From contig JANXDB010000025.1 in assembly GCA_025060015.1 (NCBI GenBank), forward strand, positions 1-64,000: 64,000 nt of DNA, in the 5' to 3' direction. The position numbers and the translations under genes were made by a program. Below, piece by piece: positions 1 through 64,000 of the stretch; position 1 is the first letter of the stretch; each line of letters opens with the position of its first letter. The DNA comes from Caldimicrobium sp. Its GTDB lineage: Bacteria; Desulfobacterota; Thermodesulfobacteria; Thermodesulfobacteriales; Thermodesulfobacteriaceae. The notes below the pieces were generated by a model, which was not told the origin of the DNA, ran no database searches, and saw nothing but the letters and a program-made list of their open reading frames with translations.

Positions 1-414
1 CACACTATAAAGCTCAATCCCTTTTAAAAGGTCCTCTCGGTTAAGGCTCACCAAGTCAAGAAGTAAAACCCTGTAGTTTAGAAAGTAAGACCTAATCTCA
101 GGAGGTATTTCAAAGAGTTCCACAAACTCAACGGGATAGAGCCAAGGCTTTTGGCCGTGATAGAAGATGAAGGGAAGCACTGGAATAGGTTTTGAGCCTT
201 CTTTGAGGGTCTTTTCAAAGAGAGCGGAGATGTAGTTTAAGATTTGAGCGTAAACTGAGAGATCCTGATAGGATTTGTGTTCAAGGAGGATGTAGAGGTG
301 TAGAGGTTTTCCGAGGAGGGGGACTTGGGCGATGATGTCAGGAAGGAGGCGTTTTTCTTTAGGAAGGGAGATTTGTTCTTCAGGGACCAGAGAGAGTTGA
401 GAGCAAATACTTTC
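1..414 (-). pseudogene. 5'-truncated Rpn-family (PD-(D/E)XK) nuclease/transposase-like gene, running off the left edge
   Basis: On the minus strand one frame is open from 414 down to base 1. It reads like the Rpn (recombination-promoting nuclease, Transposase_31) family, with an LYILLEHKSYQD block near 250-300 and an FIFYHGQKPW block near 125-180. An in-frame TAA at 415-417 closes the frame upstream, and no plausible start or N-terminal family sequence precedes it. The gene is therefore missing its 5' part, and its 3' end lies outside the window. It abuts transposase debris at 415-560, which suggests truncation by an insertion or rearrangement. Family assignment is from motifs only. Confidence 0.6.
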
Positions 415-560
415 TTATCCAAACATTCTCTGCTCAATACTCTATGGAAACTCACTATGTGCCCATTGTTGTAAGCCTATCCAGGAGTAATTACCTCCTC
501 CACTATACCCACCTTTTCAATGGGACTTACTAAAGGCTTGAGATCAGCTTCAGAGAGGAT
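415..560 (-). mobile_element. Decayed DDE transposase (integrase-core) fragment
   Basis: The minus-strand frame from about 560 to 415 encodes a stretch containing AYNNGHIVSFHRVLSRECL. This resembles the last catalytic block of rve/IS481- or IS3-type integrase cores (pattern NGxIESFHRxLxxECL). The catalytic Glu is replaced by Val, and an in-frame TAG lies just before this block at 477-479. The reading frame then runs into the Rpn remnant in a different frame. Only the C-terminal catalytic segment is recognisable. The 561-747 stretch upstream holds no gene I can see and is AT-rich. Confidence 0.5.
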
Positions 561-747
561 TTAAGTGATATATGTTTTAGTTATTAACCCTAAAATTTAA
601 TTTGTCCAAAAAAGGGGAGCAATCCATTTCATCGATAAGCCTGGAAGTATTGTTGAATTTTTGAATTTTCGTGTTTTATTTTCAATGTATTATTAACATA
701 AGATTGAATCTCACTAAAATATTAATTCACCAAAAGCCCTTGGGTAA

Positions 748-1950
748 ATGCTATCCAAATTAAAAGAAATAGTTTTAGAAGCTGGAAAAATCTTAAAGTC
801 ATTTTTTAGAAGTAACTTTGAGGTTAACCAAAAAGGTCCTATAGACCTTGTGACTACAGCTGACTTTCAAGTTGAGTCTTACCTTAGAGAGATTCTTTCA
901 AGGGAGTTTCCTGACCTCCCCATTATAGGAGAGGAATACTCAAAGGAGAATGACAAAAGATATGAGGGCAGTTACTTTCTTATAGATCCTCTCGATGGAA
1001 CCACCAATTTTGCCCATGGTCTTCCTTGGTTTGCCATATCACTTGCTTTGATGATGGATTTAGAACCACAGATTGGTATTATCTATAACCCCATAACAGG
1101 AGAGTTATTTTACGCAGAGAGAGAGAAAGGAGCATACCTTGGTGATAAGGCCCTAAGGGTATCCCGAAAAAGCAGACTAATTGATTCGCTCTTAGCAACA
1201 GGCTTTCCTGTAAGCAAGATCAGAGAAAAACCTAAACATTTTATCAGACCCTTTGAGGAATTTATGATAAGTTCAAGAGGGGTGAGAAGATTTGGTGCTG
1301 CGGCCTTAGATCTTGCCTATGTAGCCTCAGGTCATTATGATGGCTTTTTTGAAGCCCTGCTTAAGCCTTGGGACACAGCCGCAGGTATTTTACTTGTCAC
1401 AGAAGCCGGTGGTAAAGTCACGGATTACTTAGGTGAGTCCTTTCATCCTTTAAAGGACACTATCATAGCCTCAAATGGGTTAATACATAATGAGATGGTA
1501 GAAATTCTTAAAAACAAACATCCTGATACATTCAAACCTTATAGAAACCCTATACCTGCTGTAGACCTGATAATTGAGTATCAGGGTGGCATAGTCCTTA
1601 TCGATAGAAAAAATCCCCCCTTGGGACTAGCTTTGCCTGGAGGTTTTGTAGAATACGGAGAAACTCTGGAAGAGGCTGCAATTAGAGAAGCAAAGGAAGA
1701 AACCAACTTGGAGGTCGAACTTTTAAAGATCTTAGGCTGCTATTCTGATCCTAAGAGAGATCCTCGATTTCATACAATCTCCACTGTCTTCATAGCTAAA
1801 GGATTTGGTATCCTAATGGGAAAAGATGATGCAAAGGAGGCCGTGGTTCTAAAACCAGAGGAAATCCCCTGGCCTAAGCTGGTCTTTGATCATGAAAAAA
1901 TCCTAAAAGATTACATAAAGAGAAAAGAGGTGAGGACTGGTGGCTATTGA
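748..1950 (+). CDS. Inositol monophosphatase-family phosphatase fused to a Nudix hydrolase domain
   Basis: This is a 400-residue two-domain protein. Residues 1-260 form an inositol-monophosphatase/SuhB-type Mg2+ phosphatase: a GEE block at 61-63, the metal motif DPLDGTTNF at 80-88 and the PWD motif at 207-209. Residues 268-395 form a Nudix hydrolase with the box starting PGGFVEYGE (297-305) and ending REAKEETN (313-320); the usual Gly near the end of the box is Asn. IMPases are normally about 260 residues, so the second domain is a true fusion. The Nudix part resembles ADP-ribose/nucleotide-sugar hydrolases, but the substrate is unknown. An inositol-3-phosphate synthase at 21611-22717 makes inositol phosphate a plausible substrate. 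There is no clear ribosome binding site. The end overlaps the next gene by 11 bp. Confidence 0.9.
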
Positions 1951-2920
1951 CAACATTATTTCTAATATAAAATATGAGGTTGGTGAAGACGTCAAGGTCT
2001 TTCTCTACGAACCAGATACCCTTATTGCGGAATTGCTAAAAGAGGTCCTAAAGGATTTTGAAATTGAGGTCAATTTCTATCCTAGCCATAAGAATTTACT
2101 CAAAGCACTCCTGCAGGATCATTATCAAATTTTGATCATAGCCATAGAGAGTGGTGATGAGAGAGAATTGGAACTCTTAAGAGAAATCAAGAAGTTAAAA
2201 AAAGATCTTTTGATCTATGGGATGGTGGAGTTTCACAAGAATTTGGATATCTCTCTGATATTTCAAGCTGGTGCGGATGAGATTATCTTTAAGCCCTTTT
2301 ACTTGGGAGAATTCAAAGCAAGACTTTGGCGTCTTTTAAAGGAGTACTATTTAACGAAGAAGATCGAAAAATTCCTGATAGAGGATGCTCTTACATCACT
2401 GTATAATAGGAGATACTTTGAAGCTGCTATAAGGGAAGAATCCTACCGCGCCATCCGACAAAATTATCCTTTAACTCTTTTAATGATCGATCTTGACAAT
2501 TTCAAATATTACAATGACACCTATGGGCACAAAGCCGGAGATAGAGTCCTTATAGCCGTTGGAGAAACCCTTTTAAATGCTACAAGACATAAAATAGATA
2601 AGCCTTGCAGATATGGTGGTGACGAATTCACCATCATTCTTCCCTATACAGACTGGAAAAATGCTGTACAAGTTACCAAAAGAATCATATATTACTGGCA
2701 ACTTAAGGGATTCCAGCCTGTTACCCTATCTATAGGGATTTCACAGTTAATTGATCGTGGAGATTTAGAAAGAAGCGTCTCCAATCTTATAAATCGAGCA
2801 GATAAAAGTATGTATAACGCTAAAAAGAGAGATGGCAACACCTATGAGGTTGATATAGAATCTCTCAAGCTGGTCTTAGACGGAGAACCTCAAGAAAAGG
2901 GTTTACTTTATCAACCATGA
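1940..2920 (+). CDS. Diguanylate cyclase with degenerate receiver domain
   Basis: The gene has a GTG start inside the end of the IMPase-Nudix gene, with a GAGGTGAGG ribosome binding site before it. Residues 17-135 fold like a response-regulator receiver: the conserved Lys-Pro pair is at 118-119, but the position of the phosphoacceptor Asp is Ala (about 68), so ordinary phosphorylation is unlikely. Residues 148-310 form a GGDEF domain with metal-site aspartates in the LMIDLDNF block (181-188) and an intact GGDEF signature at 226-230, predicting synthesis of c-di-GMP from two GTP. The usual RxxD inhibitory site five residues upstream is not conserved. The 3' end overlaps the convergent ribonuclease gene by 56 bp. 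Confidence 0.9.
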
Positions 2921-4853
2921 CATTGATCTCCTCACCGGGTGATAACCCCTCTCTCACGCCTACCATCTCGCCTGTAGTATTATAGTAAGGTAAATATACT
3001 TTTGCCTTTCGCTGTTGCACTTCCATCACAATCCCCAAGAGGGGAGTATCTTTCACATACCTCTGAATATACTTCAGAAGATAGTATTTCTTCCTTCTGT
3101 TTTGAAGATTTTGAGCTCTTTGAGTGTTGTTTTGTATTTCAGGCAACATTTTTTGTAACTCCTCTTCAGATATAAAATGGCTATTAAGGAGGTAAGACTC
3201 GATTTGATATTGGATTAAAAGATCGATGAATCTTCGAATAGGTGAAGTTTGAGTGGTGTAATATTCTAGGCCCAATCCACTGTGAAAGGCAGGCTGCAAA
3301 GTCAACTCAGATTTTGCCATGAATTTAAGCTGTAAAATCTGATGAAAAAGACTACTTTCTCTCTGATCTATTACCTGAAAGGGTTCACGTTGAGATCTAA
3401 AGATGCCAGGAATATTCCTTTCTATCAAAAATTTTGCTGCGTGGTAATTGCTAATTATCATCGCTTCTGCAATAAGGTCCCTAGAGGGCGTCATCTCAAA
3501 TCTTCTAAACTCTATTTCGTCATCAAACCTCACTCTAAGATTTATCTCAGGTAAAATTATAGCAAAAGCCCCAGCCCTGTATCTCTTTTCCTTGTGTTTC
3601 ATAAGAATTCTATATAACTTTGACCAAAAGGGATCACCACTCTTTAGATACTCATCTACTTCATCATAGGTGTATCTCTTTGATATCTTGATCACTGAGG
3701 GATAGATCTCAAAACTCGAGGCCTCTCCATTGCCATCCATTTCAATAATAAAGGTCAAAGCCTGCTTTATCTCTCCCTCGCGTAAACTGAATTTCTGATG
3801 AGAGAGCCCAAAGGGAAACATGGGAATAACTCTTTCCGGTAAATACAGGGTTGAAGCTCGCTCTAAAGCTCCCTTCCAAAGTACAGACCCAGGCTTTACA
3901 TATTGACAAACCTCAGCAATGTGAACGTAGAGCTTCAGTTTATCACCGAGAAATTCAACACTTAAAGCATCATCAAAGTCCTCCGTTTCCTCAGCATCTA
4001 CGGTAAAGACCTCCATACCTGTAAAATCCACCCTGTGCTGTTGAAAGGTTTTAATGGTGAGAACCCTCTCAGTTTCTTCTTTTTCTTCCTTTGTAAATTC
4101 ACAGGGAAATCCTTCTCTCTCTAATTCAAAAAACCAATCCACAGGGGCCAACTTGTTTTTTATCAATAACTCTGCAAGTTTATAAGGATCTCTTAAGTTA
4201 TGTTTTTGTAGTAATTCCTCTAAAATCTTACCCCCATTGTAAGGTTCCTTTTTTGTTACATAGTTTATAAGATTTCTAACCCACCAATCCCGTTTATCAG
4301 GTGATAACCCAATTTCCCCTGTAGTTAATAGGGCAGTAATTACTAAATCACCCTCCTGGATAAGCCGTATTCTCTCTAACTCTTTCTCCCTCTGATAGAG
4401 GATGGCTTTAACTTCATCTGGGGTTCTAACCTTGATAAGATCTGGCCCCTCGTATTTAAAGTAAAGTTTCTCCTCTACTACCTTTCGCATAAAAGAAGCT
4501 AATTCATCATCATCAGGCTCTCTTCCCAAAAAGAGAGAGGCAAGTTCACTGGCATTAATCTTCTCTACCTCCCCCCTAACAACCTCCCAAATTTCTTGCA
4601 AATTATACTCCTCTTTCAATCTCTCCCTTCTGTCATGCTTTTCTAAAAGTTTCTGTTGAAGCCAAATTAAATCATTGCTCTCTAGTTTATCTTTGCCCAC
4701 AGAAAGTAGCGCAGAATGGCTAACCTGTTCCTCCTTTCCTGAAGAAAAAAGGAGATGCAACTTTTTACCTTTAATATCCCTTACATAGGCAGTATGAAAT
4801 TTATCCTTGTAAAGGATATCTACTATGTGATATCTTAGGGATTCAAAGTTCAT
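2865..4853 (-). CDS. RNB-domain exoribonuclease (RNase II/R family)
   Basis: This 662-residue protein has an RNB catalytic domain from about residue 270 to 590. The four active-site aspartates follow the RNase II spacing (D286, D292, D294, D295 in VDAEETEDFDD). The N-terminal 260 residues are helical and charged, without the classic pair of cold-shock domains. The last 70 residues resemble an S1-like beta barrel. It should degrade single-stranded RNA 3' to 5'. The layout is closer to the RNB proteins of delta-proteobacteria and cyanobacteria than to E. coli RNase R, so I give no symbol. It lies 7 bp downstream of hisA on the same strand. Confidence 0.9.
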   Translation of the reverse strand: MNFESLRYHIVDILYKDKFHTAYVRDIKGKKLHLLFSSGKEEQVSHSALLSVGKDKLESNDLIWLQQKLLEKHDRRERLKEEYNLQEIWEVVRGEVEKINASELASLFLGREPDDDELASFMRKVVEEKLYFKYEGPDLIKVRTPDEVKAILYQREKELERIRLIQEGDLVITALLTTGEIGLSPDKRDWWVRNLINYVTKKEPYNGGKILEELLQKHNLRDPYKLAELLIKNKLAPVDWFFELEREGFPCEFTKEEKEETERVLTIKTFQQHRVDFTGMEVFTVDAEETEDFDDALSVEFLGDKLKLYVHIAEVCQYVKPGSVLWKGALERASTLYLPERVIPMFPFGLSHQKFSLREGEIKQALTFIIEMDGNGEASSFEIYPSVIKISKRYTYDEVDEYLKSGDPFWSKLYRILMKHKEKRYRAGAFAIILPEINLRVRFDDEIEFRRFEMTPSRDLIAEAMIISNYHAAKFLIERNIPGIFRSQREPFQVIDQRESSLFHQILQLKFMAKSELTLQPAFHSGLGLEYYTTQTSPIRRFIDLLIQYQIESYLLNSHFISEEELQKMLPEIQNNTQRAQNLQNRRKKYYLLKYIQRYVKDTPLLGIVMEVQQRKAKVYLPYYNTTGEMVGVREGLSPGEEINVMVDKVNPFLEVLRLRPA

Positions 4854-4860
4854 TAAAGAT

Positions 4861-5577
4861 TTATTTTGAAGCTATTTGAAGTGCCTCTTTTAAATTTAAA
4901 GTCCCTTCATAAAGAGCTCTTCCGGTGATAACCCCAAAGATTTGGTAGGGTTTAAGTCTTTTTAAGTCATCTAAAGTAGAAACCCCTCCGGCAAGAATTA
5001 TAGGATGCTTTGAGACCTGTAGCGCCTTTTGTAAGGGCTCCAAATCTACTCCCAATCCCGTCCCATCTCTCTCAATGATAGTAAGAATTATGGCAAATAA
5101 GCTGAAGTCATTTAGCTCTTTTAGAAAATCTAAGTAGGACACCTCTACTACATTTAACCAACCTGAGGTAGCTACATAGTTGCCTTTAATATCCACACTA
5201 ACTATAACCCTTTCGGGAAAAGCGGAAGTTACTTCCTTTACAAATTCCTTTGATTCCAAGGCCTTTGTCCCCAATATAACCTGAGATACTCCATTATCTA
5301 AATAAAACTTAATATCTTCCCAAGTTCTTACGCCGCCACCTACTTGCACTGGTATAGAGAGTTTTTTAACCATAGCAAGGATCAATTCTCCATGAAGTGG
5401 CTTGCCCTCTTTAGCTCCATCCAGATCAACTATGTGTAGTCTCTTAGCACCTTCTCTCTCAAAATGTAAGGCGTAGTCAAGAGGATTTTCGCCATATACC
5501 TTGGTCCGTTCATAATCACCTTGAAAGAGTCTTACCACCCTATTTTCTCTTAGATCTATGGCGGGAATGACCAACAA
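4861..5577 (-). CDS. hisA: HisA, phosphoribosyl-formimino-AICAR-phosphate isomerase
   Basis: The product is a 238-residue TIM barrel of normal HisA length. It catalyses the Amadori rearrangement of ProFAR to PRFAR, the fourth step of histidine synthesis. The two catalytic aspartates are D8 in PAIDLR and D129 in VSVDIKG. Phosphate-binding glycine loops are present at VGGGVRT (79-85) and near the C-terminus (LAGGVST, ITGRALY). Translation starts at a TTG preceded by AGGAGGAG with 7-nt spacing. No other his biosynthetic gene is adjacent; hisS lies about 23 kb away. Confidence 0.96.
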   Translation of the reverse strand: MLVIPAIDLRENRVVRLFQGDYERTKVYGENPLDYALHFEREGAKRLHIVDLDGAKEGKPLHGELILAMVKKLSIPVQVGGGVRTWEDIKFYLDNGVSQVILGTKALESKEFVKEVTSAFPERVIVSVDIKGNYVATSGWLNVVEVSYLDFLKELNDFSLFAIILTIIERDGTGLGVDLEPLQKALQVSKHPIILAGGVSTLDDLKRLKPYQIFGVITGRALYEGTLNLKEALQIASK

Positions 5578-5590
5578 CTTAAGTCTCCTC

Positions 5591-6244
5591 CTAGGGAAAA
5601 GTTCTCAAAAGGCTTTTCAACCCTCTCTCTGCTAATTCCTCAGCAGTCAGCCATTTGATCTTTCCATATAGAGGCAAATTAAGAATATTTTCACTTAATG
5701 GTTTCTGTGTCTCATCAAAGGTTCTCTGCCAGAGAATCTTTCCAGTCTGTCCATCGTAAAGAACCAAAGTGAAGGCAACCGATGCTGGTGATTCCACTGC
5801 CCAACTACTTCCACGCCTTTGTTTAAATCTAAATATCTTCCCATAGAGAATGGCTTGAGTTTCTGTTTTCTTGGAAAAATAACTTACTAAATCTTTGGAG
5901 GTCTTAGCTACACTCAAGGCCTCCTCCAAGAGGGTCTCATAGTCATTTTGTGAGAGAAAAAGGAAGTTATGACGAAGAAATATGGGTTCCAACTCTTTTC
6001 GCAAAAGCTCGTTCATTACATCCTTGGCATAGGGTTCGATCTCCCCAGGTATTACACCAGCAACAGGACAATAGAAGGGAAGAGGGCTCTCTGTAGGACA
6101 ATGATAATCAAAGGGCAAGACAAGAATCGTTTTAAGTTTTTCGATGGGGGTAGCTGGATATTCCCTTATCCCTGGGCTCACACCACAACCAGTTAGACCT
6201 ATTATGACTAGAATCAATAGGACGCACTTTCTAATGAAGGACAT
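5591..6244 (-). CDS. Predicted outer-membrane lipoprotein of unknown function
   Basis: This 217-residue protein starts at ATG 6244, which has AAGGGG upstream. A longer reading from 6313 would add 23 residues before an obvious signal peptide and is rejected. The signal peptide ends in the lipobox LTGC (C20), predicting a lipidated protein. The mature part alternates beta strands and helices (ILVLPFDYH, YETLLEEAL, AILYGKIFRF, LVLYDGQTGKILW). This layout resembles lipoproteins of the CsgG/LpoB/GNA1162 kind, which have a conserved 'LVLYDGQTGKILW'-type strand. The exact family is not recognised. It lies 13 bp upstream of hisA. Confidence 0.75.
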   Translation of the reverse strand: MSFIRKCVLLILVIIGLTGCGVSPGIREYPATPIEKLKTILVLPFDYHCPTESPLPFYCPVAGVIPGEIEPYAKDVMNELLRKELEPIFLRHNFLFLSQNDYETLLEEALSVAKTSKDLVSYFSKKTETQAILYGKIFRFKQRRGSSWAVESPASVAFTLVLYDGQTGKILWQRTFDETQKPLSENILNLPLYGKIKWLTAEELAERGLKSLLRTFP

Positions 6245-6321
6245 AAAATTCCCCTTAAGAAGGAGTTTATTTTTGAATCTTTTTAATAATAATCCATCTA
6301 TCAAGAAGGGCAAGATTTAAG

Positions 6322-6350
6322 AGAAAAGAGGGGGCTAAGCCCCCAAAATC
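6322..6350 (-). terminator. Hairpin downstream of the MHS-CBS transporter gene
   Basis: A perfect inverted repeat, GGGGGCTAAGCCCCC (6330-6344), lies 18 bp beyond the stop codon of the upstream minus-strand gene. Reading on the minus strand it is followed by a T-rich run (TCTTTTCTC). It is a plausible intrinsic terminator separating the transporter from the lipoprotein gene. Confidence 0.6.
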
Positions 6351-6361
6351 AAATGATATTT

Positions 6362-8440
6362 CTACACCAACTTAAGGGCATCTTTGACAGAAACCACACC
6401 CACAACTCTTTGATCTCTCACCACAGGCAAATGTCTAATCCTGTAGTCGATGAATTTCTCCAAGGCTTCCTTAAGAGTACTCTCAGGACTGACAGTTATT
6501 ACATTCTTGATGGTAAAGTCTCCCACTGGTTTTTCCCAACTCACCTCGTCGCAGCATAAAATCCCTACTAAATCCTTTTCTGAAATCACTCCTATCAGCT
6601 TGCCTGTCTCAGCACTGACCACCGGAAGAAACCCCACATTTTTCTCCACCAAAAGTCTAACTACATCAACTAATTTGGTATCATCAGTAACAGTAATAGG
6701 GGGCGTCATAAAATCCTCTATCAAAATACGTTCAGTAAAACCCTTTTTGACCCCAGCAGTGATTAGGGCTATCTCATTAAAAACATATCTCGGATCGATA
6801 TATCCTCTGATGTTTTGATCTTTGTCCACCACTGCTAAACCCTTTACTCCAGACTGTTGGATTAATACCACCGCATCAATAATTCTTGCTGTATCCAATA
6901 CAGCATCAACCTCAATTCTAACCTCTTTAATAGGGGTTGCTGTAGTATATCCTGTAACCAGGGCTTTCAAAAGTGACCTTTCCTCTACAATCCCTCTATA
7001 CCTGCCATTTTCTGTAACGATGGCTATCCTCTGTCCTTCAATTTGCATCTTTTTCATCGCTTCTCCTATAGTGGTATCACCTGAGAGAATCAAAGACCTA
7101 TGGGCAAAGTTACCAGCCGAGAGCTCCTCCCACAGCCTTCTTCCTCTGGTTTCCCAGCCCTTAAATATAAAAAGTAAACCCATGACCATAGGAACACAGG
7201 TAGACCATAAAATAATGGATATGTATATATCACCAGTTATCTTTAACAAAAGAGTAATCATAAATGGTGTTAAACCCCCTGTAACCCCATAACCCATATT
7301 ATAGGTAAAACCTATAGCAGTTGCCCTGATTTTTGCAGGAAATAGCTCTAATAATAAACTGGACATGGCTCCACTGTATCCAACGCCATTAAAATAGGTC
7401 AAAATAGTAGTCAGAAGAAAAAGCATAGTGTAATCCGGAGGATTTACATAGTTTTTCATGAGATAAAAGATCAATGGAAAAATAAGTGCATTACCATAGA
7501 TACCAAAGATAAGTATGGGCCTTCTGCCGATTTTGTCTGACAACCATCCAAAAAAGATATACGTCCAAAGGGCAACATAGGTAGCATAAGCTAAAAGCTT
7601 CCCAGCATCGCCTGCTGAGATTCCAAACTGCTGCATATAATAGGAGACATAGAGCTGATTTGTATACCAAACAGGGCCATGAGCTCCTATAACTCCAATC
7701 CAAGCTAAGACAAAGAGCCAAAGATAGTGTTTGTTAGTGAAAAGCTCCTTTATGGGAGCACTGGTTACCCTCCTTATCTGTTTTAAGGCAGTGAATACCG
7801 GAGTGTCTTTGTATAAGGTATGAATAATCAGGGCTACAACGAAAACCAAAGAGCCTGCTATGACAAAACACCATCTCCAAGCGTAGGCTTCAAAGACCTC
7901 TTTTCCAAAGTAATTCTGGAGAAGAGAGACTATGTTTCCCGCAAGAGCCATGCCAAGAGCTGCGGTGGTAAAGAGGAATCCCGTGATCAGTCCCCTTCTG
8001 TGATCAGGCGTAAACTCTCCCAAGTAGGTTATAGCAGCACCAAACCCCCCTCCAAGAGCTAATCCCTGCACAATTCTCAGAGCAAAAAGGCCAAGGGACG
8101 CCCAAATACCCAAAGTTGTATAGCCAGGCAGCAAGGCAATACCAATGGTCCCTACCATCATCATGGAAATAGCTGTCAAAAAGGCAATCTTTCTTCCATA
8201 TTGATCACCTATCTTTCCAAACATGAGTGCTCCCAGAGGTCTAAAGAGAAACCCTATTGCTAACGCCGCAAAAGAGGCTAGAAGACTTGCTATAGGATCA
8301 TCGCTAGGAAAATAAACCTTAGCTAAGAGCTTAGCCAGAATGGCATACACATAAAAATCAAGCCACTCTAATAGTGCTCCAGTCCAAGAAACTACAGCCA
8401 CAGGAAGAACCTCTCTAAATTCTACCCTCTCCCTTTCCAT
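6362..8440 (-). CDS. MHS-family MFS transporter with C-terminal CBS domains
   Basis: This 692-residue protein starts at ATG 8440, which has an ideal AAGGAGG five bases upstream; an ATG eight codons earlier lacks one. Residues 1-430 are a 12-helix major facilitator of the metabolite:H+ symporter (MHS, ProP/ShiA/KgtP-like) type, with the family loop GALMFGKIGDQYGRKIAF after helix 2. Residues from about 450 to 692 hold cytoplasmic CBS repeats. Four motifs of the type 'V-T-E-N-G-R-Y-R-G-I-V' or 'VVSVKDALK' give two Bateman pairs. CBS pairs normally bind adenine nucleotides, so transport may respond to energy state. The substrate is unknown. The gene follows the exonuclease gene after 158 bp. Confidence 0.88.
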   Translation of the reverse strand: MERERVEFREVLPVAVVSWTGALLEWLDFYVYAILAKLLAKVYFPSDDPIASLLASFAALAIGFLFRPLGALMFGKIGDQYGRKIAFLTAISMMMVGTIGIALLPGYTTLGIWASLGLFALRIVQGLALGGGFGAAITYLGEFTPDHRRGLITGFLFTTAALGMALAGNIVSLLQNYFGKEVFEAYAWRWCFVIAGSLVFVVALIIHTLYKDTPVFTALKQIRRVTSAPIKELFTNKHYLWLFVLAWIGVIGAHGPVWYTNQLYVSYYMQQFGISAGDAGKLLAYATYVALWTYIFFGWLSDKIGRRPILIFGIYGNALIFPLIFYLMKNYVNPPDYTMLFLLTTILTYFNGVGYSGAMSSLLLELFPAKIRATAIGFTYNMGYGVTGGLTPFMITLLLKITGDIYISIILWSTCVPMVMGLLFIFKGWETRGRRLWEELSAGNFAHRSLILSGDTTIGEAMKKMQIEGQRIAIVTENGRYRGIVEERSLLKALVTGYTTATPIKEVRIEVDAVLDTARIIDAVVLIQQSGVKGLAVVDKDQNIRGYIDPRYVFNEIALITAGVKKGFTERILIEDFMTPPITVTDDTKLVDVVRLLVEKNVGFLPVVSAETGKLIGVISEKDLVGILCCDEVSWEKPVGDFTIKNVITVSPESTLKEALEKFIDYRIRHLPVVRDQRVVGVVSVKDALKLV

Positions 8441-8598
8441 GATAACCTCCTTAGGCCTTTTCATTAAATACTTGTATAGGATTACTTAATGAATAACTTT
8501 ATACTCTTAACAAGAGAAAAAGAAAAGGGATCAAAAATTGAGTTATGCATTAGAGGAAAAACTCCCCATTTTGATTATTTTTTAAATACTGTAAAAAT

Positions 8599-9222
8599 TC
8601 AACGAAGTGGCAAGTCTTTGACCTTTCTAAAACCACCCTCTTTTATAAGCTTCAGAAAGAGCATGCCACTCATATAGGCATCCTCAAGGGCATTGTGATG
8701 AAGGGAAGTAGGAAGACCAAATCTTTTGATTATCGATTCTAAGTTTCCACTCCTATCCTTTTCTTCAAGGAGATCAAAGATATCAACTATCGGGGGACAA
8801 AAGGCAGCCCCGAATTCCTCTTTGATGACTCTCTGTAACATAACAAGATCAATGTGCACAAAAAAACCACAGAGAATACACCCCTTTGCATAGTTTATAA
8901 AATCAAGACAGACCTCACTTTTAGGACGAACTCCCTCCAGCTCCTTAGGGGTAATACCATGGACCTTAATTGAGGTGCTTAATCCTTTACTTGGCTTCAT
9001 CAGTTCATAAAATCTGCTCCCAAGGTCAAGCCTGCAGTTTTTTATTTTAAAAGCTCCGATCGCGATGGGCTCATCCCTCTTAAGATCTAAGCCAGTGGTC
9101 TCAGTATCAAATACCACAAAGGTTGTCTCATAGATAGGCAGGTTCTTATCCAGATCCCAGTTGAATCTGGACCATTCCTCAGAATTAAAACGCCTGTAGA
9201 ACCATCTCTTCAGAAAATACAT
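8599..9222 (-). CDS. DnaQ-like 3'-5' exonuclease
   Basis: This 207-residue DEDDh exonuclease has motif Exo I DTETTG near residue 40, Exo II around GFFVHIDLVML, and Exo III HHNALEDA (a HxAxxD pattern) near residue 180. It is a stand-alone domain with no polymerase part. It overlaps the upstream cNMP/CBS/nucleotidyltransferase gene by one base, so the two are translationally coupled. This pairing of a DUF294-type regulator, a DnaQ-like exonuclease and a sodium/solute symporter recurs in many bacteria. The exonuclease's role in that context is not established. Confidence 0.9.
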   Translation of the reverse strand: MYFLKRWFYRRFNSEEWSRFNWDLDKNLPIYETTFVVFDTETTGLDLKRDEPIAIGAFKIKNCRLDLGSRFYELMKPSKGLSTSIKVHGITPKELEGVRPKSEVCLDFINYAKGCILCGFFVHIDLVMLQRVIKEEFGAAFCPPIVDIFDLLEEKDRSGNLESIIKRFGLPTSLHHNALEDAYMSGMLFLKLIKEGGFRKVKDLPLR

Positions 9223-11075
9223 TAAAAATACATCAACTTATATCTATCTCTGAGAAAATCTTGAAAGTCTCTGATGAATCTAAAGATATCCTTAAGGGTA
9301 TTTCTATCTGCTTTGGATAGCAATTTTGGATTGATGTAATTATCAGGTTCTTTTTTCTCTCTAATCTTTTGAGCTTGAAATTTAAAACGCAAGGCAAGCA
9401 AAAACTTATAAGCCTCCTTTAAATCCTTGGCATAATCGCTACCAATGACATTCAAACCCCGTAATTCATTTATTCTTTCAAAGGTGTTGGGAGTTCTTAT
9501 GCCATTTTCCAAGGCTAGTGCCCTTATTCCCTGCACTATAGGAAATATTCCACCCTTCTTTATGTCAAACTCGCCAAAATGTTCACCAGCCTTTTCAACA
9601 ACAAAGTCTTTAAACAAACCCAAGGGTGGCTTGAAGTTTATGGCATCATAAGCCAGAAACCTGGCAAAGGTGGAGTTGATCCTCATGGACTCTGCAATTA
9701 GATTCCAGAGGGCCTGGGAGAGGGTTTCATCGCCAAAGATGCTTCTGAAATCAAAGAAAATGGCAATTCTCAGGGTATTCTCTGGCTTAGGATTATTTAT
9801 CCAGTTATCCACCGCCCTTGTCCAATCATTGAAGGATCTTCTCCAAAAGGGCTCATTCAACATAACACCACCAGGACAGGGAGGAAATCCTATTTCCAGA
9901 AGGGTTTTAATGTATACTTTAGAAAATCTCTCAAAATACACATGAGCGTTAAAACCAGCTCCCTCGTATTCCTGGTAGATGAGTGCATTATCCTGATCAG
10001 TCTTTAAACTCTGTTCTCTTCTACCCTCACTTCCTAGGACTAATATGCAAAAGGGACTACGAGGCTCTTCACCGAGACGTTCTAAAGTGAAATAGACAGC
10101 TCTTTTCATGAACCGGTCATTTAGTTCAGATAGGTAGTAGGACAACTTTTCAGGATCAATACCATGCATTATCTGCTCTAAAACATGATCTTTAAGAAGG
10201 CCATAGAGATATCTTAGGTCATCAATGGTTTTAGCTTTATCGATCTCTTTGATCAAAGTTACAGCGTTTTTACTCTCATAAAGTATGATATCCCTTTCCT
10301 CTAGAACTCCCCTTGGTTTCCCCTCTTTGGTTACAAGAAGCTTTCTTATTCCAAAGCGAGACATTAGCACCACGGCTTCGTATAGGCTAGCTTTATTGTC
10401 AATGGAGATCACCGGAAAAGAGGCTATCTCTATAAGTTTGACCCTGGCTGGATCAAGGCCAGGAGCTATGACCTTCTTCAGGATATCTCGCTCGGTGACA
10501 ATTCCGATACCCTGAGGGAGATTCACAAAGACATAAGTGCTATCCTTGGTAACCATCTCCCTAACAGCTTCATTTATCGTTACCTCTCCATCTAAGATTA
10601 TCATCGGTCTTAATTCCAGCTCTTCAAGAGCTCTCTCAAGATGTTGCTCCAAAGGAGAACTGTAAACCTTTGGTTTTGATATCAAAAGGCCTCGTGAAAG
10701 CTTCTTTGTGTAATACTCCCTGAAGAACTCTTTCTCTTTGTATAGAGTTCTAAATCTGTCATATGGCAGGAGAAAAACAACGCTGTTTTCCAGAGATCTT
10801 GCCGTTACAAAGGGTGGTTCCTGACCTATAAGAGAGGTGTAACCAAAGGTGTACCCCTCGTGAAGATACTCCACGATTTCACCCTCTCTCTCCAAAACAA
10901 CCACTCCACTTCGAAGAATATAGAGATATTTAAGGGGTGAATTTCCCTCCCTATATATTATCTCATCCTTTTTGTAATAAGCGACCTCTATGGATGATAC
11001 TAAATCACGTATTTCTTCATTGGATAGCAGATTAAATGGTTCAATCTCCTGGAGAAAGCGCTCTGCATCGAGCAT
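9222..11075 (-). CDS. Signalling protein: cNMP-binding, CBS pair and DUF294 nucleotidyltransferase
   Basis: The 617-residue protein has, in order, a cyclic-nucleotide-binding fold (about 1-125), a CBS pair (about 145-275), a GlnD-like nucleotidyltransferase domain (DUF294) with the motif GSEGRREQSLKTDQDNA (about 350-366), and a helical DUF294 C-terminal domain. The family is thought to sense nucleotides and possibly modify a partner, but no substrate is known. The gene sits in a tight operon after the symporter subunits and a YggT-like gene (6-bp gap) and before the exonuclease gene (1-base overlap). That placing suggests control of symport activity, which is an inference. Confidence 0.92.
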   Translation of the reverse strand: MLDAERFLQEIEPFNLLSNEEIRDLVSSIEVAYYKKDEIIYREGNSPLKYLYILRSGVVVLEREGEIVEYLHEGYTFGYTSLIGQEPPFVTARSLENSVVFLLPYDRFRTLYKEKEFFREYYTKKLSRGLLISKPKVYSSPLEQHLERALEELELRPMIILDGEVTINEAVREMVTKDSTYVFVNLPQGIGIVTERDILKKVIAPGLDPARVKLIEIASFPVISIDNKASLYEAVVLMSRFGIRKLLVTKEGKPRGVLEERDIILYESKNAVTLIKEIDKAKTIDDLRYLYGLLKDHVLEQIMHGIDPEKLSYYLSELNDRFMKRAVYFTLERLGEEPRSPFCILVLGSEGRREQSLKTDQDNALIYQEYEGAGFNAHVYFERFSKVYIKTLLEIGFPPCPGGVMLNEPFWRRSFNDWTRAVDNWINNPKPENTLRIAIFFDFRSIFGDETLSQALWNLIAESMRINSTFARFLAYDAINFKPPLGLFKDFVVEKAGEHFGEFDIKKGGIFPIVQGIRALALENGIRTPNTFERINELRGLNVIGSDYAKDLKEAYKFLLALRFKFQAQKIREKKEPDNYINPKLLSKADRNTLKDIFRFIRDFQDFLRDRYKLMYF

Positions 11076-11081
11076 TTTTAT

Positions 11082-11309
11082 TTAGAGAAATTTAATAACG
11101 AGGATTCTTAATATAAAAAGGGTGATAACAATGGCTATGGTATGCCCAAAGGGAAGGATCTTACGGAAAGGTTTATACAGCGGTTCTGTAAACTTATAGA
11201 AGAAGGCATAAATGGGATTTTTGAGATCTGTGGTGAAAAGAGAAAGGGTGGCTCGTCCGAGGACGAGCCACATAAAAAAGGCTATGGTATAGTTAAGAAT
11301 TTGTTCCAT
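11082..11309 (-). CDS. YggT-family small membrane protein
   Basis: This 75-residue protein has two membrane helices (about 5-25 and 55-74). The intervening block NPIYAFFYKFTEPLYKPFRKILP matches the YggT pattern of NPxxxFxxxxTEPLLxPxRxxxP. The family is often found beside cell-division or transport genes and its function is unclear. Its start shares one base with the stop of the symporter gene. This indicates coupled translation within the symporter/regulator operon. The protein is somewhat shorter than a single YggT repeat. Confidence 0.75.
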   Translation of the reverse strand: MEQILNYTIAFFMWLVLGRATLSLFTTDLKNPIYAFFYKFTEPLYKPFRKILPFGHTIAIVITLFILRILVIKFL

Positions 11310-13309
11310 TATTCTTCTGCACCAGCACTTACGGCTCCCTTAGGGTATCTTACACTATCAACGAATTCTTGCAACTCTGTGGATGGCGGAGGAGTAAGCC
11401 TTGAGACAATAAGAGCTGTTATAAAGTTTGCAGGGATACCAAAGATCCCTGAGGCAATGGTTTTGATGCCAAACCAATCCAATCCATAGAATCTACTTCC
11501 TATCAGGTAATAAATGGTCAAAGCTAAACCCACGGCCATCCCTGCCAAGGCGCCAGCCTTATTCATCCTTTTATCCCAGACTCCTAAGACCAAGGCTGGA
11601 AACAGTGAAGCTGCTGCCAATGAGAAAGCCCAGGCCACAAGCTCAACTATTATCGCCAGCTTAAAACTAGCAACATATGCACCTGCCAAAGCAACGACCA
11701 ATAGAAGGGCTTTACCTATCTTAACCCTTGTTGAAGGGGCAAGATTGGGATTTATCATCTTGTAATAGAGGTCATGGGCAATGGCATTGGATATAGTTAT
11801 CAGGAGACCATCTGCTGTGGATAGGGCTGCTGCTAAACCACCAGCTGCAACAAGACCGGCAATCACATAGGGCAACCCAGCTATCTCAGGGGTTGCAAGC
11901 ACGATGGCATCGGCGTGTAAAATAATCTCTGCAAATTGTATTATGCCATCTCCGTTGAGATCATCGATTTTCACTAGACCAACTCCAGCCCATTTTTTCA
12001 CCCATTCAGGCATGGTTGCAAAGGCTGATCCCACAAGATTCTGCAGAACTTCACTCCTAGCAAAGGCAGCATAAGCAGGAGCTGTAAAATAAAGCAGAAA
12101 AATGAAAAACAGAGCCCATCCAGCAGAGGTTCTTGCCTCTCTGACCGTAGGCGTGGTATAAAATCTCATAAGAACATGGGGTAGTCCGGCGGTGCCTACC
12201 ATCAAGCAGAAGGTCAACGCAAGGAAATTGATCATATCCACAGGTTTTTGAGGTGGCTGAACATAGGACTTGGGAGGCTTAGCCATGGCATCGGCCTGCT
12301 TCTTAGCTGCTGTCCACTTTTCCTTTGCCTCTTGAGGTGTTTTAGGATAATCCTTCAAAGCCTTCTCCACTTTTGCTCTCTCTGGATCACCGGCAGGAAG
12401 GGCAGCAAGCTTTGCCTCTAAGGCCTTTTTTCCCTCCTCCCAACTTGCCGGTAAATTCTTGATTTTCGCCTCTAAATCAGCAGATCTTTTTTTCCAGACC
12501 TCACGGACCTCCACCTCTTTAGGATCATTCTTCAAGAGATTCTGTTTTTGTTCCACCGTTTGTAGGGCCTGCCCGTACATGATCTGTGGAATGGGAACCC
12601 CTGTATGCTTATATGAAATGGCAATAACGGGAATCATATAGGCTATGATCAACACTATGTACTGAGCCACCTGAGTCCAAGTAACAGCCCTCATTCCGCC
12701 TAAGAAGGAACAAACAAGGATTCCCATTAACCCCAAGAAGACCCCCACCTCAAAGGGTAACCCGAGGAATCTGCTGGTGATGATTCCCACACCGGTAACC
12801 TGTGCAACTAGATAGGTAAAAGATACCAACATGGTGGCCAGAATTCCCATGGCCCTGGGCAGCTTTCCCCCATATCTGGCATCAAGGAAGTCAGGAATAG
12901 TGTATTTTCCAAATTTTCTGAGATAGGGAGCAATTAGCACCGCTAAAAGAACATATCCACCTGTCCAACCCATAATAAAGGCTAATCCATCATATCCCTG
13001 TAAGTAAAGAGCACCTGCCATCCCTATAAAGGATGCTGCAGACATCCAGTCAGCAGCTGTAGCCATGCCGTTGAAAACAGAAGGAACCCTTCTTCCGGCA
13101 ACATAATACTCTGCTACCTGACCAGTCCTTGAAATGATTCCAATAGCAGCATATACCGCAATGGTTCCAAACATAAAGGCATAACCGATATACTTATGCG
13201 GAAGTCCCATGCGCTCAGCAATGCCTAAAACAATTACAAAAGCCAAAAATACGCCAGTGTAAATAGCGTATATCTTTCTCAGTCTCTGAACAAAGGAATC
13301 TCCTGCCAT
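11309..13309 (-). CDS. Sodium/solute symporter, large subunit (ActP-like, VC_2705 type)
   Basis: This 666-residue integral membrane protein belongs to the SSS family, close to acetate permease ActP and paired with a DUF4212 small subunit. Conserved blocks include the YYVAGRRVPSVFNGMATAADWMS region (68-90) and AAALSTADGLLI (493-504). Residues about 245-355 form a hydrophilic, Lys/Glu/Ala-rich insert with coiled-coil character between membrane segments. Residues 450-461 (DLNGDGIIQFAE) match a canonical 12-residue EF-hand Ca2+ loop. The likely role is Na+-driven uptake of a short organic acid such as acetate, inferred from the family. The gene starts 1 bp after the small-subunit stop. Confidence 0.92.
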   Translation of the reverse strand: MAGDSFVQRLRKIYAIYTGVFLAFVIVLGIAERMGLPHKYIGYAFMFGTIAVYAAIGIISRTGQVAEYYVAGRRVPSVFNGMATAADWMSAASFIGMAGALYLQGYDGLAFIMGWTGGYVLLAVLIAPYLRKFGKYTIPDFLDARYGGKLPRAMGILATMLVSFTYLVAQVTGVGIITSRFLGLPFEVGVFLGLMGILVCSFLGGMRAVTWTQVAQYIVLIIAYMIPVIAISYKHTGVPIPQIMYGQALQTVEQKQNLLKNDPKEVEVREVWKKRSADLEAKIKNLPASWEEGKKALEAKLAALPAGDPERAKVEKALKDYPKTPQEAKEKWTAAKKQADAMAKPPKSYVQPPQKPVDMINFLALTFCLMVGTAGLPHVLMRFYTTPTVREARTSAGWALFFIFLLYFTAPAYAAFARSEVLQNLVGSAFATMPEWVKKWAGVGLVKIDDLNGDGIIQFAEIILHADAIVLATPEIAGLPYVIAGLVAAGGLAAALSTADGLLITISNAIAHDLYYKMINPNLAPSTRVKIGKALLLVVALAGAYVASFKLAIIVELVAWAFSLAAASLFPALVLGVWDKRMNKAGALAGMAVGLALTIYYLIGSRFYGLDWFGIKTIASGIFGIPANFITALIVSRLTPPPSTELQEFVDSVRYPKGAVSAGAEE

Positions 13310-13310
13310 A

Positions 13311-13568
13311 TTACTCCTCCTTTACGCCGTATTTTTCGTCGATGCTGTCCATCTTATTGGCATAAAATAGAATAAGAAGCACAAAAACTACCAGAGATCC
13401 CTGAGCCCCCATATAATAACCAAGAGGAAACCCAAAGACAACAATCTGGTTTAGGGAATTTGAGATAATCGCTGCAAAATAAGACACTAAAAACCAAACA
13501 AAGAGAACAACTACCATTAAAAAACGCGCTTCTCGCCAATACTGCTCCAACTGGTCCCTTTGTATCAT
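13311..13568 (-). CDS. DUF4212 symporter small subunit
   Basis: This 85-residue protein has two membrane helices (about 14-35 and 53-70) and the family blocks YWREARFL and VFGFPLGYYMGAQGSLVVFVLLILFYA. DUF4212 proteins accompany VC_2705-type symporters as an obligate small subunit. The ATG has a strong AAGGAGG six bases upstream. This is the first gene of a five-gene minus-strand operon reaching 8599. The 207 bp upstream (13569-13775) are AT-rich and should carry the operon promoter. A TACAAT -10-like hexamer lies near 13644, but no convincing -35 element accompanies it. Confidence 0.9.
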   Translation of the reverse strand: MIQRDQLEQYWREARFLMVVVLFVWFLVSYFAAIISNSLNQIVVFGFPLGYYMGAQGSLVVFVLLILFYANKMDSIDEKYGVKEE

Positions 13569-13775
13569 GGCAACCTCCTTGTGTTAGTTTAAGATAAATA
13601 CCTAGAAGAAAAAATTTGCTATCAAATTAACATAAAAAAATTGTAACATGATAGAATGATACCATTTTCACATTTTGAAACCTTTTTCTCCAGAAAATTT
13701 CAAAAAACCTTTAGCTATAAAGCTAGAAAAGGAGCAATCAGGCCTTGGTGTTTTTTTTAAATGAGAAAATTTTCT

Positions 13776-14369
13776 TCATACTGGGGAAAAAATATCCAAC
13801 TCTTTTAATAGTTTTATTAATCTATCTTTTCCGTTACCATCTTTACAGGAGAATGGTAGCATTGGTATAGAAGGAGGGAGCTTTAGTTCTGCTTCGTAGA
13901 CTTTTCTTTGGTTTTCTGCTTCATTCCTGGTGAGGGTATCGGTTTTGTTCAAGATCAAGGCAAAGGGTACTTTTAATGATTTAACAAAGGTTATTAAGGC
14001 TTTATCTAATTTATCTGGTGTTCTTCTTATATCAAATATCAGCAGAAAAAGCCTAAAATCACGGGGACTTTTGAGGTATCCTTCAACAAGGGCCTGCCAT
14101 TTTATTTGACGCTCCCTTGGAACCTTTGCAAAGCCATAACCAGGTAAGTCCACAAGATACAGCCCCCCATCCACCAGATAGAAATTCAAGGCCTGAGTGA
14201 ATCCAGGTGTTGAGGATACCCTTGCCAATCTCCTTTGCTGAAATAGGGTATTTATCAGAGAGGATTTGCCCGCGTTAGACCTGCCAAGGAGGGCTATTTC
14301 TGGATACTTAGGTGGAGGAAGCTCCTCTAAATCGTAAACACTCTTTAAAAACCCCACTTTTTGAAACAT
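13776..14369 (-). CDS. engB: EngB/YsxC ribosome-assembly GTPase
   Basis: The product is 197 residues from ATG 14369, the normal EngB length. A longer reading from 14537 would run into the RNase P RNA gene and is rejected. G1 is GRSNAGKS (29-36), G3 is DLPGYG (near 80) and G4 is NKTD (near 143). EngB is an essential GTPase in late 50S subunit assembly. The start has only a weak AGG upstream. The gene lies 73 bp downstream of rnpB on the same strand. Confidence 0.95.
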   Translation of the reverse strand: MFQKVGFLKSVYDLEELPPPKYPEIALLGRSNAGKSSLINTLFQQRRLARVSSTPGFTQALNFYLVDGGLYLVDLPGYGFAKVPRERQIKWQALVEGYLKSPRDFRLFLLIFDIRRTPDKLDKALITFVKSLKVPFALILNKTDTLTRNEAENQRKVYEAELKLPPSIPMLPFSCKDGNGKDRLIKLLKELDIFSPV

Positions 14370-14442
14370 AAGCCTATCTATACACTTGAGGATAATAGTG
14401 GTAAATTTTTCTTTCTCGTAGTTCTTTTTGGTGAAAGAAAGC

Positions 14443-14832
14443 AAGAGGGGGGTTAAGTAAGCCGGGTTCAGTTCTGAAGAGGATTTACTCTTCAGGGCGG
14501 TTATTTCTCTGGGGCATGAGGTTTCCCTCAGCCTCAAGCGGCCTACCCGAGCCCAAATTGGAGCGGGGCACCCCTTGGCTCTTTTTGGCCTTTCTCCGGA
14601 TGGGGGTTACCGTGCCAGCCCTGGTTACCCAGGTCTGCGGTGGGCTCTTACCCCACCTTTTCACCCTTGCCCGCACTGAGGATTTCGCCCTCAGCCGCTG
14701 GCGGTCTCTTTTCTGTGGCCCTGTCCAGGGATTACTCCCTCCGGGTATTACCCGGCATCCTCCCCTACGGAGCCCGGACTTTCCTCGCAGAAGGAACAAA
14801 TACTTCTGCGCAACCGCCTCTTAACCCCCCAC
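14443..14832 (-). ncRNA. rnpB: RNase P RNA, bacterial class A
   Basis: The minus strand from about 14832 to 14443 has the conserved 5' core GAGGAAAGTCCGGGCTCC (about 14769-14786) and ACAGAA shortly after. Near the 3' end it has the GGTAGGCCGC block and the terminal GAACCCGGCTTAC. GGGGGGTTAAG at the 5' end pairs with CTTAACCCCCC (14447-14457) to form helix P1, which fixes the boundaries to within a few bases. Length is about 390 nt. It is the catalytic RNA for tRNA 5' processing. It starts only 25 bp after the stop of the upstream radical SAM gene. Several open frames across this interval are artefacts of the GC-rich RNA. Confidence 0.97.
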
Positions 14833-14856
14833 CTACTAATATTAATACATTCTACC

Positions 14857-17208
14857 CTAGATCCAAGTCCAAAAGTCATGATGATATTTCTTGATTATCC
14901 TGAAGACCTGCAAGGGTTCATCAATGCCCTCCAATTCTCTAAGATATCTCAAAGGAGAGGCCTCAATTCTTAACGGTTTAAGGGTATAGTATCCATCACT
15001 TTTAATCACCGTGAATTCCTCAGAACCCCTCAAAACTCCCACCTCTCTCCTGGGATAAAGAAGATAGTAAGGCATTCTCTGAGGTAAAGATGGTTTTTTT
15101 TCTCCTACAAACTTAACATCCCTTATAACCAGTCCTCGGTAAAGGGATAAATCTCTCAATTCTTCTTCTTTAATCCTCTCAGTAAAGGCGACAAATAGAA
15201 ACTCATCAAAAACCTCAATCCCAACCGAAGTAGCAGGTCCCATTAGAAATCTAGGTCTTGGGTTATAACCTTGGGAATAGGAAAGAGAGAATCCCCTTCT
15301 TCTTAAGATCATTTCAAAAAGACGTTGAAGTTCAAGTTGGGACAAAAATTTTGCCTTATCCCTTTTATCAAAGGAGATCCTGTACCACCACTCCCCATGT
15401 TCCACGCCTTTGGCAGGGGATATACTCTTTACAGATATCTCAATGGGTGTCTTCTCATCCTTCAAAAGGATATTTTTTATATCTTTATCACAGATCCCAC
15501 ATCTATGGCAGGAGCTCCATCTACAATCAAGGGTGTATTCGAAATTGTAGGCCCTTTCCCTCTCCCTTATCAAGAACTCCCTTGAAATACCAAAATCTAA
15601 ATGATCCCAGGGAAGAATAGCGGTTAGATCTCGCTCTCGAAGATAACTATCCGTATCTATATTCAGTGTGACAGCGCTATCTTTCCAGGGAACGAACATG
15701 AAGTAATCCTCCCAGGAATCAAGCCGAGCTCCTCTTTCATAGGAGAGGCTTATCCAAGAAAAAAGCTCCCTTCCTCCACGAGATATAACACCTTCTATGT
15801 AACTCTGGTGCGGATTGTGATATTTAAAAGCTCTGCCTAAGTGGCTCTTCAGGAATCTAATCTTATCCATAGCTTCTTCAACAGTGATCTGTCTCTCCCA
15901 CTGAAAGGGTGTATTAGGCTTAGGCACAAAAATAGAGGCTGAGAAGGTGATTTCCATATTTTTAAATCTGCCTTTTAATCTCCTGTACAACTTTACCATC
16001 TCTTTTAGATCCTCTTCATCCTCTGTTGGAAGTCCTAACATAAAGTAGAGTTTTACTCTCTTAAAACCCTTTCTCTGGGCAAGTTCCAGCTCTTCAAAAA
16101 GCATTTCCATATCTATCAATTTATTTATCACCTTTCTTAGTCTTTCCGAAGCAGCCTCAACGGCCATGGTTATGGTGGACACTCTACCCTCTTTCAAAAA
16201 GTCCAGAATCTCCGGCGTAAGCCTTCCAACCCTCAAGGAGGGAATAGAGAAGATAAATTCTCTTCTTGAGTGGCTATAAAACTCCTTTCTAAGAAGCCTT
16301 ATTAAAGCCTCAAGAGCGGTATAGTCACCCATGGAAAGGGACATCAAAGAGGCCTCTCTGTAGCCAGTTAGGTTAAATGCTTCCCTCACCTCTTTGACGA
16401 TCCTTTCTGGACTCTTTTCCCTCACAGGGCGATAATAAAAGCCTGCTTCACAGAACCTACAGGATCTAGTACACCCCCTTGATATCTCAAGTGAGACTCT
16501 ATCATGGGATAGCGGAGCAACAGGAACACCGAAAAGTTGATAACTTTTCGCCCTGTCAAATAGGAAAAATCTCTTTCTGGTTCTGTTTTTAAACAGGGGC
16601 ACGTATACACCTTCGATTTTGATTAGCTCTTGATACAAAGTGTTTCGACTGTCCTTTTGTCTCTGCCATTCTTCAATGACCTCAAGAACCTCAAGAAGGG
16701 CCTCTTCGGCATCTCCAAGTATCAGGGCATCAAAGCAAGGAGCAATAGGCTCAGGATTTCCCATACAAGGCCCACCACCTAAAACTATGGGATCATCCAC
16801 GGAGCGTTCCTCAGCTTTAATGGGTATTCCGCCAAGATCTAAGATTTGCATAATTGTAGTTGAGAGGAGCTCGTAGGCATAGCTCAACCCTAAAACTTCG
16901 AATTCTCTTATGGGTTTTCTGTAATTCAAGCTCAAAAGGGGAACCCCACTTTTTTTTAACTCTCTCTCAAAATCAGGTGCCACAGCAAAGATGAGGTCAC
17001 AGAGGTATTTTTCTCTTGAATTTACAATACTTGCTAGGATGTTTATTCCCAGGTGAGATCTACCAACTTCATATAGATCCGGATACCCCAGGCAAACCCT
17101 AAGGCTAACTTCCTTCCAATCTTTTAGAGGGTAGAAGGGCTCTTCACCAAGATAGCGGGATGGTTTCTGAACTGAGAGGAGTATTTCCTCTGGATAATCC
17201 AAATTCAT
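14857..17208 (-). CDS. B12-binding/radical SAM protein fused to a DUF2344 domain (TIGR03960/TIGR03936 type)
   Basis: This is a 783-residue protein. Residues 30-230 resemble the cobalamin-binding-like N-terminal domain of this family (HLGINILAS, VLGGGPCMGNPEP). The radical SAM core follows, with the 4Fe-4S motif GCTRSCRFC (C246, C250, C253). A second Cys cluster CRWSSCHRCGICDKD lies near 570. The C-terminal 200 residues are DUF2344 (TIGR03936), with ISFDKRDKAKFLSQLEL and YSQGYNPRPR. The family often neighbours RNase G or ribosomal genes, so an RNA or ribosome modification role is suspected but unproven. No ribosome binding site precedes the ATG, which is 17 bp from the divergent DUF429 start. 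Confidence 0.92.
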   Translation of the reverse strand: MNLDYPEEILLSVQKPSRYLGEEPFYPLKDWKEVSLRVCLGYPDLYEVGRSHLGINILASIVNSREKYLCDLIFAVAPDFERELKKSGVPLLSLNYRKPIREFEVLGLSYAYELLSTTIMQILDLGGIPIKAEERSVDDPIVLGGGPCMGNPEPIAPCFDALILGDAEEALLEVLEVIEEWQRQKDSRNTLYQELIKIEGVYVPLFKNRTRKRFFLFDRAKSYQLFGVPVAPLSHDRVSLEISRGCTRSCRFCEAGFYYRPVREKSPERIVKEVREAFNLTGYREASLMSLSMGDYTALEALIRLLRKEFYSHSRREFIFSIPSLRVGRLTPEILDFLKEGRVSTITMAVEAASERLRKVINKLIDMEMLFEELELAQRKGFKRVKLYFMLGLPTEDEEDLKEMVKLYRRLKGRFKNMEITFSASIFVPKPNTPFQWERQITVEEAMDKIRFLKSHLGRAFKYHNPHQSYIEGVISRGGRELFSWISLSYERGARLDSWEDYFMFVPWKDSAVTLNIDTDSYLRERDLTAILPWDHLDFGISREFLIRERERAYNFEYTLDCRWSSCHRCGICDKDIKNILLKDEKTPIEISVKSISPAKGVEHGEWWYRISFDKRDKAKFLSQLELQRLFEMILRRRGFSLSYSQGYNPRPRFLMGPATSVGIEVFDEFLFVAFTERIKEEELRDLSLYRGLVIRDVKFVGEKKPSLPQRMPYYLLYPRREVGVLRGSEEFTVIKSDGYYTLKPLRIEASPLRYLRELEGIDEPLQVFRIIKKYHHDFWTWI

Positions 17209-17212
17209 CTAC

Positions 17213-17225
17213 TACAATTTAATGC
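17213..17225 (+). promoter_or_regulatory. Candidate -10 for a leaderless DUF429 transcript
   Basis: TACAAT at 17213-17218 ends eight bases before the ATG at 17226. CTGGAT (17190-17195) is 17 bp upstream. Together they would place transcription initiation at or next to the start codon, which lacks a ribosome binding site. Confidence 0.3.
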
Positions 17226-17912
17226 ATGTTCTACTTTTTAGGAATAGACATTGGAGGGGGAGATAATACCTGGGTTGTTGTCCTAGTAGAAGATCCAACT
17301 GAGAAGGGAAAGCTATCTCTCTCTTTAAATCATTTCGAGGGCGAATCTGCAGGCAGAGTCAGTTTAAAGGACATTATCCTCTTCGTAAGGTCCCATAAGG
17401 TCCTAACAGTTACAATGGATACCCCCCTTAGTTTTTCTCTTGGTTTAAAGAAGGGGTGGCGAAAGGGAGATTTGGCCTTAAAAGATCTCTTACCAAAGGA
17501 GGCCAAGAGATGGGTTCTCTCTTACAATGCCCTCATGGGTATACCCATAAGAGGTTATCTTCTGGCTCAGGCCCTAAGTCCTTATTGTGGAACCATTTTA
17601 GAGAGCCATCCCAGGGCAAGCCTCCACATGATACTCCCAGAGGATAAGAAATATTTATCACATAAGTACAAACGGGAGCACCTTCAAGAAAGTGAGTGTC
17701 TCTTTTTAAAGGGCTTTTTTGCAGAGATCTTCGGCTTAGATATCGCTCTTGAACTTCTTACAAATTCTGGATTTATCGATGCTCTTCTTTGCGCTGTGAC
17801 AGGATTTTATCTTTGTAGAGAGCCTGAGAAACTGATTTTTTTGCCTCCAGAGGAAGAAGCCCTTGGGTTTGGACCCTTTGTAATATTCAAGGAAAAATCT
17901 CAAGACTTTTAA
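17226..17912 (+). CDS. DUF429 protein (predicted RNase H-like fold)
   Basis: This is a 228-residue DUF429 member. The N-terminal LGIDIGGGDNTW strand-turn, the MDTPLSFSLGLKKGWR block (near 63-78), ILESHPRASLH (near 127-137) and the SGFIDALLCAV block (near 182-192) carry the Asp/Glu residues expected of an RNase H-like active site. The family is annotated as predicted nuclease, with no assigned substrate. No Shine-Dalgarno sequence precedes either nearby ATG. The start lies 17 bp from the divergent radical SAM gene. Confidence 0.85.
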   Translation: MFYFLGIDIGGGDNTWVVVLVEDPTEKGKLSLSLNHFEGESAGRVSLKDIILFVRSHKVLTVTMDTPLSFSLGLKKGWRKGDLALKDLLPKEAKRWVLSYNALMGIPIRGYLLAQALSPYCGTILESHPRASLHMILPEDKKYLSHKYKREHLQESECLFLKGFFAEIFGLDIALELLTNSGFIDALLCAVTGFYLCREPEKLIFLPPEEEALGFGPFVIFKEKSQDF

Positions 17913-17937
17913 AATCGCTCTTTAGTAGTAAAATTAA

Positions 17938-19663
<1,726 letters not shown>

Positions 19664-19670
<7 letters not shown>

Positions 19671-19897
19671 CCCTCACCCCGCCCAAGTTCTAGATACTCT
19701 CTCAAACATCTACGGGAACAAAAATAGATTGTCTTTTCTTCCCTAGCATCTTTTAAACCTGAGTTCTCTGGAAAATATACCCCGCATTGCATACAGGGTT
19801 TCATTTCAACAGTGCCTGTCTCTCTTTGTTTTGCTTTTCTTCTCTTATAATACCAAAAAAGGAGAAAAAAGAGAAGGATCAAAATTAAATACTTCAT
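19664..19897 (-). CDS. PP0621-like small membrane-anchored zinc-ribbon protein
   Basis: This 77-residue protein has a single N-terminal membrane helix (about 3-17), a basic stretch, and a Cys-rich tail CMQCGVYFPENS...FCSRRC. The two CxxC-type pairs suggest one bound zinc. The shape matches the PP0621 family of small proteins found beside envelope or signalling genes. Function is unknown. It overlaps the transglycosylase gene by 7 bp. Confidence 0.75.
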
Positions 19898-19898
19898 C

Positions 19899-20399
19899 TT
19901 AGGGCCTCACAATCTTCTCCTTGAAACCCTGTTTTTCAAAAAATCTTGCCCTTTCTTGAGCCAGTTGGCGAAGAGACTTTCCAGATAGAGGATCTATTAG
20001 ATCCTCCTCAATGTATAAAAGTGGCAGGACCACAAAGGCTCTCTCTGTAGCCTTGCTGTGGGGTATCATGAGAAGACTTGTTTCCATGACAAGATCTTCA
20101 TAAAAGATAATATCCAAATCGATGATTCTATCACCAATAGTAGACTCCCTTTTTCTACCCATTGAGAACTCAATCTTTTTCAACTCTATGAATAGGGCCT
20201 CTGGTGAGAAAAAGGTCCTGATTTTAAGAACGAGGTTGTAGAAGAGATTAGGGCTTTCGAATCCCAAAGGCTCGTTTTCAAAGATGGGAGAGACCTTTTC
20301 AATGTGGGCTGGTATCTTTTTTATAAGATCTAAAGCTCTGTTTATGTTAGCTAAGCGATCACCTAAATTGGTTCCTATGGAAAGATAAACCCTCTTTAA
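19899..20399 (-). CDS. folK: FolK, hydroxymethyldihydropterin pyrophosphokinase, with no canonical start codon
   Basis: The frame carries the full HPPK family sequence over 166 codons: RVYLSIGTNLGDR at the N-terminus, and the catalytic DRIIDLDIIFYED motif plus IPHSKATERAFVVLPL later. HPPK transfers pyrophosphate from ATP to 6-hydroxymethyl-dihydropterin in folate synthesis. There is no in-frame ATG, GTG or TTG before the essential SIGTNLGDR segment; the first is a TTG at 20267 that would delete 44 residues. The start given (TTA at 20399) is only where family similarity begins, and it overlaps the dapL stop codon. Initiation at a rare codon, or a small sequence error here, is possible. Confidence 0.8.
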   Translation of the reverse strand, partial: LKRVYLSIGTNLGDRLANINRALDLIKKIPAHIEKVSPIFENEPLGFESPNLFYNLVLKIRTFFSPEALFIELKKIEFSMGRKRESTIGDRIIDLDIIFYEDLVMETSLLMIPHSKATERAFVVLPLLYIEEDLIDPLSGKSLRQLAQERARFFEKQGFKEKIVRP

Positions 20400-21553
20400 A
20401 GTCTCAAGGTTGAAAGTCTCTTCACAGCCTCTTTTAATCTCTCCTCTCCTACGGTTAGGGCAATTCTAAAATATCCTTCACCACTTTCACCAAAACCATT
20501 TCCAGGAGTAATAACAATGGCCAATTCTTGAAGAACCCTTTTACAGAACTCACCTGAGCTTAGATCACCGGGAACCTTAACCCAAAGGTAAAAAGTTGCT
20601 AATGGCTTCCTAAATTGATAGCCAAGATTAGAGAGTTCCTGACTAAGTAGATCTCTTCTTTCCTGGAAGACTTTTCTCAGTGGAGGAACGAGGCTTTCAA
20701 GATTGGAAAGGGCATAGGCGCCTGCTTCCTGAATCACAGTGAAGACCCCTGAGTCCATATTGCTCTTTACCTTTGCTAAGCCCTGCACCAGCTCTCTCTT
20801 ACCAGCTGCAAAGCCTATTCTCCAACCAGTCATACAAAAGGTCTTTGAAAGACTATGAAACTCAATAGCTACCTCTTTAGCACCATCAACCTCAAAGATG
20901 CTCAAAGGTCTTTCCTCGTAGTATTGCTCTACATAGGCTGCATCATGGGCTACTATGAAGTTATATCTTTTGGCTAACTTAATTGCCTCCTGAAGAAACT
21001 CCCTTGAGGCCATAGCACCTGTGGGATTATTTGGATAGTTTATCCAGAGTATTTTTGTTCGCTCTAAGATTTCCTGAGGAATTTTTGAGAGATCTGGTAA
21101 AAAGTCATTTTCCCATTTGAGGGGCATGTAATAGGGCATACCTCCTGCAAGAATGGTGCCAAGGTGATATACGGGATAGGCAGGATCAGGACAAAGAACC
21201 ACATCACCTGTGTTAACGAAAGCTAAAGGGAAATGGGCAATTCCCTCTTTGGAGCCAATCAGGGCCACTACCTCTCCTTCTTGATCAAAGTCCACGCCAA
21301 AGCGTCTTTTCATGTAATCAGCACAGGCTTTACGATAGAAGAGACTTCCTGGATTAGATGGATAGCGATGGTTCTCTGCCTTTTCTAAAGCCCTCTTAGC
21401 TACTTCCACAATCTCTGGGGGTGTGGGAATGTCTGGATCACCCACTCCCAAATCAATAACATCTGCTCCTTCTTTTAACTTTTCGCTCTTAAGGCGATCT
21501 AACTCCACAAAAAGATAAGGTGGAATCTTTTTAAGCCTCTCTGAAAGTTCCAT
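20396..21553 (-). CDS. dapL: LL-diaminopimelate aminotransferase, DapL type
   Basis: This 385-residue fold-type I PLP aminotransferase has the Schiff-base lysine K237 in SLSKTFCMTGWRIGF and cofactor residues N175 (NYPNNPTG) and D204/Y207 (HDAAYVE). The N-terminal motif GVGDPDIPTP and RYPSNPGS are typical of LL-DAP aminotransferases. These convert tetrahydrodipicolinate directly to LL-DAP, bypassing the succinylase or acetylase steps. A related aspartate aminotransferase cannot be wholly excluded. The stop overlaps the start region of folK. It lies 57 bp downstream of the inositol-phosphate synthase gene. Confidence 0.88.
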   Translation of the reverse strand: MELSERLKKIPPYLFVELDRLKSEKLKEGADVIDLGVGDPDIPTPPEIVEVAKRALEKAENHRYPSNPGSLFYRKACADYMKRRFGVDFDQEGEVVALIGSKEGIAHFPLAFVNTGDVVLCPDPAYPVYHLGTILAGGMPYYMPLKWENDFLPDLSKIPQEILERTKILWINYPNNPTGAMASREFLQEAIKLAKRYNFIVAHDAAYVEQYYEERPLSIFEVDGAKEVAIEFHSLSKTFCMTGWRIGFAAGKRELVQGLAKVKSNMDSGVFTVIQEAGAYALSNLESLVPPLRKVFQERRDLLSQELSNLGYQFRKPLATFYLWVKVPGDLSSGEFCKRVLQELAIVITPGNGFGESGEGYFRIALTVGEERLKEAVKRLSTLRL

Positions 21554-21610
21554 AACCCACTCCTTTATGAGATTTTGATCATAAAGCAGTATCGGTATTA
21601 AGCAAAAGCC

Positions 21611-22717
21611 CTATCTCTCCCTTTTTCCTTGGATAAACTCTATAACCATCTCTCTTGCAACATGATCGGGAAATTGTTTTGGGGGGTGTTTCATGGTGTA
21701 GGCAGATATTGAAATAAGGGGACCACCTACTCCTCTGTCTTTGGCAAGCTTTGCACATCTTATGGCATCTATGGCTGAGCCTGCAGAATTTGGTGAGTCT
21801 TCAACTTCAAGTTTAACCTCAACGCTCATGGGAACTCCACCAAAGTGCTCTCCATCAATCCTTATGTAGGCGATCTTCTTGTCCTTTAGCCAGGGAACCC
21901 AATCAGAAGGACCGATGTGGATGTTTTCCCAACCGATATCATAGGGAATCAAGCTGGAGACTGCCTCTGTTTTAGAAACCTTTTTCGTGGCAAGCCTCCC
22001 TCTTTCCAACATATTCAAAAAATCTGTGTTTCCACCGAAGTTGAGTTGATAGGTTCTCTTCACAGGGATTCCCCTATCAATGAACAGTTGAACCAAGGTG
22101 CGATGGAGAATGGTTGCTCCTAACTGAGACTTGATATCATCCCCTACCGCGGGGATACCTCTCTCTTCAAAGCGTTTGCTCCATCCTTCATCTGATACTA
22201 TAAAGGTTGGCATGGCATTAACGAAGGCAACACCTGCCCTTAAGCAAGCCTCTGCATAAAAACGTGCAGAAGCTTCGGCACCCACAGGCACGTAACTTAT
22301 CAGAACATCCGCCTGTACCTCTCTTAAGTGTGCCACTACATCTTCAAGCTCATCCTCCCTTTCCGATGAGAGAACAAAGCTTCGCTCAGAGGGGAAATCC
22401 TTCATATGAGCAGCCACACCATCAAGAACCTTACCTTTCCTAACCTTCACACCTAAGCAAGGCACATCCCTGTAAAAAATGGTGGTGCAGTTTGGGGGAG
22501 AAAAAATAGCCTCTGAGACATCTCTGCCAACCTTTCTGTCATCCACATCCCAGGCGGCAACCACATCTATATCTCCAGGCTTGTATCCATCAATATCTGG
22601 GAACATAAGCCCATGAAAATTGGCTTCTTCTCTTTCTCTGTAATAGAATATTCCCTGAATTAGTGAACTAGCACAATTACCCACCCCCACAATAGCAAGC
22701 CTCACCCTCTTTGACAT
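21611..22717 (-). CDS. ino1: Inositol-3-phosphate synthase
   Basis: This 368-residue protein has the NAD-binding start AIVGVGNCASSLIQG (9-23) typical of bacterial and archaeal myo-inositol-1-phosphate synthases, with VAAWDVDDRKVG and NFGGNTDFLNM blocks. It converts glucose 6-phosphate to L-myo-inositol 1-phosphate. Products may include inositol phospholipids or thermoprotective inositol phosphates such as DIP, but no DIP-specific enzyme is in this window. The inositol monophosphatase domain at 748-1950 could act downstream. An AGGGGG ribosome binding site precedes the ATG. Confidence 0.93.
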   Translation of the reverse strand: MSKRVRLAIVGVGNCASSLIQGIFYYREREEANFHGLMFPDIDGYKPGDIDVVAAWDVDDRKVGRDVSEAIFSPPNCTTIFYRDVPCLGVKVRKGKVLDGVAAHMKDFPSERSFVLSSEREDELEDVVAHLREVQADVLISYVPVGAEASARFYAEACLRAGVAFVNAMPTFIVSDEGWSKRFEERGIPAVGDDIKSQLGATILHRTLVQLFIDRGIPVKRTYQLNFGGNTDFLNMLERGRLATKKVSKTEAVSSLIPYDIGWENIHIGPSDWVPWLKDKKIAYIRIDGEHFGGVPMSVEVKLEVEDSPNSAGSAIDAIRCAKLAKDRGVGGPLISISAYTMKHPPKQFPDHVAREMVIEFIQGKRER

Positions 22718-22749
22718 CTCTGTTTCTTCCCCCTAAGGAATTTTTCACT

Positions 22750-22778
22750 AAAATAACATAAATTCTTTCATTTTACAA
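22750..22778 (-). promoter_or_regulatory. Candidate promoter for the inositol-phosphate synthase gene
   Basis: On the minus strand TTGTAA (22773-22778) and TATTTT (22750-22755) are separated by 17 bp in the short gap between gyrA and the synthase gene. Both hexamers are moderate matches. Confidence 0.35.
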
Positions 22779-22783
22779 TTAAT

Positions 22784-25189
22784 TTAACCCTCTTTAGCTT
22801 TTAAATCTAACCTGATAAGGCCTGAGAGCATCTCTCCTGGCAATAGACTCATCAACCTCACTCCTTTGGCATTTCTGCCAGAAACCGGTATTTGGTCCTC
22901 TCCGAGGCGAATCACCTTACCAGAGGAGGCTATGAGAAGCAACTCCTCGCCTCCCTTTAAGATTAGCCCTCCCATCACCTTACCTGTTTTGTCGCTAAGG
23001 CCGTGGGCAGTTATTCCCTTTCCGCCTCGGCCTTGCACCCTGTAGTCTGAAACCTTTGTCTTCTTGCCAAAGCCCTTATCGGTCACCGTAAAAAGAAAAT
23101 CTCCCTCACTACTCTTTAAGAGACTCACTACCTCATCTCCTTCATCCAGTCTTATTCCTATAACACCCTCTGCCTGCCTACCCATCGGCCTTACATCCTC
23201 TTCGCTGAAGTGAAGCGCCTGACCTTCTCTGCTTAGAATAAGCAGATGATCAGTGCCACTGGTCAAAACCCCTGTCAGTAGACTATCTCCGCTCTTCAAG
23301 TTCAGGACAGTTATACCACTCCTTCTGATTCCGCTTAAATCCTCAAGAGGAATCTTCTTTATTATGCCCTGTTTGGTGATTAAAACCAAAAAACCTCTTC
23401 CACCATATGGAAGGAGAGCTACAACCTCTCCTTCAAGGCTACTTAGAAAATTTCTCAAGTGAGTTCCTTTAGTCTGTCTTCCAGATAGTGGAACATGTTT
23501 TAGTTCAAGGGGATAGGCTTTACCCTCCTTAGTAAGAAGGAGAAGGGTCTCCTGAGTCTCTGTCTGTAAGGCAACCCTTAGTCTCTCCTCACCGGTAAAA
23601 AGGGCAACTCCTTTACCTCCCCTTCTCTGAGATACAAACTGATCTAAAGAAATCTTTCTCAAATAGCCCTCTTCACTTATCACACAGAGCACCTCTTCAT
23701 GAGGTCTTTCCTCTTCCACTACTTCTTCGTCCTTTTCCAGAATCACTGTCCTTCTTGAGTCTCCAAATTTTTCTCTTAACTCCTTTAATTCCTGTTCAAT
23801 AACGGTGAGCAGAGTGGGTTCATGGGTTAAAATCTTTTCATAATAGGCAATAGCCCTCTGTAGCTCCTCAAATTCTAAGAGGATCTTTTCTCTCTCCAAT
23901 GCTGTAAGCCTCTGTAGTCTTAGATTTAGTATCTCCTGTGCTTGAATTTCAGTAAAATTAAATTTCCCCATGAGGCCTTCCTTTGCTGTCTTTGGAGTAT
24001 CTGAACTCTTTATGAGTTCAATTATTTCATCAATATGTTCCAGGGCTTTCAAAAATCCCTCTAAGATATGAGCTCTTTCTTTGGCTTTTCTAAGATCATG
24101 TTGAGTTCTTCTAATGACAACTGTCCTTCTCCAATTGAGGAAGTGTTGAAGGATATCCCTTAGGGTAAGGAGCTCTGGTCGCCCTTGAACCAGGGCTAAG
24201 AATATGATACCAAAGGTCGTCTCAAGGGGAGTTAACTCAAAAAGTTTTTTGGCAATGGTATGCGGAGCCTGTGCCCACTCTCGCTTAAGTTCTACTACAA
24301 CCCTTATTCCCTCTCTGTCTGATTCGTCTCTTATTTCAGCAATTCCCTCTAATTTTTTGTCTCTGATAAGCTCAGCAATTCTCTCCACTACCTTGGCTTT
24401 ATTTACCTGATAGGGGATCTCAGTAAAAACCAATTTGATCTTCTCCTTTTCTTTTTCTACTCTGTATTTGGCGCGAAGCTTTATAATTCCCTTTCCTGTC
24501 TCGTAGGCCTTTATTATGCCTTCCCTTCCAACAATCAGAGCTCCTGTGGGAAAATCAGGCCCCTTTATGTAATTCAAAAGATCCTCTGTCCTAAGATCAG
24601 GACTCCTCAAAAGGGCTATTAAAGCATCAACCACCTCTCCAAGGTTATGAGGTGGGATATTAGTGGCCATTCCTACAGCTATTCCCGCTGAACCGTTTAC
24701 CAACAGATTAGGCACTTTAGAGGGCAAAACCACAGGCTCTCTTAAGGTGTTGTCGTAGTTTGGCACAAACTCAACTGTCTCCTTATCGATATCAGTGAGT
24801 AATTCATGGGCAATTCTTGTTAGTCTTACCTCAGTGTAGCGCATGGCTGCCGGGGCATCTCCATCGATAGATCCAAAATTTCCCTGCCCATCAATGAGAG
24901 GATATCGCATGGTAAAATCCTGACTCATCCGAACAATAGACTCATACACAGGAACATCTCCATGGGGATGAAACTTACCAATAACCTCTCCCACAATTCT
25001 GGCACTCTTCTTAAAGGGCTTGTTCCAATCATTGCCAGTCTCGTACATGGCATAAAGTATACGTCTCTGCACAGGTTTTAGCCCATCCCTCACATCTGGC
25101 AGAGCCCTACCCACTATTACACTCATGGCATAGTCTAAATAGCTCTCCTTTAATTCTTCTTCTAAAGGAACTATTATCACTTCTCCCAT
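22784..25189 (-). CDS. gyrA: DNA gyrase subunit A
   Basis: This 801-residue type IIA topoisomerase subunit has the active-site tyrosine Y118 in [10 protein letters not shown]. The C-terminal beta-pinwheel carries the GyrA box QRRGGKG near residue 520, which separates GyrA from ParC. Six pinwheel repeats with patterns like GKGV and GRNAKGV are visible. In the quinolone-resistance region ([11 protein letters not shown], 74-84) the E. coli Ser83 position is Val79 and Asp87 is Glu83. The gene is 10 bp downstream of plsC. With GyrB it introduces negative supercoils. Confidence 0.96.
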
Positions 25190-25199
25190 AAAAAACCCC

Positions 25200-25910
25200 T
25201 CACTTAATCCTGGCTAATCCCACTTCTATGGCTCTTCTTACTTCTTCTAAGAGAAAATTCTTGTCCTTCAAAGTTAAATCCTTTACTTCGATGGGTTTCC
25301 CGATATAAATTTTAACTTCAGGGTTTCTCAAGTTAAACCAGAGTTTTCCCTTGGGAAGTATATCCTTTGTTCCCCAAATTGATACAGGGCAAGTAGTGGT
25401 ACCTGATTTGAGAGGGATAAGAAAGCCTCCCTTCTTAAAGGGCAAGAGCTCACCGTTTGGGCTTCTTGTTCCCTCAGGAAAAACAACTAAAGAGTAGCCA
25501 TCTTTTAATTTTTCAACGCAGGCTAAGAGACTTCTTAAGCCCTCCTTTGGATCCTCTCTTTCAACGGGAACATAACCTAAAGCCCTAATACCCCACCCAA
25601 AGAAGGGTATATCAAAGAGACTCTTCTTTGCAAGAAATCTCACATTGTATGCCTTTAGAACCTCCTCAAGCACCGGGATATCAAGTTGACTCTGGTGATT
25701 ACACATAAAGACATAGTTTCGCTTGGTGTCTAAGGCCTCCTCCTGAATAACCTTTATCTTTATACCGAGGATTTTCAAGAGGAGTTTACACCACAGATAG
25801 GCCCAGTAATGTCTCTTGGTTAGCATAGCCAGTGTGCCAATAACAGGGGTAAATAAAAGGACAAATAGCCAGCAGAAGAGATTCCTCAGGATCTCCACTA
25901 ACCCTTTCAT
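25200..25910 (-). CDS. plsC: 1-acyl-sn-glycerol-3-phosphate acyltransferase
   Basis: This 236-residue PlsC family member has an N-terminal membrane helix (about 10-30). The catalytic NHQSQLD (NHx4D) motif lies near residue 71 and the glycerophosphate site [18 protein letters not shown] near 130-147. It acylates lysophosphatidate to phosphatidate at the cytoplasmic membrane. It lies 3 bp after the trpG stop and 10 bp before gyrA, in a run of same-strand genes. Confidence 0.94.
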
Positions 25911-25913
25911 GCC

Positions 25914-26564
25914 TTAAAAAGAGAGAAAATTCTTGAGAATCTGTACCCCTTCGGGTAAAGGATCTCTCTTAAAGTCCCAATCTATAGGGGGTTTTTTCAA
26001 CTTCAGCCAGGCTGAAAGAGAAGTTCCGATTGACTCCGGATGAAACTGTACTCCCTCAAGGGGATATTCCCTGTGTCTTATGCCCATAATCTCTCCGTCC
26101 TCGCTTCTGGCAGTAATAACAAATTCCGATGGTAAAGCCTCGGGATCAACTGCCAAAGAGTGATAGCGCATGGCGGTAAAAGGTAGCGGTAAGTTTTGAA
26201 ATACTCCCTTTCCATCGTGATAGATAGTTGAGACCTTTCCATGCATCAATCTTTTGGCACGAATAATTCTTCCTCCAAAGGCTTGAGCCATACATTGATG
26301 CCCCAAACACACCCCAAAAATAGGGACCTTGCCGGCAAAAGCCTGGATCAAACTAATGGAAATCCCTGCTTCGTTGGGTGTACAGGGACCAGGAGAGATG
26401 ATCACATGGGAAGGCTTAAGAGAGGATACCTCATCCAGTGTAATAGCATCATTCCTAAAGACAAAGACTTCCCCTCCCCAGAGTTTTTCTACCATGGTCC
26501 CCACTAGTTGGACCAAATTATAGGTAAAAGAATCATAGTTATCAATCACCAGGATCCTCTTCAT
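25914..26564 (-). CDS. trpG: Anthranilate synthase glutamine amidotransferase subunit
   Basis: This 216-residue class I glutamine amidotransferase has the triad C86 (GVCLGHQ), H175 and E177 (FHPES) and the [12 protein letters not shown] start characteristic of TrpG/PabA. It supplies ammonia to TrpE for anthranilate formation and may also serve PabB. Its length slightly exceeds the usual 190-200 residues because of a C-terminal extension. Its ATG overlaps the trpE stop by 4 bp (ATGA), arguing for a stoichiometric pair. Confidence 0.93.
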
Positions 26565-28045
26565 AGAAAATAACCCTCACCAAATAACTCTAAAGCCCTC
26601 TCTAAAGCCTTGGCTTTGTTGATGGTTTCTTCGTATTCTCTTTCTGGTATAGAATCTGCCACTATTCCTGCTCCTGCCTGTAAATATAGCCTTTTCCCCT
26701 TTTGAAAGAAAGTTCTGATGGTTATGCAGAAATCCATATTCTGCGAAAAACCAAAGTACCCCACAGCACCTGCATAGGGACCCCTTGCCTTGCCTTCAAG
26801 CTCGGCAATTATCTCCATAGCCCTGATCTTCGGTGCACCAGAGACTGTTCCTGCGGGGAAACAGGCTTTGAAGGCTGAAAACATATCCTCTCCTTCCCTC
26901 AAAAATCCCTTTACCCCAGATACAAGATGCATCACATGAGAGTATCGCTCAACTGTGAGAAGATCATAGACCTCCACAGTACCATAGCGAGAAACCCTTC
27001 CAAGATCATTTCTGCCAAGGTCAACAAGCATTATATGCTCAGCAAGTTCCTTTTCGTCATGCCTTAACTCCTCCTCTAAGGCTCTATCCTCCTCCTCAGT
27101 TATACCTCTTCGTCTTGTGCCTGCAATGGGTCTTGTCTCAACTTTTCCCTCCTCCACTCTTAGAAGAATTTCCGGTGAAGAACCTATAAGAACTTCCTCT
27201 TTAAGCTTTAGGTAAAACATGTAGGGAGACGGATTTATTTTTCTTAGGCCTCTGTAAAGGTAAAGAGAAGTGTAGGGATCCAAGAGAATATCATCTTCGA
27301 GACTGAACCTCTGGGATAGCACCGTTTGAATCACATCTCCTTGGGCGATGTATTCCTTTGCTTTTTGAACCATAGTTAAAAAGGTTGAAGGTTCAATCTC
27401 AGGCTCTAATTTGAGCCTCTTAATCAGATGGGGTATGCGGAGTTTTTTTGTTTTAAGTTCCTCCACAAGAACTTGAAGTTCTCTCTTTAACTCTTCATAA
27501 AGAGCCTCTAAGGAGTCCTCTCTCTTGTCGAGATAGACGATCTGGATGGCTAAGATGGAGTTCTTTAATCTATCATACACTATGAGTTTCCTTGGAAAGA
27601 TAAAGGAGAGATCGAAGAAGTTCAGAGGATCAGGGGTTTTAGGGACTCTGCTTTCAAAAAAGGAGATCACCTCGTAACTTACATAACCCACTGCCCCGCC
27701 CCAAAACCTAGGCAAGGCATCCATCTGAGGGGCTTTGAACCTCAAAACAAGGGTCCTTAACTCCTTAAAAGGGTCAGCTGCATGATATGTTTTGCCATTA
27801 ATTGAGACCACGTTTCCCTTGCTTCTAAACATTATGTAGGGATCATAGCCGATGAAACTAAATCTTGCCCATTTTTCAGGGCCCTCCATACTTTCAAATA
27901 AAAAGATATCCTCTTTTTCTTCAAAGAGTTTGTAAAATAGAGAAATAGGTGTCTCTAGGTCAGCAGGCAATTCCACAAAGAGAGGGAGCACATTGTAAGA
28001 TTCTGCCAATTCAAAAAATTCAGCCCTAGCAGGAAAGATCTTCAA
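26561..28045 (-). CDS. trpE: Anthranilate synthase component I
   Basis: This 494-residue chorismate-utilising enzyme starts at TTG 28045, which has AAAGGAG upstream and overlaps the end of hisS by 20 bp. C-terminal chorismate-binding motifs include [31 protein letters not shown] and [10 protein letters not shown], ending with PFAGAVGY-like [11 protein letters not shown]. It makes anthranilate, the first step of tryptophan synthesis. TrpE rather than PabB is favoured by its trpG partner and length, and other trp genes are not adjacent. Confidence 0.93.
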
Positions 28046-29318
28046 CCCTTTGCTCCTTTTTTAGTCTGCCTATCAATTTGTCCATTTTTATCCTTTGCTG
28101 GGTTCCCTCTTGCATATCTTTAATTAGAATTACCCCCTCTTTTAATTCCTCTTCTCCTAAGATCAAAACTTGCTTAGCTCCTAATTTGTCAGCTTCTCTC
28201 AAAAGTGCTTTAAGACCCTTATCTTCAAAGAGGCTCTCTACCCTGAGTCCTTGATTTCTGAGTTCACTCACTACTTTCAGACCCTCTTTTTTAGCCTCCT
28301 CACCCAGGGGAATAAAGAGCAGATCTGGTCTTAGCTTTTTCCTCAGGAACTCCGGACACTCCTCACCCCAAAGGGAAAGAGCCCATCTTTCAAGACCAAT
28401 GGCAAAGCCTGTTGCAGGAAGATCTGGTCCTCCTAAGTCTTTAAGCAGGTAATCGTATCTGCCTCCTGCACAGACAGTGTCCTGAGCCCCAAGGCCCTTT
28501 CCTTTTATTTCAAAGATGGTCCTCACATAATAATCTAGACCCCTGACTAAAAAGGGATTAAATACAAAATCTCTGTCAAGGGCTCTTAAAAGGCCTGTTA
28601 GGATGTTAAAGTGCCCCCTGCATGAACCACACCAAAAATCAGAAATGGGCTTCAATCTCTTTACTACCTCTTTACAGCCTTCCTGCTTGCAATCAAGAAC
28701 TCTTAGTGGATTCCTGTAAAGTCTATCTTTACAGGTGTCACAAAGAGATTCCCTTTCACTCTCAAGAGAGACTTGAAGGTAGTCTCTAAAGGCAGGCCTA
28801 CATTCTCTACATCCAAGACTGTTTATCTCTAAGGTAAAAAGATCCTCTCTATTAGAAGGCTTTTTTAGTATCTCAAGGGCTATTTGGAGGAGTTCTACCT
28901 CATAATAGGGGGTTAGATTTCCCAAAAACTCCACATCAATCTGATAGAATTCCCTAAGCCTTCCCTTCTGTGGTCTTTCATGACGAAACATAGGTCCAAT
29001 GAAAAAGAACTTTAAGGGCTTAGGTTTCACATGAAGACCGTGCTCAAGGATCATCCTACAGATTCCTGCCGTAGCCTCAGGCCTTAGGGTGAGAAAATCT
29101 TGATTTCGATCCTGGAAGGTATAGGTCTCCTTTTGCACAATGTCTGTGACCTCTCCAATGGTCCTCATGAAAAGCTCGGTTTTCTCTAACAGAGGGATTT
29201 TCACTTCTTTAAAATTTGCCCTGATTAGATAGTTTCTTGCTATCTCCATGAGATGATGGTATTTGAAAAAGTCCTCAGGTAACCAATCTTTGAAGCCTCT
29301 TACAGCCTGAAACTTCAT
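28026..29318 (-). CDS. hisS: Histidyl-tRNA synthetase
   Basis: The product is 430 residues from ATG 29318, with a GAAGAGG site upstream; a GTG six codons earlier is less likely. Class II motifs are visible: motif 2 FFIGPMFRHERPQKGRLREFYQIDVE (near 105-130), the HisA-type loop LVRGLDYYVRTIFEI (near 256-270) and the ATP-site motif 3 GFAIGLERW. An anticodon-binding domain ends the protein. A CRECRPAF...CDTC cysteine cluster near 180-220 suggests a small zinc knuckle. The start overlaps the upstream flavoprotein stop by 4 bp. Confidence 0.95.
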   Translation of the reverse strand: MKFQAVRGFKDWLPEDFFKYHHLMEIARNYLIRANFKEVKIPLLEKTELFMRTIGEVTDIVQKETYTFQDRNQDFLTLRPEATAGICRMILEHGLHVKPKPLKFFFIGPMFRHERPQKGRLREFYQIDVEFLGNLTPYYEVELLQIALEILKKPSNREDLFTLEINSLGCRECRPAFRDYLQVSLESERESLCDTCKDRLYRNPLRVLDCKQEGCKEVVKRLKPISDFWCGSCRGHFNILTGLLRALDRDFVFNPFLVRGLDYYVRTIFEIKGKGLGAQDTVCAGGRYDYLLKDLGGPDLPATGFAIGLERWALSLWGEECPEFLRKKLRPDLLFIPLGEEAKKEGLKVVSELRNQGLRVESLFEDKGLKALLREADKLGAKQVLILGEEELKEGVILIKDMQEGTQQRIKMDKLIGRLKKEQRVEDLSC

Positions 29319-31018
29319 CTTACCTCTTCTCCCCACCTTTTAGGAAAGCTTAGTCCTCCCAGTGGTAGATAGACCCTCTCAAAGCCGCTACCCTTAAGTA
29401 TCCTTGCCACTTCGTAAGCCCTTCGTGAGGAGTTACAGATGAGAATGACGTCTCTATCCCTTGGAATTTCATGGAGATGATATTTGAATTCCTGATAGAG
29501 TATTTGTCTCACATTGGTATATCTTTTTAGAAGAAATTCTGCCTCCTTGGGATGGCGAAGATCGATGATGAGACTATGAGCATCTCCCTCCCTCAATCTC
29601 CTTATCACTTCATCCCACTCCATGGGCTCAAAGAGTCCTTTGATTATGTTGTCTGCCACATGCGCTGTGTCATGGATAGGATCCAGAGCGGTATTGAAGG
29701 GGGGAGCATAGGCCAGTTCCAGATCTATGAGATCTTCCACTGTTGGGTTGTTGGGCAGGATACTGGAGACGGCATGGATCCTTGCCATGGTCCCGTCGGT
29801 CATAGGCCCAACTGCTTGAAAACCAAGCACTCTGGTTGTTTTCTTATCAAAGACAAGCTCATAGAAGGCAATTCCTGCTCCGGGATAAAAGTGAGACCTC
29901 TCGGTTTGATTGTTTAAGGCGTATCCAACGTTAAATCCCTCTGTTTTTGCTTGGTTGAGAGTTAGGCCCACACCACCTACTGCTAAATCAAAACACTTCA
30001 TTATGAAGGCACCCACAGTTCCTTTAAAGACAGCATGCCCCCCAGCAATATTGGTTCCGATTACCCTTCCTTGCCTATTAGCCAGAGATCCCATGGGCAT
30101 TACAACCTTTTTGCCGGTGACAAGGTGGGTAACCTCAATACAATCACCGCCGGCATATATATCAGGATCAGAGGTCTGCAACCGCTCATTTACTATGATA
30201 CCTTTGGTATTGGGAGAGACGAGGAGCCCTGCCCTTTCAGCTAATTCACTATTTGGAATCACACCAACTGCAATTAACACCAGATCTGCTGGATACAGTT
30301 CGGTCTCCGTCTGTACACCCGTTACCCTTCCCTCCTTGCCAAGGATCTCCTTGACCTTGACATTTAACAGGACTTTTACACCCTTTTCACGGAGATGACT
30401 TTCCACCATTCTGGACAAAAGGGGATCTAAATTTCTGGGCAAAACCTGTGGAAAGAATTCCATGAGGGTAACCGGCAATCCCCACAGATCTGCAAAGGCT
30501 TCAGCCATTTCAAGGCCAATAAGTCCTGCACCTATGATTACTACCCTTTCTACCTCTCCACGGGCAATCCTATCTTTGATCTCTATTGCCGAGGACAAAC
30601 CGGAAAGAGTGTAGACTCCATCGAGGTCCACTCCAGGAACATTTAAAGGCCTTGGCAAGGAGCCTGTGGCAATAACCAGCTTCTCATAGGGGATTTCCTC
30701 CCCTTTGCCACTGTCAAGATACCTAACTTTTACTGTCTTTCGCTTTCGATCTATTTCTTCGGCAAGAGTTCTTGTTAACACCTTTAATCCCTTAGCATCA
30801 GTGAAGAATTTTTCATCTCTTACCACGTGAAAGGAGGTTTCCCTTAAGGCCTTTTCATCGAGGATCTCTCCAGATACATAATAGGGAATTCCACAGGCCC
30901 CATAGGAAATCAGTTCCGACTTATCAATGAGAATAACCTCTGCCTTGGGATTTAACCTTTTTACTCTGCAGGCAGATTTGGCCCCGCAGGCATTTGCCCC
31001 AATAACAATTACTTGCAT
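29315..31018 (-). CDS. CoA-disulfide-reductase-like flavoprotein with C-terminal rhodanese domain
   Basis: This 567-residue protein has a pyridine-nucleotide:disulfide oxidoreductase core. The FAD site is near 4-20, the single active-site Cys is C42 in SYGACGIPYYVSG (pattern SxxxCxxPY of CoA-disulfide/persulfide reductases), and the NAD site is VVIIGAGLIGLEMAEAF near 155. Residues 470-567 form a rhodanese domain with a Cys in ICNSSRRAYEVA. Such fusions reduce CoA disulfide, CoA persulfide or polysulfide with NAD(P)H. In a sulfur-metabolising anaerobe a persulfide or polysulfide substrate is plausible. The first FAD loop is unusual (GANACGAKSACR), adding extra cysteines. Confidence 0.88.
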   Translation of the reverse strand: MQVIVIGANACGAKSACRVKRLNPKAEVILIDKSELISYGACGIPYYVSGEILDEKALRETSFHVVRDEKFFTDAKGLKVLTRTLAEEIDRKRKTVKVRYLDSGKGEEIPYEKLVIATGSLPRPLNVPGVDLDGVYTLSGLSSAIEIKDRIARGEVERVVIIGAGLIGLEMAEAFADLWGLPVTLMEFFPQVLPRNLDPLLSRMVESHLREKGVKVLLNVKVKEILGKEGRVTGVQTETELYPADLVLIAVGVIPNSELAERAGLLVSPNTKGIIVNERLQTSDPDIYAGGDCIEVTHLVTGKKVVMPMGSLANRQGRVIGTNIAGGHAVFKGTVGAFIMKCFDLAVGGVGLTLNQAKTEGFNVGYALNNQTERSHFYPGAGIAFYELVFDKKTTRVLGFQAVGPMTDGTMARIHAVSSILPNNPTVEDLIDLELAYAPPFNTALDPIHDTAHVADNIIKGLFEPMEWDEVIRRLREGDAHSLIIDLRHPKEAEFLLKRYTNVRQILYQEFKYHLHEIPRDRDVILICNSSRRAYEVARILKGSGFERVYLPLGGLSFPKRWGEEVR

Positions 31019-31223
31019 CCTCTTCTCCCTGAAAAAAGTTATCGCTAAATTTTAACACGAATTAAAGTTTTTGCCTATCAGAGCAAGCAAGAACCTCTGA
31101 ACTTAGAATAATCTACTTCCTCTCAACATAATACCTAAAAACTAAAAGATTCACAAAATGGAAAAAAGTGGTATCAAAATCTCGCCAAAAAGGGTATATA
31201 TTCCATTCTGTAAGGAGGCTTTC

Positions 31224-31251
31224 TTGTGCTATTTTTCTCAAAATGTATAAA
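31224..31251 (+). promoter_or_regulatory. Candidate promoter upstream of thiC
   Basis: TTGTGC (31224-31229) and TATAAA (31246-31251) are spaced 16 bp apart, leaving a leader of about 55 nt before thiC. The rest of the 294-bp gap (31019-31312) holds no gene. I looked for a TPP riboswitch and found only a poor resemblance. Confidence 0.4.
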
Positions 31252-31312
31252 TTCGTAAAAAGAAGGATTTAATTTAAAATTACAAAAACCAAAACAAGGG
31301 AGAGTGTTTGAA

Positions 31313-32623
31313 ATGCTGCACTATACCTTAAAAAAAGCGGCGGAAGAAAAGATTATCACTGAGGAAATGAGGGTTTGTGCGGAAAATGAAGGGGTCACTC
31401 CTGAGTATATCGCTCAAGGTATGGCCAAAGGTGAAATCGTTCTTTGCAAGAACAAAAAGAACAACTTAGCTAAGCCCTGTGCTATTGGGAAGGGGTTAAA
31501 AACCAAAGTGAATGTGAACATTGGCACATCAAAGGATCGCCCCTTTGTGGAAGAGGAGCTTAAGAAGCTGGAAATTGCCCTTAATTATGGCACAGACACA
31601 GTTATGGATCTGTCAACCGGAGGTCCCCTTGATGAGATCAGAAAGGTGATAAGGGAAAATTGTCCCGTTCCCCTGGGCACAGTTCCGATTTATCAAGCAG
31701 CTCTTGAGGCGGTGGAAAAACATCGTAAGTCCATTGTGGAAATGAAGGTCTCTGAAATCTTCGATGTCATCAAGAAACAGGCAGAGGATGGCGTAGATTT
31801 TATGACTGTGCATTGCGGTATCACCAGGCATACTATTGAGCGATTAAAGAACAAAGAGAGAATTCTCGGTGTGGTTTCAAGAGGAGGATCCTTCATCGTG
31901 GAGTGGATGATCTACAACAATAGAGAAAATCCCCTATATGAACACTATGATGAGCTCCTTGATATTGCTGAGGCCTATGACATTACCCTCTCTTTGGGTG
32001 ATGGCATAAGACCAGGGTGTATAGCTGATGCTACTGATGGACCCCAGATTCAGGAACTTATCATCTTAGGAGAACTTACCCTTAGAGCCTGGGAAAGGGG
32101 CGTGCAAGTCATGATAGAAGGCCCAGGGCATGTTCCTTTAGATCAGATTGAAGCCAATATCAAGCTTCAAAAACGGCTCTGCCACAATGCTCCCTTTTAC
32201 GTGTTAGGTCCCCTTCCCACTGACGTTGCTCCTGGTTATGACCACATCGTGGGTGCCATTGGAGGAGCAATAGCTGCTTCAGCCGGCGCAGACTTTCTCT
32301 GTTACCTCACTCCTGCAGAGCATTTAAGGCTCCCCACCTTAGAGGATGTTAAAGAGGGGCTTATTGCCTCTAAGATTGCTGCCCATGTGGCAGATCTTGT
32401 TAAAGGAGTCAAAGGAGCCTGGGAATGGGACTTGGAGATGGCTAAAGCAAGGGCAAGGCTTGACTGGGAAAAACAGATAGAACTCTCCTTGGATCCAGAA
32501 AAAGCCCGTAAATATCGCTTAGAAGGTGGGATCTCTCGAAGCAAGGCCTGCACCATGTGCGGTGAGTACTGTGCTATTAAAATTTACGAACATGCCTATA
32601 AACTCTTAAAAGGTGCTCATTAG
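31313..32623 (+). CDS. thiC: Phosphomethylpyrimidine synthase ThiC
   Basis: The product is 436 residues from ATG 31313, with AAGGGAGAG eight bases upstream; an in-frame GTG at 31304 overlaps that site. It is a non-canonical radical SAM enzyme converting AIR to HMP-phosphate for thiamine. The family blocks DLSTGGPLDEIR, MTVHCGITRHTIE, SRGGSFIVEWM, EGPGHVPLDQIEAN and TDVAPGYDHI are all present. The C-terminal cluster motif is CTMCGEYC (CX2CX3C), one residue shorter in the second spacer than the proteobacterial CX2CX4C; similar spacing occurs in clostridial ThiC. No other thi gene is adjacent. Confidence 0.97.
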   Translation: MLHYTLKKAAEEKIITEEMRVCAENEGVTPEYIAQGMAKGEIVLCKNKKNNLAKPCAIGKGLKTKVNVNIGTSKDRPFVEEELKKLEIALNYGTDTVMDLSTGGPLDEIRKVIRENCPVPLGTVPIYQAALEAVEKHRKSIVEMKVSEIFDVIKKQAEDGVDFMTVHCGITRHTIERLKNKERILGVVSRGGSFIVEWMIYNNRENPLYEHYDELLDIAEAYDITLSLGDGIRPGCIADATDGPQIQELIILGELTLRAWERGVQVMIEGPGHVPLDQIEANIKLQKRLCHNAPFYVLGPLPTDVAPGYDHIVGAIGGAIAASAGADFLCYLTPAEHLRLPTLEDVKEGLIASKIAAHVADLVKGVKGAWEWDLEMAKARARLDWEKQIELSLDPEKARKYRLEGGISRSKACTMCGEYCAIKIYEHAYKLLKGAH

Positions 32624-32639
32624 GATGGGGGTTCCTTGA

Positions 32640-32662
32640 CAGGGGGACTAAAAGCCCCCTAT
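32640..32662. terminator. Hairpin between convergent thiC and emrB-like genes
   Basis: AGGGGG and CCCCCT pair around an 8-nt loop (32641-32660), 18 bp after the thiC stop. Neither strand has a strong T-tract directly after it, so termination in either direction is plausible but not certain. Confidence 0.4.
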
Positions 32663-32699
32663 CTTGAAAAAAAACTTAGATTTCCTGATTAGTGTCCGT

Positions 32700-34241
32700 T
32701 TATCCCCTTGGCTTGATTACAAACAAGATCAGGAGAAAGGTAATTCCAATTAATCCCCAAAGGGCCACAGCTCTAAAGGTCTCTTGAAAGGACCAACTTA
32801 AAGCCTGCACCTGTTGAGCATAGTAAAGAAGGGCTTCTACCTTCTTTTCAGCTATCTCGCGGGGCCAGAGTTTATCAGCAAGGGGAGTTAAGTGCCTCAG
32901 GAAATGGTTGGCCATGTCATGATTTTGAAGTTCCGTTATGCGAAGAAAATTGAGCTGGCTGTTGAATTCCAGATGATTGGTTGCAATAGCAGTGCCAAAG
33001 GACCCACCCACAAAGCGCTGATAGTGCATTAAAACCACTCCTAAGCCCGTAAGAGGACCAAGTCTTTTCAAAGATAAAGTGGTAAGCGGAGCAAAGAAAG
33101 TGCCCATTGAAATCCCAAGGGGAATAGTCAGAAGAGAGGCCTTCCAAGCAGGAGTATAGTAGTTTAGCTGAGGTATTAAAAAGTAGGAGGTCATGAGAAA
33201 GAGAATAGAACTAAAGAGCAAGAGCGCTTTCGGTGGAAGCTTATCAGAAAGATACCCTGAAATTATGCTAAAAGCACCAATAAAGACAGCAAAGACCAAG
33301 ATGTGAAGACCTGTCTGAAAGGTGGTTAAGCCCTTTAAATTTTCGTAATAGAGGGGTAGGAGATAGAAGATTTGATACATTCCAAAGCCAAGAACAAAGA
33401 AGTGCATCCCCATGGGTAGGCCAAACTCAGGAATTTTGTAAATTGAGAGATCAAGGAGGGGATTTCTGGATGATAACTCAACAAAGAAATAAAAGATAAA
33501 AGAGAGTGTGCTGATAAAAAGAAGCCAAAGAATGAGATCTGATTGAAACCATCCCAGTTGTTGTCCCTTTGAAAGCATAATTAAGAGAGAGATGGTTGCT
33601 GTGGCGATGAAAAGGTAGCTTAGGATATTAAACTGAAAAGTTCCGGTTTTCCCAAGCTCTTTAGGTAAGAAGAAAAGTCCAGCGATGATGTTAATTATGC
33701 CAATGGGGATGTTTACGAAAAAGATCCATCTCCAATCTATGTATTCCGTGATAAGTCCACCTAAGGTTGGACCAAGGGCTGGAGCAAAGCTAACGCCTAA
33801 CCCAAAGATCCCCATGGCAAGGCCACGCTTTTCTGGTGGATAGACAGAAACTAAAATAGTTTGAGCAGATGCTGCAATAAAGGCCTCTCCAATTCCTTGC
33901 AACGCACGAAATAAAATCATCTGCCCCAGGTTTTGTGCTAAACCACAAAATAGGCTAGAAAGTGTAAAAAGAAACATCCCGAAAAGAAAGGTCCAAGAAT
34001 AACCGATATACCTTGCGAAGTTCTCTGTGAAGAGCAAAGCTGTAGCTGCCGCCATCATATAACCGGTAATCACCCATTGTATTCCATATAGATCTGTGGA
34101 AAGAGGAGCCATCATCTTTGGGACCACGATATCAACAATGGTTGTATCAAGGATTGCCATGAAAAAACCGATCATGACAACGATGGTAACGAGTGCTCTC
34201 TCTTGAGGGGTTACTCGCTGATAAAAAAGGTGCGAATCCAT
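32700..34241 (-). CDS. EmrB/QacA-type (DHA2) drug:H+ antiporter
   Basis: This 513-residue major facilitator has 14 predicted helices. DHA2 signatures are visible: motif D1 MAILDTTIVDIVVPKM (near 28-43), WVITGYMMAAA (near 57) and motif C GVSFAPALGPTLGGLI (near 150-165). It exports hydrophobic compounds using the proton gradient. It lies a few bases after the HlyD-like adaptor gene, so the two form an EmrAB-type pump. The ATG (34241) is the second codon of a TTG-ATG pair. No TolC-type outer-membrane gene is nearby. Confidence 0.92.
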   Translation of the reverse strand: MDSHLFYQRVTPQERALVTIVVMIGFFMAILDTTIVDIVVPKMMAPLSTDLYGIQWVITGYMMAAATALLFTENFARYIGYSWTFLFGMFLFTLSSLFCGLAQNLGQMILFRALQGIGEAFIAASAQTILVSVYPPEKRGLAMGIFGLGVSFAPALGPTLGGLITEYIDWRWIFFVNIPIGIINIIAGLFFLPKELGKTGTFQFNILSYLFIATATISLLIMLSKGQQLGWFQSDLILWLLFISTLSFIFYFFVELSSRNPLLDLSIYKIPEFGLPMGMHFFVLGFGMYQIFYLLPLYYENLKGLTTFQTGLHILVFAVFIGAFSIISGYLSDKLPPKALLLFSSILFLMTSYFLIPQLNYYTPAWKASLLTIPLGISMGTFFAPLTTLSLKRLGPLTGLGVVLMHYQRFVGGSFGTAIATNHLEFNSQLNFLRITELQNHDMANHFLRHLTPLADKLWPREIAEKKVEALLYYAQQVQALSWSFQETFRAVALWGLIGITFLLILFVIKPRG

Positions 34242-34247
34242 CAAGGG

Positions 34248-35378
34248 TTATCGAACTCTCTTTATCTCTACTTCGCCACTTAGACCAACCCTTAGCAGAC
34301 TTTGGTCACCCTTTGAGATTTTGATTCTTACTGGAATCCTCTGGGCCAGTTTGGTGAATTCACCGGCAGAGATATCTCTTGGAACCAAAGCAAAGGTTGC
34401 TGCAGAGGCTGGCAGGACCTCCTCCACCTCTCCCTCAAGAATTTTATCAGGATATGCATCAAGCCTGATCCTTGCCTTTGCTCCCTTTACAACGCCCTTT
34501 AGTTTTGTCTCCTCAAGTAGAACGAGTATGTAAAAACTCCTTGGATCAACTATGGCATAGAGAGGTTCACCAGGAGAAACCACATCACCTACGGAGCGAA
34601 ATTTTTTGGCTATCTGTCCAGATATGGGGCTCCTAAGCTGAGTCTCCTCTAAATATAGGGTTGCCTCTAACCCTCTCTTTCTGATCTCCTCTCCTTGATG
34701 GAAAAGGGCCTTTGCTTGAAGAGACAAACTATCCAAGGTCCGTTTTTCATTCTGAAGAATGGAGATATTTTTTTCAAGCACCTTTATCTCCTCCTCAATT
34801 GACCTAATCTCTGCAAGTAAACCCTCACTCTGTTTGAGGAGGTCTCTCTCCTCTGTCTCTTTGATTTCAAGATCCCTTGCGGATATAAGCCCCTCCTTCA
34901 GGAGTTTTTCCAGTCTTGCTTTATCCTTTTTTATCTGTTCCAATCTTACCTGTAAAGCCTCCCACTGAAAATACCTGCCCCTCTCTTTCTCCTTCAAAGC
35001 TTGAATCTCCTTTGCTATCTGTTCACTTTTGAGTGCTATCTCCTTTTCAAGTTTTTGTCTTGTCTTTTCAAGGGCCTCTCTCTCTGATGAAACCCGGCGG
35101 AAACTCTCCTCAAGTTGTTTTACCCGCAGATGATAGTCATCTGGTGATATCTCTGCTAAGATTTCACCTTCTTTCACTATCTCGCCCTCTTGCTTATAAA
35201 GTTTTACAATTCTACCCGTGACCTTAGAGAAACTAACCAAGACCAATCGATCCGCCTGAACAAAGAGGGCATTACTCACTGCATACTGATATCGGTGCCA
35301 AAGAAAATAACCAAAGAGACCTAAGAGTATAAGAGTTAGAAAGACAATCAGAAATAAACCTAAACCTCTTTTGCTCAT
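34248..35378 (-). CDS. EmrA/HlyD-type membrane fusion protein
   Basis: The 376-residue adaptor has one N-terminal membrane helix (about 8-27). A biotinyl-lipoyl half-motif follows (KLYKQEGEIVKEGEILAEISP, near 59-79), then a long coiled coil (about 85-235) and the second half-motif with ISGQIAKKFRSVGDVVSPGEPLYAIVDP. It should bridge the EmrB-like antiporter to an outer-membrane channel. The gene precedes the antiporter with a 6-bp gap. A good promoter lies about 40-65 bp upstream. Confidence 0.92.
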   Translation of the reverse strand: MSKRGLGLFLIVFLTLILLGLFGYFLWHRYQYAVSNALFVQADRLVLVSFSKVTGRIVKLYKQEGEIVKEGEILAEISPDDYHLRVKQLEESFRRVSSEREALEKTRQKLEKEIALKSEQIAKEIQALKEKERGRYFQWEALQVRLEQIKKDKARLEKLLKEGLISARDLEIKETEERDLLKQSEGLLAEIRSIEEEIKVLEKNISILQNEKRTLDSLSLQAKALFHQGEEIRKRGLEATLYLEETQLRSPISGQIAKKFRSVGDVVSPGEPLYAIVDPRSFYILVLLEETKLKGVVKGAKARIRLDAYPDKILEGEVEEVLPASAATFALVPRDISAGEFTKLAQRIPVRIKISKGDQSLLRVGLSGEVEIKRVR

Positions 35379-35412
35379 GCCTTAGAATGTAAGTGTATAC
35401 TTAAGTTCAAAA

Positions 35413-35443
35413 AGTATAATAAAGCCTTCTTTTATCTTGTCAA
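35413..35443 (-). promoter_or_regulatory. Candidate promoter for the emrAB-like pair
   Basis: On the minus strand a consensus TTGACA (35438-35443) is followed after 18-19 bp by TTATAC/TATACT (35413-35419). The -35 overlaps the stop region of the upstream radical SAM gene. Between the -10 and the start codon, AAGTGTATACTT (35391-35402) is a near-dyad that could be an operator. Confidence 0.55.
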
Positions 35444-36720
35444 GAAAGTTCTCCGAGTATCTCCCTTTCTATACGTTTTGCGAGTTCCATTTGTTTCTGC
35501 CAGTGACCAAAGATCTGGCCTTTAGGAAGAAATCTCCTAATAAAATGAAAGACCTCTGGTGAGATCCTTCCTGCTGGTTTTCTCATAAAGGGTGTCTGGG
35601 GAAGGGGCATAAAGGTATGGGCATGAATTATGGCACCTTTTTTTGCAAGCTCCTCCATGAAAGATAGTGTGGCTTTGACATCCTCCTCAGTCTCCTCGGG
35701 AAGCCCAAAGATGAAATCGACCTTGATCTTAAGTCCAGCCTTTAAAGTTAGATCTACGGCCTTTCTGACATCCTCTAGTGAGTGATCTCTTCTTATGTAG
35801 GTTAACATAGGCTCGCTTCCTGTTTGGGCGCCAATTACCAGGTTGTCATTGTGACAAAAGGTCTTTACCAGTGTTATGGTCTCTTCAGTGACATGCTCTG
35901 GTCTCACCTCTGAGGGAAAACTTCCAAAATAGATTCTTCCTCCGTAAATTCTTGATAGTAGATAAAGTTCCCGAAGAAGAGTTCTTAGTGCTTCGACATT
36001 TAAGGTTTTTCCATCCTCTGATCCGTAGGAGAAAGCATTGGGAGTTATAAATCTTAGATCTCTAATTCCCCTTTTGAGTAAAGCCTCTGCGTAGAAAAGG
36101 ATGTCCTCGATTGAGCGATGTCTGATCTTGGTCCCAAAAAGCCTTGGTGTCTGACAGTACTTGCAGACAAAGGGGCATCCTCTGGTGATTTCAATTGGAC
36201 TGATCTTTCCGAATCTGAGGGAAAAAGGGGCAAACCTCTTCAAATCAACAGGCTTGGCTTTGCCTGAAAAGAAATAGTTTCCGTCTATATAACAGGCAAG
36301 GCCCTTTATAAGGGGAAGGGCCTCATTGCCGTTTCTATAGGACTCCAAAAAGGCCCTGAAGCTCTCTTCGGCCTCTCCAACAAAAACAAAATCAAAACCT
36401 AAATCAAGGGTATTCTTTGGTAGAGCCGAGGCATGTGGCCCACCACCGATTAAGGTTAATTTTGCCCTAATCTTCAGTGATCTTAGCTCTGCAATTAAGC
36501 TCTTTACAGTCCAGAATTGAGGCGTATGTAAGGATATAAGGATAATGATCTCCTGGAAATCACTTCCAAAAGACTCTACCCCCTGTATTAGATCCTTTCC
36601 ATTTTTGAAAAAATAGATGGCAGTGTCTGTCCTTTCACTTAGAAGATCCTCTACAGCTCCCAAAAGGGCATTCAGGCTATATCTGTTTTCCTGTATGTAA
36701 AAGAAAAACAAAGCCCTCAT
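35440..36720 (-). CDS. B12-binding/radical SAM protein of the MJ_1487 type
   Basis: This 426-residue protein has an N-terminal cobalamin-binding-like Rossmann domain (about 1-150, with LIGGGPHASALP and FDFVFVGEAEESF). The radical SAM core carries RGCPFVCKYCQTP (CxxxCxxC) near 185-197. Motifs VIGAQTGSEPML and IFGLPEETEEDV are typical of MiaB/elongator-like SAM enzymes. Overall it matches the TIGR04013 (MJ_1487) family, found in archaea and thermophiles, with unknown substrate. There is no membrane segment. Confidence 0.85.
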   Translation of the reverse strand: MRALFFFYIQENRYSLNALLGAVEDLLSERTDTAIYFFKNGKDLIQGVESFGSDFQEIIILISLHTPQFWTVKSLIAELRSLKIRAKLTLIGGGPHASALPKNTLDLGFDFVFVGEAEESFRAFLESYRNGNEALPLIKGLACYIDGNYFFSGKAKPVDLKRFAPFSLRFGKISPIEITRGCPFVCKYCQTPRLFGTKIRHRSIEDILFYAEALLKRGIRDLRFITPNAFSYGSEDGKTLNVEALRTLLRELYLLSRIYGGRIYFGSFPSEVRPEHVTEETITLVKTFCHNDNLVIGAQTGSEPMLTYIRRDHSLEDVRKAVDLTLKAGLKIKVDFIFGLPEETEEDVKATLSFMEELAKKGAIIHAHTFMPLPQTPFMRKPAGRISPEVFHFIRRFLPKGQIFGHWQKQMELAKRIEREILGELS

Positions 36721-36787
36721 GAAGTTGATACGTTAAAGCTTGGTCCTGTGATAATAAGATATACGAGATTCTATAAGAAGCAATTAT

Positions 36788-36810
36788 ATGAGGGGGCAGA
36801 GCCCCCTGAG
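36788..36810 (-). terminator. Hairpin downstream of the di-haem peroxidase gene
   Basis: AGGGGGC-AGA-GCCCCCT (36791-36807) is a perfect 7-bp stem with a 3-nt loop, 18 bp beyond the peroxidase stop on the minus strand. The following bases are only moderately T-rich. Confidence 0.5.
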
Positions 36811-36824
36811 CAAGAAATAGATAC

Positions 36825-37886
36825 TTACTTGGTTATTGGTTTTGGGGTTTTATCGGTGTTGGGGGGTAAGAGTGGAGCCACTACCTTAGGCCTATCTCCA
36901 GTTAAGGTTCTCAGAAAAGCTGCTATTTTCTTAGTTTCAGCGTCTGTAAGGGTAATTCCATATTGCAGAGTTCCCATAACCACTATAGCATCCTCTAAGT
37001 TCCAAACCTTTCCAGAGTGAAAATAAGGATATGTTAGCTCGATATTTCTGAGAGAGGGCACTTTGAAAACATAATCATCAGTAGGGCTCTTGGTAACCTC
37101 AAATCTACCTCTATCTCCTGCAGCAAGATCAGGATTTGGTTTGGTTGCCATGCCAAAGGGTGCATACATGTGTCCACCAAGGGTGATACCGCTATGACAG
37201 GAGGCGCAACCTTTGTCTATAAAGAGTTTTAACCCCTCTTTCTCCTCCTTAGTTAAAACCTTGGTATCTCCTTTTAAAAACCTATCAAATTTTGAATTAG
37301 GAGTTAGTAGGGTTGCCTCGAAGGCTTCAATGGCCTTGGCAACATTATCGAAGGTAACCGGCTCCTTCTCCCCTGGGAAGGCCTTTTTAAACATCTCCAC
37401 ATATTTGGGAATACTCTTTAAAGTTGCAATAACCCTCTCTGGGGTGTTGTTCATCTCCACAGCAGCTTGAATGGGACCCTTGGCTTGTTCCATCAAATCC
37501 TTAGCTCTACCATCCCAAAACTGAGCGGTATGATAAACGGCATTAAAGACAGTGGGGGCATTTCTTGGCCCCTTTTGCCAACCATGCCCTATGGAGGTTT
37601 CTACGTTGTCTGTTCCCCCAAGCATCACATTGTGACAGCTGTTACAGCTGATTAAATGGGAGGCTGAAAGACGAGGATCAAAATAAAGGTATTTTCCTAG
37701 TTCAACGAGCTCCTTCGTAAGCTTAACATTTTTATTAGGGATCTTGTCAATTTTCTCAGGAATGGGCTTAAAAAGCTCCCTTGCCTTCTTTAACAGATCT
37801 TCATCAGGAGTTTTTGCACTTAAATATCCTGCAGAGAGGACAACGCTTAATGGCAAAACAGCCCACTTCAAAAAACTAAACTTCAT
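36825..37886 (-). CDS. Di-haem cytochrome c peroxidase (CcpA/MauG family)
   Basis: This 353-residue periplasmic protein has a signal peptide ending around YLSA-K (24). Two haem c sites are present: CNSCH at 81-85 (peroxidatic haem) and CASCH at 227-231 (electron-transfer haem). QFWDGRAKDLMEQA and the C-terminal PSLRNIELTYPYFHSG block are family hallmarks. It reduces H2O2 to water with electrons from small cytochromes. The Pro-rich C-terminal tail (PLLPPNTDKTPKP) is slightly longer than usual. A strong promoter with an upstream palindrome precedes it. No cytochrome c gene is adjacent. Confidence 0.93.
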   Translation of the reverse strand: MKFSFLKWAVLPLSVVLSAGYLSAKTPDEDLLKKARELFKPIPEKIDKIPNKNVKLTKELVELGKYLYFDPRLSASHLISCNSCHNVMLGGTDNVETSIGHGWQKGPRNAPTVFNAVYHTAQFWDGRAKDLMEQAKGPIQAAVEMNNTPERVIATLKSIPKYVEMFKKAFPGEKEPVTFDNVAKAIEAFEATLLTPNSKFDRFLKGDTKVLTKEEKEGLKLFIDKGCASCHSGITLGGHMYAPFGMATKPNPDLAAGDRGRFEVTKSPTDDYVFKVPSLRNIELTYPYFHSGKVWNLEDAIVVMGTLQYGITLTDAETKKIAAFLRTLTGDRPKVVAPLLPPNTDKTPKPITK

Positions 37887-37917
37887 AGGACACCTCCTAG
37901 CTTTGTTTTTTTCCTAC

Positions 37918-37945
37918 ATTGTAATTGAATAATCATAAAAGTCAA
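37918..37945 (-). promoter_or_regulatory. Promoter of the di-haem peroxidase gene
   Basis: On the minus strand TTGACT (37940-37945) and TACAAT (37918-37923) are separated by 16 bp. Transcription would start near 37911, giving a leader of about 25 nt that includes an AGGAGGTG ribosome binding site. Confidence 0.6.
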
Positions 37946-37955
37946 GATTAAAATA

Positions 37956-37973
37956 TTATAGTTCTAACTATAA
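37956..37973. promoter_or_regulatory. 18-bp perfect palindrome, likely operator, upstream of the peroxidase promoter
   Basis: TTATAGTT-CT-AACTATAA is a perfect 8-2-8 dyad lying 10 bp upstream of the peroxidase -35 hexamer, centred near -53. The TTATA arms recall PerR/Fur-type boxes but the spacing differs, so I do not name the regulator. It also lies upstream of the divergent PfkB-family gene. Confidence 0.55.
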
Positions 37974-38086
37974 ATTTTTTAAAGTTAAAAAATATTTCAA
38001 GTCTAAACCTTTCACATGGTCTTAAATTTCCAAAAAGCTTGAAAGATGATGGAGGGCCTTTAAAATGTAACTTAGGTTTTTATCCT

Positions 38087-39049
38087 ATGTGGAAACAAAT
38101 AGTTGGCTGTGGTGCATTGAATTGGGATATCTTCTTTTATGTCGAGGATCTTACCAAAGTCTCCTTCGAGGGAGTTTACCTTAGGCCAGGTCATGAGTAT
38201 GTCTTAGAGAGAAAGGCATTTCTTGAGCTCCTCGCTAAGCTAAAAGAAGAGGCTTTGCTAGTCTTTGAGGGAGGAGGGGGATCCTCTGCCAATACCATCT
38301 ATGGATTATCAAAAATTGGTTTTAAAACGGCCTTCCTTGGGGCAGTTGGTGCTGATTTATTTGGAAAAAGGGCCTTAGAGGAGCTCAAGAAAGTGAGTAT
38401 CAACACCGAAAAGGTGAGAATATACGGAGAAACAAGCCTTGCCATAATAATTTTAGACAGAAAAAGAGATAGAGCCATTGTGGTTAGTCCCGGCACAGCA
38501 GAGAAAGCCCTCTGTTTTCAAAAAGAGGATCTCTTCTCAGAGGCCCTCTATCACCTCTCATCCTTTGCAAGTTCAGAGGGAATCTCCTTTCAAAAAGATC
38601 TTTTAGCTCACCTTGATAATAGAATTTCCCTTGATCCCGGTGAGATCTATTCTTCAAAAGGTAAAGCTTTCTTAGCCCCCTTCATAGAGAAAACTGATTT
38701 TCTCTTCATCACTGAGCGAGAGTTAAGGCTTAGCGAGTTAAGCCTGGATGACCTTTTGGAAAGGAAGGTCAGAACTATCTTCATAAAGAGAGGATCAAAG
38801 GGTGCTATGGCCTGTAAGAGAGGGTTCCTTGTGAAAAGCTCTGTTTATCCTGCCTCTAAAATAGTTGATAACACCGGCGCAGGGGACTATTTCAATGCTG
38901 GCGTCCTTGCAGGAATCTCCTTAGGGCTAACCTTGGAGCACTCCTTAGAGCTAGGGCTCATCTTCGCAAGCCTTAGCCTTAGAGATTTTGGAAGAAGTGG
39001 AACCATGAATTATCATGAGTTTAAAAAATCCTTAAATGAATTAAAATAA
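38087..39049 (+). CDS. PfkB-family carbohydrate kinase
   Basis: The product is 320 residues from ATG 38087; a TTG 16 codons upstream is in frame but would add an atypical leader. Ribokinase-fold signatures are GGGGSSANTIYGLSKIG (near 80-96) and the anion-hole/catalytic motif DNTGAGDYFNAGVLAG (near 280), where the second Asp is the base. The substrate is not evident: sugar, nucleoside or sugar phosphate are all possible. It is followed after 5 bp by tldD. Confidence 0.88.
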   Translation: MWKQIVGCGALNWDIFFYVEDLTKVSFEGVYLRPGHEYVLERKAFLELLAKLKEEALLVFEGGGGSSANTIYGLSKIGFKTAFLGAVGADLFGKRALEELKKVSINTEKVRIYGETSLAIIILDRKRDRAIVVSPGTAEKALCFQKEDLFSEALYHLSSFASSEGISFQKDLLAHLDNRISLDPGEIYSSKGKAFLAPFIEKTDFLFITERELRLSELSLDDLLERKVRTIFIKRGSKGAMACKRGFLVKSSVYPASKIVDNTGAGDYFNAGVLAGISLGLTLEHSLELGLIFASLSLRDFGRSGTMNYHEFKKSLNELK

Positions 39050-39054
39050 ATTAC

Positions 39055-40365
39055 ATGGGCCATCCCATCTATGAAGATCTCTTCTTTGAGAAAAGGGATT
39101 TCATCAGGATTGTCCTTGAGCCAGACCGAATTGAAGAGCTCTCCTCAGGGGTTGAGACAGGGCTTGCTGTTCGTAAAATCACCTCAGACTTTGAAAACAA
39201 ACTGACCTACATCACTCAAGACATATCCACTTATCTAAAACAAACGGAGTTTAACCTCTTACCTAAGGATGAAAAGAGGGAGTTCATCAGCCTGATTGAG
39301 TCCTCATCTAAAACTTCAACCTTTGACATAGATAGCTACCTTTCCCTCTTAGAGAGGATAAAGAGTAGAGTTCCTAACTCTTATGTGAAACATTACAGAA
39401 TAGGACTTATGGTAACCTTTAGAGAAACCCATGTGCTCACCTCAGAGGGCAGATTGAAATCTCAGATTAGTCCTTATTTTAGGGTTTTGGCTGTAGTGGT
39501 TGCGGAGCAAGATGGTAGACTGGAGAGAGGTTACGAAGTGAAAGGCTATCGTCTCTCTCCCGATGAAGCACTAAGGCTTGACACAGAAATAGAGCTTCTC
39601 GGAGAGAAAGCAGCAAAGCTTGCCTTGAGCTTGCTCTCTGCCAGGAAAGCCCCAGCAGGTGTGATGCCAGTGATCTTGGCTGGTACTGCTGGTGGCACCA
39701 TGATTCACGAAGCAGTTGGACACGGATTAGAAGCAGATCATGGAGAAGAGGGACTATCCATCTACTCTGGAAGGATTGGTGAGAGGGTAGCAAGTCCACT
39801 GATCACAGTTATAGATGACCCTACTATACCTGCACTATACGGTTCCTATTTGGTAGATGATGAAGGTGTCGAGGCAAAGAAGACGGCTCTTATTGAGGAG
39901 GGAATTCTCAAGACCTTTCTTTATGATAAGTTCACCGCCCTTAAGCATGGTAAAGAATCAAACGGACATGGAAGGAGACAGAGTTTCAGAAACCTTCCCA
40001 TACCACGGATGAGTAACACCTACATTGCACCTGGAAAGGACAAAGTAGAGGATATCCTGAAGAGTATCAATAAAGGGCTTTTGGTAAAGAAAATGGGAGG
40101 AGGAGAAGTTAACCCTCTTACTGGGGATTTTGTCTTTGAGGTAAGGGAGGGCTATTACATCGACAAGGGAGAAATTGCCTATTCAGTAAAGGGAGCAACA
40201 TTAGTTGGCAATGGTCCTAAGGTTTTGGAGACCATTGATATGGTTGCTGATGATTTACACTTTGAACCTGGGACTTGTGGTAAAGATGGACAAGGTGTGC
40301 CTGTCTCCGATGGCCAACCAAGCATGAGAATTCCGGAAATCGTTGTCGGTGGTGTTTTGGATTAG
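39055..40365 (+). CDS. tldD: TldD/PmbA-family metalloprotease, TldD-like
   Basis: This 436-residue protein has the zinc motif HEAVGHGLEAD (HExxxH, near 219-229) and family blocks GTAGGTMIHEAVGHG, LYGSYLVDDEGVEAK, RMSNTYIAPG and FEVREGYYI. TldD with PmbA/TldE forms a heterodimeric protease that processes peptides such as microcins or modified peptide precursors; having HExxxH, this is the TldD subunit. No tldE/pmbA gene is in the window. The ATG lacks an obvious ribosome binding site and follows the PfkB gene by 5 bp. Confidence 0.93.
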   Translation: MGHPIYEDLFFEKRDFIRIVLEPDRIEELSSGVETGLAVRKITSDFENKLTYITQDISTYLKQTEFNLLPKDEKREFISLIESSSKTSTFDIDSYLSLLERIKSRVPNSYVKHYRIGLMVTFRETHVLTSEGRLKSQISPYFRVLAVVVAEQDGRLERGYEVKGYRLSPDEALRLDTEIELLGEKAAKLALSLLSARKAPAGVMPVILAGTAGGTMIHEAVGHGLEADHGEEGLSIYSGRIGERVASPLITVIDDPTIPALYGSYLVDDEGVEAKKTALIEEGILKTFLYDKFTALKHGKESNGHGRRQSFRNLPIPRMSNTYIAPGKDKVEDILKSINKGLLVKKMGGGEVNPLTGDFVFEVREGYYIDKGEIAYSVKGATLVGNGPKVLETIDMVADDLHFEPGTCGKDGQGVPVSDGQPSMRIPEIVVGGVLD

Positions 40366-40375
40366 GCTTTAGGGT

Positions 40376-40624
40376 ATGGAGATTCCCTTTACTCAGGATG
40401 ACAGAGATAGACTCATAAAATTGGAAGAGGGATTAAAGGGGTTAATAAAAGGATTGACGACCTACGAGAGGAGATCCGGGACCTGAAAAACTTTATGTTA
40501 TGGTGATTTGGAATAGGCGCACAGTCCTTGCACCTGCAATGAGAGAATTGAGCAGGCTTAGAAGGAATTAGTCCTTGAGGATAAAAGGGTGGCCATGATT
40601 CTCAAAAAAGTAGGCTTACTTTAG
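40376..40624 (+). pseudogene. Decayed gene for a small membrane-anchored coiled-coil protein
   Basis: An ATG at 40376 opens MEIPFTQDDRDRLIKLEEGL, then the frame must shift by one near 40453 to continue KRIDDLREEIRDLKNFMLW. After a stop and an apparent deletion of the expected membrane helix it resumes WNRRTVLAPAMRELSRL and, in another frame, EDKRVAMILKKVGLL to a TAG at 40624. I recall this layout from intact homologues in Aquificota and Thermodesulfobacteria: N-terminal coiled coil, one helix, 'WDRRTxLAP', and 'LRxLGLL' end. At least two frame breaks make it non-functional. Function of the intact family is unknown. Confidence 0.7.
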
Positions 40625-40643
40625 GACTGGGGAGAAGGGCTCA

Positions 40644-42020
40644 ATGTGTGGCATAGTGGGTATTTTTGGTATTCCTGTGGCATCAAAATACGCGTATTTT
40701 GGCCTATACTCTCTACAGCACCGAGGCCAGGAATCCGTTGGTATCGCGGTTTTTGATGGCAAGTGCATTAGGGAATACAAGAATCTCGGCCTTGTAAGTG
40801 AGGTCTTCGACGAGAAAAAACTTCAGGAACTACCGGGTGAGATAGCCATAGGACATGTTCGTTATTCAACCACGGGGTCATCAACCTATCAAAATGTGCA
40901 ACCTTTCTGCGTGAAATACGCCAAAAAAACCATTGCCCTTGCACACAACGGAAACTTGGTTAATGCCTACAACTTGAGATGTGAATTAGAAGAAGAAGGG
41001 CACATCTTTCAGACCACCCTTGATAGTGAAGTCATTGTTCACCTTATTGTCAAATACCTTCGTGAGGGATTGGTCGCCGCTATCACGAAGACCATGAAGA
41101 GAATAAGAGGGGCCTATTCAGTTTTACTTCTCTGTGATGACGTGCTAGTTGCCTTCAGAGATCCCTGGGGATTTAGGCCACTTGCCTTCGGTGTGTTAAA
41201 TGGAGGATACGCATTAGCCTCAGAGACCTGTGCCTTTGACCTCTTAGGGGTAGAGTACTTACGAGATGTGGCTCCTGGGGAGGTCCTTGTCATCGATGAA
41301 AATGGCCCTAAATCTTATTTTCCCTTTGAAAGGGACCCTCAGCCGCTTAGCCACTGCATCTTTGAATTCATCTACTTTGCAAGGCCAGATAGTCTGATAT
41401 ATCAAAAAAATGTCTACACCGTGAGAAAAAACCTTGGATTTAACCTATACAGGGAGTGTCCCTTGAGAGCAGATTTTGTTATGCCCTTTCCAGATTCTGG
41501 AACATACGCAGCTTTAGGTTACTCTCAGGCAAGTGGGATCCCCCTTGAATTTGGCGTTATTAGAAATCACTACATCGGTCGCACCTTTATCCAACCCTCT
41601 GAAAAACTTCGAGATCTCTCCGTCAGGATGAAATTAAATCCTGTAAGAGAATTCATCCGCGAAAAGGAGGTGATCGTGATCGATGATTCCTTAGTTAGAG
41701 GAACAACTAGTAAAAACCGCATCAGAAGTATTAAACTTGCTGGAGCCAAGAAGATTCACTTTCTGATCTCCTGTCCACCTCTTCGGTACCCTTGCTTTTT
41801 TGGTATTGATTTCCCCCAGGCAAAGGAACTCATCGCTGCCAAGCATTCCGTAGAGGAGATCAGAAAATTTTTAGATATCGATACCCTTTACTATTTAAGC
41901 TTAGAGGGGTTATTAGACTCAGTAGGTGATTTGAGAGACAAGGTCTGTCTTGCCTGTTTTACAGGAAACTATCCCATGGAAGTTGACTTTTCCTTTAGAA
42001 AGGATATTACCGAACTTTAA
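40644..42020 (+). CDS. purF: Amidophosphoribosyltransferase
   Basis: This 458-residue protein starts MCGIVGIFG, so the nucleophile is Cys2 without a propeptide. Glutaminase motifs QHRGQES and GHVRYSTTGSS are present. The PRPP-binding motif is VIVIDDSLVRGTTS (near 347-360). Cysteines at SHCIFEF, PCFFGID and VCLACFTGNYP match the ligands of the 4Fe-4S cluster of the B. subtilis-type enzyme. It performs the first committed step of purine synthesis, PRPP to phosphoribosylamine. GGGGAGAAGG precedes the ATG. Confidence 0.97.
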   Translation: MCGIVGIFGIPVASKYAYFGLYSLQHRGQESVGIAVFDGKCIREYKNLGLVSEVFDEKKLQELPGEIAIGHVRYSTTGSSTYQNVQPFCVKYAKKTIALAHNGNLVNAYNLRCELEEEGHIFQTTLDSEVIVHLIVKYLREGLVAAITKTMKRIRGAYSVLLLCDDVLVAFRDPWGFRPLAFGVLNGGYALASETCAFDLLGVEYLRDVAPGEVLVIDENGPKSYFPFERDPQPLSHCIFEFIYFARPDSLIYQKNVYTVRKNLGFNLYRECPLRADFVMPFPDSGTYAALGYSQASGIPLEFGVIRNHYIGRTFIQPSEKLRDLSVRMKLNPVREFIREKEVIVIDDSLVRGTTSKNRIRSIKLAGAKKIHFLISCPPLRYPCFFGIDFPQAKELIAAKHSVEEIRKFLDIDTLYYLSLEGLLDSVGDLRDKVCLACFTGNYPMEVDFSFRKDITEL

Positions 42021-42055
42021 CCTTCATAAAAGGGTTATTCTGGGGCATAAAAACC

Positions 42056-43522
42056 ATGAGAGCACCCAACAGTTTACTGGAGTTTATCAAAATTCTGGAC
42101 AAAGAGGGGGAGATACTTAGGATCAAGGATGAAGTCTCTCCCGAGCTTGAGATAACTGAGATCACCGATCGAGTGGTCAAAAGAAAGGGGCAAGCGTTGC
42201 TCTTTGAGAGGGTTAAGGGCCACAAAATCCCAGTTGTTACCAATCTTTTTGGGAGTTACAAAAGGATAGCCCTTGCCCTGGGTGTAAAGGACCTTGAAGA
42301 CCTAAGTGAGAGAATCCTTCAGTTCCTGGAGATCAAACAGTTTGAGGGTCTCTTAGGAAAGCTCAAGGTTTTACCAAGGCTTTGGGAGCTAAAGAACATA
42401 TTCCCAAGGTATGTAGATAGGGCGCCTTGCCAGGAAGTAGTCCTAATGGGAAGAGATGTGGACCTATTTAAGTTACCCATTTTGAAATGCTGGCCAGATG
42501 ATGGCGGACCTTACATCACCCTGCCCTGTGTTATAACCAAGGATCCGGAAACAGAGATTCGCAATGTGGGTATGTATCGCCTGCAGGTTTTTGATAGTCA
42601 GACAACAGGAATGCACTGGCAGATACATAAGGTAGGTGCCAAACATTACCGAAAGGCTGAAGCTTTAGGGCAAAGACTACCTGTTGCAGTAGCCCTCGGT
42701 CCAGAACCAGCAGTCATCTACTCAGCCACTGCTCCCTTACCTGAAGACATAGACGAGTTTTTGCTTGCGGGTTTCTTAAAAGGCTCCCCAGTGGAGTTAG
42801 TAAAATGTGTTACCATTCCATTAGAGGTTCCAGCTCAGTCACAGATAGTGTTGGAGGGCTATGTAGAGCCCTTTGAAAGACGAATTGAGGGCCCCTTCGG
42901 AGACCACACCGGCTTTTACACCCCTCCTGAACCATACCCTGTTTTTCACGTTCAGTGTATCACCATGCAAAAGGAGGCCATCTATCCTGCAACCATCGTG
43001 GGCAAACCTCCTCAAGAGGATTGCTACCTTGGCAAAGCCACAGAGAGGCTATTTCTTCCCATCATAAAAAAGATCCTTCCAGAAGTGATTGATATCAATC
43101 TTCCCTGGGAAGGGGTCTTTCATAACCTTGCCCTGGTCTCCATAGATAAAAGATATCCTGGACAGGCCTTCAAAGTGGCCTCTGCCATTTGGGGATTAGG
43201 TCAGCTGATGTTTACAAAGATCGTGGTTATCTTTGACAAGGAGGTCAACGTGCAGGATACAAAGGAAGCCCTGTTTTATCTCTGTGCCAATGTTGATCCA
43301 GCGCGGGATATAATGATAGTGAAAGGTCCTGTGGACGTCCTTGACCATGCAAGCCCTGAAGTCGGCTTTGGCTCAAAGATGTGTATTGATGCAACTAAAA
43401 AGTGGAAAGAAGAGGGATATAATAGAAACTGGCCAAAGGAAGCAGTGATGACAGAGGATGTCAAAAAGAGAATCTCTTCTATCTGGAGAAAAATCGAATC
43501 CCAGTTGAAAAGGGGAAAATAA
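42056..43522 (+). CDS. ubiD: UbiD-family prenylated-FMN decarboxylase
   Basis: This 488-residue protein has UbiD family blocks MYRLQVFDSQTTGMHWQIHK (near 173-192), EGPFGDHTGFYTPPEPYP (near 280-297) and KPPQEDCYLGKATERL. These include the catalytic Glu/Arg residues of the E-R-E network. It probably decarboxylates an aromatic acid in menaquinone synthesis (futalosine-type decarboxylases are of this length). Activity would need the flavin prenyltransferase UbiX, not seen here. It follows purF by 35 bp on the same strand. Confidence 0.9.
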   Translation: MRAPNSLLEFIKILDKEGEILRIKDEVSPELEITEITDRVVKRKGQALLFERVKGHKIPVVTNLFGSYKRIALALGVKDLEDLSERILQFLEIKQFEGLLGKLKVLPRLWELKNIFPRYVDRAPCQEVVLMGRDVDLFKLPILKCWPDDGGPYITLPCVITKDPETEIRNVGMYRLQVFDSQTTGMHWQIHKVGAKHYRKAEALGQRLPVAVALGPEPAVIYSATAPLPEDIDEFLLAGFLKGSPVELVKCVTIPLEVPAQSQIVLEGYVEPFERRIEGPFGDHTGFYTPPEPYPVFHVQCITMQKEAIYPATIVGKPPQEDCYLGKATERLFLPIIKKILPEVIDINLPWEGVFHNLALVSIDKRYPGQAFKVASAIWGLGQLMFTKIVVIFDKEVNVQDTKEALFYLCANVDPARDIMIVKGPVDVLDHASPEVGFGSKMCIDATKKWKEEGYNRNWPKEAVMTEDVKKRISSIWRKIESQLKRGK

Positions 43523-43597
43523 GACCTTGAGGCCAAAAACTTGCCTAAGGGCAAAGGCTATAAGGAACTAAACCCATTTTGGTGAGAGAGGGTAGAA

Positions 43598-43882
43598 GTG
43601 GTAAATCCTGAATTAGCAAGACACTACCTTAAGAGGGCTGAAGTCAGGCTTAAGCTGTCAAAGGAACTATTTACTGAAGAGGACTGTGCTGATATAATCA
43701 GGCTCTTGTAGGAGATTTTAGAGCTTTGTTAGAATGCCATTTTGATTTGGATGGCCTTGAACCACAGATAGCCTTCCATGGTGCTATGGATTTTCTCCGT
43801 CTAAGAGATTACACCTCAAGAGAGGCTAGAAAGGCTTAGAGATTAGCAGGTAAATTTTTTGGAGCTTACAAAGGAGTTTTAG
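43598..43882 (+). pseudogene. Decayed HEPN-domain protein gene
   Basis: A GTG at 43598 opens VNPELARHYLKRAEVRLKLSK, matching the start of HEPN-domain proteins of the minimal nucleotidyltransferase/HEPN toxin-antitoxin kind. The same frame continues for 94 codons but is interrupted by six stop codons (three TAGs and a TAA within the first 70 codons), ending LELTKEF at 43882. Several stops sit where Gln or Glu is expected. No intact nucleotidyltransferase partner is present; the 75 bp upstream hold only short unrecognised remnants. Confidence 0.65.
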
Positions 43883-43900
43883 GAATGGAGGTAAAAACCT

Positions 43901-44392
43901 ATGAAGGTAGCCATAGTCAGCGATTCCCATGACAGAATTGATCATCTGGAATGGGCAATAGAGATAGCTAACCACGAAGGTGCAGAGAGGCTGCTTCACT
44001 GTGGAGATTTGATCTCACCCTTTATGGTCCTAAGTTTAGCCAAATTCAAAGGACAGGTAGATCTCATCTTTGGAAACAACAAAGGAGATGTTTTCTTACT
44101 CTGTAAGTTGTTAAAGGAATATCCCCATATCTCTCTCCATGGAGAAGAGGCCTTTTTGGAGTTAGACGGTTTCAAAGTTGCGATGGTGCATTATCCAAAG
44201 ATAGCTGAAAAGCTTGCTAAAGGAGGAGAATTTGATTACATCTTCTGTGGACACACCCATAAGTTCAAAGCATGGGAAGTGGGAAAGAGCCTTATAATTA
44301 ATCCTGGAGAGCTCATGGGAAAAGAAGGTTTACCCAGTATGGTAATCCTTGATCTTAGATCAAGGGAGTGGAAAAAATTTGAAAAGATTTAG
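43901..44392 (+). CDS. YfcE/MJ0936-type metallophosphoesterase
   Basis: This 163-residue calcineurin-like phosphodiesterase has the five metal motifs in order: SDSHD (8-12), HCGDL (near 38), FGNNKGD (near 58), VHYP (near 97) and CGHTHK (near 116). It likely hydrolyses a phosphodiester with Mn2+; the natural substrate of this family is not settled. GGAGGT lies eight bases before the ATG. The gene is 19 bp upstream of proS and probably cotranscribed with it. Confidence 0.92.
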   Translation: MKVAIVSDSHDRIDHLEWAIEIANHEGAERLLHCGDLISPFMVLSLAKFKGQVDLIFGNNKGDVFLLCKLLKEYPHISLHGEEAFLELDGFKVAMVHYPKIAEKLAKGGEFDYIFCGHTHKFKAWEVGKSLIINPGELMGKEGLPSMVILDLRSREWKKFEKI

Positions 44393-44411
44393 GTTTCAGT
44401 AAGGAGATGTT

Positions 44412-46115
44412 ATGAAGATAAGGAATTTTTTCCTACCTACTCTAAGGGAGGATCCTGCAGAGGCGGAAACCGTAAGTCATAAGTTACTACTCCGTGGTGG
44501 ATTTATACGTAAGGTAGCTTCAGGTATATACAACTTCTTACCCATAGGGTTGAGAACTTTAAAGAAAATTGAAAACATAGTAAGGGCGGAGATGAATAAA
44601 GCTGGTGCCCTGGAGATTATCATGCCCCTCGTTCAGCCTGCTGAACTGTGGATGGAAACAGGACGCTGGCAGGCATACGGAAAAGAACTCCTTAGATTCA
44701 AGGACAGAAAGAACCATGACTTTTGTCTTGGACCAACCCATGAGGAGGTAATCACCGACTTAGTTAGGGGTGAAGTCAAGTCTTACAGAGACTTGCCTTT
44801 AATACTTTATCAGATTGCCCCAAAATTCAGAGACGAAATGAGACCCCGTTTTGGACTTATGCGAGCAAGGGAGTTCATAATGAAGGATGCCTATTCTTTC
44901 GATGCCAATGTGGAAGGCTTAGAGAGAAGCTATCAACTAATGTATGAGACCTATCATCGTATCTTTGAAGCCTGTGGCTTGAATTTCAAAGCGGTAGAGG
45001 CACATACAGGGGCCATTGGAGGGGATGTGTCTCACGAGTTCATGGTGCTTGCCGAAACTGGAGAAGACACCCTTGCTAATTGTGAAGCCTGCGGTTACGC
45101 ATCCAATGTGGAGTTAACACCTGCTATCTCTGGAGAAAAATATCCAACAGAGCCCAGAAAACCTTTGGAAAAGGTGCATACACCCAATAAAAAAACAGCA
45201 AGGGATGTAGCGGAGTTTCTCGGTCTTCCCCTTGCCAAAATCAGTAAGACCCTCATTTACATAACTGAGGATGGAGAGGCCATAGCGGTTGTCCTGCGTG
45301 GGGATCATGAGCTAAATGAAGTTAAGTTTGAAAAGGCTCTCTCAGGAAGGTCCTTTCGTCCTGCCACTGATGAGGAAATATTTAGCCTTACCGGAGCTCA
45401 TCCAGGCTCTCTCGGTCCAAGGGGGCTTTCTATAAAGGTCTTTGTAGACCAAGCTTTGAAGGATTTTCCCAATTTTGTAATAGGTGCCAATGAAGATGAC
45501 TATCACTTTCTTAATGCAAACCTTGGAGACACCTTTGATCCCCATCTTATAGCTGACCTGAGAAAGGCAAAGGAGGGCGACCTGTGTCCCAAATGCGGAA
45601 ATCCCCTTCAGTTCATCAAGGGAATCGAGGTAGGACACATCTTTAAACTTGGAACTAAATATAGCTCTGCTATGAGGGCTACTTTCCTTGACAGAGATGG
45701 TAAGGAAAAGCCCTTTATCATGGGCTGTTATGGTATCGGAGTCAGTAGGATCATTTCAGCAGCCATTGAACAGAATCACGATGAAAAGGGGATCATCTTC
45801 CCTTGGCAGATAGCTCCCTTCCACATTGGCCTGATCTCCCTTACAAAAGAAAGGGAAAATCATCAGGAGATCTATGATCATCTATCAGAGGATTGGGAAG
45901 TACTCTGGGATGATAGAGATGAAAGGCCTGGTGTCAAATTCAATGATATGGACCTCGTAGGGATTCCTGTTCAGGTGATCCTTGGCAAAAACCTTCAAGA
46001 AAGGGGAGAGGTTGAAATTAAAATCAGAAAAACCGGAGAACGCCTACAGGTGAGTAAGGAGAACTTGAAAGACTCCATAGAGAATATCGAGAAAGCCCTG
46101 TGCCAGTCCTCATAA
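44412..46115 (+). CDS. proS: Prolyl-tRNA synthetase (bacterial type)
   Basis: This 567-residue class IIa synthetase has the editing insertion (INS) between motifs 2 and 3 (about 225-390, containing the YbaK-like DVAEFLGLPLAKISKTLIY). Motif 2 is PKFRDEMRPRFGLMRAREFIMKDAYSF (near 136-162) and motif 3 is MGCYGIGVSRIISAAIEQ (near 436). It charges tRNA-Pro and clears Ala-tRNA-Pro. AAGGAGATG provides the ribosome binding site. The 3' end overlaps the endonuclease V remnant by 16 bp. Confidence 0.96.
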   Translation: MKIRNFFLPTLREDPAEAETVSHKLLLRGGFIRKVASGIYNFLPIGLRTLKKIENIVRAEMNKAGALEIIMPLVQPAELWMETGRWQAYGKELLRFKDRKNHDFCLGPTHEEVITDLVRGEVKSYRDLPLILYQIAPKFRDEMRPRFGLMRAREFIMKDAYSFDANVEGLERSYQLMYETYHRIFEACGLNFKAVEAHTGAIGGDVSHEFMVLAETGEDTLANCEACGYASNVELTPAISGEKYPTEPRKPLEKVHTPNKKTARDVAEFLGLPLAKISKTLIYITEDGEAIAVVLRGDHELNEVKFEKALSGRSFRPATDEEIFSLTGAHPGSLGPRGLSIKVFVDQALKDFPNFVIGANEDDYHFLNANLGDTFDPHLIADLRKAKEGDLCPKCGNPLQFIKGIEVGHIFKLGTKYSSAMRATFLDRDGKEKPFIMGCYGIGVSRIISAAIEQNHDEKGIIFPWQIAPFHIGLISLTKERENHQEIYDHLSEDWEVLWDDRDERPGVKFNDMDLVGIPVQVILGKNLQERGEVEIKIRKTGERLQVSKENLKDSIENIEKALCQSS

Positions 46116-46432
46116 ACTCGACAAATCTGAAAGACTTAGAGCTGATTCAAAAGGAGTGTGCCAAAAAGGTTATTCTAAGTGACATAACCTCGCAGGTTGA
46201 ACTTTTTGCAGGAATAGATGTTACCTACGAAGACCCGTTGTCATCTCCAACCAGATCTCATTTTAGCTCCATAGGGCCTAAATTCACCCTAGAGAAAGCC
46301 AAAGATTTTTTGTTGATGATAAGCATATATAGGATCCCTGAGACTCTTAGGTTTGCCCATAATCTTTTAAAGAAGTTCAAAATGAGAAACAAAGGAGGGG
46401 TTGGGAATCATGCCTGTTTACAAGGTCTCTGA
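46100..46432 (+). pseudogene. nfi: Endonuclease V (nfi) remnant with internal deletion
   Basis: A 110-codon open frame from GTG 46100 begins like endonuclease V (LIQKECAKKVILSD, then LFAGIDVTYE with the first catalytic Asp). It ends like its C-terminus (SIGPKFTLEKAKDFLLM, YRIPETLRFAHNLLKK). The family is about 220 residues; the central half, with the catalytic Glu and second Asp, is missing. The two ends are joined in frame, so the product would be inactive as a deoxyinosine nuclease. It overlaps proS upstream and lpxD downstream. Confidence 0.7.
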
Positions 46433-47444
46433 GCTTTCTAAATATCTTTGTGCAAAACTCGTGGGAGAGGATATGGAAGTAGTTGGGTTAAATGCCTTAT
46501 CACTTGCCAAGGAGAATGAACTCTCCTTTGTGGAAGGTCTTAAGAGATTGCCTCAAGCCCAGAGTTCAAAAGCAAGGGCCCTTCTTGCTCCACCTGGATT
46601 TCATCAACATCTCCCCGATAAATCCATCCTTGAGGTAACCGATGTGCGCGTGGCCCTTGCCAAGATAAGTTACCTCTTTAGAGAGACTACACACCCCTTT
46701 CAAGGCATAAGCCCCCAAGCTATCATTCATCCATCGGCTGAAATTGAAGAGGGGGTGACCGTGTTTCCCTATGTTTACATTGGGAGCAATGCTTACATAG
46801 GAAAGGGATCAACCATTTATCCCTTTTGCTACATCGGTGACTTTTGTGAGATTGGCGAGGGAAGTTTACTTTATCCCCATGTGGTTTTGTATCCAGGAAC
46901 AGTAATTGGAAGGCGATGTATTCTTCACGCTGGTGTCGTTCTTGGAGCAGATGGTTTTGGTTATGCACAGGAGAGGACACCTGAGGGGTTCAAAAACATA
47001 AAGATCTACCATTTTGGAAGAACAAGGCTTGAAGATGAGGTTGAAGTTGGTGCCAACACCACTATTGATAGAGCAACCTTTGGGGAAACCATAATTGGAG
47101 AGGGCACAAAGATTGACAACCTCGTCCAGGTCGGTCACAACGTGCGCACCGGACGGGAGTGTATCTTGGTTTCCCACACAGCTATGGGTGGAAGTGTCAC
47201 CCTGGGGGACTTTGTTATGCTTGGAGGACAGGTAGGAATTGCGCCAGGACTAACCATTGGACGAGGAGTAAGAGTTGCCGCAAAATCAGGAGTTGCAGAT
47301 GATGTTCCTGAGGGGTCAGAAGTGGCCGGTATTCCCGCTATTAAAGCAAGCATCTGGAGAAGAGCAGTCAAGCTCTTTGAAAAACTACCTGAACTCTTTA
47401 AGGAGTTAAGAGAATGTAGGGATTTGATTAAAAATAAAACTTAA
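46410..47444 (+). CDS. lpxD: UDP-3-O-acylglucosamine N-acyltransferase LpxD
   Basis: The product is 344 residues from ATG 46410, with AAAGGAGGGG nine bases upstream. An N-terminal uridine-binding domain (1-100) is followed by left-handed beta-helix hexapeptide repeats (about 105-300; IHPSAEIEEG, VGANTTIDRA, IDNLVQVGHNV) and a C-terminal helix. The catalytic His lies in the LVQVGHNV coil. LpxD adds the N-linked acyl chain in lipid A synthesis. lpxA and lpxB are not adjacent. lpxC is found at 55478-56377. Confidence 0.96.
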   Translation: MPVYKVSELSKYLCAKLVGEDMEVVGLNALSLAKENELSFVEGLKRLPQAQSSKARALLAPPGFHQHLPDKSILEVTDVRVALAKISYLFRETTHPFQGISPQAIIHPSAEIEEGVTVFPYVYIGSNAYIGKGSTIYPFCYIGDFCEIGEGSLLYPHVVLYPGTVIGRRCILHAGVVLGADGFGYAQERTPEGFKNIKIYHFGRTRLEDEVEVGANTTIDRATFGETIIGEGTKIDNLVQVGHNVRTGRECILVSHTAMGGSVTLGDFVMLGGQVGIAPGLTIGRGVRVAAKSGVADDVPEGSEVAGIPAIKASIWRRAVKLFEKLPELFKELRECRDLIKNKT

Positions 47445-47472
47445 CCACCACTAATCTATGAGATCTTTCAAA

Positions 47473-49053
47473 CTAAGATACATGAAGGGCAAGATGCTTC
47501 TCCCATTCTTCTGCTTTGATAGTTACCGTGTATTTGGCAATGTACTCCTCTTCAGTCATCTTGGGATTTTCATAGCGTATGTTTAGGTAATCACACATCA
47601 ACTTAAACACATAGGTGTTATCTGACCTTGCTGGTAGGTTTTTGATCGGTGTTTGGCTTCTTACAACTAATAGCTGATCTTCTGCAGTGTGATTTGTTCC
47701 GGTGAAGTATATGTTTCCTCTTCTCACCAGGGCTTCCATTTTTTCAGGTAAAGTTCCTCTCTTCCCCTGTCCTATAGTGCGGTATCTACTCTTCGATAGG
47801 ATTCTTCCCATCGTTGCTTCAGGCTCATACCAAAAGTCGTTTTCCAAAATCAGAGGAGGATTGTTTAGCCTGTGATGAATCTCCTGAGCCTCATCCACTG
47901 TGATATCGCTAAAACCTGTGAATTCTGCCATGATACTTTGAATTTCCTGTGGGCTTTTCCCTCTCATCTTGGCCTTTATGTATTCAAAGGAAGCCTTGGC
48001 CTTTTGGTATTTTAGCAATGCCTCTGTTGAGTGATTATACTCTGGACCTGTTCCGTTTATGCCAAACATGGAGTTCCCGTGATCTGAAGTAACAATCAAA
48101 AGCACATGGGGATTTATCTCAAGAAAGGAAAGAACCACGCCTAAGGTCATATCCATCTCATAGGTGTCATAAAGAGCACCTGCCACATCGTTGTTATGGC
48201 AGGCATGATCGATTCTTCCAGCTTCGATCTGGAGCACAAATCCCTTAGGATTCTCCCCCAAAATAGACAGCGCAACAGCTGTCATCTCAGGCAAGGTCGG
48301 CTGAATCGTGCTAAGCTCTCTGTCATTAATTCTATCGATGTAGAAACTTAAGTGTGAGTCAGCAAAGAGTCCCAGCACAGGCCTTGATAGGGAAGCCTTC
48401 TTCAACTCCTCTCTCGTCTGAACCACCTGATATCCAGCACCTCTGAACTTTGCTATCAGGTCCCTTTTGTCTATCCTTTTATCGGATAGAAAGTGTCTAA
48501 GTCCACCACCCATTGCCACATCAGGCTTTAAGGCCAGAAGATCCAGGGCTACCTCATCCTCAGCATCTCTATTTAAATGGTGTGAATACCAGCCTGCAGG
48601 AGTGGCATGGGTAATCCTTGTGGTTGTAACAAAGCCAAGGCCCATTCCTTTGTCCTTGGCAAGCTCTGCTATGGTTTTTAGTTTTTTCCCGTCTGGAAGG
48701 GAGGCTAAAAGGCGATTTGCAGTCTTAGAACCTGTCGCCCAGGCTACACTTGCCGGTGCAGAGTCTGTCACTACAGAGGATAAAGAGTTAGTTACAGACA
48801 GACTAACCCTTGTGCGTGAGTCCTGGAGAAGTTTTGACAGATTTGGTTCAATCTTAAAAACCCTTCTTGCGTATTCCATATAGGCTTTCATCACGCCCAG
48901 GGGCCAGCCATCTCCCACAAGAAAGATAATGCCCTTGCTACTCTTAGGAAACCTTTTGCTTAATTTAAGTAACTCTTCTGAGGCAGGAGATAGGGCAAGA
49001 AAACTTGCTAAGGAGGTTTTCTTCAGAAAATCTCGCCTTGTAAGGTCACTCAT
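47473..49053 (-). CDS. Alkaline phosphatase (PhoA family) with Tat-type leader
   Basis: The product is 526 residues from ATG 49053 after AAAGGAGGT. The leader TRRDFLKK followed by a weakly hydrophobic stretch predicts Tat export. Core motifs are FLVGDG (first metal), VTDSAPASVAWATGSKT with the nucleophilic Ser near 98, THATPAGWYSHH, EAGRIDHACHNND, VTSDHGN and YNHSTEALL. A C-terminal HTAEDQLL supplies another metal ligand. It should hydrolyse phosphomonoesters in the periplasm. The leader lacks a clear AxA cleavage site, so membrane retention is possible. Confidence 0.9.
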   Translation of the reverse strand: MSDLTRRDFLKKTSLASFLALSPASEELLKLSKRFPKSSKGIIFLVGDGWPLGVMKAYMEYARRVFKIEPNLSKLLQDSRTRVSLSVTNSLSSVVTDSAPASVAWATGSKTANRLLASLPDGKKLKTIAELAKDKGMGLGFVTTTRITHATPAGWYSHHLNRDAEDEVALDLLALKPDVAMGGGLRHFLSDKRIDKRDLIAKFRGAGYQVVQTREELKKASLSRPVLGLFADSHLSFYIDRINDRELSTIQPTLPEMTAVALSILGENPKGFVLQIEAGRIDHACHNNDVAGALYDTYEMDMTLGVVLSFLEINPHVLLIVTSDHGNSMFGINGTGPEYNHSTEALLKYQKAKASFEYIKAKMRGKSPQEIQSIMAEFTGFSDITVDEAQEIHHRLNNPPLILENDFWYEPEATMGRILSKSRYRTIGQGKRGTLPEKMEALVRRGNIYFTGTNHTAEDQLLVVRSQTPIKNLPARSDNTYVFKLMCDYLNIRYENPKMTEEEYIAKYTVTIKAEEWEKHLALHVS

Positions 49054-49137
49054 CACCTTACCTCCTTTGGGGCTTTGCGCTTATAATAAATGCATCTTTT
49101 TAAAGGCGAGTCAACGAGAAGTTAACCTGATCTCAAA

Positions 49138-50043
49138 TCAAACAAGGGGTATGCCTAATCTCCGAAGATGACTTTCACGTTCTCTCCAGCCCTCAAGGGC
49201 TTTAACCCAAAGATCAAGAAAGATTTTTCTTTTGAGTAGGTGTTCTAACTCTTCCCTTGCTAAGGTTCCGATCTTTTTTAACATCTGTCCACCTTTGCCG
49301 ATGATGATACCCTTTTGAGAGGACCTCTCAACGAAAATCGTTGCCTCAATGTGAAGCACCTTTTTTTCGGGTATCTCCTTAATGGATTCCACTTTTACGG
49401 CAACAGAGTATGGCACCTCCTGATAAGTAAGCATGAATACCTTTTCTCTTATAATCTCTGCCACTTGCAACTTTAAGGGCAAGTCTGTCACATAATCAGG
49501 GTCATAGTAAAAGGGACCCTCTGGGAGAATCTTCTCAAGCTCATTAATTATGATATCAAGACCATCACTTTTTAGACCTGACACAGGGATTATAGCCTCA
49601 AAGAGGTTAAGTTTGGCAAACTGATCGATAACAGGCAAGAGTTCTCTCTTATCACGTAGCAAATCGATTTTGTTTAGGATGAGAAGGGTTGGTTTTGATG
49701 TCTTTTTTATAAGATCAAGAATCCATTGTTCTTCGGATCTTCTATCTGCGACATCCACTACCCACAGGATGGCATCTACCTCTTCTAAAGCCTGCAGGGC
49801 AGATTTGACCATGAGCTTATTGAAGAGAGACTTAGCATCGTGTATCCCTGGTGTATCAACAAAGATTATCTGTAGGTTTTCTCTGGTGTAAATTCCTCTT
49901 ATGTTAAATCGTGTGGTTTGCGGTTTGGAGCTCACAATGGAAACCTTGGTTCCGAGGAGATTGTTTAGCAGGGTGGACTTGCCCACATTCGGAAGTCCGA
50001 TTATTGCCACAATCCCTGATTTGGTATTTATTTGATCCGTCAT
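49138..50043 (-). CDS. era: Era GTPase
   Basis: This 301-residue protein has G1 GLPNVGKST (16-24), G3 DTPGI (near 62), G4 NKID (near 122) and a C-terminal KH RNA-binding domain with the IGKGGQMLKKIG loop (near 240-251). Era binds the 3' end of 16S rRNA and assists 30S assembly. No ribosome binding site is evident before the ATG. It lies 85 bp upstream of the alkaline phosphatase gene and probably belongs to no larger operon. Confidence 0.96.
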   Translation of the reverse strand: MTDQINTKSGIVAIIGLPNVGKSTLLNNLLGTKVSIVSSKPQTTRFNIRGIYTRENLQIIFVDTPGIHDAKSLFNKLMVKSALQALEEVDAILWVVDVADRRSEEQWILDLIKKTSKPTLLILNKIDLLRDKRELLPVIDQFAKLNLFEAIIPVSGLKSDGLDIIINELEKILPEGPFYYDPDYVTDLPLKLQVAEIIREKVFMLTYQEVPYSVAVKVESIKEIPEKKVLHIEATIFVERSSQKGIIIGKGGQMLKKIGTLAREELEHLLKRKIFLDLWVKALEGWRERESHLRRLGIPLV

Positions 50044-50714
50044 ACTGTGTGAGTGTCTTATGTTCTTCGATTTAAGTCCAATTTTAATCTATTGCCCTTA
50101 GATTTGCAAAGGTTCCAAAATTTGTTAATGCACTGATTAAAAAATGAAAACCTCCATTGGTTCTTCAAAAGATAAAATGATATCTATAAAGATAGAGATG
50201 ATAAAAATCAGAGCTCCAAAGTTATGTAATCACAACAATACTCAAATATTGCCTTTGTTCTAAGTTTCTTAGAGCTTTTTGTAAAAGGACTGGGTGAGGT
50301 CCTTCAGGCCAAAGCCTAGCTCAGGCTATATACGATTTTTAGGCTCTCCCTTTTGTTCCATGGTGTTAAAGTGACTAAAAAGCAAGCCCCACATAGAGGA
50401 CGATGCAAAGATCATACCATAAAGAAGGTTGGATTTGGTAAGGAGAAAGTGGGTAGGAGATTTATTTAAAGACAGAAGGAGAAATTCGTTGAAGAAAGGG
50501 AAGCATTAGGTTAAAAAGGTTGAACTTGCACAATCAGATTTTAATTATATAGGTTATCACCCTCGTATAAGATCAGCTAGTTTCTATCATAGGTCTATGA
50601 CTGTTCTCAAAGATGTTACTTTGATGCTTAACTTTAAAGGAGACACAATAAAAATAGGTTAAAAGTTATACTCTGGCTTTCTCAAATAAATATCTTTTCT
50701 TTTATCGATATGAA
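50044..50714. other. 671-bp gene-free stretch with decayed coding sequence
   Basis: No intact gene is visible. The plus strand shows short protein-like runs broken by stops and a frame change: ELFVKGLGEVLQAKA then LRLYTIFRLSLLFHGVKVTKK around 50270-50480, and DFNYIGYHPRIRSASFYHRS around 50535-50660. These look like one decayed gene of about 130 codons, possibly a transposase, but I cannot name the family. A short hairpin AAGGAC-TGGGTGAG-GTCCTT lies at about 50285-50304. Confidence 0.4.
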
Positions 50715-51602
50715 TCACTTGAAAAAGGCGATCACAATGATGCCGAGGAACATAACTAAACTTGCAGAAAGCCTTAAACGAAAGTGTTTCTCTCTAAACA
50801 TATACCACCCAAGTAACACCGCAAAGAGTATGCTTGATCTCTTTAAGGCAATCATATAGGCCGTTTCAACAAGACTTAAAGCCAACATGTGTGAAAGACA
50901 CATCAATGCCTGGGTAAGACCAACAAGAAGAATCACCCTGGTGTTTTGCTTCAAAAACACACCCACGGTCATCGACGGCTTTATCATCCAGAGAACAAAG
51001 GGGGTCACCACTGAAAGAAGAGAAAAATAAATACTCGCAAAGAAAAGGGGATCGGAAAGCAAAATCCCCCGCTTGCCTAACACCGAAGTTACCCCGTAGA
51101 TAAGTGCAGTTACCAATATATAAAAACTCCCCCTCTCCCTCCATATCCCCTTTACTGGACCAAGAAATCCCTCCACCCTCCTCGGAAGGTGAATCATATA
51201 AGCTCCAACGACTATAAGAAGAATGCCTAAAAACCCAGGCAGACTTATACTCTCTCCGAGAATAAGATATCCCGTAAAGATCACAAAAATCGGAGTAAAG
51301 GATAAAAATGGCAAAGAGGCTGAAAGAGGCGATATCTCAATACCTCGCATGTAAGAAAGGGTAGCCATAATCTCTAAAGACAACAGAAGAAGGACGTTTT
51401 GAATGAAATCCCACGTAAGATAGAGATAGACCTCCTTTTTTACTGTCAGATACAGAAGCACAGGGAAAAGAAAGGGAAGAGTTCCAAGGGTTCTGGCAAG
51501 AGCCATTTTTATGTAGCCCTCTTGCCCGAGATATCTCTTGTTTAAAGCATCACTTAGAGCAACGAAAAAACCTGCTGAAAGAGAGAGAATAACCCAAAGC
51601 AT
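50715..51602 (-). CDS. EamA/DMT-superfamily transporter
   Basis: This 295-residue protein has ten predicted membrane helices in two EamA repeats of about 140 residues each. The hallmarks are the loop ending in LGESISLPGFLGILLIVVGAYMI and, in the second half, MFREKHFRLRLSASLVMFLGIIVIAF. Substrates in this family range from amino acids to nucleotide sugars and cannot be predicted. It lies 12 bp downstream of the DNA glycosylase gene on the same strand. Confidence 0.85.
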   Translation of the reverse strand: MLWVILSLSAGFFVALSDALNKRYLGQEGYIKMALARTLGTLPFLFPVLLYLTVKKEVYLYLTWDFIQNVLLLLSLEIMATLSYMRGIEISPLSASLPFLSFTPIFVIFTGYLILGESISLPGFLGILLIVVGAYMIHLPRRVEGFLGPVKGIWRERGSFYILVTALIYGVTSVLGKRGILLSDPLFFASIYFSLLSVVTPFVLWMIKPSMTVGVFLKQNTRVILLVGLTQALMCLSHMLALSLVETAYMIALKRSSILFAVLLGWYMFREKHFRLRLSASLVMFLGIIVIAFFK

Positions 51603-51614
51603 TTAGCAAATGAA

Positions 51615-52268
51615 CTAAAACTTTTGATCTAAAGTTGAAAGAGGACAGTCATCACAACGTGGACTTTGCTTCTTACAATAAGTCTTTCCACAGGCCACAA
51701 AAAGAGCATGAAATTCCTTATACAGAGGAACATCCCTTACTAAGTTCTGATGAAAGATCTCCTGAAGTTCATCGTAGCTTATCACCTCAGGAATAAGCCC
51801 GTGACGACATAGTATTCTATGGGTGTATGCATCAACAACAAAGAAGGGCAGATCTAAGGCATAAAGCAGGATTGAATCGGTAGTCTCCGGGCCAAGCCCC
51901 TTGATAGAAAGTAGTTTTCTTCTCAGTTCCAATGGGTCTTCTTTTCTGAGATTATTAATATCTCCCTCGTATCTATCTGTCAAAAAGGAGACAAAATTCT
52001 TAACTCGCCTTGCTTTAACGTTATAGTATCCGCTAGGACGAATCAAACTGGCAAGACTCTCAACAGAGATCTCTCTCAAAGCCCTCGGCGATAGGAGATT
52101 TTCCCTTTTCAAATTCTCTATTGCCCTCTTCACATTTCCCCAGTTGGTGTTTTGCGTAAGAATTGCCCCAAGACAAACCTCAAAAGGATCCTCTGCAGGC
52201 CACCAACCTTGTGGTCCAAAATGGTCAAATAGCCATCTGTAAATGTCAAGCAAAATATCACCAAGCAT
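51615..52268 (-). CDS. Endonuclease III-related DNA glycosylase (COG2231/MagIII type)
   Basis: The product is 217 residues from ATG 52268. A longer reading to 52463 lies inside the cysteine synthase/CysRS gene and is rejected. The HhH-GPD fold is clear (IKGLGPETTDSILLYAL near 132-148, then FVVDAYTHRI with the catalytic Asp). The Lys used by bifunctional EndoIII in the HhH loop is Glu here, so a monofunctional glycosylase is likely, as in H. pylori MagIII. The tail has four Cys (CX4CX6CX2C) that may bind an Fe-S cluster. It overlaps the upstream fusion gene by 11 bp. Confidence 0.85.
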   Translation of the reverse strand: MLGDILLDIYRWLFDHFGPQGWWPAEDPFEVCLGAILTQNTNWGNVKRAIENLKRENLLSPRALREISVESLASLIRPSGYYNVKARRVKNFVSFLTDRYEGDINNLRKEDPLELRRKLLSIKGLGPETTDSILLYALDLPFFVVDAYTHRILCRHGLIPEVISYDELQEIFHQNLVRDVPLYKEFHALFVACGKTYCKKQSPRCDDCPLSTLDQKF

Positions 52269-54585
52269 AGTGAAAACGTAAGACCCTTGTCCCACTAAAG
52301 GTATCAAAGACACGATAGCCCTTTTCCATAAGCTCAATTCTAATTGCATCTGCCACCTCAAAGTCTCCTCTCTCTTTGGCTTGGTCCCTCCTTTTTGCAA
52401 GCCCAAGGATTTCCTCATCCTCAGATTCCACAGGGAAGGACAGTATCTTAAAAACCTCATCAAAGACCTTCAGTTTTTCAAACAGGGCTTCTTTGAAGCC
52501 AGGTGGAAACCCTCTCTCGCTTCTTCTATAGAGCGTTTTTAGCTGGTTTACAAGCTGTGATATGGCTGCAGGCGTGTTAAGATCCTCCTCTACTGCCTTT
52601 AGCCAATCCCTCTCGAAATCCTCAAGGACCTGCCACACTTCATCCCTATCAGCTTCATTCAAGGGCCTTTCCTCTGCAAAGTGGATGTAAGCAAGAAATA
52701 TCTCAAGTCTTTCGAGGAGTTTTTTAGCATCTTCCAGAGATTTCCACGTAAAGTTCAGAGGACTTCTATAGTGACTCTGAAGCATATACAATCGCAAGGA
52801 CCTTCCATCAAAGCCCCTCTCCTTGACATCCTCAATGGTAAGCCTGTTTTCCGAGGATAACTTTTTACCTTCGTAGTAGGTCAACTCGGTATGTAGCCAG
52901 TAATTAGCTAACTCCTTTCCCGTAAGAGCCTTAGCCACTGCTCTGGTATTCTCGTGATGGGGAAAGATGAGATCTCTACCGCTGGTGTAAAGGTCAAAAT
53001 TGTCACCAAGATATTTCAGAGCAATGGATGCACAGTGAATGTGCCAGGTTGGTCTTACCCTACCAATTGGGGTTTCAAGGAAATATCCTGCTTTCATCTC
53101 CACGATATGAACTCTTTTTAACAGAGCAAAATCGTAAGGCTCCTCCTTTTCATACTCCTCCTGATCTACCCTTAAGCCTCCCTTTAACCCTTTATAGTCT
53201 ACCTTGGCAAGTCTTCCATAGTCTGGAAACCTTGATACATCAAAATACATGGCTGAAAACTTCTCATAGGCCTTGTTTTGACTTTGTAAATGGAAGGCAA
53301 GGTCTCTCATATCCTGCAAATGCTCACTAACCTTGGGATATCCATCTGCTCTGTCTATTCTCAAGTATTCCAGGTCATCGTAAAATTCCTTTTCTACCCT
53401 TGTGGTAAGCTCTTTGAGGGTGACTCCAGACTCTAAGGCTGTCTTTATGGTCTTGTCGTCAAAGTCCGTAAGATTAACGATGTGATAAGGTTTATAACCT
53501 TTAATTTGCAGATATCTCTTCAACACATCTACAGTGAGTAACCTTCTGTATAGACCCAAGTGAGGTCTAACATTGAGGGTGGGACCACAGGTGTAGATCT
53601 TTACCTGCGGTGGATCCTTCGGTAAGAAAAGATCTCTTTTCTGAGTTAGGGTATTAAATAGTGTGAGAATGCTCTTTTGCTCTTCCCTTTCTATACTCCA
53701 AAGGGGAGTTGATAGGTATCTTTCTCCGTTATCTGGAAAGATCACCACTATTAAACCCTCATCAAGTGTGGATGCAAGCTTTAGTGCACCTGCAAGAGTT
53801 GCACCTGAACTCATCCCAACGAATATTCCCTCTCTTCGTGCAAGTTCTCTTGCCATCTCAAAGGCCTCTTCATCGTGGACGTTTATGACCCTATGGAGGA
53901 CCTTTCTATCGAAGATACCAGGTGGAAAGGACTCCTTCATATTCTTTAATCCCTGAATCTTGTGGCCTGGGTAAGGCTCAATCCCAATCACTTTAAAGGG
54001 AAGACCTTTCTCAAGGACATATCGAGCGACACCCATGGCCGTACCAGTCGTTCCTAGACCACAGACCACATGGGTAACTCTTCCCTCGGTCTGAGCCCAG
54101 ATTTCCGGTGCAGTGGTGCGATAGTGCATCTGCCAGTTGGCAGGATTGTTAAACTGATCAGGACAGAAATACTTCTCCGGTTCAGCCCTAACAAGATCAT
54201 AGACATATTCAATAGCCCCGTCCGTTCCCTTTGATGCAGGGGTTAGGATAATCTCAGCACCATAGGCCTGCATGATCTTTCTTCTTTCAAGGGATGCAGA
54301 CTCAGGCATGGCAATGACGCATCTGTATCCCTTGGAGGCACAAACCATGGCAAGACCGATACCCGTATTACCACTAGAGGCCTCAATGACAACCTTATCT
54401 GGGCTCAGGAGGCCTCTACCTTCAGCATCCTCAATCATGGCAAGAGCAATTCTATCTTTAATAGAACCACCGGGATTTTGCCCTTCGATTTTTCCCCAGA
54501 TTTCTACGGAACTCTTGACTTTAATCCTATTTAGTTTAACAATAGGAGTATTACCGATTTTTGCCAGTATGCTATGATATCTCAT
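52258..54585 (-). CDS. Fusion of cysteine synthase (CysK/CysM) and a divergent cysteinyl-tRNA synthetase
   Basis: This is a 775-residue protein. Residues 1-300 are a complete O-acetylserine sulfhydrylase: PLP lysine K43 (GGSIKDR), substrate loop SSGNTG (70-75), QFNNPANW, and phosphate loop GLGTTG (176-181). Residues 325-775 align along the whole CysRS, including the DALR region and the C-terminal RDQAKERGDFEVADAIR helix. In the CysRS part, HIGN reads HLGL (342-345), KMSKS reads KLSSE (575-579) and the position of the fourth zinc ligand (E238 in E. coli) is T547; C333, C518 and H543 remain. Aminoacylation is therefore uncertain. GGAGG precedes the ATG. No serine acetyltransferase is nearby. 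Confidence 0.92.
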   Translation of the reverse strand: MRYHSILAKIGNTPIVKLNRIKVKSSVEIWGKIEGQNPGGSIKDRIALAMIEDAEGRGLLSPDKVVIEASSGNTGIGLAMVCASKGYRCVIAMPESASLERRKIMQAYGAEIILTPASKGTDGAIEYVYDLVRAEPEKYFCPDQFNNPANWQMHYRTTAPEIWAQTEGRVTHVVCGLGTTGTAMGVARYVLEKGLPFKVIGIEPYPGHKIQGLKNMKESFPPGIFDRKVLHRVINVHDEEAFEMARELARREGIFVGMSSGATLAGALKLASTLDEGLIVVIFPDNGERYLSTPLWSIEREEQKSILTLFNTLTQKRDLFLPKDPPQVKIYTCGPTLNVRPHLGLYRRLLTVDVLKRYLQIKGYKPYHIVNLTDFDDKTIKTALESGVTLKELTTRVEKEFYDDLEYLRIDRADGYPKVSEHLQDMRDLAFHLQSQNKAYEKFSAMYFDVSRFPDYGRLAKVDYKGLKGGLRVDQEEYEKEEPYDFALLKRVHIVEMKAGYFLETPIGRVRPTWHIHCASIALKYLGDNFDLYTSGRDLIFPHHENTRAVAKALTGKELANYWLHTELTYYEGKKLSSENRLTIEDVKERGFDGRSLRLYMLQSHYRSPLNFTWKSLEDAKKLLERLEIFLAYIHFAEERPLNEADRDEVWQVLEDFERDWLKAVEEDLNTPAAISQLVNQLKTLYRRSERGFPPGFKEALFEKLKVFDEVFKILSFPVESEDEEILGLAKRRDQAKERGDFEVADAIRIELMEKGYRVFDTFSGTRVLRFHYAW

Positions 54586-55485
54586 AAAGGAGCCTCCGCC
54601 CTTAGCCTAATCCTATTGTATCTTACTTTGTCTTTCTCACAAGGTCAAAGCTTTACCACCTTAAAGCCACACAAAGCCATTTACTTTCAAAACCAGATCT
54701 ACAAACTCAAAGAGAATGATACCCTGATTGATCTTGCTGTTACCTTCAAACTAGGCTATCAGGCCTTGACCTTGGCAAATAGAGATGTTGACCCTTGGGT
54801 TCCTCCAAAGGAGGCCGAAATTATCCTTCCTTTTCAAGTTTTAATACCCAAAAACTTTTTTCTGTTAACAAGACCTTACATCCTCATAAACCTCCCTGAA
54901 ATGAGACTTTACTACTTTAACAGAGATAGCTTTTTGGTCTTTCCCATAGGAATTGGGGACCAAGGAAAGCTCCCACCCCCAGGTCTTTACCACATCAAAA
55001 ACAAAAAGACCAGACCCTTTTGGTATCCCACCGAGTCCATCAGAGCAGAGGAACCAGACCTACCAAAAGTAGTGCCACCTGGCCCAGATAACCCCATGGG
55101 AGAATATGCTCTCTATCTCGATCGAGGTCTCTATGCTATCCATGGCACCAACAAGCCTCACAGCATTGGAAGAAGAACTACCCATGGATGCTTTAGACTC
55201 TATCCAGAACACATCGAAAAACTTTACCAGATCGTCCCCCTGGGAACACCGGTTTTTGTGATCTACGAACCCTATAAAATCGCCATAGAGGATGATAAAA
55301 TCTATCTCCAGGCCTACCCCGACATAGAAAAACGCAAAAACAATCCCATAAAGTATATCCTCCAAACCCTTGACTCTCTAACAGAGAGGCATGGTTTAAG
55401 ATATCAAGTGAATCTCATTAAGCTTGACAACGCCCTTGAAAAAACAGACGGCTTAGTGCACCAGATTGGCATTATAATTAGATAG
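54574..55485 (+). CDS. L,D-transpeptidase (YkuD domain), secreted
   Basis: This 303-residue protein has an N-terminal signal sequence (LSLILLYLTLSFSQG). A LysM-like segment follows (KLKENDTLIDLAVTFKLGYQALTLAN, near 44-69), then a YkuD catalytic domain (about 100-240) with HGTNKPHSIGRRTTHGCFRL. The nucleophile is the Cys in THGCFRL, where Ser-Thr and Ile-Phe substitutions are mild. It should make 3-3 peptidoglycan crosslinks or attach lipoproteins. The ATG lies inside the divergent fusion gene (12-bp head overlap) and lacks a ribosome binding site. The stop overlaps lpxC by 8 bp. Confidence 0.9.
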   Translation: MISHKGASALSLILLYLTLSFSQGQSFTTLKPHKAIYFQNQIYKLKENDTLIDLAVTFKLGYQALTLANRDVDPWVPPKEAEIILPFQVLIPKNFFLLTRPYILINLPEMRLYYFNRDSFLVFPIGIGDQGKLPPPGLYHIKNKKTRPFWYPTESIRAEEPDLPKVVPPGPDNPMGEYALYLDRGLYAIHGTNKPHSIGRRTTHGCFRLYPEHIEKLYQIVPLGTPVFVIYEPYKIAIEDDKIYLQAYPDIEKRKNNPIKYILQTLDSLTERHGLRYQVNLIKLDNALEKTDGLVHQIGIIIR

Positions 55486-56377
55486 GGGATCTTTTTCTCT
55501 TAGGCACCCATAAAAAAGTTAGGGCTCTAGACTCCACTTCCTCGAGATATCCGGCTTCATACATGGTTTTCAGGGCATCTAAGTGCAACTTGTGTCCTGA
55601 CATGTCCGCCCTGATCTCGGCAACAAGAGGATAACCAATGGTGAAAAGATCTCCCACTATGTCTAAGATCTTGTGGCGAACGAACTCATCCTTTGATCTT
55701 AAGCCCTCTTTATTGAGGACCTTTTCTTCATCCAGAACAATGGCATTGGACAGATTTCCGCCTTTGATTATGCCCTGCCTCTTTCTCTCCTCAAGTATTC
55801 TCTTAAAACCAAAAGTTCTGGCAAAGGAGATCTCATTGATGTAATCTCTGGGTGTTGCGGTAAAATCAAGGCTTTGTAATCCGATCACTGGGTGATCAAA
55901 GTTGATTGTGGCATGAATCATAAGCCTTGATGAAGGCTTAAATTTTATCCTTCCAACACCATTTTCCATGCTGAAAGGTTTTCTTAAGAGGTACTTCCTT
56001 CTCGCAGCTGGCAACAGACGATATCCACTTTCCTGAATCTTGCGAACTATTAAAAGAGTTGACCCATCGAGAAGAGGAATCTCCTCTCCAAAGACCCTGA
56101 TAAGAGCATTGTCAATTTGTAAACCATGAAGGGCAGAAAGTAGATGTTCTATCAAAGTTATTTCATGGGTTCCATCAGTAAGAAGAACTGCTCCCTCCAA
56201 GGCAATAGCATTTTTCAACGAAAGCTTTATCCTCGGTCTGTGTGGTAAGTCTGACCTCTCAAAAACTATACCCTCGTTCTCCCCCAAAGGATGGATCTCC
56301 ACCCTTATCTCCTTACCACTATAAATGCCCTCGCCCTCAAAAATTACCTTATCTGCAACTGTTCTTTGATACTCCAT
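55478..56377 (-). CDS. lpxC: UDP-3-O-acyl-N-acetylglucosamine deacetylase LpxC
   Basis: This 299-residue zinc deacetylase has the zinc ligands in EHLLSALHGL (His near 78), VRHKILDIVGDL (His and Asp near 235-239) and the catalytic GHKLH (near 262-266). The N-terminal Gly-rich LPxC block TVADKVIFEGEGIYSGK is typical. It performs the committed step of lipid A synthesis, supporting a Gram-negative outer membrane together with lpxD. A weak AAGGGC precedes the ATG. The 285-bp gap upstream carries repeated heptamers. Confidence 0.96.
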   Translation of the reverse strand: MEYQRTVADKVIFEGEGIYSGKEIRVEIHPLGENEGIVFERSDLPHRPRIKLSLKNAIALEGAVLLTDGTHEITLIEHLLSALHGLQIDNALIRVFGEEIPLLDGSTLLIVRKIQESGYRLLPAARRKYLLRKPFSMENGVGRIKFKPSSRLMIHATINFDHPVIGLQSLDFTATPRDYINEISFARTFGFKRILEERKRQGIIKGGNLSNAIVLDEEKVLNKEGLRSKDEFVRHKILDIVGDLFTIGYPLVAEIRADMSGHKLHLDALKTMYEAGYLEEVESRALTFLWVPKRKRSPI

Positions 56378-56533
56378 AAAAAAGCCCTTACATCAAAATG
56401 AAAGCCTTTCTCCTCTCTTTATAGCAAATTTCTTGCCTATTTTACTGCATGGACAAAGCCCTTTCACCGGCTTGGTAAGGGAGACTAACTTTCTAATCTT
56501 GGCAAAAAATCTCTGTCCATGTGTTGTTAAAAT

Positions 56534-56561
56534 AATACACAGTGTATTTTTCAAAATACAC
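56534..56561. promoter_or_regulatory. Alternating heptamer array upstream of lpxC
   Basis: AATACAC (56534-56540), GTGTATT (56542-56548) and AATACAC (56555-56561) form two overlapping perfect dyads. They lie about 160-185 bp upstream of the lpxC start. They are a candidate operator or RNA hairpin; no regulator is assigned. The rest of the 56378-56662 gap contains no gene I can support. Confidence 0.4.
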
Positions 56562-56662
56562 CTCTTGACTCTCCATTGTAGACTCACCGGTCTAAGCTTT
56601 CTAGAGGGGTTTTATCTCTTCCTAAAGTGAGACTCAAGATGGTGTGATACAGGTTCTTGTAA

Positions 56663-57934
56663 TTAAAGGCGAAAGACCCCCTCTCCGAGGATTACGGCTT
56701 CAACCTTGCCTTTGATTGTTCTACCTAGTAAGGGAGTATTTTTACTCTTTGACAGAATGCACTCTTCTGTCACCACCCAGTCCTTTTCTGGGTTGAAGAT
56801 AACAACCTCTGCAGGGCTTCCCTCTCTAAAATTCGGAGGGTCCACTTTTATGACCCTTGCCGGATTGGTGATTAGGTACTCAAGAAGTTTTTGTTGGGAC
56901 AAGAACCCCTGTCGCACAAGATCATAACTTAGAGGCAGTAAAAACTGAAGGCCAATCATCCCAAAACTTGCCAGTTCAAACTCTACCTCCTTTTCAAGTG
57001 GGCTATGAGGAGCATGATCGCTTGCAATGACCTCAATTAAACCCTCCTTCAGCGCATGCTTTATGGCCTGGACGTCTTCCTCTGTGCGAAGAGGGGGGTT
57101 AACCTTTGCTATAGTGTTATATCCATCAACTTCTGTCTCGGTAAGGGTAAAATAGTGAGGACAGGTTTCAGCAGTAAATGATAGTCCCTCCTCTTTTGCC
57201 CATCTAAGAAAGGGGATACTCTCCTTCACAGAGAGATGAGCCAGGTGAAGATAAGAGTTTGTCTCCTTTAACAGCAAAAGATCCCTAACAACTGCTATTG
57301 TCTCTGCAGAGAAGGGAATCCCCTTTAAACCTAGCTTTGCGGAGAGGATGCCTTCGTTAATCTGTCCTCTGTTGCTGAGATTAGGCTCCTCACAGTGGGA
57401 GATCAAAGGAAGATCAAAATTTTTAGCATAAAGAAGGGCCTTTTTCATGAGGGAGGCATCAGAAACCCATTTACCATCATCAGAGAGGGCTACCACCCCT
57501 GCCTCTTTAAGCCTTCCAAACTCCGTAAGCTCCTTTCCAGATTGGCCTTTGGTAATCGTAGCGATGGGGTAAACCTTGACATGTGCCCTTTCTCGTGCTT
57601 TCTCAAGGATGTATGAAGTAACCTCGGGGGAGTCGTTTGGTGGCTTAGTATTTGGCATGCATGCCACACGAAGCACCCCTCCATGAAGCGCAGCCCTTGT
57701 GCCACTCTCTATGTCCTCCTTCCACTCCTCCCCTGGTTCCCTTAAATGCACATGTATGTCCACAATACCGGGTATGACAAGACATCCCCTGGCGGAGATG
57801 GTATCAACCTTCTCAGGATATTCTATAGAGGGCGCAACGCCCCTTATAGTCCCATCCACAATTAACAGGTCTCCCACCAAATCAAGCCCTAAGCTCGGAT
57901 CCAGAATTCTCCCTTCCTTGATAAGTCTTACCAT
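56663..57934 (-). CDS. pyrC: Dihydroorotase
   Basis: This 423-residue amidohydrolase of the type I (PyrC/PyrX) kind has the metal motif DIHVHLREPG (near 60-69) and further metal His in ISHCEEP and HLAHLS. The catalytic Asp is in VIASDHAPH (near 305). The active-site Lys of some binuclear enzymes is not obvious in this segment. It cyclises carbamoyl-aspartate in pyrimidine synthesis. It begins 2 bp after pyrB; the pyrB-pyrC order is typical of noncatalytic-complex partners, and the conserved motifs suggest it is itself active. Confidence 0.94.
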   Translation of the reverse strand: MVRLIKEGRILDPSLGLDLVGDLLIVDGTIRGVAPSIEYPEKVDTISARGCLVIPGIVDIHVHLREPGEEWKEDIESGTRAALHGGVLRVACMPNTKPPNDSPEVTSYILEKARERAHVKVYPIATITKGQSGKELTEFGRLKEAGVVALSDDGKWVSDASLMKKALLYAKNFDLPLISHCEEPNLSNRGQINEGILSAKLGLKGIPFSAETIAVVRDLLLLKETNSYLHLAHLSVKESIPFLRWAKEEGLSFTAETCPHYFTLTETEVDGYNTIAKVNPPLRTEEDVQAIKHALKEGLIEVIASDHAPHSPLEKEVEFELASFGMIGLQFLLPLSYDLVRQGFLSQQKLLEYLITNPARVIKVDPPNFREGSPAEVVIFNPEKDWVVTEECILSKSKNTPLLGRTIKGKVEAVILGEGVFRL

Positions 57935-57936
57935 TC

Positions 57937-58866
57937 TTACTCTCCTGATAACAAGCTAAGTAAAACTGCCATTCTTACCGCTACACCGTTTTCTACCTGA
58001 TCTAAGATCACCTGAAAGGGGTATTTCTCCAGCTCATGGGCAAGCTCTACTCCCCAGTTTATAGGACCAGGGTGCATAAGTAAACCCCCCGGCTTTATCC
58101 ATTCAAGTTCTCTTGGTCCAAGACCAAAGTTTTGCGCATACTCCCTAAGACTTGGTATAAAGGCCTCTCCATGCCTCTCCTTCTGAATCCTAAGGGCTAT
58201 GACTACGTCAGCATCCTGTAAAGCCTCTCTTGGCTTTAAACAGACCTTAAATCCTCCAGGCTTAACCTCAAAAAAGGGTATTTCCTTTGGCTCAGGCAAT
58301 AGATGGGCTGGTCCTGTAACAAAGACCGAAGCTCCCAGCTTCTGAAAGGCAAGGATGTCTGAATGGGCAACACGACTGTGCTTTATGTCACCAATAATAG
58401 CAACTTTCCTATCCGTAAATGTTCGAAGCTTTTCTCTTACCGTCAAAAGGTCAAGGAGAGCCTGAGTGGGATGCTCGTGAATGCCATCTCCCGCATTGAC
58501 CACGGGAATCTTTAGGTGTTTGGCTATGAAGTGGGGGGTACCAGATAGAGAGTGCCTGATGACAACCAGGTTTACGCCTAAAGCATAGAGATTCTTTATG
58601 GTATCTAATATAGTCTCTCCCTTCTCTAAACTACTTCCTTTGGCAGAAAAACTCATGGTATCTGCAGATAACACTTTACAAGCTCTTTCAAAGGAAAACT
58701 TAGTTCTAGTAGATGGCTCATAAAAGAGTAAAAGAACAAGCTTTCCTCTCAATGTGGGAACCTTGGGGATTGGCCTATAGAGTATCTCCTTCACATTCTC
58801 CGCAAGATTCAAAAGCCCATGGATCTCCTCTGAAGATAGGCTTTGGATATCCAAAAGGTGTCTCAT
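57937..58866 (-). CDS. pyrB: Aspartate carbamoyltransferase, catalytic chain
   Basis: This 309-residue protein has the carbamoyl-phosphate site FYEPSTRTKFSFE (near 49-61). Further blocks are INRHSLSGTP-like VIRHSLSGTP, GDGIHEHPTQALLDLLT (near 126-142), IGDIKHSRVAHSD and MHPGPINWGVEL (near 264). It condenses carbamoyl phosphate with aspartate. No pyrI regulatory-subunit gene is present, as expected for a PyrB/PyrC-type complex. It lies 1 bp downstream of the LOG-family gene. Confidence 0.96.
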   Translation of the reverse strand: MRHLLDIQSLSSEEIHGLLNLAENVKEILYRPIPKVPTLRGKLVLLLFYEPSTRTKFSFERACKVLSADTMSFSAKGSSLEKGETILDTIKNLYALGVNLVVIRHSLSGTPHFIAKHLKIPVVNAGDGIHEHPTQALLDLLTVREKLRTFTDRKVAIIGDIKHSRVAHSDILAFQKLGASVFVTGPAHLLPEPKEIPFFEVKPGGFKVCLKPREALQDADVVIALRIQKERHGEAFIPSLREYAQNFGLGPRELEWIKPGGLLMHPGPINWGVELAHELEKYPFQVILDQVENGVAVRMAVLLSLLSGE

Positions 58867-58867
58867 C

Positions 58868-59548
58868 TCAAATCCAGAGCTTTTCCTTTATGTAATTTAC
58901 TATCTCTTCTGGGTCATCTAAAATCTTAAATAGCTCTAAGTCAGAGGTAGTGATCTTGTTATGGGGGACTAAAACTTTGGAAAACCAGTTGTAAAGCGGC
59001 TTCCAATAGGCTTTGTCTACCAATACAATGGGCACGGGCCTTATCTTTTTTGTCTGAACGAGGGTTAGGATTTCAAACATCTCATCCATGGTGCCAAATC
59101 CACCGGGAAAGAAGACAAAGGCCACAGAGTATTTGGCAAGCATCACCTTTCTTATAAAAAAGTAGCGAAATTCCAATTTCAAATTGGCAAAGGGATTAGG
59201 TTCCTGCTCCATGGGAAGTTTTATGTTTAATCCTACGGAGTATCCACCAGCCTCGCTCGCCCCTTTATTTGCCGCTTCCATAATGCCCGGCCCACCACCA
59301 GTTATGACCGAAAAACCTGCCTTAACTAAAAGCTTACCAAGAGTCACTGCCTTTTCATAATCAGGCTCAGATTCTGCTGTGCGAGCAGAGCCGAAGATGG
59401 TAACTCCTGGGTATACCTTGGGTAGAACTTCAAAACCTTCCACAAACTCTGCCATAATTTTGAATAGCCTCCAGGACTCCTTAGCCTGAAGCCCCTCAAG
59501 GACATACTGCTTTTCCTCAAGAAAACGATTCTTTAACGCCTCATCCAT
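58868..59548 (-). CDS. LOG-family protein (TIGR00730), possible cytokinin-type nucleotide phosphoribohydrolase
   Basis: The product is 226 residues from ATG 59548, overlapping the recO stop by 8 bp; a GTG seven codons upstream is also open. The Rossmann fold carries TIFGSARTAE, VITGGGPGIMEAANKGASEAGG and the signature PGGFGTMDE. LOG proteins hydrolyse nucleoside 5'-monophosphates at the N-glycosidic bond. Many bacterial members are annotated only as Rossmann-fold nucleotide-binding proteins, so the physiological substrate is uncertain. Confidence 0.88.
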   Translation of the reverse strand: MDEALKNRFLEEKQYVLEGLQAKESWRLFKIMAEFVEGFEVLPKVYPGVTIFGSARTAESEPDYEKAVTLGKLLVKAGFSVITGGGPGIMEAANKGASEAGGYSVGLNIKLPMEQEPNPFANLKLEFRYFFIRKVMLAKYSVAFVFFPGGFGTMDEMFEILTLVQTKKIRPVPIVLVDKAYWKPLYNWFSKVLVPHNKITTSDLELFKILDDPEEIVNYIKEKLWI

Positions 59549-60299
59549 TATCAGGAGACCCCACCTCACTTTTTAAGAAGGGCAGTGATCGTGGTTCCCA
59601 GTCTATATGATAGAGAAAAAAGGCTTCAACCAAAGACTTTATTTGAAGACCTTCCTCTCTTGAAAAGGACTCCTTTAACTCAGACATCTCTTCAGGAAAT
59701 TCTATTTTAGCCATCTTTTTCAAAAGGTCAATCTGAAAAGAAGAGAGTCTTATGCTTTGATCATCCTTGCAGTTTACACAGAGAATACCACCAGCGGATA
59801 TAGAAAAATAGAACAAACGCCTTGGTCTCTCCTGGCACTTTACGCATTCATCAAGTAAGGGAGCAAAGCCGCTTATCACTGACCATCTCGTTTCAAAGAG
59901 ACACTTGTAGATATCTTCCCAAGGGTTTCTGTCAATCTCTTTAATAAACTCAACAAGGAAGCCAAACTGCTCTCGATTAAGGGGACCAAAGGAGGTATAG
60001 CTCAAGACCTCCGCTACGTAGGAGAAGAAATAAAACTTCTTAAGAACATAACGAGGGCTTTCCGGGATGTACAGAGCATCTGCCCCCTCAAGAATAAGGG
60101 TTCTTCCCCGTTGAGGCTTCCTAAGATGGGCCCTTATGAAGGTGAGATCATCGAGTAGATTAACAAAGCGCCGTCTTGACTTCTGTGCACCCTTTGCTAG
60201 AGCTTTGATCTTACCACGAGGAGTTAACAGCTCTATAAGATAGTCGATCTCCTTAACCTTGATCTTATCAAGGACAAAGGCAGGAAGGGAGAAAAGCAC
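59541..60299 (-). CDS. recO: DNA repair protein RecO
   Basis: This 252-residue protein has an N-terminal OB fold (about 1-80, with LTPRGKIKALAKGAQKSRRRF) followed by a helical domain. A zinc site has two CxxC pairs, CVKCQ and CVNCK, around 152-176. RecO loads RecA with RecR onto SSB-coated gaps. The start is GTG 60299, 5 bp after the SurA-like gene, with only a weak GAGAG upstream. Confidence 0.9.
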   Translation of the reverse strand: MLFSLPAFVLDKIKVKEIDYLIELLTPRGKIKALAKGAQKSRRRFVNLLDDLTFIRAHLRKPQRGRTLILEGADALYIPESPRYVLKKFYFFSYVAEVLSYTSFGPLNREQFGFLVEFIKEIDRNPWEDIYKCLFETRWSVISGFAPLLDECVKCQERPRRLFYFSISAGGILCVNCKDDQSIRLSSFQIDLLKKMAKIEFPEEMSELKESFSREEGLQIKSLVEAFFLYHIDWEPRSLPFLKSEVGSPDNG

Positions 60300-60304
60300 T
60301 TCTC

Positions 60305-61189
60305 TCAGAGATAGATCTTGATAAACTTAGTTTCCTTAAGTTCTTTAATCCACTTTTCCAAATATGCCTGAGCCTTCCTTTGAAAGAGCTCCTCATAGAG
60401 CTCCTTTCTAGCCTCCTCAAAGGAAGGGGGTGTTCCAGTTTCACGCTTTGCCAGACGAAGGATCTGATATACCTCTCCCCTTTTGATAGGATCTGTGATC
60501 TCTCCTGGCTTTAAGGGAAGCAATTTTTCCAATATGCCCCTATCAAGTTCCTCCTCTTTAAATACCTCTCTTATATACTGAGTTTGTTCCCTATATTCTC
60601 TGTTTATGAAATCAAAGGTCCTACCCTTTAGCAGGGCTTCGTATATTGGGTTTACTAAGGCTTCTTCCCTTATGATAAGGATTTCCAGATGGTATTTAGG
60701 TATGGACTCATAGTGGCGTAACTTCTCCTGATAAGCCTTTTTAAGGTCTTCCTCAGGTATGGCAATCTTGTCCCTGACCATAATCTGAATGAACTTAATC
60801 TTAACAAGGCGCTCCCGAATCTTCTCTCGCTCTTCCTTTGAGATGTTTTCTGCCTTGGAATCCCCCTTTAACTCCTCTCTTAAAAAACTATTTAGCTCTT
60901 CGTCACTTACCTTAATCCCGTATTTTTTAGCTTCAAGTCCAATTAGGGTATCCTCAATCCATTGATCTAATAGATCCCTTCTGATCTTCTGTTTGAGTTT
61001 TTCCCTCTCCTCAGGTGAAAGATCCTTGGTGAGATAGATCTCATATAGAGGCTCTGCCAAGAGATCGAGTTCATAGAGAGTTAGAACCTCTTCCCCAACA
61101 ACAGCCACAATCTTATTAAGACTGCGTGAAGCCTCTAACGAGTTAAAAAATAGGATAAATATCAAGATGGTTAAAAAAAGCGCTTTCAT
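60305..61189 (-). CDS. SurA-like periplasmic chaperone/peptidyl-prolyl isomerase
   Basis: The product is 294 residues from ATG 61189; a TTG three codons upstream is in frame. A hydrophobic signal segment (LFLTILIFILFFNSLEA) precedes the SurA N-terminal chaperone domain, which starts LNKIVAVVGEEVLTLYEL (near 25-42). One divergent parvulin-like domain occupies about 165-265 (KYHLEILIIRE, PLKPGEITDPI). It likely assists outer-membrane protein folding. Its start lies 1 bp after the DegP-like stop, in a cluster of envelope quality-control genes. Confidence 0.88.
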   Translation of the reverse strand: MKALFLTILIFILFFNSLEASRSLNKIVAVVGEEVLTLYELDLLAEPLYEIYLTKDLSPEEREKLKQKIRRDLLDQWIEDTLIGLEAKKYGIKVSDEELNSFLREELKGDSKAENISKEEREKIRERLVKIKFIQIMVRDKIAIPEEDLKKAYQEKLRHYESIPKYHLEILIIREEALVNPIYEALLKGRTFDFINREYREQTQYIREVFKEEELDRGILEKLLPLKPGEITDPIKRGEVYQILRLAKRETGTPPSFEEARKELYEELFQRKAQAYLEKWIKELKETKFIKIYL

Positions 61190-61190
61190 A

Positions 61191-62669
61191 TCAGTCAAGT
61201 TTTAGAGTCTTGTAAATCTTTCCGCGAAAGGTTCTGATACCAAGGAATAGCCTTCTTTTATCCTTTAGCTCTTTGAGAACTTCAAAGAACTCGAGGCTAT
61301 TTTTGATTCTTTTATTATTTACCTCTTCTATGACCATCCCTGGAGATAACCCCTCGTGGTCAGCAGGAGTATCAGGAATTATCTGCGTAATAACGACACC
61401 TTTGGTGTTGGGAGGCAAGCCCAGTCTCCTTAAAATATCAGGATTCAAATCAGCTATAACCAGGCCAAATTCCTCTAACAACTCCTCTAGACGTTCCTTT
61501 TCAGCCTTTGAGGTTAGCATTCCTCTCTTTGGTGCCTCAATAACTACTTTTATCCTTTTCTTATCAGCACCCCTCATGATCTCCAGTTCCACCTCTGTGC
61601 CTGGTTTTAAAAGGAGAATTTGACTACGAAGATCAGAGGCATTTTTAACAGCCTTGCCGTTGATAGAGAGGATCACATCCTTTTCTCTAAGTTGCGCTTT
61701 TGCGGCCGGAGATTCAGGTATAACCTCGGTTATAAGGACTCCTTGAGTAACCTTTAGGTTGAGTTCTTCAGCAAGGGATGGCGTTAAGTCCTGAATAACA
61801 ACACCTAACCATCCCCTCTCTACTTTTCCTTTGGTCCTTATCTGTTCTGCTACGGTTTTTACAATATTTATAGGTATAGCAAAACCAATTCCCATATAAC
61901 CACCAGAGCGTGAGAATATGGCGGTGTTCATCCCGATAACCTCGCCTTTTAGATTGAGAAGAGGTCCCCCAGAGTTTCCAGGATTTATAGCTGCATCTGT
62001 CTGAATGAAATCCTCAATGTCCGTTATTCCAATACCACTTCTTCCTTTGGCACTGATAACACCAACGGTTACAGTATGAGTTAGGCCAAAGGGATTACCT
62101 ATGGCAATAACCCATTCTCCTATTCTGATCAAATCTGAGTTTCCTAGAGGTAAGGTGGGCAGATTATGAGCCTCTACTTTGATTACTGCCACATCTGAGA
62201 AGGGATCAGTGCCTACCACCTTACCAGAAAAGGTTCTGCCATCAACTAATTTAACGGTTATCTTTTGTGCTCCCTCAATGACGTGATTGTTGGTCACGAT
62301 GTAACCATCCTTGGTTAAAACAAACCCTGTGCCTGCGCCCCTCTCTCGGAACTTAGGGGGGGAGAAAAATCGCCTAAAGAAGTCATCTCCAAAAAAATCA
62401 AAGGGGTGAATGGGTTGAAGTCTTGTTACCACTCTCTCTGTCTCAATATAGACCACCGATGGAGCACTTTTTTCCGCAATTAGAGAAAAGGCTTGAGAAA
62501 CCCTTTGGGCAAGCTGAAAGTTTTCATCATGAAGTTGCTTGCCATCCTCGGCAACTAATCCCTTGGCCTTAAAGAGATTGAAGTGCTGATATAGTTCTCT
62601 GGCAAAAAGACCCAAACTGAAGACCAAAAAGATTATTATCCATATTTTATAAGCCTTCCAGGCTTTCAT
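61191..62669 (-). CDS. DegP/DegQ-type (HtrA) periplasmic serine protease
   Basis: This 492-residue protein has an N-terminal membrane anchor or signal (IWIIIFLVFSLGLFA). A trypsin-like protease domain follows, with catalytic His in VTNNHVIEG, Asp in DPFSDVAVIKV and Ser in NPGNSGGPLL (near 232-241). Two PDZ domains follow (about 290-380 and 400-485). It degrades or refolds misfolded periplasmic proteins. GAGGAGGG precedes the ATG. It overlaps the YprB-like gene by 4 bp and is followed by the SurA-like gene. Confidence 0.95.
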   Translation of the reverse strand: MKAWKAYKIWIIIFLVFSLGLFARELYQHFNLFKAKGLVAEDGKQLHDENFQLAQRVSQAFSLIAEKSAPSVVYIETERVVTRLQPIHPFDFFGDDFFRRFFSPPKFRERGAGTGFVLTKDGYIVTNNHVIEGAQKITVKLVDGRTFSGKVVGTDPFSDVAVIKVEAHNLPTLPLGNSDLIRIGEWVIAIGNPFGLTHTVTVGVISAKGRSGIGITDIEDFIQTDAAINPGNSGGPLLNLKGEVIGMNTAIFSRSGGYMGIGFAIPINIVKTVAEQIRTKGKVERGWLGVVIQDLTPSLAEELNLKVTQGVLITEVIPESPAAKAQLREKDVILSINGKAVKNASDLRSQILLLKPGTEVELEIMRGADKKRIKVVIEAPKRGMLTSKAEKERLEELLEEFGLVIADLNPDILRRLGLPPNTKGVVITQIIPDTPADHEGLSPGMVIEEVNNKRIKNSLEFFEVLKELKDKRRLFLGIRTFRGKIYKTLKLD

Positions 62670-63205
62670 AGTAGGTGACCCTCCTCGTGGAATTTTTTAA
62701 TAATATAATTCAGGATTGCCTTAAGGTTAACCACATCCTCTCTATTGTACTGGATCAATTTCTCCAAGGCAGAGGAGTCCCCCTCTTCCTTCCACCTTTG
62801 CCATAGCTTTACTGCATCATACCCATTTAAGCCCTCGGTCTCCCTGGTAAGACCTAAGGCTTTCTCAATTTTCTTGAGTCCTCCTCTTAAGCCAAGTAAA
62901 CTGGTAAAATGATATAAATCTAAATGAACCCTAGGTAAAACTCTGCCTTGAAAGGTCTTTTTGATAAAGGGGATATCAAAGTTATCTCCGCCAAAGGTGA
63001 TCCAAATAGGAGTTTTTGCAAGGTAGGTAATGGCCTCTTCTAAGTTTAGGCCCTGAATGAATGCCTTGTAGTCTTCACCGAAATAGAGCCCGATGAGGGT
63101 TATAGCATTTCTCTCCTTTGAAAGCCCTTCTGTCTCAATGTCTAGAAAGAGAGCCCTGTGTGGAATCCTAAGGTAAATATCAAGCAAACGTATTTTATCG
63201 TGCAC
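62666..63205 (-). CDS. YprB-type ribonuclease H-like (DEDD) nuclease domain protein
   Basis: This 179-residue protein starts at GTG 63205. DEDD-fold acidic residues are visible in LFLDIETEG (near 19-27), FGGDNFDIPF (near 72-81) and the C-terminal YNREDVVNLKA (near 154-164). It resembles the YprB/COG3359 family of predicted exonucleases, often standing alone as here. Substrate is unknown. It overlaps the parvulin gene upstream by 11 bp and the DegP-like gene downstream by 4 bp. Confidence 0.88.
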   Translation of the reverse strand: MHDKIRLLDIYLRIPHRALFLDIETEGLSKERNAITLIGLYFGEDYKAFIQGLNLEEAITYLAKTPIWITFGGDNFDIPFIKKTFQGRVLPRVHLDLYHFTSLLGLRGGLKKIEKALGLTRETEGLNGYDAVKLWQRWKEEGDSSALEKLIQYNREDVVNLKAILNYIIKKFHEEGHLL

Positions 63206-64000
63206 CTTCCTTGCTTTCCTTATCTTTTAGATATATCTTTGGTGGATTCTTCTGCTTAAGGCTTTCTATGAGATTGCTAAGTATTTCTCTTTCTTTTTCT
63301 TTCTTTAAATCCTCCTTAACCTGTTCCTTGGCCTTATCGTAGGGCAGTAGGCTTTCAGGGATCTTTTTTTCAACCTTGACTATATGGTAGCCGAACGGTG
63401 AAGCAATGGGATTGCTTATCTCTCCGGGTTTTAAATTGAAAACTTTGTCTTCAAATTCTGGCATGGTTTCACCGCGTCTAAGGGTCCCTAAATCTCCGCC
63501 CTTTTCCCTTGAGGCTGTATCATCAGAATGAATCTTTGCCAGCTCTTCAAACTTAGCTCCCTTAAGAAGCTGAGATCTTATCTGCTTTGCCCTGGTAAAA
63601 GCCTTCTCCCTCGTCTTGTTGTCTGCATTTTGAGGCACAAAGATAAGAATGTGTCTCAATTTGACAGCCTCTGGTTCTTTGTATTGATCTTTATTTTTTT
63701 CATAAAACTCCTGCATCTCTCTTTCGGTGATGTTTAGCTTTTGTAATTCTCTTTGTAATAACTCCTCGGCAAGGATCATCTTCCCTGCTTCCTCTAATTT
63801 CTTTTTAACAAGTGGTTGGGTGTCTAACTTCTCCCCCTTGGCACCTATAGCGAGTAAGGAGATGTTGATCCAACGTTCAACAATGGTCTTTTCCACTTGA
63901 TCTTTTAATTCTGGTCTTAATTTGAGTATCTCTTTAATTTGAGGATCGTTTTTCATAATCTCCATAACATCGCTTTCAAATAACTTGTAAGGTCCCACCT
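63195..64000 (-). CDS. Parvulin-type peptidyl-prolyl isomerase, 5' end outside the window
   Basis: At least 267 residues are present, and the frame runs off the right edge, so the signal peptide and start are not seen. A GTG at 63998 is a possible but unlikely start because family members continue upstream with 'VVAKVG'. After a SurA-like helical region (5-95), a rotamase/PpiC domain follows (about 112-212): LRHILIFVP, FEELAKIHSDD, GGDLGTLRRGETMPEFE and ISNPIASPFGYHIVKVE. It belongs with the downstream SurA-like and DegP-like genes in envelope protein folding. Confidence 0.9.
   Translation of the reverse strand, partial: VGPYKLFESDVMEIMKNDPQIKEILKLRPELKDQVEKTIVERWINISLLAIGAKGEKLDTQPLVKKKLEEAGKMILAEELLQRELQKLNITEREMQEFYEKNKDQYKEPEAVKLRHILIFVPQNADNKTREKAFTRAKQIRSQLLKGAKFEELAKIHSDDTASREKGGDLGTLRRGETMPEFEDKVFNLKPGEISNPIASPFGYHIVKVEKKIPESLLPYDKAKEQVKEDLKKEKEREILSNLIESLKQKNPPKIYLKDKESKEGAR

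Follow-up and report, generated by a model that had tools for sequence, protein, structure and literature searches.

The question raised by this locus is why a cysteine synthase should be joined to a cysteinyl-tRNA synthetase (CysRS) in which the signature motifs have eroded. The window, which is the whole stretch of 64,000 nucleotides analysed here from a Caldimicrobium sp. contig, carries the fusion at 52258-54585. The initial annotation described it as one 775-codon frame, and offered two readings: a synthetase with unusual chemistry to which new cysteine is channelled, or a sensor of cysteine or of tRNA that controls the synthase. The coordinates and the frame are right. The gene lies on the minus strand and runs from 54585 to 52258 as a single uninterrupted ATG-initiated ORF of 775 codons encoding 775 aa, and the plus strand across the same interval contains many stops and no open frame. 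There is no stop or frameshift between the domains and the same frame is intact in more than 100 other genomes, which rules out a frameshift or an assembly artefact. The features are listed in Table 1.

Table 1. Features of the fusion gene, in the order of its reading frame (protein residues are those of the window protein).
Feature	Position	Strand	Basis
775-aa fusion gene, CysM-type cysteine synthase plus pseudo-cysteinyl-tRNA synthetase	52258..54585	-	ORF, Pfam, NCBIfam, AF2 pLDDT 92
PLP-dependent cysteine synthase half, residues 1-296, catalytic motifs all intact	53698..54585	-	profiles; foldseek 2bhs TMt 0.95, 47% identity
Lys214-Asn215, in 97/97 fusions, at the site of Arg210-Arg211 in E. 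coli CysM	53941..53946	-	alignment
Short linker, residues 297-306, low pLDDT at 299-302	53668..53697	-	AF2 model
Full-length CysRS-like module including C-terminal anticodon-binding domain, residues 307-772	52270..53667	-	profiles; foldseek 1u0b
Cys333 (E. coli Zn ligand Cys28), kept	53587..53589	-	alignment
HLGL, residues 342-345, replacing HIGH/HIGN, second H/N lost	53551..53562	-	alignment
Arg348, next to HIGH, in 97/97 fusions and 0/88 standalone CysRS	53542..53544	-	alignment
Cys518 (Zn ligand Cys209) in TWHIHC, kept	53032..53034	-	alignment
His543 (Zn ligand His234, kept) to Thr547 (Zn ligand Glu238, lost)	52945..52959	-	alignment
KLSSE, residues 575-579, replacing KMSKS, second Lys lost	52849..52863	-	alignment
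Arg733...Asp746..Arg749...Asp761 (E. coli R423, D436, R439, D451), kept anticodon-domain signature	52303..52389	-	alignment

Both halves are recognized by profiles and by structure. Pfam PALP spans residues 8-285 (E 4e-77) and tRNA-synt_1e residues 324-621 (E 2e-75); the protein passes the NCBIfam cysKM model TIGR01136 (380.5 bits, cut-off 344.15), and the cysS model TIGR00435 matches over its full length (residues 307-770) but fails at 323 bits against a cut-off of 340. An AlphaFold2 model built with 57 family members as input has a pLDDT of 92 and a disordered loop at residues 467-481; its pTM is 0.64, such that the mutual placement of the two halves is undefined and no allosteric path can be read from it. 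Foldseek matches the N-terminal half to CysM structures, with M. tuberculosis CysM 3dki among the matches as well as 2bhs, and the C-terminal module to CysRS structures that include tRNA-bound E. coli 1u0b (TMt 0.81 over 489 columns). The genes flanking the fusion are common within the family and not across the phylum, and we found no operon partner conserved from family to family, which leaves the fused domain itself as the partner. No Rfam element, T-boxes included, was found within 50000-57000 around the gene, and there are no tRNA genes in the window.

The arrangement is widespread. Full-length fusions are present in at least 150 of 395 genomes sampled across the Desulfobacterota, the window's phylum, and in many of its families. 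The window genome (1.6 Mb, 99% complete) belongs to the Thermodesulfobacteriaceae, and its nearest named relative is Caldimicrobium, in which the fusion protein is 80% identical. A search for a second, canonical cysS, as the initial annotation had suggested, finds one on a separate contig, standing alone and with HLGH, KMSKS and all zinc ligands, which rules out the fusion as the organism's sole CysRS. Coexistence is the rule elsewhere too: a second CysRS-family gene is present in 77 of 80 re-searched fusion genomes, the three without one being at most 82% complete. In three other fusion genomes the second gene is of another CysRS type, one that either falls outside the common bacterial group or bears an extension. 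The one awkward case is G031, a 98% complete metagenome-assembled genome (MAG) from the window's order in which no standalone cysS was found.

To compare the synthetase halves, 97 Desulfobacterota fusion modules were aligned with 88 standalone CysRS and E. coli CysS. Synthetase residues are given below in E. coli numbering unless spelled out for the window protein; for the E. coli reference sequences, the CysS numbering matches the 73KIIK76 and 266KMSK269 of PMC5660078, and the CysM sequence is consistent with its PDB alignment. The alignment bears out the description of the window protein, both in the changes of HIGH/HIGN to HLGL, KMSKS to KLSSE and zinc ligand Glu238 to Thr, and in the retention of Cys28, Cys209, His234 and Trp205. 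The second Lys of KMSKS is present in 87 of 88 standalone CysRS and in 2 of 97 fusions as aligned; both of the latter sit in unrelated sequence and are misalignments, so that the residue is truly found in 0/97. The second H/N of HIGH is kept in 88/88 standalone proteins versus 12/97 fusions, and the first His in 88/88 versus 62/97. In the zinc and cysteine pocket, fusions retain Cys28 (81/97), Cys209 (85/97), His234 (97/97), Glu238 (53/97) and Thr68 (78/97), and 51/97 have the complete set of four zinc ligands. Of the notion that both the architecture and these substitutions might be common in functional CysRS, only the first part stands: the architecture is common in the phylum, and the substitutions were not observed among standalone CysRS.

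The decay is graded by lineage. In the window clade (17 proteins) the two motifs read HLGL/KLSSE, Glu238 is replaced by Thr, and His224, which is invariant in standalone CysRS, by Phe or Tyr; W184, G201, Q241 and H224, each 99-100% conserved in standalone CysRS, are all lost, and His37, Gly39, K266, C28, C209, H234, T68 and W205 are kept, and residual activity of the CysRS module is possible in this clade. Three other fusions retain HxGN together with KMSRS, Thermodesulfatator-type fusions have HLGL/KMSFS, and in further lineages neither HIGH nor KMSKS is recognizable. At the far end are eleven fusions in which HIGH, KMSKS, both zinc cysteines and Thr68 are all gone and the fusion is nonetheless retained. 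New residues have become fixed as well. An extra invariant Arg follows directly after the HIGH motif (HLGLYRR) in the window protein and all other fusions, and the old catalytic core has fusion-specific invariants at Arg 43, Arg 186, Lys 193, Asp 170 and Tyr 173. These invariants, and the near-uniform changes at the zinc ligand, HIGH and KMSKS in the window clade, argue for remodelling under selection and not for drift.

A different pattern is seen in the anticodon domain. The initial annotation had reported retained C-terminal tRNA-binding helices, and the alignment locates the anticodon-domain residues in the window protein. Among the fusions R423, R/K427, an aromatic at 432, D436 and R439 are each present in 96/97 and D451 in 95/97. 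Residues 427, 432, 436 and 451 are, following the 1U0B work, putative anticodon contacts. The set of five (427, 432, 436, 439 and 451) occurs jointly in 95/97 fusions versus 86/88 standalone CysRS; it is present in the window protein, and in 11/11 of the most eroded fusions. R733, D746 and R749 of the window protein are invariant columns among 57 diverse full-length fusions. These residues could instead be kept for folding.

The module as a whole is also maintained, with a mean length of 481 aa in fusions versus 492 aa in standalone CysRS. For close pairs, dN/dS in the CysRS half is mostly 0.05-0.16, while two distant pairs reach values as high as about 0.3 and a single near-undiverged pair gives 0.23; the CysM half has values of about 0.02-0.18, and the CysRS half is about twice as high. 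Mean identity over 13 genomes is 73% for the CysM half, 53% for the fused CysRS module and 61% for standalone CysRS. The fused module is thus under purifying constraint, less strictly than a working CysRS. A full-length module that is under purifying selection, has lost its activation motifs and has retained its anticodon domain is best described as a pseudo-CysRS.

A plausible scenario, to which as a whole we assign a probability of roughly 0.58, is that the fusion is a cysteine synthase carrying a pseudo-CysRS that no longer charges tRNA, docks tRNA-Cys and gauges the synthase allosterically. The loss of first the ATP and then the cysteine chemistry, the retention of the tRNA end, the fusion to the cognate synthase and the presence of a real CysRS alongside all point towards a tRNA-Cys-dependent regulator. 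Uncharged tRNA-Cys would rise under cysteine shortage and would most likely bind through the intact anticodon-binding domain of the module; docking would shift the module and, most likely, raise cysteine synthase activity through coupling of the two halves, with the effect reversed when cysteine or Cys-tRNA is plentiful. The signal might alternatively arise from charged and uncharged 3' ends being told apart in the remodelled active-site cleft. Of the two readings originally offered, the sensor is the better fit and the channelling CysRS is disfavoured; within the sensor, tRNA is preferred to cysteine because no functional part is better preserved than the anticodon-domain residues.

The channelling reading, in which the CysRS half still charges tRNA-Cys by unusual chemistry with cysteine made next door, is distinctly unlikely. 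It draws on the His37, Gly39, Lys266, three zinc ligands, Thr68 and Trp205 of the window clade, on human TyrRS, which is active with KMSSS, on the near-complete G031 with no standalone cysS found, and on the DPANN fusions, separate in origin, at least one of which (G414) has intact HIGN/KMSKS and no other CysRS that we could find. Against these stand the loss of the second KMSKS Lys in 97/97 Desulfobacterota fusions, the loss of H224, W184, G201 and Q241 in the window clade, the canonical cysS in the window genome and in almost all other fusion genomes, and the persistence of the fusion in lineages with every activation motif erased; family-wide Lys loss, the coexisting cysS and the motif-less lineages are what disfavour it. 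We regard as more improbable still that the module is simply a tether, keeping cysteine production close to tRNA-Cys or to the real CysRS, or stabilizing an oligomer, with no allostery. A retained anticodon domain and the roughly twofold higher dN/dS of the CysRS half, as expected of a scaffold, are compatible with this, but the strict fusion-specific invariants listed above in the old catalytic core indicate that the core has a definite job too.

Sensing without tRNA, where the module binds cysteine or an amino-acid-like ligand and exerts feedback on the attached enzyme in the manner of HisZ, also seems unlikely, although it fares somewhat better than either of these. The window clade does keep Cys28, Cys209, His234, Thr68 and Trp205, the invariant Arg beside HIGH suggests a remodelled pocket, and HisZ (PMC9437257, PMC9734150) provides an earlier example of feedback that acts through a synthetase paralogue. 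However, the pocket is destroyed in the eleven most eroded fusions (Cys28, Cys209 and Thr68 in 0/11), in all of which the anticodon domain is retained, and pure cysteine sensing needs no anticodon domain. A cysteine persulfide synthase, in which the CysRS half with PLP makes CysSSH via the KIIK/KMSK lysines beside a source of cysteine, is far-fetched by comparison. The activity is known in E. coli and human CysRS via 73KIIK76 and 266KMSK269, and the hosts are relatives of sulfur-disproportionating or sulfate-reducing kinds, but each of these lysines is required in the E. coli enzyme (PMC5660078), and K269 is present in none of the fusions, K76 in about 13% and K73 in 62%; with required lysines missing, it was rejected. 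A MshC-like ligase was likewise rejected (TIGR03447, 155 bits against a cut-off of 485).

The tRNA-Cys-reading interpretation places the synthase half in the position of the regulated enzyme, and its chemistry appears intact. The PLP lysine K43 lies in GGSIKDR and is accompanied by SSGNTG and GTTGT, and the PLP lysine with the SxGNTG and GTTGT motifs is present in 97/97 fusions. No second cysteine synthase was found in the window genome, which leaves the fusion as the sole one, and no cysE was found there either, making it unlikely that the acyl acceptor comes from CysE. In the window's order cysE occurs in only 3 of 26 sampled genomes, and a standalone cysteine synthase match adjoins it in each. 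With CysE absent from the window genome and most of the order, the synthase probably, and of the acceptors most likely, uses O-phosphoserine, supplied from SerC by established pathways. Lys214-Asn215 is a candidate specificity site for its phosphate, as judged from the alignment. A MetX-like serine acyltransferase in the window genome is a possible alternative route to an acceptor. Elsewhere cysE is carried by 22 of 45 fusion genomes versus 29 of 35 non-fusion genomes (Fisher p 0.002, a test that ignores relatedness), so a general replacement of CysE-dependent synthesis by the fusion is only half right.

The CysRS tree that the initial annotation called for sets the Desulfobacterota fusions apart: a branch with 100/100 support separates all those sampled from the standalone CysRS and an archaeal fusion. 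There are two such fusions in DPANN archaea, G414 and G581, and they look independent of the Desulfobacterota ones. A single origin that includes the archaeal fusion is disfavoured, in that the tree test speaks against a joint clade (p-AU 0.02, with G414 tested) and the archaeal CysRS halves resemble DPANN standalone CysRS; the CysRS half of G414 shares about 60% identity with these, and cysM and cysS are neighbours in several DPANN genomes. In G414 both HIGN and KMSKS are intact and a search for another CysRS found none, so the bifunctional reading may hold there.

If the tRNA-Cys-reading scenario is true, an amino-acid-making enzyme reads the demand of protein synthesis directly from tRNA. 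Control by tRNA in bacteria is known via RNA (T-boxes and attenuation) and the ribosome, and to our knowledge no tRNA-gated metabolic enzyme is known in bacteria. That a biosynthetic enzyme may here be under the direct control of the tRNA for the amino acid it makes, without an RNA switch, kinase or ribosome and throughout a phylum, is a tentative proposal that we hold at somewhat less than even odds. The fusion family also forms a natural series in which the synthetase active site ranges from near-intact to fully erased and the tRNA-reading domain stays constant, and along which the order of changes from synthetase to regulator can be traced. The fusions are moreover at risk of annotation as CysRS or as plain cysteine synthase, and sulfur bacteria without CysE would then have their cysteine pathways misread.

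No description of a CysM-CysRS fusion was found in the open-access literature, to which the search was confined, and in the literature covered it is apparently undescribed; the passages searched in reviews on synthetase paralogues (PMC9437257) and on cysteine coding (PMC8762117, PMC5424206) do not mention it. The CysRS* of Desulfobacterales (Mukai 2017, as cited in PMC9437257) is likewise a second, unusual CysRS of the same phylum, but it is without an anticodon domain and charges SelC*, of which the fusion is the reverse. CysM and the O-phosphoserine sulfhydrylases share the CysM-type fold of the N-terminal half, and differ in being unfused and, for CysM, in having Arg-Arg where the fusion has Lys-Asn; the acceptor of the fusion is putative. 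Standalone CysRS (TIGR00435) shares the whole fold, the length, three of four zinc ligands (in the window clade) and the anticodon-domain residues, whereas the fusion has lost the second KMSKS Lys, the second H/N of HIGH, H224, W184, G201, Q241 and Glu238, and has gained the Arg next to HIGH and an attached cysteine synthase. MshC, the mycothiol cysteine ligase, is derived from CysRS, acts outside translation and is without the fourth zinc ligand; its adenylation motifs are kept and the full anticodon domain is missing. It thus resembles the fusion as a CysRS-derived paralogue with the fourth zinc ligand gone and is unlike it in having kept the adenylation motifs.

HisZ is a class II protein, a separate subunit and without an anticodon domain. 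It is a catalytically dead, HisRS-like synthetase paralogue that, as regulatory subunit of the ATP phosphoribosyltransferase HisG, serves biosynthesis of the same amino acid beside a real synthetase (PMC9437257, PMC9734150). The fusion shares with the HisZ type the loss of activation motifs and a coexisting true synthetase, but it is a class I CysRS, covalently attached, in which the anticodon domain is kept and the activation motifs are lost, so that the opposite end is retained. With its class I tRNA-synt_1e fold the fusion has no homology to class II HisZ/HisRS and is similar in logic only; by analogy, a HisZ-like allosteric effect on the synthase might be expected. Uncharged tRNA serves as an amino-acid gauge in GCN2 and in T-boxes, of which the former is a eukaryotic kinase and the latter are RNA. 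In the fusion, by contrast, the gauge would sit inside the biosynthetic enzyme itself.

Among the relatives of the window genome, one MAG of the same order (G031, 98% complete) carries the fusion (L209), with HLGL and KMSHT as its forms of the HIGH and KMSKS motifs, as the only CysRS-like gene found in it. Either a contig with a standalone CysRS is missing from this assembly, or this version of the fusion is still active. As to precursor supply, no serine acetyltransferase gene (cysE) is recognisable in the window genome or in most of its order, even in complete genomes, and cysteine is therefore probably made there from O-phosphoserine or by way of an unrecognised acyltransferase.

In the window both ends of the fusion gene are overlapped by neighbouring reading frames (see table). 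The fusion gene is on the minus strand, and the 12-base head-to-head overlap of its start (ATG ending at 54585) with the plus-strand LysM/L,D-transpeptidase-like ORF probably means that one of the two starts is misplaced or that each promoter lies inside the other gene. At the 3' end, the true start of the endonuclease III-like ORF is likely downstream of the listed TTG, near MLGDILLDIYRW.

Coordinates of the features discussed
Feature	Sequence	Position	Strand	Remark
Endonuclease III-like ORF	window	51615-52463	minus	listed with TTG start
LysM/L,D-transpeptidase-like ORF	window	from 54574	plus	divergent to fusion
Head-to-head overlap	window	54574-54585
Archaeal fusion	L033 (G414)	1320-3635
Archaeal fusion	L222 (G581)
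Extended CysRS	L229	2005-4191	plus	family f23

Cysteine synthase-CysRS fusions of independent origin are seen in two DPANN archaea; in the one from G414 the CysRS motifs are intact, and a search for a second CysRS in this genome found none. The two genes lie near each other in genomes G562, G428 and G520. A CysRS with HxGN and KMAKS motifs and about 240 additional C-terminal residues is present in L229, L230 and L231 (genomes G055, G092 and G127). Judged by eye, the extension looks like a putative family-2 glycosyltransferase, and with this putative partner these genes are another CysRS fusion besides the cysteine synthase type.
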